Source of the DNA: Pseudomonadota bacterium
GTDB taxonomy: Bacteria > Pseudomonadota > Alphaproteobacteria > Rhizobiales > Xanthobacteraceae
Reading direction: 5' to 3'
Assembly (NCBI GenBank): GCA_016195095.1
Contig: JACQAE010000298.1
Coordinates: forward strand, 1 to 38,452
DNA: 38,452 nucleotides
The notes under the pieces are model-generated. The model worked only from the letters and a program-made list of their open reading frames with translations. It made no database searches and was not told the origin of the DNA. The translations under genes were made by a program, and so were the position numbers. Below are positions 1 to 38,452 of the stretch, piece by piece. Position 1 is the stretch's first letter, and each line of letters begins with the position of its first letter.

Positions 1-216
1 GCCGTTCGCACCGGGCTTGTTCTCGACGATGACCGTCTGCCCAAGCGTTTTCGACATGTGCTCGCCGACGAGCCGCGCATAGGGATCGAATGCCCCGCCG
101 GGCGCGGCACCGACGATGAAGTGGACGGTTTGCGCGGATGCCGACTGCGTCGCCGCGGGCGCGAGCACGGCGAGCCCAAGGAGCATCGCCGGGGCAAGGC
201 GCCACACATTTCGCAT
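1..216 (-). CDS. Bug/TctC-family tripartite tricarboxylate transporter substrate-binding protein, 3' end truncated by window edge
   Basis: Reverse-strand reading from ATG at 216: MRNVWRLAPAMLLGLAVLAPAATQSASAQTVHFIVGAAPGGAFDPYARLVGEHMSKTLGQTVIVENKPGANG; signal peptide plus typical Bug motif (VxxxPGG..D..AR...LG....VENKPGA). Absent from ORF track because it runs off the window. Confidence 0.88.
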   Translation of the reverse strand, partial: MRNVWRLAPAMLLGLAVLAPAATQSASAQTVHFIVGAAPGGAFDPYARLVGEHMSKTLGQTVIVENKPGANG

Positions 217-635
217 GCGCGCGCACGGGCTTGGCAAACGCGCCACGGTCGGCGATGACGGGCATTGTCGCGGGCTTGTGCGGATCATCTTTTTCCTCGG
301 AGCGGCGGTCAAGGACATGGACGCGCGGGCCGTGCCGTTCGTCGTTGGCGAAAAACCGCGGGCGATGGCGCCGCCAGTCGCACGACATCAAACGCCGAAC
401 TGCGATCGCACGGGCGTATGGCGCATCCAATCAATCATGCGACGGTGCACGGGTAAAATGAAGAATCGCCAGGCCACTATATCAAATCAGCTATGCGGCG
501 GCAAAATCGGCCACACACGCCACGCGGCCGGGAATTGCGGCGGCGCGCGCGGGCGTGGTGTATATGGTGGCGGGCATGCGGCGGACCGCGCTGGCGATCG
601 TTGCGCGGCGTTGGCGGCAAAGGTGAGAAAGCACG

Positions 636-863
636 ATGATACAATGGGTCAATGATAATCGTTCCGTCGTCTATTCCTGGGCGATCCTGATTGGCGTCGC
701 CGTGATCTTTCTCGCGGTCAGCGCGGGTACCCAATTTCACCAGCTTGCCATAGGTCTATTGGCGTCGTCGGTGACGCTATTCGTGGCGCTCGCGGTGTTC
801 GAATGTGCCTGGCAGGCGGGAGCCTTCATCTTGGGCCTGTTCGGCGGGGCCGGCAGAACCTAG
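636..863 (+). CDS. small hypothetical membrane protein (75 aa, ~2 TM segments)
   Basis: ORF with hydrophobic helices YSWAILIGVAVIFLAVSAG and IGLLASSVTLFVALAVFECAW. Confidence 0.5.
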   Translation: MIQWVNDNRSVVYSWAILIGVAVIFLAVSAGTQFHQLAIGLLASSVTLFVALAVFECAWQAGAFILGLFGGAGRT

Positions 864-970
864 AGCATATTCCGGCGAAGTGGGAACCGGCTCGCCGCGG
901 AAAATGCGTCAAAGTCACGGAAAATAGTGCGCGTTGCGGTTCACGCGAAACGCGAAGCGCTCTAGAAGGT
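863..970. repeat. dispersed intergenic repeat of the type common in Rhizobiales (agcatattccggcgaagtgggaaccgg...aatgcgtcaaa...cgaagcgctctaga)
   Basis: Intergenic; matches the remembered consensus of short dispersed Rhizobiales elements; a related core recurs near 31816-31955. Confidence 0.45.
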
Positions 971-1096
971 TGTCCTGCGGAAAACCGTATCCCACGACGC
1001 AGCGGGATACTCGGCCGCCCGCGATATTCGCGCTTGCCGCGACTTGACGGCCGGCCCACGCGCAGGCCGGCCGCACCCACATGGAGCCGCGGCAAA

Positions 1097-1720
1097 GTGA
1101 GCAACGCCTTTGCAAGCCTGGCGCCGTGGATGCATGATTATGGCGTCGCCATCGTATTCCTGATCCTGATGCTGGAATCGATTGGCCTGCCGCTGCCCGG
1201 CGAATCATTGCTGATAACCGCCGCGATTCTCGCCGGGCGTGGCGACATTGGAATTACCGCGCTGTTTTTCGCGGCCTGGGCCGGCGCCGTCGTCGGCGAC
1301 AATATCGGCTACCTGATCGGCAGGCGGCTTGGGCACGCCTTGCTGCGGCACTATGGCGCCAAAGTCGGATTGACCGCCGAGCGACTGGACGCGGTCGAGG
1401 CGGTATTCGCGCGCTATGGACTCGCGGCGGTCGGCTTCGCGCGCTTTTTCAACGTGCTGCGCCAGTTGAATGGCGTCGTCGCCGGCGCACTGGCGATGGA
1501 ATGGCGGCGCTTCCTCTTGTTCAACGCGCTTGGCGGCGCGCTGTGGGTTCTCACCTGGACCGCGCTCGGCTTCTATGTCGGCGAGCATGGCGCCGACATT
1601 GCCGTGTTCTTCCACAAGCTTGGTCTATTCGGCGGCCTCCTCGGCGGCGTCGCGGCGATCGCCGCCTTGATCTGGATATACGCGCGTCGATCCGCCAGCG
1701 CGCGCGACGATTCGAAATGA
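1097..1720 (+). CDS. DedA family membrane protein (SNARE-associated/VTT domain), likely GTG start inside the longer ORF
   Basis: ESIGLPLPGESLLITAAILAGRGDIGI...GDNIGYLIGRRLG...FARFFNVLRQLNGVVAGALAMEWRRFLLFNALGGALWV: canonical DedA pattern. Confidence 0.9.
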   Translation: MSNAFASLAPWMHDYGVAIVFLILMLESIGLPLPGESLLITAAILAGRGDIGITALFFAAWAGAVVGDNIGYLIGRRLGHALLRHYGAKVGLTAERLDAVEAVFARYGLAAVGFARFFNVLRQLNGVVAGALAMEWRRFLLFNALGGALWVLTWTALGFYVGEHGADIAVFFHKLGLFGGLLGGVAAIAALIWIYARRSASARDDSK

Positions 1721-1725
1721 GCGGA

Positions 1726-2451
1726 TCAGTCCTTCGCCGGCGCGCCAGGGGCGGACCGTCGCGATAGGCTTGCCAGCAGCACCGCAAGGATTCCGGTGAG
1801 GAAAATCCCGTCGAAGGTTCCCGCGCCGCCGATCGATGCCACCGGCGCGCCCAGCCCCTCGATCTTTTCGAGGTTGAGGAGGTCCGCCCCGATGAGCGTG
1901 CCGAGGCTGCCGCCGATATAGGCAAGCGGCGCCGCGTCGGCGCGCGCGAGCAGCAGGGCGACAATCGCCGTCGCCACGGCGGGCGCGAATACCGGCACCG
2001 CGATGCCGAGGCCCACGACCGGATGCGCCAGCCAATAGCACACGCCCGCGACAAACGCCGTCGCCGCCGCGCCCTTAATCCATAGCCGATTTTTCACCAG
2101 CAGATAGATCGACATCACGCAGGGTATGACCGCGCCGCCGACATTCACGGCAATCAGCGTGCCCGGCCATTGCGCCACGACCGGGACGACATAACGCATG
2201 CCGAAGAAATCGATTTCCTGCCCCGACACGATCTTCTGCGCGGCTAATTGCGCGACCGGAATGTTGAAATAGCTGCCGACGAGCGAGCCGAAAAGCAGGA
2301 ACAGCGCCGTCGAGGAACTCACCCCCAGGCGCATATAGGCGTAGCGTAGCGCCCCCAACTGAATGAGCACCAAGACGACGACGAAAATTCCCACCAGGAT
2401 GGAAAAGAACGCGGGCGGCAGCGGAAGGTAATGCAGCTGGCTCAATTGCAT
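1726..2451 (-). CDS. DUF1614-family multi-pass membrane protein
   Basis: 241 aa; LGALRYAYMRLGVSSSTALFLLFGSLVGSYFNIPV... and GGAGTFDGIFLTGILAVLLA resemble DUF1614 proteins. Confidence 0.75.
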   Translation of the reverse strand: MQLSQLHYLPLPPAFFSILVGIFVVVLVLIQLGALRYAYMRLGVSSSTALFLLFGSLVGSYFNIPVAQLAAQKIVSGQEIDFFGMRYVVPVVAQWPGTLIAVNVGGAVIPCVMSIYLLVKNRLWIKGAAATAFVAGVCYWLAHPVVGLGIAVPVFAPAVATAIVALLLARADAAPLAYIGGSLGTLIGADLLNLEKIEGLGAPVASIGGAGTFDGIFLTGILAVLLASLSRRSAPGAPAKD

Positions 2452-2571
2452 CGAAGCGTCACCATGCTGACCGGCGGTTGCGACATGCCGCGGCTCGCGA
2501 ACAGGCTATCGTGATGATGCGTGCGTCCCGCTTGCGGGTGCGCCGGCCAATCGCGCGCCGCGCAACCGTGT

Positions 2572-3879
2572 TCAGGCCACGCGCTCCTGCCCGCGCGCGA
2601 TGGCGCGTTCCTCCTGCGACACGCCAAGCGTGCGCCAGTCGGTCGATTTCGGCACGACGCCCTCGAACGAGCCGATCCCGGCCTGCGGGATGCGCGGATG
2701 CGTGGTGCCGATCGCCGCCCCGCCGTCGCGCATGGCGCGCGCCGCCGCCACCATGATACGGCGGAATTCCACAACGGCCATGTCGCTCGCGCCAAGCCGC
2801 TCCTTGGTGCGGTCGGAGATCGGTCCCATGGTTTCCCACATGGCGATATCCTGGTTGGGAATGCCGGGGATGCCGGTGAAATTGCCGAGCTTCATCAAGT
2901 TGCGGTCCTGTCCGTAATTATTATCGCGCGTGCGCAGGCTGTTGAAATTCTCGTCGAGGTCGATGCCCACGCGCGCCACGTTGAACTTGCGCCAGGCCTC
3001 CTGTTCGACGCCCGGCTTGTCGGCGCCGTTCCAGGCGAGGAAGTAGAACATCGTATTGCCGTCATCCATGGGCGCGAGCATGGTGGCGACGTTGTGGATA
3101 TTGTTGGGGGGGATGAGCGAGGTGAACGGCGCGACGAACACGGTGACGCGCACGTAGTCATGGGTCGCGGCGTTGACGATCGGGCGTCGGATCGCAGCGT
3201 AGCGAAAGCCGAAGCTTGTCGGCTGTACCTGGAAGCGCGGCGCGCGGTCGGTCGAGGGCCGCAGCCAGGTGGCGTCGGTCGCCTGCGCGGAATCGACGCG
3301 CGCTGGCACCATTTCCGATGAGTGCAGGTGCGAACTATGCGCGGAATCGATTTGACCCTCGGTGACCTGCGCCCAATTGGCGCGCACGCGCATCTTGACG
3401 ATGCTCACCCGCGCGTCGGGCGTTGGCGCGAAGGCCGGCGCCTCGAATTCCGGCATTTCCCGCGCCGGTCCCATATAGGTCCACACGAACCCGCCGGCCT
3501 CGCGTGCCGGATAGGATTTATGCTTGATCTTGTCGGCAAGCCCGCTCTCCGCCGGCTCCGAACTCATTTCGACCACGTTGCCGTCAACGTCGAATTTCCA
3601 GCCGTGATAAAGGCAGCGCAACCCGCATTCCTCATTGCGGCCGAGCGCGAGCGAGGCGCGCCGATGCGGGCAATATTCGTCAAGTATGCCGATGCGGCCC
3701 TCGCTGTCGCGGAAGACGACGAGGTCCTCGCCGAGAAGCCGCGTGCGCACCGGCTTGCCGTCGGGCTCGGTGACTTCCTCGGACATGCAGGCCGCGATCC
3801 AGTGGCGGCGCATGATTTGGCCCATGGGTGCGTCGTCTTCGACGCGGCACAGAAGATCGTTTTCCTCGGCCGTGAGCAC
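2572..3879 (-). CDS. Rieske [2Fe-2S] aromatic ring-hydroxylating oxygenase, phthalate 4,5-dioxygenase-like oxygenase component
   Basis: Rieske motif CPHRRASLALGRNEECGLRCLYHGW; N-terminus MLTAEENDLLCRVEDDAPMGQIMRRHWIAA typical of phthalate dioxygenase-like oxygenases. Confidence 0.9.
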   Translation of the reverse strand: MLTAEENDLLCRVEDDAPMGQIMRRHWIAACMSEEVTEPDGKPVRTRLLGEDLVVFRDSEGRIGILDEYCPHRRASLALGRNEECGLRCLYHGWKFDVDGNVVEMSSEPAESGLADKIKHKSYPAREAGGFVWTYMGPAREMPEFEAPAFAPTPDARVSIVKMRVRANWAQVTEGQIDSAHSSHLHSSEMVPARVDSAQATDATWLRPSTDRAPRFQVQPTSFGFRYAAIRRPIVNAATHDYVRVTVFVAPFTSLIPPNNIHNVATMLAPMDDGNTMFYFLAWNGADKPGVEQEAWRKFNVARVGIDLDENFNSLRTRDNNYGQDRNLMKLGNFTGIPGIPNQDIAMWETMGPISDRTKERLGASDMAVVEFRRIMVAAARAMRDGGAAIGTTHPRIPQAGIGSFEGVVPKSTDWRTLGVSQEERAIARGQERVA

Positions 3880-3978
3880 GGGCGCTCTCCTCCGCTGGCG
3901 CCGTCCACGCGGCGCGGTTGAGATTATATCATTAGACGGCTAAGTTTCCAGCCCGGGATCGACCCGAAACAGAAAAAT

Positions 3979-4959
3979 ATGACGCAAGCGGCAAAACCTG
4001 TTGCGCGGGATATGGCGGACGACATCGCCGTGCGCGTCGCGCGCGCGCAGGAAATCGCGCGCGATATCCACCTCTTCGAATTTGTCGATGACCAAGGGCG
4101 CGACCTGCCGCTTTTTACCGCTGGCGCGCATATCGTCGTGCGCGTCCCCAACGGGATGTTGCGCAAATATTCGCTGTGCAACGATCCCGCCGAGCGCGGC
4201 CGCTATGTCATCGCCGTCTTGCGCGAGGCGCCGGACGGGGGAACGCAGAGCCTGATCTCCGGCGTCAAGGAAGGCGACACGCTTGCCATCGCCCCGCCGC
4301 GCAATAATTTCGCGCTGGTGAAAAGTTCGGCCGGCTATCTGTTCATCGCCGGCGGCATCGGCATCACGCCGATCATGTCGATGCTGCGCCACCTCAACGC
4401 CACCGGTGGCGCGCGCTACCGCCTCGTCTATTGCACGCGCGCGCCGCAGGCCACCGCGTTTCGCGCCGAACTGGCGGCGCCGGAGTTTCGTAGCAAGGTG
4501 ACGCTGCATCATGACGGCGGCGATCCCGCGCGCATGCTCGACCTGTGGCCGTTTCTCGATCAGCCCAAGGGCGCGCAGCTTTATTGTTGCGGGCCGCGCG
4601 CGATGATGGCGCAGGTGCGCGACATGACCGGACACTGGCCTGTCTCCGCGGTGCATTTCGAGGCCTTCAGCGAGCCCGCGCGGGCGCGGCCGCAGGACCG
4701 GCCCTTCGTGGTGCGGCTTGAGCGCTCCGGCGACCAATTTGAGGTGCCGGTCGGCGTGACCATTCTCGAGGCGCTGCGCGCGCGCGGCCATGTGGCGCCG
4801 AGTTCGTGCGAGAGCGGCACCTGCGGCACCTGCCGCACGCGGCTCCTGGCTGGCGAGGCCGACCACCGCGACCTCGTCCTCGCCGAGCACGAGCGCGCTG
4901 ACGCCATCATGCTGTGCGTGTCGCGCGCGCTTTCCGACGATATCGTGATCGACCGCTGA
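3979..4959 (+). CDS. PDR/VanB family oxidoreductase (phthalate dioxygenase reductase-like; FMN/NAD domains plus C-terminal 2Fe-2S ferredoxin)
   Basis: RKYSLCNDP, GGIGITPIMSMLRHL, C-terminal CESGTCGTCRTRLLAGEADHRDLVL. Confidence 0.92.
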   Translation: MTQAAKPVARDMADDIAVRVARAQEIARDIHLFEFVDDQGRDLPLFTAGAHIVVRVPNGMLRKYSLCNDPAERGRYVIAVLREAPDGGTQSLISGVKEGDTLAIAPPRNNFALVKSSAGYLFIAGGIGITPIMSMLRHLNATGGARYRLVYCTRAPQATAFRAELAAPEFRSKVTLHHDGGDPARMLDLWPFLDQPKGAQLYCCGPRAMMAQVRDMTGHWPVSAVHFEAFSEPARARPQDRPFVVRLERSGDQFEVPVGVTILEALRARGHVAPSSCESGTCGTCRTRLLAGEADHRDLVLAEHERADAIMLCVSRALSDDIVIDR

Positions 4960-4977
4960 GCGCATGGGTATCGCGCG

Positions 4978-6171
4978 ATGAGCAGTGACAAGATACGCCT
5001 TGGAGTTGCCGGGCTTGGTCGCGCCTTCGCCATGATGATCCCGGCGGTCCGGCATCATCCGCGCATCGCCCTGGTTGCCGGCGCCGATCCGCGCGCGGCG
5101 GCGCGCGCGCGTTTCGAGCGCGACTTTTCGTGTCCGACCTACTCCGACGTCGATGCCATGTGCGCCGACGAACAGGTTGAGGCGGTCTACGTCTCGACAC
5201 CGCACCAGTTCCACGCCGCCAACGTCCTCGCCGCAGCGGCGCGCGGCAAGCACGTGCTGGTCGAGAAGCCGATGGCGCTCGCGCTCGCCGATTGCCAGGC
5301 AATGATCGCGGCGGCGCATGCCGCCGGTGTGCGCCTCGTGGTCGGCCACAGCCACAGTTTCGACGCGCCGATCCGCCGCGCACGCGAGATCATCGCCAGC
5401 GGCGCCGTCGGCCCGCTGCGCATGATCACCGCGGTCAATTACACGGATTTCCTCTACCGGCCGCGCCGGCCGGAGGAACTTCTGACCGAATGCGGCGGCG
5501 GCGTGCTGTTCAACCAGGCGCCGCATCATGTCGACGTGGTGCGCTTCCTCGGCGGCGGGCGCGTGCGCAGCGTGCGCGCGCTGACGGCGAATTGGGACGC
5601 GCGGCGCGCGACCGAGGGCGCCTATTGCGCGCTGCTCGCCTTCGAGGACGGCGCCATGGCCTCGCTGACCTATAGCGGCTACGCGCATTTCGATAGCGAC
5701 GAATTGTGCGGCTGGATCGCGGAAAGCGGCCTGCCGAAAGATCCCGAGCGCTATGGTGCGGCGCGCCGTGCGCTCAAGGACGTGGCCTCGCCGCAAGCGG
5801 AGCGCGACCTCAAGGAAGAACGCAACTATGGCGGCGCGCGCTACGAGGCGTCCAGCGGCAATGACGCAACCCGACTGCACCAGCATTTCGGGCTGCTCGT
5901 GGCCTCCTGCGCGCAAGCGGACCTGCGGCCGCTGCCGCAGGGGGTGATGATCTATGGCGATGAAACGCGAAGGCTTGATATCGTGCCGCCGCCCATCCTG
6001 CCGCGCGAGGACGTGCTCGCGGAATTCTGCGACGCGGTCCGTGACGGCCGCAAGGCGGTGCATGACGGCGAATGGGCGCTCGCCAACATGGAGGTCTGCC
6101 TGGCCATGCTCGAATCCGCGCGCAGCGGCCGCGACGTCGTGCTGCGGCACCAAATCGACATCGGCGGCTAG
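4978..6171 (+). CDS. Gfo/Idh/MocA family oxidoreductase, possibly a phthalate cis-dihydrodiol dehydrogenase (Pht4-like)
   Basis: GVAGLGRAFAMMIPAV..., VYVSTPHQFHAANVLAAAARGKHVLVEKPMAL, GGGVLFNQAPHHVDVVRFLGGG; gene context. Confidence 0.87.
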   Translation: MSSDKIRLGVAGLGRAFAMMIPAVRHHPRIALVAGADPRAAARARFERDFSCPTYSDVDAMCADEQVEAVYVSTPHQFHAANVLAAAARGKHVLVEKPMALALADCQAMIAAAHAAGVRLVVGHSHSFDAPIRRAREIIASGAVGPLRMITAVNYTDFLYRPRRPEELLTECGGGVLFNQAPHHVDVVRFLGGGRVRSVRALTANWDARRATEGAYCALLAFEDGAMASLTYSGYAHFDSDELCGWIAESGLPKDPERYGAARRALKDVASPQAERDLKEERNYGGARYEASSGNDATRLHQHFGLLVASCAQADLRPLPQGVMIYGDETRRLDIVPPPILPREDVLAEFCDAVRDGRKAVHDGEWALANMEVCLAMLESARSGRDVVLRHQIDIGG

Positions 6172-6172
6172 G

Positions 6173-6823
6173 ATGCGCGCGCGCAGGAATCCGGGGCGCG
6201 TAACGCAAGCCGGCGGCACCGAGGCGATCCTGCGCCATTGGCGCGAAGCGGTTCCCGACGACCGCGTGGCGCATCTGGTCAAGGACGCGATGCGCGGGCT
6301 GGCGCGCGCCTTGCAAACGCGGCTGGCGCGGCACCACGTGTCGTTCGGCCACTGGACGTTCCTGCGCATCCTGTGGGTGCGCGACGGGCTGACCCAGCGC
6401 GCGCTGAGCGAGGAGGCCGGCGTCATGGAGCCGACGACGCACGCCGCGCTGCGCGCGCTTGAGCGGCTCGGCCTTATCCGCCGCCGCCGCATCGCGCCCG
6501 ACCGACGCAGCATGCACATCTTTCTCACGCCGCGCGGACATGCGCTCAAGCACAAGCTTGTTCCGCTCGCCGAGGAGGTCAACCGCGTGGCGCTGCGCGG
6601 GCTCTCTTCGGGCGACATCGCGGTGGCGCGCCGCTGCCTGCTGGCGATGATCTTCAATCTCGCCGGCGATGAATTCGACGCGGCGGGAAAGCGGCGCGGC
6701 ATTCCCTCCACACGCGAACTTGGCCGCCGCGTGGCGCGTGCGGCGACCGCGACGCGCGCGCGGTCGATGCGCGCTCGAAAAACGCGCGGTCAGAGCGAAA
6801 GCGACACGACCGCATTGTCATAG
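6173..6823 (+). CDS. MarR family transcriptional regulator (ATG 1 nt after the preceding stop)
   Basis: LRILWVRDGLTQRALSEEAGVMEPTTHAALRALERLGLIRRRRIAPDRRSMHIFLTPRG: MarR winged helix; in-frame start inside ORF 5954..6823. Confidence 0.87.
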   Translation: MRARRNPGRVTQAGGTEAILRHWREAVPDDRVAHLVKDAMRGLARALQTRLARHHVSFGHWTFLRILWVRDGLTQRALSEEAGVMEPTTHAALRALERLGLIRRRRIAPDRRSMHIFLTPRGHALKHKLVPLAEEVNRVALRGLSSGDIAVARRCLLAMIFNLAGDEFDAAGKRRGIPSTRELGRRVARAATATRARSMRARKTRGQSESDTTALS

Positions 6824-7671
6824 GACTTGGCGCCGAGATCGCCGTCCTCGAAAATGCCGCGCTCCTTGATCCACTCGCGGCTTTCCTCGAATACCGCGCG
6901 CGAATAGGGCTCGAACACGATGCGCTCGCCCGGACCCCAGCGGCGCGTATCCATCATGGCGTGGAAGCGCTTGGGAAACTCGTTCTTGAAATAATGCGTA
7001 TAGAGTTCCGGGCGCAGGTCGATGTCGCGTTGCGCGCGCTTGAGCGCGCGGAAATACTTGCGCACGTCCTCGAGGTCGGGATCGCCGGTGAGCATGGTCG
7101 CCATCATGAAGGTGCAGTCGGTCAACTTGCGCAGGCCGAGCTGCTCGGCGAAATAATAGGGCCCGGAGAACAGCGTGCAGGCGGGAATCTTGCCGTCGAG
7201 CAGGAGCTCCATGCGGCCGAACAGCATGCCTTCCTTGTAGGACAGGTTGATCCGGTCGAGCGGCATGTATTGCTCAAGCGCCTGGATGGTCGCGTAGTGG
7301 CTGCCCGACTGGTAGCCGACGGAGACCGGCACGCCGGCGAGGTCGGCGGGCGTCTTGATCGGCGAATCCGCCGGCACGAACACGCCGCAGGGCGAGACCG
7401 AATAGGCGTCGCTGTAGAGCCGGCCATGGCCCTTGGCCGCCGCGACGTTGACCGTCCAATGGCAGGCGCAGCTGATGTCGGACTTGCGGCCCGCCTCGAA
7501 GGTCTGCATGGCGCCGAACTTGTCGCCCTGGGCGTGCGCCTTGCCGTCGGTGGAGAGGATCGTCTCCATGAAATCGTAGTCGAGCCCTTCGTCCTTGAAG
7601 TAGCCCTTCTCCTCGGCGACCCATTCGTGCAGGCGGAAATGCGGCTGGATGATGAACTTGTGGTTTTTCAC
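6790..7671 (-). CDS. periplasmic-binding-fold (NMT1/THI5-like) protein without visible signal peptide; candidate 4,5-dihydroxyphthalate decarboxylase-like enzyme or ABC substrate-binding protein
   Basis: WVAEEKGYFKDEGLDYDF, VFVPADSPIKTPADLAGVPVSVGYQSGSHYATIQALE; N-terminus MKNHKFIIQPHFRLHEW is not a signal sequence. Confidence 0.75.
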   Translation of the reverse strand: MKNHKFIIQPHFRLHEWVAEEKGYFKDEGLDYDFMETILSTDGKAHAQGDKFGAMQTFEAGRKSDISCACHWTVNVAAAKGHGRLYSDAYSVSPCGVFVPADSPIKTPADLAGVPVSVGYQSGSHYATIQALEQYMPLDRINLSYKEGMLFGRMELLLDGKIPACTLFSGPYYFAEQLGLRKLTDCTFMMATMLTGDPDLEDVRKYFRALKRAQRDIDLRPELYTHYFKNEFPKRFHAMMDTRRWGPGERIVFEPYSRAVFEESREWIKERGIFEDGDLGAKSYDNAVVSLSL

Positions 7672-7723
7672 GGCGTTGTCCTCCGGGGGTTGATTTCTGC
7701 CGCGCCGGGCGCGGCGTGTCGGT

Positions 7724-8503
7724 TCAACAGCATTCGCGCTTGACGCGCTCGCGCTGCTCGGTCACGCGGCGCGCGCGGATCATCTTGACGTGCTCGTCCA
7801 TGAGCCGGCGGGCGCCGGCGGCGTCGCGCATCTCGATCAGGGACGCAAGCTCGCGGTGCACGTCGAGGACGCGCCTCGCGACGCGCGGGGTCAGCGTCGG
7901 ATTGCGCGCCGGCCAGGCGACGTGCTGCAGCGAGATGAGCTGCGCGACCAGCACGCGGTTATGCGAGGCCTCGGCGACGGCGATGTGAAACTCGCGCGAG
8001 AGGCACGTGTACTCGTCCATGTCGCGCGCCATGACGCGCTCGGCCGCGGCGAGAAGCTCCTTGAGCCGCGCGATGTCGGCGGGCTGCGCGTTTTCCGCCG
8101 CCAATTCGGCGGCGAGCGTCTCGATGGCGCGCTGGGCGTCCATGATCTCGGCGGCGCTCGCCTGCGTGAGATGCAATTGGATGGCGAGCGCCTCGGCGAA
8201 CAGCCGCGCGTTGCCCTGCGCGATGCGCGCACCGCCGCCCTTGCCCATCCTGATGGCGACGACGCCGAGCGCCTCGAGCGTGCGCAAGGCATCGCGCGCG
8301 ACGATGCGGCTTGTGCCGAAGCGCTCCGCGAGGTCCTTCTCGCTGCCGAGGAAATCGCCCGGCCGCAGGCGGCGCGCAAACAGGTCCTCGCGCACCTGGG
8401 CGATGACCTGGGCGGAGAGCGAGGCGGCGCGGCCGGCGAGAAAGATGCGGCCGGGAACGCGCTCGGCGATCGGCGGCCTGGCGTCGCTTATCGCAGGGGT
8501 CAT
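7724..8503 (-). CDS. GntR family transcriptional regulator with FCD domain
   Basis: VIAQVREDLFARRLRPGDFLGSEKDLAERFGTSRIVARDALRTLEALGVVAIRMGKGGGARI; FCD-like C-terminus CLSREFHIAVAEASHNRVL. Start chosen at MTPAIS; an upstream ATG at 8581 is also possible. Confidence 0.9.
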   Translation of the reverse strand: MTPAISDARPPIAERVPGRIFLAGRAASLSAQVIAQVREDLFARRLRPGDFLGSEKDLAERFGTSRIVARDALRTLEALGVVAIRMGKGGGARIAQGNARLFAEALAIQLHLTQASAAEIMDAQRAIETLAAELAAENAQPADIARLKELLAAAERVMARDMDEYTCLSREFHIAVAEASHNRVLVAQLISLQHVAWPARNPTLTPRVARRVLDVHRELASLIEMRDAAGARRLMDEHVKMIRARRVTEQRERVKRECC

Positions 8504-8583
8504 CGCGGCGGCACCCTCGGGCCGCAAGGCGCAGCCAGGGGCATCTTTTAGCGCGGAATCAAAAGCTAGTAAAGATATCATCT

Positions 8584-8850
8584 TTAAGATTTCCCGGTTG
8601 GGAGGGAGGGGGGAAAGAGAAAAGAGAAAAGAGAAAAGAGAAAGGGAAAACGGGGAAAAAGGGAAAACGGGAACTGGGGAAGCGGGGAGGGTGAGAAAGA
8701 CCGGGAAAAGGGAACGGGGTACGGGGAACGGGAAACCGGGAACAGGGCAACGCGGAACGGGAAACGGGAAACGCGGAACGGGAAACGGGAAACGGGAAAC
8801 GGGAAACGGGAAACGGGAAACGGGAAACGGGAAACGGGAAACGGGAACGC
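8584..8850. repeat. purine-rich low-complexity tract ending in a tandem heptad array (CGGGAAA)n, nine perfect copies at 8779-8841
   Basis: Direct count of CGGGAAA starting at 8779 and every 7 bp to 8835, with degenerate GGGAAA/GGGGAA units upstream. Confidence 0.95.
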
Positions 8851-8956
8851 GGAAGGATGCGCGCCGGCGATTGCGCGGCGAAGATCGCCGGGCACGAAGG
8901 CCGGCGGCGCCGGCAATTGCGCGCGGCGGGCGAAGTTGTGCCGTGGCGCTTGCATG

Positions 8957-9096
8957 CGCCGCCCGCGACGGCCGCGGCCCGGCTCGCGGCCGACGGCGCC
9001 GTCCGGGTCGCGGCCCCGGTCGCGGCGTCAATCCCGCTCATGCGCGTCGATCGCGCCAGGCGCCACGGCGTCGCCGTCATGCCTGGCGCGCGCCGC
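8957..9096 (+). repeat. duplicated segment copy A-left (matches 26455-26606)
   Basis: Near-identical by eye: cgccgcccgcgacgg...ctcgcggccg.cggcgccgtccgggtcgcggccccggtcgc...ggcgtcaatcccgctcatgcgcgtcgat.gcgccaggcgccacggcgtcgccgtc; copy B has one extra 12-bp unit. Confidence 0.9.
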
Positions 9097-9501
9097 CTCG
9101 GCCTTGTCATGGGCGACGAGACGCGCCTCCGCCGCGCGCGCGGCGGCCACCGGCGAGAGCCCGGCCTCGCGCAAATCCTCGACGTGATGCAGCCAGGCCT
9201 TGATGCGCGCCGGCACGTGCGGAAAGAAACGCCTGGCGCAAGCCGCGACGTCGCCAGCGCAGCGGCGCGCGCGCTTGCAGCGCCGGTCGCGGCAGGCGCT
9301 CGGAAACCGCAGCATGTCATGCAGCGCGCGGCGGCTATCGTCGATTTCCCGCGCGCTCGGCGCGGCCTCCGCGTCCGCCTCGCCCGCGCTTGTGGAGGCG
9401 CCGGCGTCCGCCTTCCTGGCCATTCGCCCGTGGCCGGTCGTTGCGTGAACGGGTTTGGGTTGGACGGTCTTGCGTTGAATTTTCATCGGTTGAGTTTTCA
9501 T
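9028..9501 (-). CDS. hypothetical protein with Cys/Arg-rich C-terminal half
   Basis: MKTQPMKIQRKTVQPKP...SACRDRRCKRARRCAGDVAACARRFFPHVPARIKAWLHHVEDLREAGLSPVAAARAAEARLVAHDKAEAARARHDGDAVAPGAIDAHERD; coherent domain, start uncertain. Confidence 0.55.
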   Translation of the reverse strand: MKTQPMKIQRKTVQPKPVHATTGHGRMARKADAGASTSAGEADAEAAPSAREIDDSRRALHDMLRFPSACRDRRCKRARRCAGDVAACARRFFPHVPARIKAWLHHVEDLREAGLSPVAAARAAEARLVAHDKAEAARARHDGDAVAPGAIDAHERD

Positions 9502-9948
9502 GGGCTGAATGCTCCGCCGTGTCCGCGGCGCATGCGCGCGGAATTGCCATTGCCCGCGATCCCCGCCATCAGGCGAGGGGATGAAGCGCCGAAAGGCGCC
9601 AGTCCTGCCGCCTCGACCGGCGGGCGCATCGCGCCCGGCCGGTGCGTCGAGGCGCGCGCCCACCTCTCGGGCGCTCGCCTTGCGGCGCTCCATCGCGGCG
9701 ATTTCGGTCCCCGGGTCCGCGCTTCCGTCGCCGGCATTGGCGCCGGGATCGTGCAGCGAGCTCCTCGCGGGGCGGCCTTAGTACCGCCCGGGCGGAGTTC
9801 CGGGGCCTCCCGGGAGCGTGGTTGCGAACCACGCGCGCAGGCGCCGCCTGCGTGCCCGCCCTCAAGACGCCTCATGAGAACGCCCTCGACCGGCCCGCAA
9901 TGTGTAAGAATATAATCCTAATTTATGGCCGAATTTGGGCGCGCGGGG

Positions 9949-10095
9949 CCAGGGGCGCGTCCATGCGATGTCCCTCTGTCGGCGCGGCGGCACTATGGCA
10001 TCGGCCGGTGCCTTGTCAGCTCTTTCCGGCGCGCGCGGCTTCTTTCGATGCGCGCGTGCCAATCGGCCGGCGCATTGCCGCAGGGTTCCAGCCGC
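9949..10095 (+). repeat. duplicated segment copy A-right (matches ~26608-26808)
   Basis: Shared gcgtccatgcgatgtc.ctctgtcggcgcggcggcac..tggcatcggccggtgccttg.ca...c.ttccggcgcgcgcggctt.t.tcgatgcgcgcg. Confidence 0.85.
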
Positions 10096-10307
10096 TATCA
10101 AAGCACTCGTTTGGACAGATTCGATGCCCTCTCCTGAGCCCGGGGCAGACAACCTGATTGCGTTCTTGTTCAGCAGTGTCGCTAGCGAACTTATCTGCGT
10201 TGCATGTATGCAACACTTGAATGGCCTGTGCATGCTTGCCTTGGCAGCCCTGTCAATAATGCGGCAAATACGCTAGCCTTTTGCCAATAGAAAAACGGGG
10301 GCATGGT

Positions 10308-11138
10308 ATGAAGGGTGTACGGGCTGGCGTTGTTGCTTTACTGAGCTTGGGGATCGCTCAAAGTGTTTTCGCTGCCGACATGCCAGTAAAGGCAGCCCGG
10401 ACGGTTGTTCAGGCCCCGAGTTTTAGCTGGGCGGGCTACTATATTGGGTTGAACGCCGGTTATGCTTGGGGGCGTTCGGACGTGTCATCAATAAATTCTT
10501 GCCCGGCTGGCGCCGGGTGTGCGTACACCCTCCCGGCAAATTTATCCGCCTTTAATGCGGCGGGTACCGGCAAACTCTCTCCCAGTGGTTTCACGGGTGG
10601 CTTTCAGGCCGGCTACAATTGGCAGACCGGTGCTTTGGTTTCCGGCGTGGAAGCCGATTTCGACGCTTTCAATTTGAGCCGCACGAGGTCGGCTGGTGGT
10701 CTTGTCCCGATCGGAGCAGGCCAGAGTTTTCTGGTCACGACTGCGACCAAGACGGATTGGTTATTCACGGCTCGCGGACGATTGGGGTGGGCGTTTGCGC
10801 CAAGCGCGTTGGTCTATGCGACCGGCGGTTTGGCCGTGACCAAGCTCAAAGTCTCCAATTCATTCGCGGATACCTTCGTTCCAATCCAATCAGGCGCCTC
10901 AACGCACGGGGTAACCAAGGCAGGCTGGGTAGTCGGTGCCGGCGCTGAATGGGCAGTCGGTGGGAATTGGAGCGTCAAGGCCGAGTACCTTTACGTCAAC
11001 TTCGGCTCGGTTTCCACGAGCGCCTTCCCGAACTTCGCCGGCAACGCTAACCCCAACCTGTTAGTTACTTCCGCCAATCTGCACGCGAATATTGCACGCG
11101 TTGGAGTCAATTATCGGTTCGCTCGCGTTGGCGAATAG
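10308..11138 (+). CDS. outer-membrane beta-barrel protein (Omp25/Opa-like porin family)
   Basis: Signal peptide MKGVRAGVVALLSLGIAQSVFAADMP; WAGYYIGLNAGYAWG; GFTGGFQAGYNWQTGALVSGVEADF; VKAEYLYVNFG; C-terminal VGVNYRF. Confidence 0.9.
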   Translation: MKGVRAGVVALLSLGIAQSVFAADMPVKAARTVVQAPSFSWAGYYIGLNAGYAWGRSDVSSINSCPAGAGCAYTLPANLSAFNAAGTGKLSPSGFTGGFQAGYNWQTGALVSGVEADFDAFNLSRTRSAGGLVPIGAGQSFLVTTATKTDWLFTARGRLGWAFAPSALVYATGGLAVTKLKVSNSFADTFVPIQSGASTHGVTKAGWVVGAGAEWAVGGNWSVKAEYLYVNFGSVSTSAFPNFAGNANPNLLVTSANLHANIARVGVNYRFARVGE

Positions 11139-11192
11139 TCGGTACGCTACCGATAGGCAAGGTCCTCCGACTGCGACGCCGCCGTGGACTTT

Positions 11193-11225
11193 GAGGCCGC
11201 CTCGATGGGGCGGCCTCGTTTCTTT
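11193..11225 (+). terminator. rho-independent terminator downstream of the outer-membrane protein gene
   Basis: gaggccgcc-tcgatgg-ggcggcctc followed by gtttctttt; perfect 9-bp stem and T-rich tail. Confidence 0.85.
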
Positions 11226-11818
11226 TCAGACAGCCAATTCGCAGTTGCGCTGGCGTGCTGCCGCAGAGACAGCCGTGACAATCGGCTCCGAATTTTGACC
11301 CCGTTTTAGGCTCGATGCGCCAGCACGCAAAAGGCAGCGTCTCCACCGATCTTGTTACGGTGCATCAATCCGTTCATGATGCTCTGGACGGCTTCTCCAC
11401 GCGGCACGTGAGTGCCACGGAGGTGGGCGCCGTTAAGGCTCCCACGATTCAGACGAGCGTGGCGGGGATGCGCATCGCATCGCTGGTGTCTGTGCGGGGC
11501 GAATCCTCAAAGGCGAAAAATACGTCTTCATTGAATCGCGCCACCGCCGACACGCATGCAAGCACGCGGGGACAGAGTGCGTAGGAATTTCGCACACGCT
11601 GCGGCGCGCTGACATCTCTACTCACTCACCCGAATATGCGACCCGATCCGAGGAACAAAAGCCGCGGGCTCGCCACGAGCGGGGTCTGTCCGTCGGTGAT
11701 CATGTAGGCGATGCCACGGCCTGCAATGCCTGATCGTTTTGCCGGCGAGATCGGCACCGCCCCGCCGTCACCGCGCAATCAACCCACGCCAAAAAATGCC
11801 CGGTGTAGGCCTTACCGT

Positions 11819-11852
11819 ATTTACACAGGAGTAAATTTTACATTATTGTAAA
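11819..11852. promoter_or_regulatory. tandem TetR-type operator candidates: ATTTAC-ACAGGA-GTAAAT (11819-11836) and TTTAC-ATTATT-GTAAA (11837-11852)
   Basis: Two adjacent inverted repeats with the same half-sites and N6 spacer, upstream of the CoA ligase gene. Confidence 0.75.
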
Positions 11853-11969
11853 TATCGAAAAGCTGCCGGCCGATCGCGGCGGGACGCGGAGGCCTTTAAC
11901 GCCGCTGGCCCATCACGCGGCGAGGTGGCCGAAAGTCACGGCAGCGACGCAATCTGGGGAGGCGAGGCA

Positions 11970-13550
11970 ATGGAACCAATCGGCGCTCGACCTGCCGGGC
12001 TTAAGGGCAATATCGTCGATTATCTTTTCGAGACATCGCTTCAGCGTGGCGGCGATTATCTGATCTCGCCGGATCGGACCTGGACCTTTGCCCAGATCGC
12101 GGACCGCGTCGGTCGAATCGGTAATTATCTGAAATCGATCGGCCTGCAGCCGGGTCAGCGCGTGCTTTTTAGCGTCGTCGATGGTGTCGACTTCGCTTCG
12201 CTATTTCTGGCCACGATGAAGATTGGCGCAATCGCTATCCCGATCAACACTTATCTAAAGCCACAAGATTACGCGTACTATATTCGCGACAGCGAGTGCA
12301 TGGCGGTCGTCGTCGATCACTCACTCGCGCCGATGATCGTACAGCTGCGCGCCACATTCCCCGCTGTCAAACACGTCATCGCGACCGGGCGCCGGGTCGC
12401 AAACCTGCCTTTCCTCGACGAGGACTCAGATCGGCAGGATGAGCAGTGCGAGAGCCATGCGACCAACCCCGACGATATGGCGTTCTGGCTCTACAGCTCA
12501 GGCAGCACGGGCAATCCGAAAGGCGTGGTTCATACCGGCAACCACATCTATTGGGCAACCGAACTGTTCGGCTCCCGAACGATGAAGATCACCGAACGCG
12601 ACGTCATTCTCTGTCCGCCAAAAATGTATTTTGCCTTTGGCCTGGGATGCCAAATCTATTTCCCGCTTCGTCGCGGCGCACAAAACATTGTAAATCCAGA
12701 CCCCATCTCTCCCGATGCTGTCTGGAAGCAATGGCTCGATCATGAGCCGACCGTCATCATCGGCGTTCCCACCCTCTTCGCGGCCTTGCTGCGCATCGCT
12801 GAGGAGAAGATCGGCGCCGAACGGGTGCGCCATGCAAGCCGGCGCTTACGGTACTGCGTCAGCGGCGGGGAAGTCCTTCCTGCTGCCTTGATGCAGCGGT
12901 GGAAAGCCTTTGCCAACGTACAAATTCTCGACGGCGTCGGCACAACCGAGATGACGCATATGTTCATGCTCAACGACCTCGAGCGCCCCGTGCCCGGAAG
13001 CTGCGGCTGCCTGGTCAAGGGTTACCGCGCCGAGTTGGTCGATGATCAAAACCAGCCGGTCCCCCAAGGCGAGATCGGAAACCTGCGGGCCTTCGGTCCA
13101 ACCGCGGCGCTGAGCTATTGGAACAAGCCGGAAAAAACCAAGGAGGTCATGGGCGGCGGCGGCGTCCTGACCGGCGACAAGATGTACCAGGATGCCGACG
13201 GTAACTTTTTCCTTGTCGGCCGATCAGACGACATGCTGCGGGTTGGCGGCATCTGGGTTTCGCCGGCGGAAGTCGAATCGGTCATCGCACAGCACGATGC
13301 TGTTCTTGAATGCGCTGTCGTCGGCATTCCAGATGCCGAAGACATGATCAAGCCAAAGGCATTCGTTGTCCTCCGCAATGGCGGTGACAAAGATCAGATT
13401 GCAGAACAGTTACGCAGCCACGTTCGCGAACGCCTCGCTCACATCAAATGCCCGCGATGGTTCGAGTTCATCGACGAACTGCCGAAAACGAGCACGGGTA
13501 AGATTCAACGGTTCAGATTACGGCAGCAGGGAGCGGCGCAAAGAGCATAA
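11970..13550 (+). CDS. benzoate-CoA ligase family / AMP-dependent acyl-CoA synthetase
   Basis: LYSSGSTGNPKGVVHTGNHIYWATELFG, LCPPKMYFAFGLG, GVGTTEMTHMFMLN, VGRSDDMLRVGGIWVSPAEVE, PKTSTGKIQRFRLR. ORF opens at 11925; METs at 11925 and 11970 both possible. Confidence 0.9.
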   Translation: MEPIGARPAGLKGNIVDYLFETSLQRGGDYLISPDRTWTFAQIADRVGRIGNYLKSIGLQPGQRVLFSVVDGVDFASLFLATMKIGAIAIPINTYLKPQDYAYYIRDSECMAVVVDHSLAPMIVQLRATFPAVKHVIATGRRVANLPFLDEDSDRQDEQCESHATNPDDMAFWLYSSGSTGNPKGVVHTGNHIYWATELFGSRTMKITERDVILCPPKMYFAFGLGCQIYFPLRRGAQNIVNPDPISPDAVWKQWLDHEPTVIIGVPTLFAALLRIAEEKIGAERVRHASRRLRYCVSGGEVLPAALMQRWKAFANVQILDGVGTTEMTHMFMLNDLERPVPGSCGCLVKGYRAELVDDQNQPVPQGEIGNLRAFGPTAALSYWNKPEKTKEVMGGGGVLTGDKMYQDADGNFFLVGRSDDMLRVGGIWVSPAEVESVIAQHDAVLECAVVGIPDAEDMIKPKAFVVLRNGGDKDQIAEQLRSHVRERLAHIKCPRWFEFIDELPKTSTGKIQRFRLRQQGAAQRA

Positions 13551-13562
13551 ATTTGTGAATGT

Positions 13563-14237
13563 TCAATGCGGCCGTTGTGCGGGGACCCGCCGAGATGTCG
13601 TGGCCGGCCTTTTGGGTCGCGCGGAGGGCTTCACGAGACCATACGCGATTAGATTGAAATAGGTTTCGATCAATTCCGTAATTGGAATTGATTTTTTCGG
13701 ATCGTACCAACGCGCCAGCCAGTTGAGCATTCCGAGTATACCGAAGGCCACCATTTTGGGATCGCCGCATTGCACAAATACGCCCTTTGACTGTCCCTCA
13801 TCAATCAGCGCGGTCCACATTGTTTCATAACTTCGCCAGATCTTGTCCATTTCGCGGCGAACATCGCGCGCGTCCTCAAGGTACACGTCGCGCAACGAAA
13901 CGGTCATTTCCAGACATTTTCGGTCGAACCGTTCGAGGTGATTTTCGACGGCGAGATAGAGTTTGTGATGATAGTTCGACTTCGAGGTCACGATTTTTCG
14001 CAAACCCTCGACCAACGACTCGCTTTGCGGCCGAATGATATTTAGTAGAATTTCGGCGCGGTTTTTGAAGTAGTAGTAGATCGCTTCGCGCTTGACGCCA
14101 GTCTCTTGGGCGATGTCGTCGAGCGAGGTGTTCGCGAAGCCCTGCCGGTCGAATATTTCTAGCGCGTTCTGCAAGATGGATTCGCGCCGCAGTACCGACT
14201 TTTTGACTTTTTTTTTCTCCGCCTCGCGCACCGTCAT
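13563..14237 (-). CDS. TetR/AcrR family transcriptional regulator
   Basis: RRESILQNALEIFDRQGFANTSLDDIAQETGVKREAIYYYFKNRAEILLNII: TetR HTH. Confidence 0.93.
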   Translation of the reverse strand: MTVREAEKKKVKKSVLRRESILQNALEIFDRQGFANTSLDDIAQETGVKREAIYYYFKNRAEILLNIIRPQSESLVEGLRKIVTSKSNYHHKLYLAVENHLERFDRKCLEMTVSLRDVYLEDARDVRREMDKIWRSYETMWTALIDEGQSKGVFVQCGDPKMVAFGILGMLNWLARWYDPKKSIPITELIETYFNLIAYGLVKPSARPKRPATTSRRVPAQRPH

Positions 14238-14313
14238 CCGATCAAGTCCTCATCCCTATTCGACAGAAATAACCGATCCGCACTCATATTGCCAGTTGCT
14301 CGGTCATTCGACA

Positions 14314-14335
14314 TATTTTACGTATACGTAAAATA
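14314..14335. promoter_or_regulatory. 22-bp perfect palindrome TATTTTACGTATACGTAAAATA in the tetR/crotonase divergent intergenic region
   Basis: Every position pairs on inspection; contains TTTAC-N6-GTAAA. Confidence 0.85.
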
Positions 14336-14354
14336 CGTAGAAGGAACAGGGGCG

Positions 14355-15137
14355 ATGAGCCAGCTCGCGGATTTGACCGTTCGGTTGGAGCACGACGGAC
14401 CGGTTGCCGTCCTGGCCCTTTGCCGGCCCAGAAAGCGCAATGCGGTCAACGATGCCGTCATCAAGGACCTGCAACGGTGCCTGGATGAATTGAATGACGA
14501 CACGCGCGTGATTGTCGTTTGCGGTGATGGCAGTCATTTCTGTGCCGGGCTTGATCTCGCCGAACATGTCGAAAGAACGCCGTTCGAGGTGGTTGAGTTG
14601 TCGCGCCGTTGGCACGCTACGCTTGACCAACTCCAGTTCGGCAAGCGGCCGGTTGTCTCGGCGCTGCAAGGCGCGGTGATCGGCGGCGGGTTGGAAATTG
14701 CTCTGGCCTGTCATGTCCGGGTGGCCGAGCCCAGTACGTTCTATCAATTGCCTGAAGGCCGACGCGGCATCTTCGTCGGTGGCGGCGGCAGCCTGCGCGT
14801 GCCTCAGGTCATCGGCACCGGACGCACGGTCGAAATGATGCTTACAGGCCGAAAATACAACGCCTCCGAGGGGCTACAGCTGGGACTATCGCACTATCTC
14901 GTCGATAAGGGTGCCGCTTTCGCAGAGACGATGATCCTCGCCAAAATGATCGCCGACAACTCCGCAATCTCGAACTATCTCATCCTCAATGTTCTGCCGC
15001 GGATCGCCGACTCGGCGACAGCGTCCGGTCTCATGATGGAATCTCTGGCCGCCGCACTCGCGCAAACCGGTAACGACGCGGCGGAAGGGATCCGGGCGTT
15101 TATGGAGCGACGCGCGCCGGCATTCAACAAACGTTGA
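14355..15137 (+). CDS. enoyl-CoA hydratase/isomerase (crotonase) family protein
   Basis: GDGSHFCAGLDLAEH, GKRPVVSALQGAVIGGGLEIALACHVRVAEPSTFYQLPEGRRGIFVGGGGSLRVPQVIG; aaggaacagg upstream of ATG. Confidence 0.92.
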   Translation: MSQLADLTVRLEHDGPVAVLALCRPRKRNAVNDAVIKDLQRCLDELNDDTRVIVVCGDGSHFCAGLDLAEHVERTPFEVVELSRRWHATLDQLQFGKRPVVSALQGAVIGGGLEIALACHVRVAEPSTFYQLPEGRRGIFVGGGGSLRVPQVIGTGRTVEMMLTGRKYNASEGLQLGLSHYLVDKGAAFAETMILAKMIADNSAISNYLILNVLPRIADSATASGLMMESLAAALAQTGNDAAEGIRAFMERRAPAFNKR

Positions 15138-15156
15138 GCCGGCCCGCGATCGTGCG

Positions 15157-16374
15157 TCAGTTCGATTTGACCAGCGGGCAGCCGCCCTTATCGAGCGGGC
15201 GAAACGCCTGTTCGCCCGGGATAGTTTGGACGAGCTTGTAATAATCCCAAGGCTCCTTGGATTGGGCTGGCGCCTTCACCTCGAACAGATACATCGGATG
15301 AATCTTGCGCCCATCGACGCGGATCTCGCCTTTGCCGAATAGCGGATCGTCCGTCCTCATCTCCTTCATCTTCGCGACCACCTTGTCGCCGCTCGTGTCG
15401 CCCTTGAGAGCCTTGACGGTTTTCAGATAGTGCAGGACCGCGGCATATACACCCGCCTGCATCTCGTTCGGGATATTATTTTTGGGATGAAGTTTCTGGA
15501 AACGCAGAGCCCAAGCGCGCGCCTGCGGATTCATATTCCAGTAAAACGGACTTACCGCCAGCGACCCTTGCGCCGACTGCGCGCCAAGCGCGTGAGCGTT
15601 GTTGATGATGAACACCAGGCCGGCAAGCTTCTGGCCGCCCTTGGTCAATCCGAATTCACCGGCCTGCTTGATCGAGTTGGTCGTGTCGCCGCCGGCGTTC
15701 GCGAGGTCGACGATCTTAGCCTTTGACGATTGAGCCTGTAGCAGGAAGGACGAAAAATCCGATGTGTTGATCGGATGGCGCACAGCGCCGACGACTTTTC
15801 CACCATTCGCATTCACGAGGCCCGACGCCGCGCGTTCGAGATCGTGACCGAACGCGTAGTCACTGGTGAGGAAAAACCAGCTGTCGCCGCCGGTCGCTAT
15901 GACCGCCCGTACAAGGCTATAGGCGAGCGAATAATTGTCGAAGGTCCAGTGCACGTTGTTCGGCGTGCACTTCGGCCCTGTAAGATCTGTCGAAACGCCG
16001 CCTGAAATCAAGAATGTTTTGTTCGCGGACTTCACGATCTCACTGACCGCGAGCGCGATGCCGGAGTTCGGGACGTCGGCGATGACATCGACGCCCTCGG
16101 CATCGATCCAGCGGCGCACAATCGTCGTGCCGGTGTCGACCTTGTTCTGGTGGTCCGCCGACACGACTTCGATAGGCCTGCCGTTGATCGAGGAGCCAAA
16201 ATCCTCAACCGCCATTTTTGCCGCAACAACCGAACCGACACCCTGAAAATCTGCGTAAACACCGGACATGTCGTTCAAAACGCCAATTTTGATCGGCTTC
16301 TCATCGGCGAACGCCACGTTCGCACTGGCCACCAGAGTACCAACCAATGACAGGATACGAATTGATGTGAGCAT
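15157..16374 (-). CDS. ABC transporter substrate-binding protein, branched-chain amino acid (LivJ-like) family
   Basis: MLTSIRILSLVGTLVASANVAFADEKPIKIGVLNDMSGVYADFQGVGSVVAAKMAVEDFGSSINGRPIEVVSADHQNKVDTG. Confidence 0.92.
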   Translation of the reverse strand: MLTSIRILSLVGTLVASANVAFADEKPIKIGVLNDMSGVYADFQGVGSVVAAKMAVEDFGSSINGRPIEVVSADHQNKVDTGTTIVRRWIDAEGVDVIADVPNSGIALAVSEIVKSANKTFLISGGVSTDLTGPKCTPNNVHWTFDNYSLAYSLVRAVIATGGDSWFFLTSDYAFGHDLERAASGLVNANGGKVVGAVRHPINTSDFSSFLLQAQSSKAKIVDLANAGGDTTNSIKQAGEFGLTKGGQKLAGLVFIINNAHALGAQSAQGSLAVSPFYWNMNPQARAWALRFQKLHPKNNIPNEMQAGVYAAVLHYLKTVKALKGDTSGDKVVAKMKEMRTDDPLFGKGEIRVDGRKIHPMYLFEVKAPAQSKEPWDYYKLVQTIPGEQAFRPLDKGGCPLVKSN

Positions 16375-16397
16375 GTCTCCCCCATTTGACCATTGCA

Positions 16398-18302
16398 TCA
16401 GTTTTGAGCTGCCATAGCTGGAACGGACGATTTGTCCTGGTTACGCCGTGCCGGCGCGGTCATTACGTCCGGCGATGTGTCGTCGCTGTAGAGCCGCTCA
16501 ACGAGCTCGGCGCGCCGCTCCAGGACCGCGCGTTGATTGATGTAGCCTTTGTCGGTAATTTCATTGCCGTCGATCGACGGCGGTTCGGTCATCACGAGCA
16601 ATCGCGCAATACGGCGGCTATTACCGGCATTGGACTTGTTGAAAGCTTCGAGCGCGGCCAGCAGATACGAACGGATTTCTTCTCGACCGACCAGACGGTC
16701 GATCCTCGCCTGCTTGTCGCGACAGATTTGCTGGCAGCCTGCCTGGCTGAGGAACAACAGGAGCCCGACGTCCTCACGGTCATGACCAGTGACCACCGCA
16801 TCCTGAACGACCGGAGCCGCGGCGCTGATAAATGATAGTCGGAGATCGCCGACCTGAACCCAGGTGCCGCTCGAAAGCTTGAAGTTCTCCGACACCCGGC
16901 CGTCGAACCGCAGGCCGCGCCTGGGGTCCGCTGGGTCGACAAAGGCAACAGCGTCGCCCAGCTTGAAAAAGCCTTCGTCATCAAAAGCTTTCTCGGTCAG
17001 ATCGGGACGGCCGTAATAGCCAGGCGTAACGTTCTCGCCCTTGACCCGCATTTCCAATTTTTCGCCGTCCGGCACCAGCTTCACGGTTGTGCCGGGGACC
17101 GGAAGGCCGACCCCGCCGATGTCGGCCGCCGGCCAATGACAGAAGGTTGCCACCGGCGCCGTTTCGGTCGACCCGAGCGACGACAGGATAGGAATGCGTT
17201 TGGCGCGATGCTTGACGGAGAGCGCATCCAGCCGCTTCCATAGGTGGGGCGGCAACGCCGCGCCGGCATAGAAAATTATATCGAGCTTCTCAAAAACGTG
17301 GCGGGCGAACCCATCATCCTGCTCGAGCGCGGGGATAACCATATCAAAGCCGCGCGGCACGTTGAAAAACAACGTCGGCTGGATTTCGCGTATGTTAGCA
17401 AGCGTCAATTCCAGCTTGCCGGGCACCGGCTTGCCGGCGTCGATATACATCGTGCCGCCGTTTCGCAGAATCTGATTGAAATTGAAATTGGTCCCGAACG
17501 TATGATTCCACGGCAGCCAATCGACAATGATCGGCGGCTTCTCGCTCAGAAATGGCCAAACGTGATCGATGGCTGCGCCGTTGGCGCCCATCATACGCTG
17601 GGTGTTGATGACGCCCTTCGGCATGCCGGTTGACCCGGAGGTCAACAAAATCTTGGCAATCGTGTCCGGACCAACTCGCCCGTAGTGCTCTCGCACCAAA
17701 TCGGTGGCCGTGGCCTTCAATACATCGGTAAATACGACTGCATGCGGAAATGCCGGATCACAATGGTCGGCCAGAAGATCCATACCAGCCATCCGAATCG
17801 CCGCGAGCGCTCGCGCGAATGGCGCAAAGGCCGACACGTAGATCAGGCTCGGAGAGAATTCGCCGGCGATATATTTAAGTTTGGCGAAGTTTTCCGACAT
17901 CAGAGAGTAAGCCGGCGAAACCGGCAGAAACGGAATGCCGATCTGCATGGCGCCCAATTTCAGAAGCGCCATGTTGATCGAGTTGTCGGAGAGAGCTGCG
18001 ATCGGTCGTTTTGCCGAGTGGCCCCGGTCGAGAAGCCACTGTGAAACACGATTCGAAAGCTCTGCGGCGGCGCTATAGGACAATCTGCGCCAGTCACCGT
18101 CCGGTGCGCGCTCAGCTAGAAACGTCCGGTCGGGCGCAATCTTTGCCCAATGCTTTAGGTGCTCGCCAAGTTGTCGGGGATAGTCGCGCAGCGGGTCGGT
18201 GCAACTGATCAGCACCGCTCCGTCAGGACGGTGTTGGACATCGGGCCGCGGCTCGGCAAGCCGAACCGCCGCGAAGTCAGGACTGCTGCTTTCGTCCGAC
18301 AC
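16398..18302 (-). CDS. feruloyl-CoA synthase-like AMP-dependent ligase
   Basis: 634 aa; [104 protein letters not shown]. Confidence 0.88.
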
Positions 18303-18406
18303 CGCCTCCCCCTCACTTATGCCGCCACTTTCGCAACCAAACGAGGTTGCGACGGCCGATCTCTATTTTCACCGATAGTTCAGCGCGACCGAAATGAAGT
18401 CAAGAG

Positions 18407-18430
18407 TTATTTTACGCTCATGTAAAATAA
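18407..18430. promoter_or_regulatory. operator candidate TTATTTTAC-GCTCAT-GTAAAATAA upstream of the feruloyl-CoA synthase-like gene
   Basis: Perfect 9-bp inverted repeat with N6 spacer; same half-site as the other sites. Confidence 0.8.
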
Positions 18431-18695
18431 TGTAAGCTGGTATCTGTCGGATCATCCCTCAATGCGGGCGCCTGACCTCGCCGATTTCGTTTTCCTGATG
18501 CGGCATGTCATCGGTCGGCATTCGCTTGGGCTCGCAACGAAGACCTCGATCCGGCAGGCCCATTCTCTCGAACAAATGGCGAGTTCCGTTGCACGATTTT
18601 GTGCCGCGATCTGTTGCCGTCAGCGCGACATTTCACTGCCAGAATCCGCCGCGGCGCGCGGGATTTACCCTTTTTCGAAGACCTCGAGTGTTTGT

Positions 18696-19445
18696 CTATT
18701 GCGGAGCAAGCCTGATCGCGCCATCGATTCGCACGACGGTGCCATTCAACATGACGTTTTCGATCATATGGATGGCAAGCTTGGCGAATTCGGCAGGCTC
18801 GCCGAGCCGTTTTGGAAACGGGATTGCCTGGCCAAGCGCAGCCTGAGCGGCTTCCGGAAGGGCGCGCAGCATCGGCGTCGCAAAGATGCCCGGAGCGATC
18901 GCAAGAACCCGAATGCCGAATTGGGCAAGCTCCCGCGCCGCCGGCAGCGTCAGCGCGGCAACGCCGCCCTTCGATGCGGCATAGGCGGACTGTCCGATCT
19001 GGCCCTCGAAGGCCGCGACCGAAGCAGTATTGATGATCACGCCGCGCTCCCCGGTGGAGAGCGGTGAAAGACCCGCCATGCGGCCCGCGGCCAACCGCAA
19101 GACATTAAAGGTGCCGATGAGATTGATCTCGATAACGCGAGTGAAATCTTCGAGCTGCATCGGCCCGTCGCGTCCGAGAATGCGCTTGGCGGGCCCAATT
19201 CCCGCGCAATGAACGCAAATCCGGAACGGCTCGATCATATTGATCGCGTCGGCAAAGCTATCCGGTCGCGAGACGTCCGCGGAAATCGCTGTTCCATCGA
19301 TCTCCTTAGCCAATACTTCCGCGGCACTTCCATTCGTATCGACGATGGCGACGCGGGCACCGGCTGCATGCAGAGCCAACGCGGTCGCGCGACCAAGACC
19401 GGACGCCCCGCCGGTCACCAGCGCAGTTTCACCATGAATAATCAC
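18696..19445 (-). CDS. short-chain dehydrogenase/reductase (3-hydroxyacyl-CoA dehydrogenase, type-2/HSD10-like)
   Basis: TALVTGGASGLGRATALALHAAGARVAIVDTN, GVIINTASVAAFEGQIGQSAYAASKGGVAALTLPAARELAQFGIRVLAIAPGIFATPML. Confidence 0.92.
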   Translation of the reverse strand: MIIHGETALVTGGASGLGRATALALHAAGARVAIVDTNGSAAEVLAKEIDGTAISADVSRPDSFADAINMIEPFRICVHCAGIGPAKRILGRDGPMQLEDFTRVIEINLIGTFNVLRLAAGRMAGLSPLSTGERGVIINTASVAAFEGQIGQSAYAASKGGVAALTLPAARELAQFGIRVLAIAPGIFATPMLRALPEAAQAALGQAIPFPKRLGEPAEFAKLAIHMIENVMLNGTVVRIDGAIRLAPQ

Positions 19446-20671
19446 GAGACCGAGCTGCGCGCGTCGCGAACGTCGAGTACAACCGCCATGGCGGTATCAC
19501 CGGCGGCACAGCCGTGAAACAAGCCGATGCCCCCACCCTTCATGACGAGTTCCTCGATCAGTTCAATGATAATACGCAGCCCCGTCGGACCTTGCGGATG
19601 CCCGTAGATCAGCGAGCAACCGAAATTGTTCATGGTGTTCGGATCGACTCCTGTTTCGCGAGCGAAAACGAGATCGTTCACGATGAACGGATTGTGGGAT
19701 TTGAACGCATCGACTTTGTCGATTGAAAGTTCGGCACGCTCCAGCGCCCGTTTTGCAGCTTTTACAGGCGCCGCCGGCATGTAGGCCAAGCGCTCGCGCG
19801 CCTGGCCAAATCCGCGCAAGGTGATGGCGATGTTCGGTTCCGACGAAAACTCTTTGGCGCAGTCGGCCATGGTCAGCACGATCCCGGCGTTCCCGTCGGC
19901 TGGGTGCGTCTGGCCGCCATAGGTAACGGTACCGCCCTTCACCACTGGCTTGAGTTTCGCGAGCCCGTCCGCCGTCGTGGGATGGATGCCTTCGTCGGCA
20001 ATGAGCGTGCCGGCCTCTTTGCGAAATTGAGGATCGGGAACGGAAAACGGCAGCGTCATGTAGCGCTTTTGAAAAGCCCCATCGTTCGCAAGCGCGTCGA
20101 GATATTGCTCGTAGCGACGGGCCACAAGATCGTGCTGCTCGGCAGTTGATATCTGCCAGTCACGCGCGCAGTTTTCCGCCGTATCGACCATTGCGCATCG
20201 CGCATTGGGATCTTCCTTGAAATTGTCGAGCACCCAATTCTCCACCGCTGGTGCCCCGCTCGGACCGCGCGGATTGGGATAAAGCACCACCGGTGAATTT
20301 GAGGTGCGGTCGCATGTTACCGTCAATGATGCCGTGGCATTCCCAGCCATGATCTCACCTGCCGAGGTGGCAAGGCAACGCGCACTGGTCGCGCACGCCT
20401 GCGAGATGGTTGGACCGGTGACGGCTGGCGCGCCGGCGACTGACATCAACCACGGCACGCCCCAGAAGCTCTTGTCCTGCGGCACCGTCATGCCCAGCAC
20501 CGCATGATCGATGCGATCGATTGGAAATTGTTTCGCCGCGAATACTTTCTTCGCGGTGTCGGCGGCGAATTTGACGCTATGAAGGTTAGCGAAACTCATC
20601 TGCCAGCGCGAAAACGGCGTGGACCAGTAAGCGCCGTATGGAATTCGGACAGCGGACAGATCGGTCATCAT
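19442..20671 (-). CDS. thiolase family protein (acetyl-CoA acetyltransferase-like, all catalytic motifs)
   Basis: SQACATSARCLATSAGEI, NNFGCSLIYGHPQGPTGLR, GLFHGCAAGDTAMAVVL; 4-bp overlap with downstream SDR gene. Confidence 0.88.
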   Translation of the reverse strand: MMTDLSAVRIPYGAYWSTPFSRWQMSFANLHSVKFAADTAKKVFAAKQFPIDRIDHAVLGMTVPQDKSFWGVPWLMSVAGAPAVTGPTISQACATSARCLATSAGEIMAGNATASLTVTCDRTSNSPVVLYPNPRGPSGAPAVENWVLDNFKEDPNARCAMVDTAENCARDWQISTAEQHDLVARRYEQYLDALANDGAFQKRYMTLPFSVPDPQFRKEAGTLIADEGIHPTTADGLAKLKPVVKGGTVTYGGQTHPADGNAGIVLTMADCAKEFSSEPNIAITLRGFGQARERLAYMPAAPVKAAKRALERAELSIDKVDAFKSHNPFIVNDLVFARETGVDPNTMNNFGCSLIYGHPQGPTGLRIIIELIEELVMKGGGIGLFHGCAAGDTAMAVVLDVRDARSSVS

Positions 20672-20717
20672 TGTCGCACCTTCTATTCAGCGTTCTGACG
20701 AACCATCAGGGAACCCA

Positions 20718-21740
20718 TTATGACTTCGCCTGGACGAAGCGATCCGTTCGGACGTCGCCTTCAAGGACGCCCGCGCGCTCAAGTCCCGATACGGCGGCAT
20801 CGATCATGGCGGGTGGCCCGCAGACATAAGCCTCGAGGCCGAATACGTCCCCGAGATGTTCCATCATGACATCGGTGACCAGCCCGCGCCGTCCGCTCCA
20901 GCCGGAATCCGCCGGCTCCTCGGACAGCACCGGGGTATAGGTGAAGGACGGAACGCTCCTCACCCAGTCGCGCAAAATGCGGGAGCAGTACAATTCGTCG
21001 CGCGAGCGCGCGCCATAAAGCAGGTGAATCGGACGCGTGTCCTTGACGTGGAACGCCTTGTCCAGCACCGACATGATCGGCGCCAACCCGGTGCCGCCCG
21101 CGACGCAGACCGCCGGGCGCCAGCTGTTCGACGACAGGCCGAAATGACCGAACGGCCCCAGCAGTTGCAGCGTGCCGCCGCTCGACATCCGCGACACGAA
21201 CGTGCCGATCTTGCCGCCCGGGTAGATGCGGACGTGAAAATCAATGCTGTCAGTCCCCGGCCGGTTTGCCGTGGAGAACGTCCGGTTCGGCGCCACGCCC
21301 GGCACCACCCACTCAAAGCATTGTCCGGCATGAAATTCGACCGGCCGGGGCGTTTCGACGGTGATTCGGTAAATTGTCGGCGTGAGTTTATCTACCCGAC
21401 GTACTATCGTATCGACCGTCGTGGGACGGATCGATGCCGATTCGGTTTCGATCAGCGCCAGATCGAGCACGATATCGCTCTTCGGGAAGCACAAGCAGGT
21501 GAGAATATTGCCCCGCGCGCGATGCCGGTCGTTGAAGATCGCAGGATCCGCGCCCGGCAGCTCTTGCACCTGGCCGGAATTAAGCTTCGCCATGCACGCG
21601 CCGCACTCGCCGGAACGGCAATTATACGGCACCGGCAAGCCAATCTGAATGCACGCGTCCAGCAATGTCTGGTCGCTGCGGCAGGTCAATGCGCTGCCGG
21701 AGGGAAGCAGCTTCAGATCGAACGCGGGCACGGTCTGCAT
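20718..21740 (-). CDS. ferredoxin-reductase: N-terminal plant-type 2Fe-2S ferredoxin plus FAD/NAD(P) reductase domains
   Basis: PYNCRSGECGACMAKLNSGQVQELPG...NILTCLCFPKSD; NRTFSTANRPG; CVAGGTGLAPIMSVLD; AYVCGPPAMIDAAV. Confidence 0.92.
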   Translation of the reverse strand: MQTVPAFDLKLLPSGSALTCRSDQTLLDACIQIGLPVPYNCRSGECGACMAKLNSGQVQELPGADPAIFNDRHRARGNILTCLCFPKSDIVLDLALIETESASIRPTTVDTIVRRVDKLTPTIYRITVETPRPVEFHAGQCFEWVVPGVAPNRTFSTANRPGTDSIDFHVRIYPGGKIGTFVSRMSSGGTLQLLGPFGHFGLSSNSWRPAVCVAGGTGLAPIMSVLDKAFHVKDTRPIHLLYGARSRDELYCSRILRDWVRSVPSFTYTPVLSEEPADSGWSGRRGLVTDVMMEHLGDVFGLEAYVCGPPAMIDAAVSGLERAGVLEGDVRTDRFVQAKS

Positions 21741-21754
21741 CAGCCTCGCGTCCG

Positions 21755-22519
21755 TCAGCCGGCATACATGGCGTTCTCGGAAAGCTTGCCGGTCCGCTTG
21801 ATGAATTCGGCGCCGGTTTCAGGCAGCGCGACGCCCCAATCCTTGGCGATGAAGGCGCGAACCTGCTGGTAGTAGTTCTCGCGCATGCCCTCGTTGGTGT
21901 CCGCCTTGAGACCCCAATGGCGATAGCGTTCGTTGGAACGCGACTTGTCGCCGCCGAACGAGGCAAGGCCGACCGGCAGCCACTTCATCACGGCGGCGTC
22001 GATCTCCGTCTTGCCCTGCGGCGTCCGCAGCAGGCTTTTCACGCCATCCATGCCGAGCCCGACATGGCCGTACTCCTCGTTGAGCGTATCCTGACATGCC
22101 TGCCGGAACGGCTCGTAAGGCGACTTGATGAAATGGCGGAACTGATGCGCGGCGGCGCGATCGACCAAGGCCAGAAACACCATCTGGTCGGCCCAGGTAT
22201 CGATCGGCACGTCGAAGGTCGACAGATGCGCCTTCTCCTTGATCACCTCCCGCCAGTCCAAATTGAGGTCCTCCAGCAGCTTTCGAAACCGCAGATGATG
22301 GCCGTATTCCTCCATCACCGTCTTCGCCATGCGCATTTTGAGGTCGGCGCTCGGCGCCTTGAGGATGCTGCGCTCGAACGAGTCGGCGCCGAATTCCTCG
22401 CTGACGACGTGAATGGCGATAATGTTCAATTGCAGCTTTCTAAACTCCTCGTTCTGGGCCTGAAAATCCGCCGGCGTGACGTTGCCCAGGCTTTCCGCGT
22501 TCGGGTTCAGCTTCAGCAT
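21755..22519 (-). CDS. PaaA-like diiron oxygenase (phenylacetic acid catabolic protein family, PF05138-type)
   Basis: Two EEYGH motifs (VMEEYGHHLRF and NEEYGHVGLG); TWADQMVFLALVDRAAAHQF and KWLPVGLASFGGD correspond to remembered E. coli PaaA segments LSWADIGVIGWLVDGAA and FWWPALMMFGPND. Confidence 0.82.
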   Translation of the reverse strand: MLKLNPNAESLGNVTPADFQAQNEEFRKLQLNIIAIHVVSEEFGADSFERSILKAPSADLKMRMAKTVMEEYGHHLRFRKLLEDLNLDWREVIKEKAHLSTFDVPIDTWADQMVFLALVDRAAAHQFRHFIKSPYEPFRQACQDTLNEEYGHVGLGMDGVKSLLRTPQGKTEIDAAVMKWLPVGLASFGGDKSRSNERYRHWGLKADTNEGMRENYYQQVRAFIAKDWGVALPETGAEFIKRTGKLSENAMYAG

Positions 22520-22541
22520 GGCATGCGCTCCATCGAAGGTC

Positions 22542-24017
22542 TTATTGATAAAAGCTGCGCGGCTTTTCTGAAATGTCCACGATCACGTTCTTCACCTGCG
22601 TGAAAGCGTGCATCGTCTCGAAAGCATCCTCGCGGCCAAAGCCGCTCGCCTTGGTACCGCCAAATGCGGCGCCTGATGGAAAGAGGTTGTAGCAATTGAT
22701 CCAGACTCGCCCGGCCTCGATGTCGCGCGCGGTGCGGTGCGCGCGGCCGAGATTCTCCGTCCAGATACCCGCGGCAAGGCCGTAATCGAGCAGATTGGCC
22801 GTCTGCATCATCGCGTATTCGCTAGACCAGGACTGAAAAGTAACGACCGGTCCAAAGATCTCGTCCTGCGCGATCACCATGTCCGCTTCGGCATCGATGA
22901 ACACCGTCGGCTCCATAAACAGAGCCTTCGGATAATCCTTCACGTTCATGCGGTTGCCACCGGCGATCAGCTTGGCGCCTTCGCTCTTGCCGATATCGAT
23001 GTAATGCAGAACCTCGTTGAGATGCTCCTCGAACACCATCGTTCCCATAGTCGTCGATTTATCGAACGGATTGCCGATTTTAAGTTGCGGGATGAGATCG
23101 ACCACCTTGCGCTGCAATTCGTCTGCGATGGAATGATGCGCGAAGACGCGGGAGCCGGCCGTGCACACCTGCCCCTGGTTCATGAAAGCTCCGAGCATGA
23201 TGCCCTGCGCCGCCTTGTCGAGATTGGCATCCTCGAATACGATCTGGGCGTTCTTGCCGCCCAGTTCGAGGGTGAGTTGCTTCGTCGAGGATGCGGCCGC
23301 GGCCATAACCGCCTTGCCGGTAGCGCTCGAGCCTGTGATCGAAATCTTGCGGATGTCCGGGTGCGATACGATCGATAGGCCAGTGGTCGCGCCGTATCCT
23401 GTCAATACATTGACGATCCCGGGTGGTAGGCAGTCCGCGATCAGCTTGGCGAATTCCAGGGTCGTGACCGGGGTCGGTTCTGCTGGCTTGTAGATAACGG
23501 CATTGCCGACCGCGATCGCTGGCGCGATCTTGCCGACGAACATGTTGAGCGGAAAATTCCAGGCGCCGATGATGCCGACGACGCCGAGCGGCTCACGGAT
23601 GTCGTAGCTGAGAATATCGCCGCCCGGCGACATCGTGTTGCCTTCCAACGCTCGCGCGGCGCCGGCGAAATAACGCAGACGATCCGCCGCAGTCAGCACA
23701 TTCGCGTAACTCTCACGCCAGGGCTTCCCGGTGTCGCTGGTCTCCAGCCATGCGAACCGGTCGGCCTGCGCCACCAGCCTGTCTGCCAGTTTGTTGATAT
23801 CCTCGGCGCGTTTGCGCGCACCCATACGGTGCCATTTGGGCCAGGCCGCCTTGGCGGCGATGACGGCTTCCACCACGTCACGCTCGGTCGCGTCCGGTAC
23901 GGTGCAAAGCACATCGCCCGTGATCGGGCTGATCGATTCCAGCGTACGGTTGGAGGACGATCGCCGCCATTCGTTGTTGACGAAAAGATCGTATTTCTTC
24001 TGGATCGAATAGGACAT
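22542..24017 (-). CDS. NAD(P)-dependent aldehyde dehydrogenase
   Basis: GIIGAWNFPLNMFVGKIAPAIAVGNAVIYKPAEPTP, LELGGKNAQIVFEDANLDKAAQGIMLGAFMNQGQVCTAGSRVF, FGREDAFETMHAFTQVKNV. Confidence 0.95.
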   Translation of the reverse strand: MSYSIQKKYDLFVNNEWRRSSSNRTLESISPITGDVLCTVPDATERDVVEAVIAAKAAWPKWHRMGARKRAEDINKLADRLVAQADRFAWLETSDTGKPWRESYANVLTAADRLRYFAGAARALEGNTMSPGGDILSYDIREPLGVVGIIGAWNFPLNMFVGKIAPAIAVGNAVIYKPAEPTPVTTLEFAKLIADCLPPGIVNVLTGYGATTGLSIVSHPDIRKISITGSSATGKAVMAAAASSTKQLTLELGGKNAQIVFEDANLDKAAQGIMLGAFMNQGQVCTAGSRVFAHHSIADELQRKVVDLIPQLKIGNPFDKSTTMGTMVFEEHLNEVLHYIDIGKSEGAKLIAGGNRMNVKDYPKALFMEPTVFIDAEADMVIAQDEIFGPVVTFQSWSSEYAMMQTANLLDYGLAAGIWTENLGRAHRTARDIEAGRVWINCYNLFPSGAAFGGTKASGFGREDAFETMHAFTQVKNVIVDISEKPRSFYQ

Positions 24018-24026
24018 GACGCAACT

Positions 24027-25202
24027 TCAAACGGACAGCAGATGAACTGTCGCGATCGCGGAATCCTTGCCGAGCAGTCCGCCCGCCATCTGCGCGAGAC
24101 CGACCTTTGCGCCCTCGACCTGGCGGGAACCGGCGCGCCCAGTAAGCTGCTCGTGAATTTCCAGAACTTGCGCCACGCCGGTCGCACCGACCGGATGGCC
24201 GCGGCTTGTCAGCCCGCCGCTGGTGTTCACCGGGATGCGCCCGCCGAGGCTCGTATCGCCATCCTCTACGAGCCGGATGGCTTCGCCGCGGCCGCACAGC
24301 ATCAGATCCTCGACATCGAAGAATTCCTGCGGGGCGCTCGGATCGTGCACCTCGGCGACATGGATATCCCGCGGATCGATGCCGCTGGCCGCGTAAGCAG
24401 CCAACGCAGCACGATGGGTCGCGTTGCCCGCCGGATCGCCCTCCGGCACACCCGATACGATCGCCGAGGCCGCCAGCACACTGGTGCTGCAGAGCCCGTA
24501 CAGTACCGCGAACTCCTCGCTGACCAGGATCGCGCAAGCCGCGCCGTCCACAACGCCGCCGCACATCGCACGCGTCAGTGGCGCGACAATCACCTTGTCG
24601 GCCAGAACAGCCTCCACCGTGAGTTCGGCACGCTCGGCGGCGCGATCATTGAGGCTTCCGTGCTTGCGGTTCTTGACCGCGGTCTTGGCGAAATGGCGCA
24701 CTTGCGCGCCGTATTTCTCCATGTAGGAGCGCGCGCGGCCTGCATTCACGTCCATGAAAACAGAGCGGCCCTCGCCCAGCGCCGGATGATCGGTCGCGGA
24801 CGCGAGTGCCGTAAACGCGCGCGTCTTGTCGACGTGGGTAAGCTTCTCCGCACCGAGGGCCAGCACACAGTCGTACTGCCCATAGGCGATCGCGTTGTAA
24901 GCCAGATGCACAGCATCGGAGCCGCTCGAACACGCGTTCTTGATGGTATGCATGGGCACCCGCATGATGCCCGCCGGCGACAGGAGCACTTGCGCCAAAA
25001 TTGATTCCTGATTGACGATCACGCCACCGAAGGCGTTGCCGACAAACGCCGCCTGCACGTCTGTGGCAGAAATTCCGACGGCCGCAAGCGCGTCGCGCAC
25101 CACCGGCGCGGCAATGTCCACGAGCGAGCGATCGACGAACCGGCCAAACCGACCGATGGCGCCCCCTGCAACCACGACCTTGTGTGATGGCGCTTTCATC
25201 AA
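24027..25202 (-). CDS. SCP-x/Ltp-type thiolase-fold acyltransferase (no second catalytic Cys at C-terminus)
   Basis: KNACSSGSDAVHLAYNAI, VAEVHDPSAPQEFFDVEDL, NTSGGLTSRGHPVGATG; C-terminus AQMAGGLLGKDSAIATVHLL lacks the Cys of biosynthetic thiolases. Confidence 0.87.
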   Translation of the reverse strand: MMKAPSHKVVVAGGAIGRFGRFVDRSLVDIAAPVVRDALAAVGISATDVQAAFVGNAFGGVIVNQESILAQVLLSPAGIMRVPMHTIKNACSSGSDAVHLAYNAIAYGQYDCVLALGAEKLTHVDKTRAFTALASATDHPALGEGRSVFMDVNAGRARSYMEKYGAQVRHFAKTAVKNRKHGSLNDRAAERAELTVEAVLADKVIVAPLTRAMCGGVVDGAACAILVSEEFAVLYGLCSTSVLAASAIVSGVPEGDPAGNATHRAALAAYAASGIDPRDIHVAEVHDPSAPQEFFDVEDLMLCGRGEAIRLVEDGDTSLGGRIPVNTSGGLTSRGHPVGATGVAQVLEIHEQLTGRAGSRQVEGAKVGLAQMAGGLLGKDSAIATVHLLSV

Positions 25203-25588
25203 TCAACGCCTAATTCCGCAATGCCCTTCGCCGTCTGTGCTCCATCAGGCTTGCTCGCTGACAAAGCGCAGCGAATCGTCGTCCCCACTTCGGTAACTTC
25301 CGCGCGCAGTATGAGCTCGTCTTGCGGATAGACCGGTGCGGTGAACGTGACGTCGAGGGATTTCAGTGCCGGCTCCCCTGCAATCTCGCCCAGCAGCAGA
25401 GCGAACTGAGCCGTTGTCATCGGCCCCTGCTGGAGAACGTTCGGAAACCCGGCTTTGGCGGCGAAGGCATCGTCGACATGAATCGGATTGGGATCTTCCG
25501 TCGCTGTCGAAAATAGCGCTACCCGCCCGCGGCCCGGCGAAGCGAGCTTTCTCTCAAACAGAACATCGCCCTTTGCAAAGGATTTCAT
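25199..25588 (-). CDS. MaoC-like (R)-specific hydratase/dehydratase (hotdog fold)
   Basis: FSTATEDPNPIHVDDAFAAKAGFPNVLQQGPMTTAQFALLLGEIAG; ATGA overlap with downstream thiolase. Confidence 0.88.
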   Translation of the reverse strand: MKSFAKGDVLFERKLASPGRGRVALFSTATEDPNPIHVDDAFAAKAGFPNVLQQGPMTTAQFALLLGEIAGEPALKSLDVTFTAPVYPQDELILRAEVTEVGTTIRCALSASKPDGAQTAKGIAELGVD

Positions 25589-25589
25589 G

Positions 25590-25991
25590 TCAAGACTGCT
25601 TCACAAGGCGCGTGACCTCACGCACGGCGAGCGCTCCGCTGCCGGCATGCCGATATTCAAAGGTCACATCGGCGAACCACACCGTCCCGCGCTTGCCCTG
25701 CTTTTCGGTGATCTTGTCGATATGAACAGTGACGTCGAGTTCATCGTCGAACGAGACAGGAGAAAACCAATCGTACCGCTGTCCGCCGTGCAGCGCTTTT
25801 TCACGCGGGATGTCGAGATCCTCGAACAGATTCACCCCAAGCGTCTCGCCGCGCAGGAAGACCAGGTAGGTCGGCGGGACGGTTTGCGGCTCGCGATCGT
25901 CGCCAAGCGCCGCCATGAACTTGCGCGCCAGCGCGCGGCTTGGCCGCAGGCGATAGGGCGGATACGTATGACCCTGCAAGGAAAGATTCAT
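25590..25991 (-). CDS. FAS1-like dehydratase/MaoC N-terminal-domain-like protein (probable partner of the adjacent MaoC)
   Basis: 133 aa; PPTYLVFLRGE...LHGGQRYDWFSPVSFDDELDVTVHIDKITEKQGKRGTVWFADVTFEYRHAGSGALAVREVTRLV. Confidence 0.8.
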   Translation of the reverse strand: MNLSLQGHTYPPYRLRPSRALARKFMAALGDDREPQTVPPTYLVFLRGETLGVNLFEDLDIPREKALHGGQRYDWFSPVSFDDELDVTVHIDKITEKQGKRGTVWFADVTFEYRHAGSGALAVREVTRLVKQS

Positions 25992-26070
25992 TCACAACTT
26001 CCCATTGGCGCGGCTGGAGCCGCGACCTTGATGAGAAGCATAGGCCCACCTACGCTCTTGTCAATTATTT

Positions 26071-26086
26071 TTTACGACTATGTAAA
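26071..26086. promoter_or_regulatory. operator candidate TTTAC-GACTAT-GTAAA upstream of the eight-gene minus-strand operon
   Basis: Same half-sites and N6 spacer as sites at 11.8, 14.3 and 18.4 kb; 80 bp before the first start codon. Confidence 0.7.
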
Positions 26087-26232
26087 TTTAGTTAATCCCC
26101 CGATTTGCGTATGCCCGTGACGCGGGGCGAATGGCCACTGTGTCGTTGACAACGCACAAATAGAAATGCTGTCCGGCGGGAATTGGCAACAGATATAGGC
26201 GACTAACTAACCGATAGGCCTTTGCCTCATTC

Positions 26233-26289
26233 CCTATCAGTTCAAACTGGATAGGCTTCTGCCGATTCCTTATCAGTCAACTGGATAAG
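26233..26289. repeat. two tandem imperfect dyads: CCTATCAGTTCAAACTGGATAGG and CTTATCAGTCAACTGGATAAG
   Basis: Both fold back with the same one-base G bulge; spaced ~36 bp. Confidence 0.7.
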
Positions 26290-26454
26290 TCTTTCTGGAA
26301 ACCTTGTCAGTAAGGCCGCACGAAATAGCCCTTTGCCCTGGTGCCCGTCGGCATCGATAACGACTGCCTGTACGGCCCTCAATTCCGATTTAAAAACCTC
26401 GTCAACAACGGGTGGTCCGATCGGCGCTTGGGGTGGAACCCTGATCCCGCTGCC

Positions 26455-26808
26455 GCCGCCCGCGACGGTCGCGGTCTGGCTCGCGGCCGGCGGCGCCGTC
26501 CGGGTCGCGGCCCCGGTCGCGGCCTCGGTCGCGGCGTCAATCCCGCTCATGCGCGTCGATCACGCCAGGCGCCACGGCGTCGCCGTCGTGCCGGGCGCGC
26601 GCCGCGCTGGGCCAGGGGCGCGGCCATGCGCGGACGCGGTTGTGCACGGCCGCCGCCATGCGCGCGAACGCGTCCATGCGATGTCTCTCTGTCGGCGCGG
26701 CGGCACGCTGGCATCGGCCGGTGCCTTGGCAAATTCCTTCCGGCGCGCGCGGCTTTTCTCGATGCGCGCGCGCCATTCGGATTGCGCGCTGCCGCAGGGC
26801 TACGGCTC
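26455..26808 (+). repeat. duplicated segment copy B (fusion of sequences corresponding to 8957-9096 and 9949-10095)
   Basis: By-eye alignment; minus-strand ORF ends AARARHDGDAVAPGVIDAHERD versus EAARARHDGDAVAPGAIDAHERD in copy A. Confidence 0.88.
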
Positions 26809-26895
26809 ACTAAGCGCGGCGAGGTGGCGCCGGGCATCGGATCGCTGCCGAAAGTTCGGATGATACGGCGTGATGTGGCGCCATGAGGAAAGGAT

Positions 26896-26971
26896 TGGTG
26901 CCCAGGGGCGGAATCGAACCACCGACACCGTGATTTTCAGTCACGTGCTCTACCAACTGAGCTACCTGGGC
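26896..26971 (-). tRNA. tRNA-Phe (anticodon GAA), CCA encoded
   Basis: Reverse complement GCCCAGGTAGCTCAGTTGGTAGAGCACGTGACTGAAAATCACGGTGTCGGTGGTTCGATTCCGCCCCTGGGCACCA folds as a cloverleaf; anticodon loop CTGAAAA. Confidence 0.98.
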
Positions 26972-27081
26972 TCCGGCCGGCGCCGGAGGCGCGAGCGCGG
27001 CAAGAGCGCCGGTTTATAAAGCCGCCGCGCACGCCTGTCCAGACGCCGGCGCCCAGCCGCCCCGGCCGGCGCCGCGCCACG

Positions 27082-27663
27082 TCATTGCGGGTCGGCGCGC
27101 TCGACCGCCGCGCGGAAGCGCAGCTTCAAGGCAACGCCATCGCGCGTCGGCAGAACGCGGGGCGGCTCCTGCGGCGCGATGGCGACGCGCGCGAAGGTCG
27201 TGCGCCGAAACCCGCGCAGCGTGGCGGCGAGGCCGTTCAATTGCGCCGGCGTCGTCACGTCGAAAACGTCGTCCAATCCGCACGCGCGCGCGATCCGGGC
27301 GAGGTCAACGCCGCTCGCGGTGTGGCTCGCCTGCATGCCGGTTTCGCCATAGACGCCATTGTCGAACACGATGATCGCGAGATTGGGTGGACGCTGGACC
27401 GCGATCGTCGCCAGGCTGCCGAGGCCCATCAGCATCTCGCCGTCGCCGGTGATGACGGCGACCTTGAGGCGCGGGCGCGCGAGCGCGAGGCCAAGCCCAA
27501 TCATCGCCGCGCCGCCCATCGCGCCCCAGAGATGAAAATCCCGGTCGTTCTCGCCGAGCGCCGCCGCGTCCCAGGTCGTCGAGCCGAGCCCCGGTACGAC
27601 GAACAGGTCGTCGCCCCGCCCGGCCAAAAGCGTCGCCATGGCGGCGCGCCGATCGAGCGTCAT
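27082..27663 (-). CDS. ThDP-dependent decarboxylase, beta (ThDP-binding) subunit; sulfopyruvate/phosphonopyruvate decarboxylase-like
   Basis: GDGEMLMGLGSLATIAVQRPPNLAIIVFDNGVYGETG ThDP motif; start overlaps alpha stop (ATGA at 27660-27663). ORF track shows it fused into a longer spurious ORF. Confidence 0.87.
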   Translation of the reverse strand: MTLDRRAAMATLLAGRGDDLFVVPGLGSTTWDAAALGENDRDFHLWGAMGGAAMIGLGLALARPRLKVAVITGDGEMLMGLGSLATIAVQRPPNLAIIVFDNGVYGETGMQASHTASGVDLARIARACGLDDVFDVTTPAQLNGLAATLRGFRRTTFARVAIAPQEPPRVLPTRDGVALKLRFRAAVERADPQ

Positions 27664-28202
27664 CGCGTCCATTGCTTGCGTCCGATCAGCCGCTGCGACA
27701 CCAGCACCGCCACCACGAGGTCGCCCGCGAAGCAAAGGTCGATCGCCGCCTGCGCGGTCTCGATCAGGTCGTCGGCGGATTCGGCGCGGTAGACGCGCGC
27801 GTCGCAAAGGCCGAGCACCGGGGCGACGATCGACCCCATCGGCACTTGCCACGGATTGAACTCGGCCCATTCGCCGCGCATGGTCACGAACATGACCAGC
27901 GGAAAGCGGCAGGCGCGCATCAGCGAGAGCATGTTGACGCAATTGCCGACGCCGCTCGACTGCGTCAGCAGCGCCGCGCGTTGGCCGCCGAGCCAGGCGC
28001 CGGCGGCGAGCGCCACGCCTTCCTCCTCGGTGGTGAGCACGACATCGTGGATCTGCGCGTCGGCCCGGCAGCGCTCGATGAGACGGGCGTGGCCGGCGTC
28101 GGGGACATAACCGACCTGGCGGATGCCGCCGCGCCTGATCACGTCGAACAGGCGATCCGGCCAGTCGGCGCCGTCGGCGGCCTGTGCATCGCCGCCGGTC
28201 AT
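27660..28202 (-). CDS. ThDP-dependent decarboxylase, alpha (PYR-domain) subunit; sulfopyruvate decarboxylase-like
   Basis: GGIRQVGYVPDAGHARLIE...VVLTTEEEGVALAAGAWLGGQRAALLTQSSGVGNCVNMLSLMRACRFPLVMFVTMRGEWAEFNPWQVPMG. Confidence 0.87.
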   Translation of the reverse strand: MTGGDAQAADGADWPDRLFDVIRRGGIRQVGYVPDAGHARLIERCRADAQIHDVVLTTEEEGVALAAGAWLGGQRAALLTQSSGVGNCVNMLSLMRACRFPLVMFVTMRGEWAEFNPWQVPMGSIVAPVLGLCDARVYRAESADDLIETAQAAIDLCFAGDLVVAVLVSQRLIGRKQWTR

Positions 28203-28447
28203 GTCCCTCGCCGCGGCAATCCGCGCTCGCCGGGGGCGGCGTTTTCACCCGCGTCTTGGCTGGACGCGCGGTCGATATCCGCGTCGTCGTCATGCTCGGA
28301 TGCCGGGAGCGCATAACCGCCCGACAGCCAGCGATTGAGATCGACGTCGGCACAGCGCGCCGAACAGAATGGCCGCAAGCGTTCGCCCGCCATCTTGCCG
28401 CAAATGGGGCAGGGCTTGAGTCGGACCGGTCCGGCGGAAGTCGTCAT
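28199..28447 (-). CDS. yacG: DNA gyrase inhibitor YacG (zinc-binding)
   Basis: PCPICGKMAGERLRPFCSARCADVDLNRWLSGGYALP. Confidence 0.92.
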   Translation of the reverse strand: MTTSAGPVRLKPCPICGKMAGERLRPFCSARCADVDLNRWLSGGYALPASEHDDDADIDRASSQDAGENAAPGERGLPRRGT

Positions 28448-28548
28448 GATCAATCGCCTGCGCGTGAAACCGTGGCAGTCCGCGGCCCTGCCACCCGGCC
28501 ATGCCGGCAGCGCGGCCGCAAAATTATCGGCGCCGGCGCGCCGCGTCG

Positions 28549-30105
28549 TCAAGTCGGCCCGCGCGCGGGCGGCATCGATTGTGGCGTCTGCGCGCGGCTG
28601 GCGTCGCGCGCGCGCAACTGCGTCTTGAGCACCTTGCCATAATTGTTCTTGGGCAGGGCATCGACGAACAGGTATTCCTTCGGCCGTTTGAATCGCGCGA
28701 TGGCGTCAAGACACAGCGCGTCAAGCTCGCTCGCCGGCGCTTCTCCGACCACATAGGCGACGACCACCTCGCCCCATTGCCGGTCCGGTCGCCCGATCAC
28801 GGAAACCTCGCGCACCGCCTGATGCCGGAGCAGGACTTCCTCCACCTCGCGCGGATATATGTTCGACCCGCCCGAGATGATCACGTCCTTCGAGCGGTCC
28901 TTGAGCGTGAGATATCCTTCGGCGTCGAGCGCGCCGATGTCGCCGGTATGCAGCCAGCCGCCGCGCAGCGTTGCCGCGCTCGCTTGCGGGTCGCGCCAAT
29001 AGCCGGGCATCACGGCCCCGCCGCGACACAGGATTTCCCCCGCCGCGTCAGCCGGCAGCGCCCGGTCGTCGGCGTCGGCCACCATGACATCGACGGCGCC
29101 GAACGCGCGTCCCGCGGACGCCAGCCGATCGATCCAGCGCGGATGCTCGCGATCCGCGATCTCCGCGCGGGTGAGGCGCGTGATCGTCATCGGGCTCTCG
29201 CCCTGGCCGTAGATCTGCGCGAGCCGTGCGCCAAATCGATCGAGCGCGCGCCGCGCGTCCTCGACATACATTGGCGCTCCGCCCCAGACGATGGTGCGCA
29301 AATGATCGAGCGGGAAATCGGCGGCGCATTCAATCAGGCGATTGACCATGGTCGGGGCGGCGAATAGCGAGCTGCGCGGCCAGCCACGCAACAGCGCGAA
29401 AATCTCCGGCGCGTCGAATCCTCCCGATTCCGGCACGATATTGACGCCGCGATTGGCCACATGCGCCATGATGTAGAGGCCCGACCCGTGGCTCATCGGC
29501 GCGCCGTGCAGTAGGCCATCGCCCGGCGCGACCGGATCGACCTCGGCCAGATAGGCGCGGCTCATGACGTCGAGGACGCCATGCGTGAGCTGCGCCCCCT
29601 TGGGGCGGCCCGTCGTTCCCGACGTGTAGAACAGCCAGGCCAGATCGTCGCGCGCGCGCGCGATGATCGGCGCGGGATCGGCGGTCATCAACGCCGCGTA
29701 TTCGTCGCCGCCGATGACGATGGCGCGCTCGAGCCCGGCCGGCGCGTGCGCGCCGAGCGCGGCGGCGATGTCGCGGCCGACAAAAGCAGCGCGCGCGCCG
29801 CAATGGTCAAGAATATAGCCAAGCTCGGCCGCGTGCAGCTTGGCATTGACCGGGACGGCGGCGAGGCCGGCATGCCAGATGCCGTAGAGGATCTCGATAA
29901 ATTCAGGCGTATTGCGCGCCGCAATCGCAACGCGGTCGCCGGGCACAAGGCGCAGGCGCTGGCGCAACGCCGCGGCGAGCGAGCCGGCGCGTCTTGCCAG
30001 CTGCGCGTAGGTCGCGACCATGCGCGCGCCATGGCCGAGCGCCGGAAGCTCGGGCGCCGCCATGGCGGCCTGAACAAGCGCCAACGCCAAGTTCCTGTCG
30101 ATCAT
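28549..30105 (-). CDS. long-chain/acyl-CoA synthetase (AMP-dependent ligase)
   Basis: LAWLFYTSGTTGRPKGAQLTH, GQGESPMTITRL, WLHTGDIGALDAEGYLTLKDRSKDVIISGGSNIYPREVEEVLL, LPKNNYGKVLKTQLR. Confidence 0.92.
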   Translation of the reverse strand: MIDRNLALALVQAAMAAPELPALGHGARMVATYAQLARRAGSLAAALRQRLRLVPGDRVAIAARNTPEFIEILYGIWHAGLAAVPVNAKLHAAELGYILDHCGARAAFVGRDIAAALGAHAPAGLERAIVIGGDEYAALMTADPAPIIARARDDLAWLFYTSGTTGRPKGAQLTHGVLDVMSRAYLAEVDPVAPGDGLLHGAPMSHGSGLYIMAHVANRGVNIVPESGGFDAPEIFALLRGWPRSSLFAAPTMVNRLIECAADFPLDHLRTIVWGGAPMYVEDARRALDRFGARLAQIYGQGESPMTITRLTRAEIADREHPRWIDRLASAGRAFGAVDVMVADADDRALPADAAGEILCRGGAVMPGYWRDPQASAATLRGGWLHTGDIGALDAEGYLTLKDRSKDVIISGGSNIYPREVEEVLLRHQAVREVSVIGRPDRQWGEVVVAYVVGEAPASELDALCLDAIARFKRPKEYLFVDALPKNNYGKVLKTQLRARDASRAQTPQSMPPARGPT

Positions 30106-30405
30106 CGCGCCGCCCAAGGTTTGCGGTTTCGGCCCGGTCGCGATTGTAGCCCGCCTCGCGGGCCCTGCGACAGGCGCGGCCCCGACCATGCGCCACGGCG
30201 TTGACCCATCGCGTGCGATGCCATCGTGCCGCGCGGCCGCAACCGGCGGCGTCGCCGTGGCCGGAATTATCGGTCGCGCCGTCGGCGATGCGCCACATTA
30301 ACCAGCACGGCAGAATGATCCGCCATGCCGAGGTCAAGGCCGGGTCGCCGGTGTAAATTGTGCATCCGCTATTGCCAATCACCATGCGGAAGTGACGCGG
30401 CCGGG

Positions 30406-31773
30406 ATGACGATAAATCGACGGCGATTATGCGGGTCATTGACCGCGGCCTCCGCGATCGCGGCGCTGCAATTTTGCGCGCCGGCGCGCGCCGCGACGGG
30501 CCGGCCGATTTCCGCCCTCGGACTTGACGCCGCGCAATTCGGCGTGCGGCCGGGAAATTCCGACGACCAGTCAGGTGTGTTGCAAGCGGCGATCGATAAG
30601 GCCGCGCAAGCCGGTGCGCCGCTCGCGCTGGCGCCGGGCGTCTATCGCGCCGGCGGCCTTGTCCTGCCCAATGGCGCTCAGATCGCCGGCGTGCGCGGTG
30701 CGACCCGGCTAGTCCTGAGCACCGGCGCGTCGTTGTTTTCGTCGATCGGCGCCGATCATGTCGGCCTCTCCGGTCTGATGCTTGATGGTGGCGGGCGGCC
30801 GCTTGCCGGCGCGCGCGGGCTCCTCCAGCTCGAAAGCGGCCACGCGATGCGCCTCGTTGACTGCGATATCGTCGCTTCCGGCGGTCATGGGGTCATGCTG
30901 GTTGCCATGGAAGGCGCGATATCCGGCTGCGCCATTGCCGGCGCCGCCGATGTCGCGCTGCTTTCCCTCGATGCTCGCGGGCTGACGGTCGCCGGCAACA
31001 CGATCACCGACGCCGGCAACAATGGCGTCCAAATTCTGCGCCATGCCAACGGTTCCGACGGCACCATCGTTACCGACAACCGTATCGAGCGCATCGCCAA
31101 CCGTGCCGGCGGGACCGGTCAGTATGGCAATGCTATCAACGCGCATCGCGCCGGCAACGTCATCGTTCGCGGCAACCGGATACGCGACTGCACCTATTCC
31201 GCTATTCGCGGCAACACGGCTTCCGCGATACAGATCGTCGGCAATAGCGTGAACGATGTCGGGGAAGTCGCCCTTTATTCGGAATTCGGTTTCGAAGGCG
31301 CGGTGATCACTCAGAATATCGTGGACGGCGCGTCGATCGGTATCTCGGTGGCCAACTTCAACGATGGTGGGCGCATGGCCGTCGTCCAGGGCAATATCGT
31401 GCGCAACATGTCGCGCCGGCGCGAGGATATCCCGGAAGCCGAAAGCGGGCACGGCATCTATGTCGAAGCCGACAGCGCCGTGAGCGGCAACGTGGTCGAC
31501 AACGTCACCAATGCCGGCCTCGTGCTTGGCTGGGGTCGCTTCCTGCGCAACGTGGCGTTGACCGGCAATGTTGTTCGCGGCGCGGCTACCGGCGTTGCCG
31601 TATCCGTCGACCGCGACGCCGGCCGCGTCCTCATTGCCAATAATCTCTTTTCCGACATCAAGCGCGGCGCCGTCGTCGGCATGGACCACGCGAAGCCCGT
31701 CACCGGTGACCTGCTTGCCAATGCGGAGCATGGCTACCGGCATGTCACGATGAACGGCAATTCGGTGCGATAG
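30406..31773 (+). CDS. TAT-exported right-handed beta-helix repeat protein (TIGR03808-like)
   Basis: Twin-arginine MTINRRRLCGSLTAASAIAALQFCAPARAA; repeated GN.V/I...G..I beta-helix rungs. Confidence 0.88.
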   Translation: MTINRRRLCGSLTAASAIAALQFCAPARAATGRPISALGLDAAQFGVRPGNSDDQSGVLQAAIDKAAQAGAPLALAPGVYRAGGLVLPNGAQIAGVRGATRLVLSTGASLFSSIGADHVGLSGLMLDGGGRPLAGARGLLQLESGHAMRLVDCDIVASGGHGVMLVAMEGAISGCAIAGAADVALLSLDARGLTVAGNTITDAGNNGVQILRHANGSDGTIVTDNRIERIANRAGGTGQYGNAINAHRAGNVIVRGNRIRDCTYSAIRGNTASAIQIVGNSVNDVGEVALYSEFGFEGAVITQNIVDGASIGISVANFNDGGRMAVVQGNIVRNMSRRREDIPEAESGHGIYVEADSAVSGNVVDNVTNAGLVLGWGRFLRNVALTGNVVRGAATGVAVSVDRDAGRVLIANNLFSDIKRGAVVGMDHAKPVTGDLLANAEHGYRHVTMNGNSVR

Positions 31774-31815
31774 CTTCCGATGGCGGGAATTCGCGGCGGC
31801 TGACGTCTCCCGCGG

Positions 31816-31955
31816 CATGATCGCGAAAAGCGGGAACCGTGTTGTCGCGTATTCCGCGGCGAACCCGTTCCCCTTTCGCGCGAAAACGCTTTGGCTTTTT
31901 TTGACGCGTTTTCTTTACGCGAACCGCTACCCGCTTCGCGCGAAAACGCTTTAAT
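31816..31955. repeat. intergenic repeat cluster with two copies of TTCGCGCGAAAACGCTTT
   Basis: cctttcgcgcgaaaacgctttgg and cgcttcgcgcgaaaacgctttaa, plus related ttttctttacgcgaaccgc sequence. Confidence 0.75.
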
Positions 31956-32721
31956 GCCGGTCCATGGGCGCCGCCGCCGCCTCGTCCGGACGCCGCGGTT
32001 GGTCGCGCAGGTTTTTTCTCAGGTAGCGCGTATCGTAGCCGTTGAGCAGATGTCCAACCAGGCCACGATCCAGGTCGGAGGTGCCGAACAGCCAGTCGGC
32101 GATGGGAAATGTCAAATTCATATTGGTTTCCATCATCAGCCGGGCGTTGTGGTGAGCGGTGTGATGGCGACGCAGCGTGTTCACGAACGGACAATTGCGC
32201 ACGAACCAGTTTTCGTCGACATGGCAACAAAAGTGCATGAATTCATAGATGAGATACATGCCCGTGGTAACGCTCATGAACAACCAGCCGACATTCGACG
32301 AAAACGCCGTGCCGAGAATGGCGGCCACCGGCAGCGACATCAGGATGAAGACCACCAGCGCGTAGGGCGGGAATACGGTGACGCGCCAGTCCTTGTGGTC
32401 GCGGAAGCGCATTTCATCGTCGGTAAAGAACTGGTGGTGGTTAAGCGTGTGCCGCTCATAGACCGCGCGCAGCCCCCTCACATTGATTGGTCGGTGCATG
32501 ACGAACTTGTGCACGGCCCATTCGAACAGGTTGGTGAAAACAAAGGTGAGCGGCACCGTCAGCCATTCCATCGGCGTCACATTTTGGATGTGTTGGATGT
32601 AGACGTAAAATGTCGCCGCTCCCATCGCGTAGATGACGGCGATATGGAAATAGCCATCATACCATCCGATGATGCGGAGGCGGTATTCCCGGCGAAAATC
32701 GATTTGCCGCTGACTGATCAT
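31951..32721 (-). CDS. sterol desaturase/fatty acid hydroxylase family protein
   Basis: His boxes HKFVMH, HTLNHH, HFCCHVDE, HHTAHH in a multi-pass membrane protein; start at MISQRQ. Confidence 0.88.
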   Translation of the reverse strand: MISQRQIDFRREYRLRIIGWYDGYFHIAVIYAMGAATFYVYIQHIQNVTPMEWLTVPLTFVFTNLFEWAVHKFVMHRPINVRGLRAVYERHTLNHHQFFTDDEMRFRDHKDWRVTVFPPYALVVFILMSLPVAAILGTAFSSNVGWLFMSVTTGMYLIYEFMHFCCHVDENWFVRNCPFVNTLRRHHTAHHNARLMMETNMNLTFPIADWLFGTSDLDRGLVGHLLNGYDTRYLRKNLRDQPRRPDEAAAAPMDRH

Positions 32722-32836
32722 GGCCGCTCTCCTCGTGGCAGGTCGGGCCGGCGCGGCCCATCGCATCCGGCACCGGTATTGCCGGGGTCTTGGGTCAAGC
32801 GCGCGCCACGCCATCCTCTGATATATCACACATCTA

Positions 32837-33586
32837 TCACATGCCGGGCCGCGGTTCAATCGGGTGGTTCGGCCGCCCCTGGCCGGCTCCCTCGATCACC
32901 CGCGCCACGGCCGGATCGCGGCGGGCCTCGTCCGGCGGTCCGGCAAAGATGATTTCGCCGCGTTCGATGACGTAGAGCCGATCGGCGAAGTCCGGCACGT
33001 GGTGGATATTCGACTCGACCATGAATATCGCGTGGCCAAAGGCACGGATGTTGGCGAGGCCAGCGATGATGGAGGGAACAATCGCGGGAGACAGGCCTTC
33101 CGTCGGCTCGTCCAGCAGCAGAAGTTTCGGCCCCAGCGCCAGCGCCCGCGCGATCGACACCATCTTGCGCTCGCCGCCCGATAGGGCCTGGCCGCCGCGA
33201 TCCCGGTAACGCTGCAATTGTGGAAACACGCGATAGGCCGCGGCAATGCGTTCCTCGGCGGGCTGGCCGCTTGGACAGGTCCAGGTCGGCAAGGCGATGT
33301 TCTCGGCCACCGTCAGTTCGCCGAAGACTTCGCTTTCCTCCGGCGCGAAGCCAATGCCAAGCCGCGCGATCTGATAGGGGCGCAGGCCCACGAGATGCTT
33401 GCCGGCGAAAGCCACCGCGCCGGACGCCGGCTTGCGCAAGCCCATGATGGCGCGCAATGTCGTGCTCTTGCCGGCGCCGTTGCGCCCCACCAGGCAGACG
33501 AGCTCGCCCACCCCGACGCCGAAGGAAACCCCGCGCAACACGCGGCTGCCTTCGATATCGACGATGAGGTCGCGCACGGCCAGCAT
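32837..33586 (-). CDS. branched-chain amino acid-type ABC transporter ATP-binding protein (LivF-like)
   Basis: GRNGAGKSTTLRAIMGL, LSGGERKMVSIARALALGPKLLLLDEPTEGLSP. Confidence 0.94.
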   Translation of the reverse strand: MLAVRDLIVDIEGSRVLRGVSFGVGVGELVCLVGRNGAGKSTTLRAIMGLRKPASGAVAFAGKHLVGLRPYQIARLGIGFAPEESEVFGELTVAENIALPTWTCPSGQPAEERIAAAYRVFPQLQRYRDRGGQALSGGERKMVSIARALALGPKLLLLDEPTEGLSPAIVPSIIAGLANIRAFGHAIFMVESNIHHVPDFADRLYVIERGEIIFAGPPDEARRDPAVARVIEGAGQGRPNHPIEPRPGM

Positions 33587-34347
33587 CAGCGGTTCCTTCG
33601 CTTGCCGATAACGGTTTCGATGAGAGTCGGATCGGCGAAGAAACGGTCGGGCGGCAGATCGGCCAGAACCCGGCCTTCCGCCAGCGCGATGATGCGGTGG
33701 GAATAGGCGGCCACAAGGTCCATGTCGTGTTCGACCAGCACGATCGCCTTGACGCCGGCGATTTTCGCCGCCGCGATCAGGGTCTTCATGATCGGGTGCT
33801 TGTCGGCGGTGGAGACGCCGGAGGTCGGCTCGTCGAGCAGGATGACCTGCGGGTCGAGCGCGAAGGCGGAGGCGACGTCGAGCAGTTTCTTTTCGCCTTG
33901 CGACAACGCGGCCGCCACGCTGGCAAGGCGGTGGCGCAGGCCGAAAATGTCGGCCACCTCGCCGACGCGCGCGGTGATCTCGGCGTCGGCCGACAGTCGC
34001 GACAACAGGCGCCAACGCTTTTTCTGCCGCGAGACGACAGCGGCGGCGATCGTCTCCGCCACCGTCAGCTTCGGGAATATCTGGATGAGCTGGAATGTGC
34101 GCGCGAGGCCCTGATCGGCAAGCTCGACCGGGCCGATTCCGGCGATGTCCTTGCCCAGGAACATGACCTGGCCCGAGGTCGGAACCATCAGCCCCGTGAG
34201 CAGGTTGACGAGGGTTGTCTTTCCGGCGCCGTTCGGTCCGACCACGGAAATCAACTCGCCCTCGTCGATTTTCATGCTGACGTGGTCGAGTGCCTGAAAG
34301 GCTCCGAACGCCTTGCTCACGCCTCTCGTCTCCAGGAGCGCGGTCAT
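33586..34347 (-). CDS. branched-chain amino acid-type ABC transporter ATP-binding protein (LivG-like)
   Basis: GPNGAGKTTLVNLLTGLMVPTSG, LSQGEKKLLDVASAFALDPQVILLDEPTSGVS, VEHDMDLV. Confidence 0.94.
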   Translation of the reverse strand: MTALLETRGVSKAFGAFQALDHVSMKIDEGELISVVGPNGAGKTTLVNLLTGLMVPTSGQVMFLGKDIAGIGPVELADQGLARTFQLIQIFPKLTVAETIAAAVVSRQKKRWRLLSRLSADAEITARVGEVADIFGLRHRLASVAAALSQGEKKLLDVASAFALDPQVILLDEPTSGVSTADKHPIMKTLIAAAKIAGVKAIVLVEHDMDLVAAYSHRIIALAEGRVLADLPPDRFFADPTLIETVIGKRRNR

Positions 34348-35312
34348 GCCGCCGTCCGCGCGTCGCGACGCCGCAAGTCATGCGCCAGCCCGGCGATGCC
34401 CTCGGGAAAACCGATGACGACCAGCGCCAGGATCGCGCCAAGAACAAAGCGCCAATATTCGGTCAGCGACTGCAACTGGTCCTGCAGCAGCGTGAAGGTG
34501 AGGGCGCCGATAATCGGCCCAAGGAAATGCGAAAAGCCGCCCAAAACCGCCATGAACACGAGCTGGCCGGATTGCGTCCAGTAAACCAATTCCGGGTCGG
34601 CGAGGCCGATGCGAAAGCCGAGAATGGCGCCACCGGCGGCGCCGAACACCGCGGAAATCACGAAGGCGGCAAGCCGAAATCGATGCGCATGCACGCCGAG
34701 ATATTCCGCCTTGCGCGCATTGTCGCGGATGGCTCTGAGATGCAGCCCGAACGGCGAGTTCACGATCCGCCACATGACAAGGCCGGCGATCATCAATAGG
34801 CCCAGGCAATAGTAGTAGAACGGCCCCGCGAGGAACTCGATCTTGTTGTACTGCGCGAACTCCAGCCCGAGAATGTTCATGCGCGGCACTGGCATGCCGC
34901 TGTCGCCGCCGGTGACGTGGTAGAACTTGAACAAAAACGAGTGGAACAACATGCCGAAGGCCAGCGTCAACATGCCGAAAAAGATCCCGACATAGCGCAC
35001 GCAGAGAATCCCGATCGGGAGCGCGATCACCGCCGACGCCACCATGACCGTCAGCAGCACGAATTCGAAGGATTTGACCGCCAGCACGCCGGACATGATC
35101 GCGGCGCCATATGCGCCGAAGCCGAGAAACATCGCATGCCCGAACGATAATTGGCCGGCGTAGCCGAACAGCAGGTTGAAGCCGAGCAACGCGATGGCAT
35201 AACCGAAAAATGGAATCATCAGTCCGGCGTAATACGGCGGCGCCACCAGCGGCAGCAGCGCCATCGCACCCGCCGCGCCGGCGGTGAAGATCGTTGCGCG
35301 GCGGACCATCAT
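34344..35312 (-). CDS. branched-chain amino acid-type ABC transporter permease (LivM-like)
   Basis: GFNLLFGYAGQLSFGHAMFLGFGAYGAAI, AIRDNARKAEYLGVHAHRFRLAAFVISAVFGAAGGAI. Confidence 0.94.
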   Translation of the reverse strand: MMVRRATIFTAGAAGAMALLPLVAPPYYAGLMIPFFGYAIALLGFNLLFGYAGQLSFGHAMFLGFGAYGAAIMSGVLAVKSFEFVLLTVMVASAVIALPIGILCVRYVGIFFGMLTLAFGMLFHSFLFKFYHVTGGDSGMPVPRMNILGLEFAQYNKIEFLAGPFYYYCLGLLMIAGLVMWRIVNSPFGLHLRAIRDNARKAEYLGVHAHRFRLAAFVISAVFGAAGGAILGFRIGLADPELVYWTQSGQLVFMAVLGGFSHFLGPIIGALTFTLLQDQLQSLTEYWRFVLGAILALVVIGFPEGIAGLAHDLRRRDARTAA

Positions 35313-36190
35313 GCCTGGGCCCTTCCGAACAGCCCGGACGGACGAAAAATAAGAACCGCGATCACGATCACGTAGATCGCCAGCACTTCAAGTTCGGGAA
35401 AAATGACGATCGAATAGCCGCGGATCAGGCCCACGATCAGCGCGCCCACCAACGCGCCGCGCATCGAGCCCAATCCGCCGATGACGACGACGGCGAAGGC
35501 CTCGACGACGAATTCGATCGCCATGTCAAGCGAGGCCGCCGCGGTGGGAACGACGAGCGCGCCGGCCATGGTTCCGAGCACGGTTCCGACGGTAAAAACG
35601 ACCGAATAGATTTTCCGCACGTCGACGCCGAGCGCCTCGGCCATGGCGCGATTCTCCGCGGTGGCGCGCAGGATGCGGCCGTAATTCGTGCGCCGCAGAA
35701 AGGCGCCGAGGCCGGCCGCCGTGAGGATCGCCGCCGCGATCACCAGGAGATTGTAGACGGGGACGCTGAAGTCGCCGGCGCTGACTGTTCCATAGATGAG
35801 GTAGCTGCTGTCGAGCGTGCGCGGATTGGAGCCCCAGATGAAACGGAACGCGTCCTGGAACATCAACACCAGCGCGAAGGTCAGCAGGAGCTGGAAGCTC
35901 TCGTCGCGACCATAGACGCTGCGCAACATTCGCTCGATCGGCGGCCCGATGAAACCGAGCAGCAGGCCGGACACGATGAGGCCGGGCAAGATAAGCCAAG
36001 CGGAAACGCCAAGCGCGGTCGCGTAGCCGATGAACGTGATTCCGAAATAGGCACCGAGCGCGTAAAACGATCCGCAGGCGAGATTGACGATCTTTTGCAC
36101 GCCGAATACGAGCTGAAGCCCGGCCGCAACCAAAAACAGGACGGCGGCATGAAACACGCCGCCGGCGAGAACATTTGCAAATGCCGACAT
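35309..36190 (-). CDS. branched-chain amino acid-type ABC transporter permease (LivH-like)
   Basis: GLQLVFGVQKIVNLACGSFYALGAYFG, LRATAENRAMAEALGVDVRKIYSVVFTVGTVLGTMAGAL, GGLGSMRGALVGALIVGLI. Confidence 0.94.
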   Translation of the reverse strand: MSAFANVLAGGVFHAAVLFLVAAGLQLVFGVQKIVNLACGSFYALGAYFGITFIGYATALGVSAWLILPGLIVSGLLLGFIGPPIERMLRSVYGRDESFQLLLTFALVLMFQDAFRFIWGSNPRTLDSSYLIYGTVSAGDFSVPVYNLLVIAAAILTAAGLGAFLRRTNYGRILRATAENRAMAEALGVDVRKIYSVVFTVGTVLGTMAGALVVPTAAASLDMAIEFVVEAFAVVVIGGLGSMRGALVGALIVGLIRGYSIVIFPELEVLAIYVIVIAVLIFRPSGLFGRAQA

Positions 36191-36208
36191 TCGATCCGAT
36201 TTGCAAAA

Positions 36209-37486
36209 TCAGATCTTGAACTGCGCGGTCTTGATCCACTCCCAGAAATTGGCGCCCGGCGGCTTCTGCAGGTCGGTCGAATACATGGTCTCGAAGCTGC
36301 CAAGGGTCACGAAGTCGTAGTTGTTCTTGTGCGTGGTGAAACCCTGCACAAAGGTCTGTTCGGCGATGTGATCCTTGCGCCAGGATCCCTTGCCACCAAG
36401 ACTTTCGACCGAAATGCCGACCATCGCGTCGATGATGTCGCTCTGCGACGGCCAGCTTCCGTTCTTGGCCTTGGCCGCCTTTTCGGCCGCCGCCTTGTAG
36501 GACGCGAATGCGAAATAGGCGCGATCGGCCTCCCACTCGGGGTAGTCCTTGTAGGTCTTCTCGTACCAGGCGACGAACTCCTTGGCCAAAGGCGACGCGT
36601 TCGGATTGGCGAAGTAAAGCGTGTTATGGCCGAACAGCATGCCCTCGGGCGTGAATTCCTTCTTCATCAACGTGTGCTGGAAGCCGGCCGCCGGAAACAC
36701 CAGCTTGGTGTCTTGGGTCAGCCCGGCCGCGTGCGCCTGCTTCATGAATACCGGCAGGTCGGCGAATAGCAGCGAGGAGAAAATAAGGTCGGGTTTCGCC
36801 GCCTTGAGCGCGGCCACATGGCTGGTGAGATCCATGGTGCCGACCTTGGGCCATTGCTCGGTGACCACCTTGTGCTCGATATTGAAGCGCTTGAGCAGCG
36901 CGATGAACGCCGCCATGTTGTTGCGGCCGTAGGAATAGTCGGGGTTTATGCCGGCGACGGTGGCAAATTTTCCCTTCCAGTGCTTGATGCTGAGCAGCGA
37001 CGACATGATCGCCTCGCACTCGTTGTCGGTGCTGCGGAACAGGTAGCGCGGATTGGGGATCTTCTCTTCCACGCCGTCCTGCGTCGTGCCGTCCCAGTAG
37101 ATCGTGAGCGCGCGCGCCTCCTCCACCACCGGGCCGAGCGCAAGGCCGACGCCGGTGGAAATGATGCCCAGCACGCAATCGACCCTCTCCTGCTGCACCA
37201 GCTTGCTGAAACGCTCGATCGTGTCCTTCGGGGACGACTCCTCGGCAATGACCAATTCGATCTTGCGTCCGGCGATGCCGCCCTGAGCATTGAAGCGCTC
37301 GGCCGCCCATTGCGTGGCGCGGATGCCGTTTTCGCCCGGAGCGGCGGCGATGCCGGATCGCGGCGCGAGAATGCCGATCCGCAGCGGCGTGTTCTGCGCG
37401 ATGGCCGGAGCGAATACCCGACCCGAAGCCGACAAGGCGCCGACGGCCGCGGCGGACGTGAGCAGAGTGCGGCGAGAAATAGCCAT
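36209..37486 (-). CDS. ABC transporter substrate-binding protein (branched-chain amino acid/amide type)
   Basis: MAISRRTLLTSAAAVGALSASGRVFAPAIAQNTPLRIGILAPRSGIAAAPGENGIRATQWAAERFNAQGGIAGRKIELVIAEESSP. Confidence 0.93.
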   Translation of the reverse strand: MAISRRTLLTSAAAVGALSASGRVFAPAIAQNTPLRIGILAPRSGIAAAPGENGIRATQWAAERFNAQGGIAGRKIELVIAEESSPKDTIERFSKLVQQERVDCVLGIISTGVGLALGPVVEEARALTIYWDGTTQDGVEEKIPNPRYLFRSTDNECEAIMSSLLSIKHWKGKFATVAGINPDYSYGRNNMAAFIALLKRFNIEHKVVTEQWPKVGTMDLTSHVAALKAAKPDLIFSSLLFADLPVFMKQAHAAGLTQDTKLVFPAAGFQHTLMKKEFTPEGMLFGHNTLYFANPNASPLAKEFVAWYEKTYKDYPEWEADRAYFAFASYKAAAEKAAKAKNGSWPSQSDIIDAMVGISVESLGGKGSWRKDHIAEQTFVQGFTTHKNNYDFVTLGSFETMYSTDLQKPPGANFWEWIKTAQFKI

Positions 37487-37627
37487 GAGGTCCCTCCCAT
37501 TCGACCCGCGTTGGGGTGCGTACAGTCCATATTTTGAGGCATGATATATCAGACGCATGTCAGCAACAAGTACGTGCCCCGCCCTTTGTTGCCGCGCCTG
37601 GACGTCGCGAAATTCAAGCAACCGGCG

Positions 37628-37927
37628 TCAGCGCGCGCCGCAGCTGCGCAAGAATGCATCGACGTCCGCGCCGGTGAGGACCCAGTCATTGCCGAAATTG
37701 GCGACAACGGACTTCATGAACGGTTCCGACAAGGCGATGGCGCGATCGCCGTCGTCGAGGTGGTCGAACAGAATCGCAAGTGCAAGTTGCCGGGGGCTCT
37801 CGCCCTCGTAAGTCCATTCAAATCCGTATTTCGTGAACCGCTTGACCGCGTAGCGCTCGTCGAGCCGCTGGTCGTCGACGGTGACGACAAGGCCGTCGAT
37901 CGTGCGTTTCCCCGCGTAGGTTTTCAT
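37628..37927 (-). CDS. DUF6166-like hypothetical protein
   Basis: 99 aa; FEWTYEGESPRQLALAILFDHLDDGDRAIALSEPFMKSVVANFGNDWVLTGADVDAFL. Confidence 0.65.
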   Translation of the reverse strand: MKTYAGKRTIDGLVVTVDDQRLDERYAVKRFTKYGFEWTYEGESPRQLALAILFDHLDDGDRAIALSEPFMKSVVANFGNDWVLTGADVDAFLRSCGAR

Positions 37928-37930
37928 GGC

Positions 37931-38452
37931 TCAGACCGCAACGGTGGCGCGCGTGAAGTTCTCGACATAATCGATCAGCTTGTCGCTGGCGCGAGCGGCA
38001 GCCGCGCGATCGCCCTTCGCGATCGCGCGCGCTTGATTCGCGTGCAGCCGCGCGCAGAGCGGCAGATCCGCGGCCTCGCGGTAATGCATGTACCAGAAGC
38101 GACGCGATAGCCCCTGCAGCAGCTTCATCAATCGCGCCACGTAATCATTGTGCGAGGCCTCGATGATCACGCGGTTGAGCTCAAGGTCGAGCCGCATGAA
38201 GGCAATATCGTCGTTGGTCCTGGCCGCGTGCTCCATGCCGCGCGCGATTTCCATCAATTGCTGGCGCTGAACCTCGGTCGCGCGTTCGGCGCCGGCGCGG
38301 CTCATGAGCCGTTCGATTTCACGGCGCGCCTCGAGCACGAGCAGTTGGTTGCGCGGGTTGATGTCGGACACGAGAATGCCCTTGCGAGGCAGGATGGTGA
38401 CCAGGCCTTCGAGCGCAAGCCTTTGCAGAGCCTCGCGAATCGGCGTGCGCCC
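37931..38452 (-). CDS. GntR family transcriptional regulator with FCD domain, 5' end truncated by window edge
   Basis: Reading through the window end: GRTPIREALQRLALEGLVTILPRKGILVSDINPRNQLLVLEARREIERLM... Confidence 0.9.
   Translation of the reverse strand, partial: GRTPIREALQRLALEGLVTILPRKGILVSDINPRNQLLVLEARREIERLMSRAGAERATEVQRQQLMEIARGMEHAARTNDDIAFMRLDLELNRVIIEASHNDYVARLMKLLQGLSRRFWYMHYREAADLPLCARLHANQARAIAKGDRAAAARASDKLIDYVENFTRATVAV

Follow-up and report, generated by a model that had tools for sequence, protein, structure and literature searches.

Does the G-rich heptad array upstream of a GntR-family regulator gene in a Xanthobacteraceae genome regulate that gene, or is it a repeat that the genome tolerates? 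The original prediction, made from the 38,452-bp stretch of contig that we analyzed (hereafter, the window), was that copy-number slippage or the formation of G-quadruplexes (G4) or triplexes could tune expression of the regulator. Repeats of this unit length are over-represented in bacterial genomes and have received little study. We consider it probable that this array is a lineage-private, near-neutral microsatellite of G-rich heptads that grew by slippage beside the GntR gene.

Domain searches agree with the prediction that the minus-strand gene next to the array encodes a GntR regulator with an FCD domain. DNA similarity to relatives spans this gene and its NMT1-like neighbor, indicating that the pair is conserved in Xanthobacteraceae. 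Orthologs of the regulator, 46–73% identical to it, are present in this family and in certain other Alphaproteobacteria, and their named records are all MAGs. The regulator resembles the FadR-type (FCD) GntR proteins LldR, PdhR, and NanR in its N-terminal GntR helix-turn-helix, its C-terminal FCD domain, and a short palindrome upstream of its own gene, but it differs from them in the candidate palindrome, AAAGATNNNATCTTT, and in scoring weakly against every named NCBIfam model (LldR, 78.6 bits against a cut-off of 311). A search at the locus found neither a sigma-70 consensus promoter nor a terminator.

The palindrome is operator-like and had been overlooked in the original prediction, which started the repeat feature at 8584, within the palindrome; the purine-rich tract itself is real and runs from 8600. 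On the minus strand the palindrome is trailed by CTAGCTTTT, a degenerate third half-site, and the aligned upstream regions have a weaker ATCTT 9 nt past the second half-site. Over the distinct aligned rows the half-sites AAAGAT and ATCTTT are near-invariant, and most positions outside them are at background. With a threshold of at least 14 of 20 positions of TAAAGATGATATCTTTACTA, matches were present in all nine close orthologs (the window among them) and in 26 of the 32 upstream regions of a wider ortholog set; the other six, L069, L070, L072–L074, and L076, were among the more distant sequences, with scores of 10–12 that represent the built-in background. Judging from these sequence patterns, autoregulation through TAAAGATNNTATCTTTA, a putative operator, is probable. 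The core, AAGATNNNATCTT, was matched at only one other place in the genome, loosely (C207:740-752), and the regulator is therefore probably a local one. The conserved palindrome provides a defined candidate operator for an uncharacterized FCD regulator and its NMT1-like partner. A degenerate version of the palindrome, with three mismatches, was also observed at 3918–3934, just upstream of a LigXa-like Rieske oxygenase gene (2572–3879, minus strand).

Table 1 Features of the gntR locus, in positions of the window.
Feature	Position	Strand	Basis or remark
NMT1/THI5-like protein, downstream partner of the regulator	6790–7671	minus	Domain search; relatives align at the DNA level over both genes
GntR-family regulator with FCD domain, 259 aa	7727–8503	minus	Pfam FCD 6e-23, GntR 1e-13; probable start ATG at 8503
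Conserved operator-like palindrome, TAAAGATNNTATCTTTA / TAAAGATGATATCTTTA	8570–8586	minus	35 aligned upstream regions
Degenerate purine-rich units, mostly 7–8 nt	8600–8778 (~179 bp)	none	Likeness to CGGGAAA drops toward the gene
Perfect homopurine mirror repeat, 36 nt, GGGAAAGAGAAAAGAGAAAAGAGAAAAGAGAAAGGG	8611–8646	none	Inside the 8600–8650 purine run; H-DNA candidate
In-register CGCGGAA-CGGGAAA-CGGGAAA-CGCGGAA	8751–8778	none	Abuts the perfect array
Perfect array, nine CGGGAAA units	8779–8841	none; plus strand G-rich, minus strand (sense for gntR) C-rich	Sequence

The purine-rich segment is 248 bp long (8600–8847), has T at three positions (8675, 8692, and 8720), and encloses the nine-unit array at its far end. 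As predicted, the array consists of nine perfect CGGGAAA copies whose GGG runs, spaced at 7-nt intervals, give the canonical pattern G3-N4-G3-N4-G3-N4-G3, and the degenerate units before it, put at ~190 bp in the prediction, measure slightly less. Immediately 3' of the nine copies stand CGGGAA and then CGCGGAA (8848–8854). The period is 7 throughout the tract, with identities at lags of 7, 14, 21, and 28 nt that fall from 0.75 through 0.68 and 0.66 to 0.63, as expected where neighboring units copy each other, and the longest run of lag-7 identity was 64, against a maximum of 14 when the tract itself was dinucleotide-shuffled 1000 times. The array is intergenic and upstream of the GntR gene, but the claim that it lies just upstream needed correction: from the likeliest start codon (8503), the heptads are 276–338 bp and the tract 97–344 bp upstream. 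Measured from the palindrome, the tract begins after 13 bp and the perfect units after about 190 bp.

All of the G4 motif stretches in the window are within the tract (8644–8691, 8703–8747, and 8780–8845), and the G4Hunter score, ~1.14 over the perfect array, peaks at 2.0 in the GGGG-rich degenerate middle. A similar published heptad, (GGGAATC)3GGG, forms a G4 with a T1/2 of 50.4 °C in 100 mM KCl (PMC4692102), which makes moderate folding of (GGGAAAC)n plausible; by this analogy and from the motif itself, the G-rich strand of the array, when single-stranded, would probably fold into a quadruplex. In naming G4 and triplex together, the prediction merged two different parts of the tract: the heptads have a C at every seventh nucleotide and are poor triplex formers, and the strongest triplex candidate in the tract is the homopurine mirror repeat, which is also closer to the palindrome than the heptads are.

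Such structures could act on the gene, if a G4 in the heptads or the GGGG-rich middle, or H-DNA at the mirror repeat, took up negative supercoiling or blocked polymerase and in this way modulated gntR. The confinement of G4 motifs to the tract, the G4Hunter peak, and the folding of the published heptad are in keeping with this idea, as is the nasT promoter of Paracoccus denitrificans, where a G4 150 nt upstream lowers transcription once it is stabilized by a ligand (PMC5123632). The nasT G4 is likewise found in an alphaproteobacterium, as a canonical, intergenic motif upstream of a regulator gene, but it is a single 21-nt motif instead of a simple sequence repeat (SSR), and its effect required added ligand. 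Moreover, CGCGGAA repeatedly breaks the G-runs of the tract, so that selection for G4 is not evident, and none of the relatives with the same regulator and palindrome has conserved the tract. We regard structural regulation of gntR as unlikely.

Comparison with relatives bears directly on the predicted regulatory role. Their upstream regions have no purine or pyrimidine tract (best segment score 18, against 88 in the window), and DNA similarity to them covers both genes and 8548–8590; past that point, the only similarity was to an unrelated heptad array on a viral contig. Conservation thus ends at about 8590, roughly 10 bp before the tract, and this boundary, together with the dispersed repeats on the far side, places the tract in an unconstrained part of the intergenic region. 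A regulatory role of the array was not borne out, and its candidacy as a conserved regulatory element was ruled out: no comparable tract lies upstream of the gene in the relatives examined, nearly all of which keep the palindrome between the position of the tract and the gene. Conservation of a G4 motif along with the regulated gene, a criterion that we added ourselves, was not found.

The tract is equally isolated within its own genome, a 3.81-Mb draft of 307 contigs for which our genome-wide statements rest on pattern searches. Three tandem copies of CGGGAAA, the G3N4G3N4G3N4G3 pattern, and a purine run of at least 30 nt (8600–8650) were each found only in the tract. The CGGGAAA triplet was missing from 299 other genomes of the family and, the own genome excepted, from 385 genomes drawn across the class. 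With one site in its genome and none in these sets, the heptad was ruled out as a dispersed repeat family. A structured RNA was rejected after zero Rfam matches, and a mobile or phage origin was set aside after a distant blastn search of plasmids and phages returned no match, a test weakened by its low-complexity filter. In an exact scan of viral contigs, one unrelated IMG/VR contig (L082, 11320–11395) was seen to have a stored end that is a mixed GGGAAAC/GGGAATC heptad array.

Copy number itself could matter, as in a contingency locus where slippage alters how many heptads there are and thereby how active the gntR promoter is. Tuning by heptad SSRs is established in Haemophilus influenzae, where the copy number of (ATCTTTC)n sets the transcription of hmw1A and hmw2A (PMC8262952); the array resembles those repeats in being a heptad SSR in tandem, located upstream of a gene, here a regulator gene, and nine perfect units are a slippable length. 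However, the hmw1A/hmw2A repeats overlap the −10 and −35 promoter boxes, whereas the array, which is G-rich, is farther upstream at the distances given above, and the would-be target is a metabolic-type regulator and not a surface antigen. Copy-number tuning therefore appears rather unlikely to us. A combined version, with heptad number setting the activity of an autoregulated promoter via G4, H-DNA, or supercoiling beside the GntR palindrome, is likewise unlikely; if true, a free-living alphaproteobacterium would be able to switch a metabolic regulator in a heritable and graded way. The hmw1A and nasT systems are precedents for possible action only, and the non-conservation of the tract leads us to favor tolerance.

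We favor, then, the growth of a near-neutral microsatellite, in which replication slippage, along with the tandem duplication of single units or several at a time, would have multiplied a 7-bp G-rich unit. The site of growth would have been the non-conserved gap between the conserved GntR(FCD)–NMT1 pair on one side and a mosaic of dispersed intergenic repeats on the other, where the array was most likely tolerated and not selected; if it influences gntR transcription at all, it would do so as a side effect. Slippage as the process, near-neutrality, and autoregulation of the gene are all things that we infer. The past gain of units implied by the prediction can be read from the internal structure of the tract: CGCGGAA flanks the perfect block on either side, and duplication of multi-unit blocks best accounts for the reappearance of this rare variant at several positions set apart from one another. 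Nearer the gene the match to the unit weakens, from 7.0 to about 4.7 of 7 positions, suggesting that the units there are older. Two observations sit less comfortably with near-neutral growth. Plain decay of old units should yield more than three T in 248 bp, and the position of the genome's only purine run of at least 30 nt beside a regulator promoter makes coincidence harder to accept.

It is very improbable that the assembler generated or collapsed the repeat number or the degenerate part. The genome is a draft, and related drafts show low-complexity, poly-G contig ends; against this, the tract is internal to a 38-kb contig, its variant units are many and distinct, and the 63-bp perfect part fits within one short read.

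Different private G-rich heptads were observed in other genomes of the family, namely (GGGGTAC)n (L089, 1501–1535), (GGGCGAT)n (L094, 1501–1528), and (GGGGCTT)n (L088, 1501–1535). These heptads differ in sequence and place, so the process appears to recur without a common site or sequence. Poly-G runs, in some cases located at contig ends, made up many of the remaining G-rich matches in family genomes and offer no valid comparison.

Among known repeats, the array belongs to the general kind of G-rich heptameric SSRs, having four or more 7-nt units in tandem, with a GGG run and a G3+N1–7 motif. The repeats of Xanthomonas (GGGNATC) and Nostoc (GGGGA(C/T)T) are of this kind (Rehm et al. 2015, PMC4692102), and the array shares with them the 7-nt unit, the GGG run with a 4-nt spacer, the tandem and intergenic arrangement, the G4 motif, and a gene nearby. 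Its unit, GGGAAAC, is neither of theirs, and it occupies one site in 3.81 Mb, compared with about 180 sites per Xanthomonas genome. Of the Xanthomonas repeats that were examined, 90% are flanked by the same ORFs in both species (PMC4692102), whereas the array has no counterpart in relatives. The locus offers a clean natural insertion: the same regulator and operator candidate, once with a G4-prone tract of 250 bp and once lacking it, can be compared directly.

Beyond the tract, the adjoining DNA (8957–10085) consists in part of dispersed repeats, unlike the heptad itself. It contains a small minus-strand ORF (9028–9489) with a cysteine/arginine-rich stretch, CRDRRCKRARRC, which had zero Pfam matches and weak matches in a few family genomes. 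The segments 8957–9103 and 9956–10085 belong to a dispersed intergenic repeat family whose copies in this genome are 75–87% identical, with further copies on contigs C162, C65, and C258 and at 26454–26613 and 26669–26799 of the same contig (87%). In the copy at 26.5 kb, the middle part with the ORF is missing.
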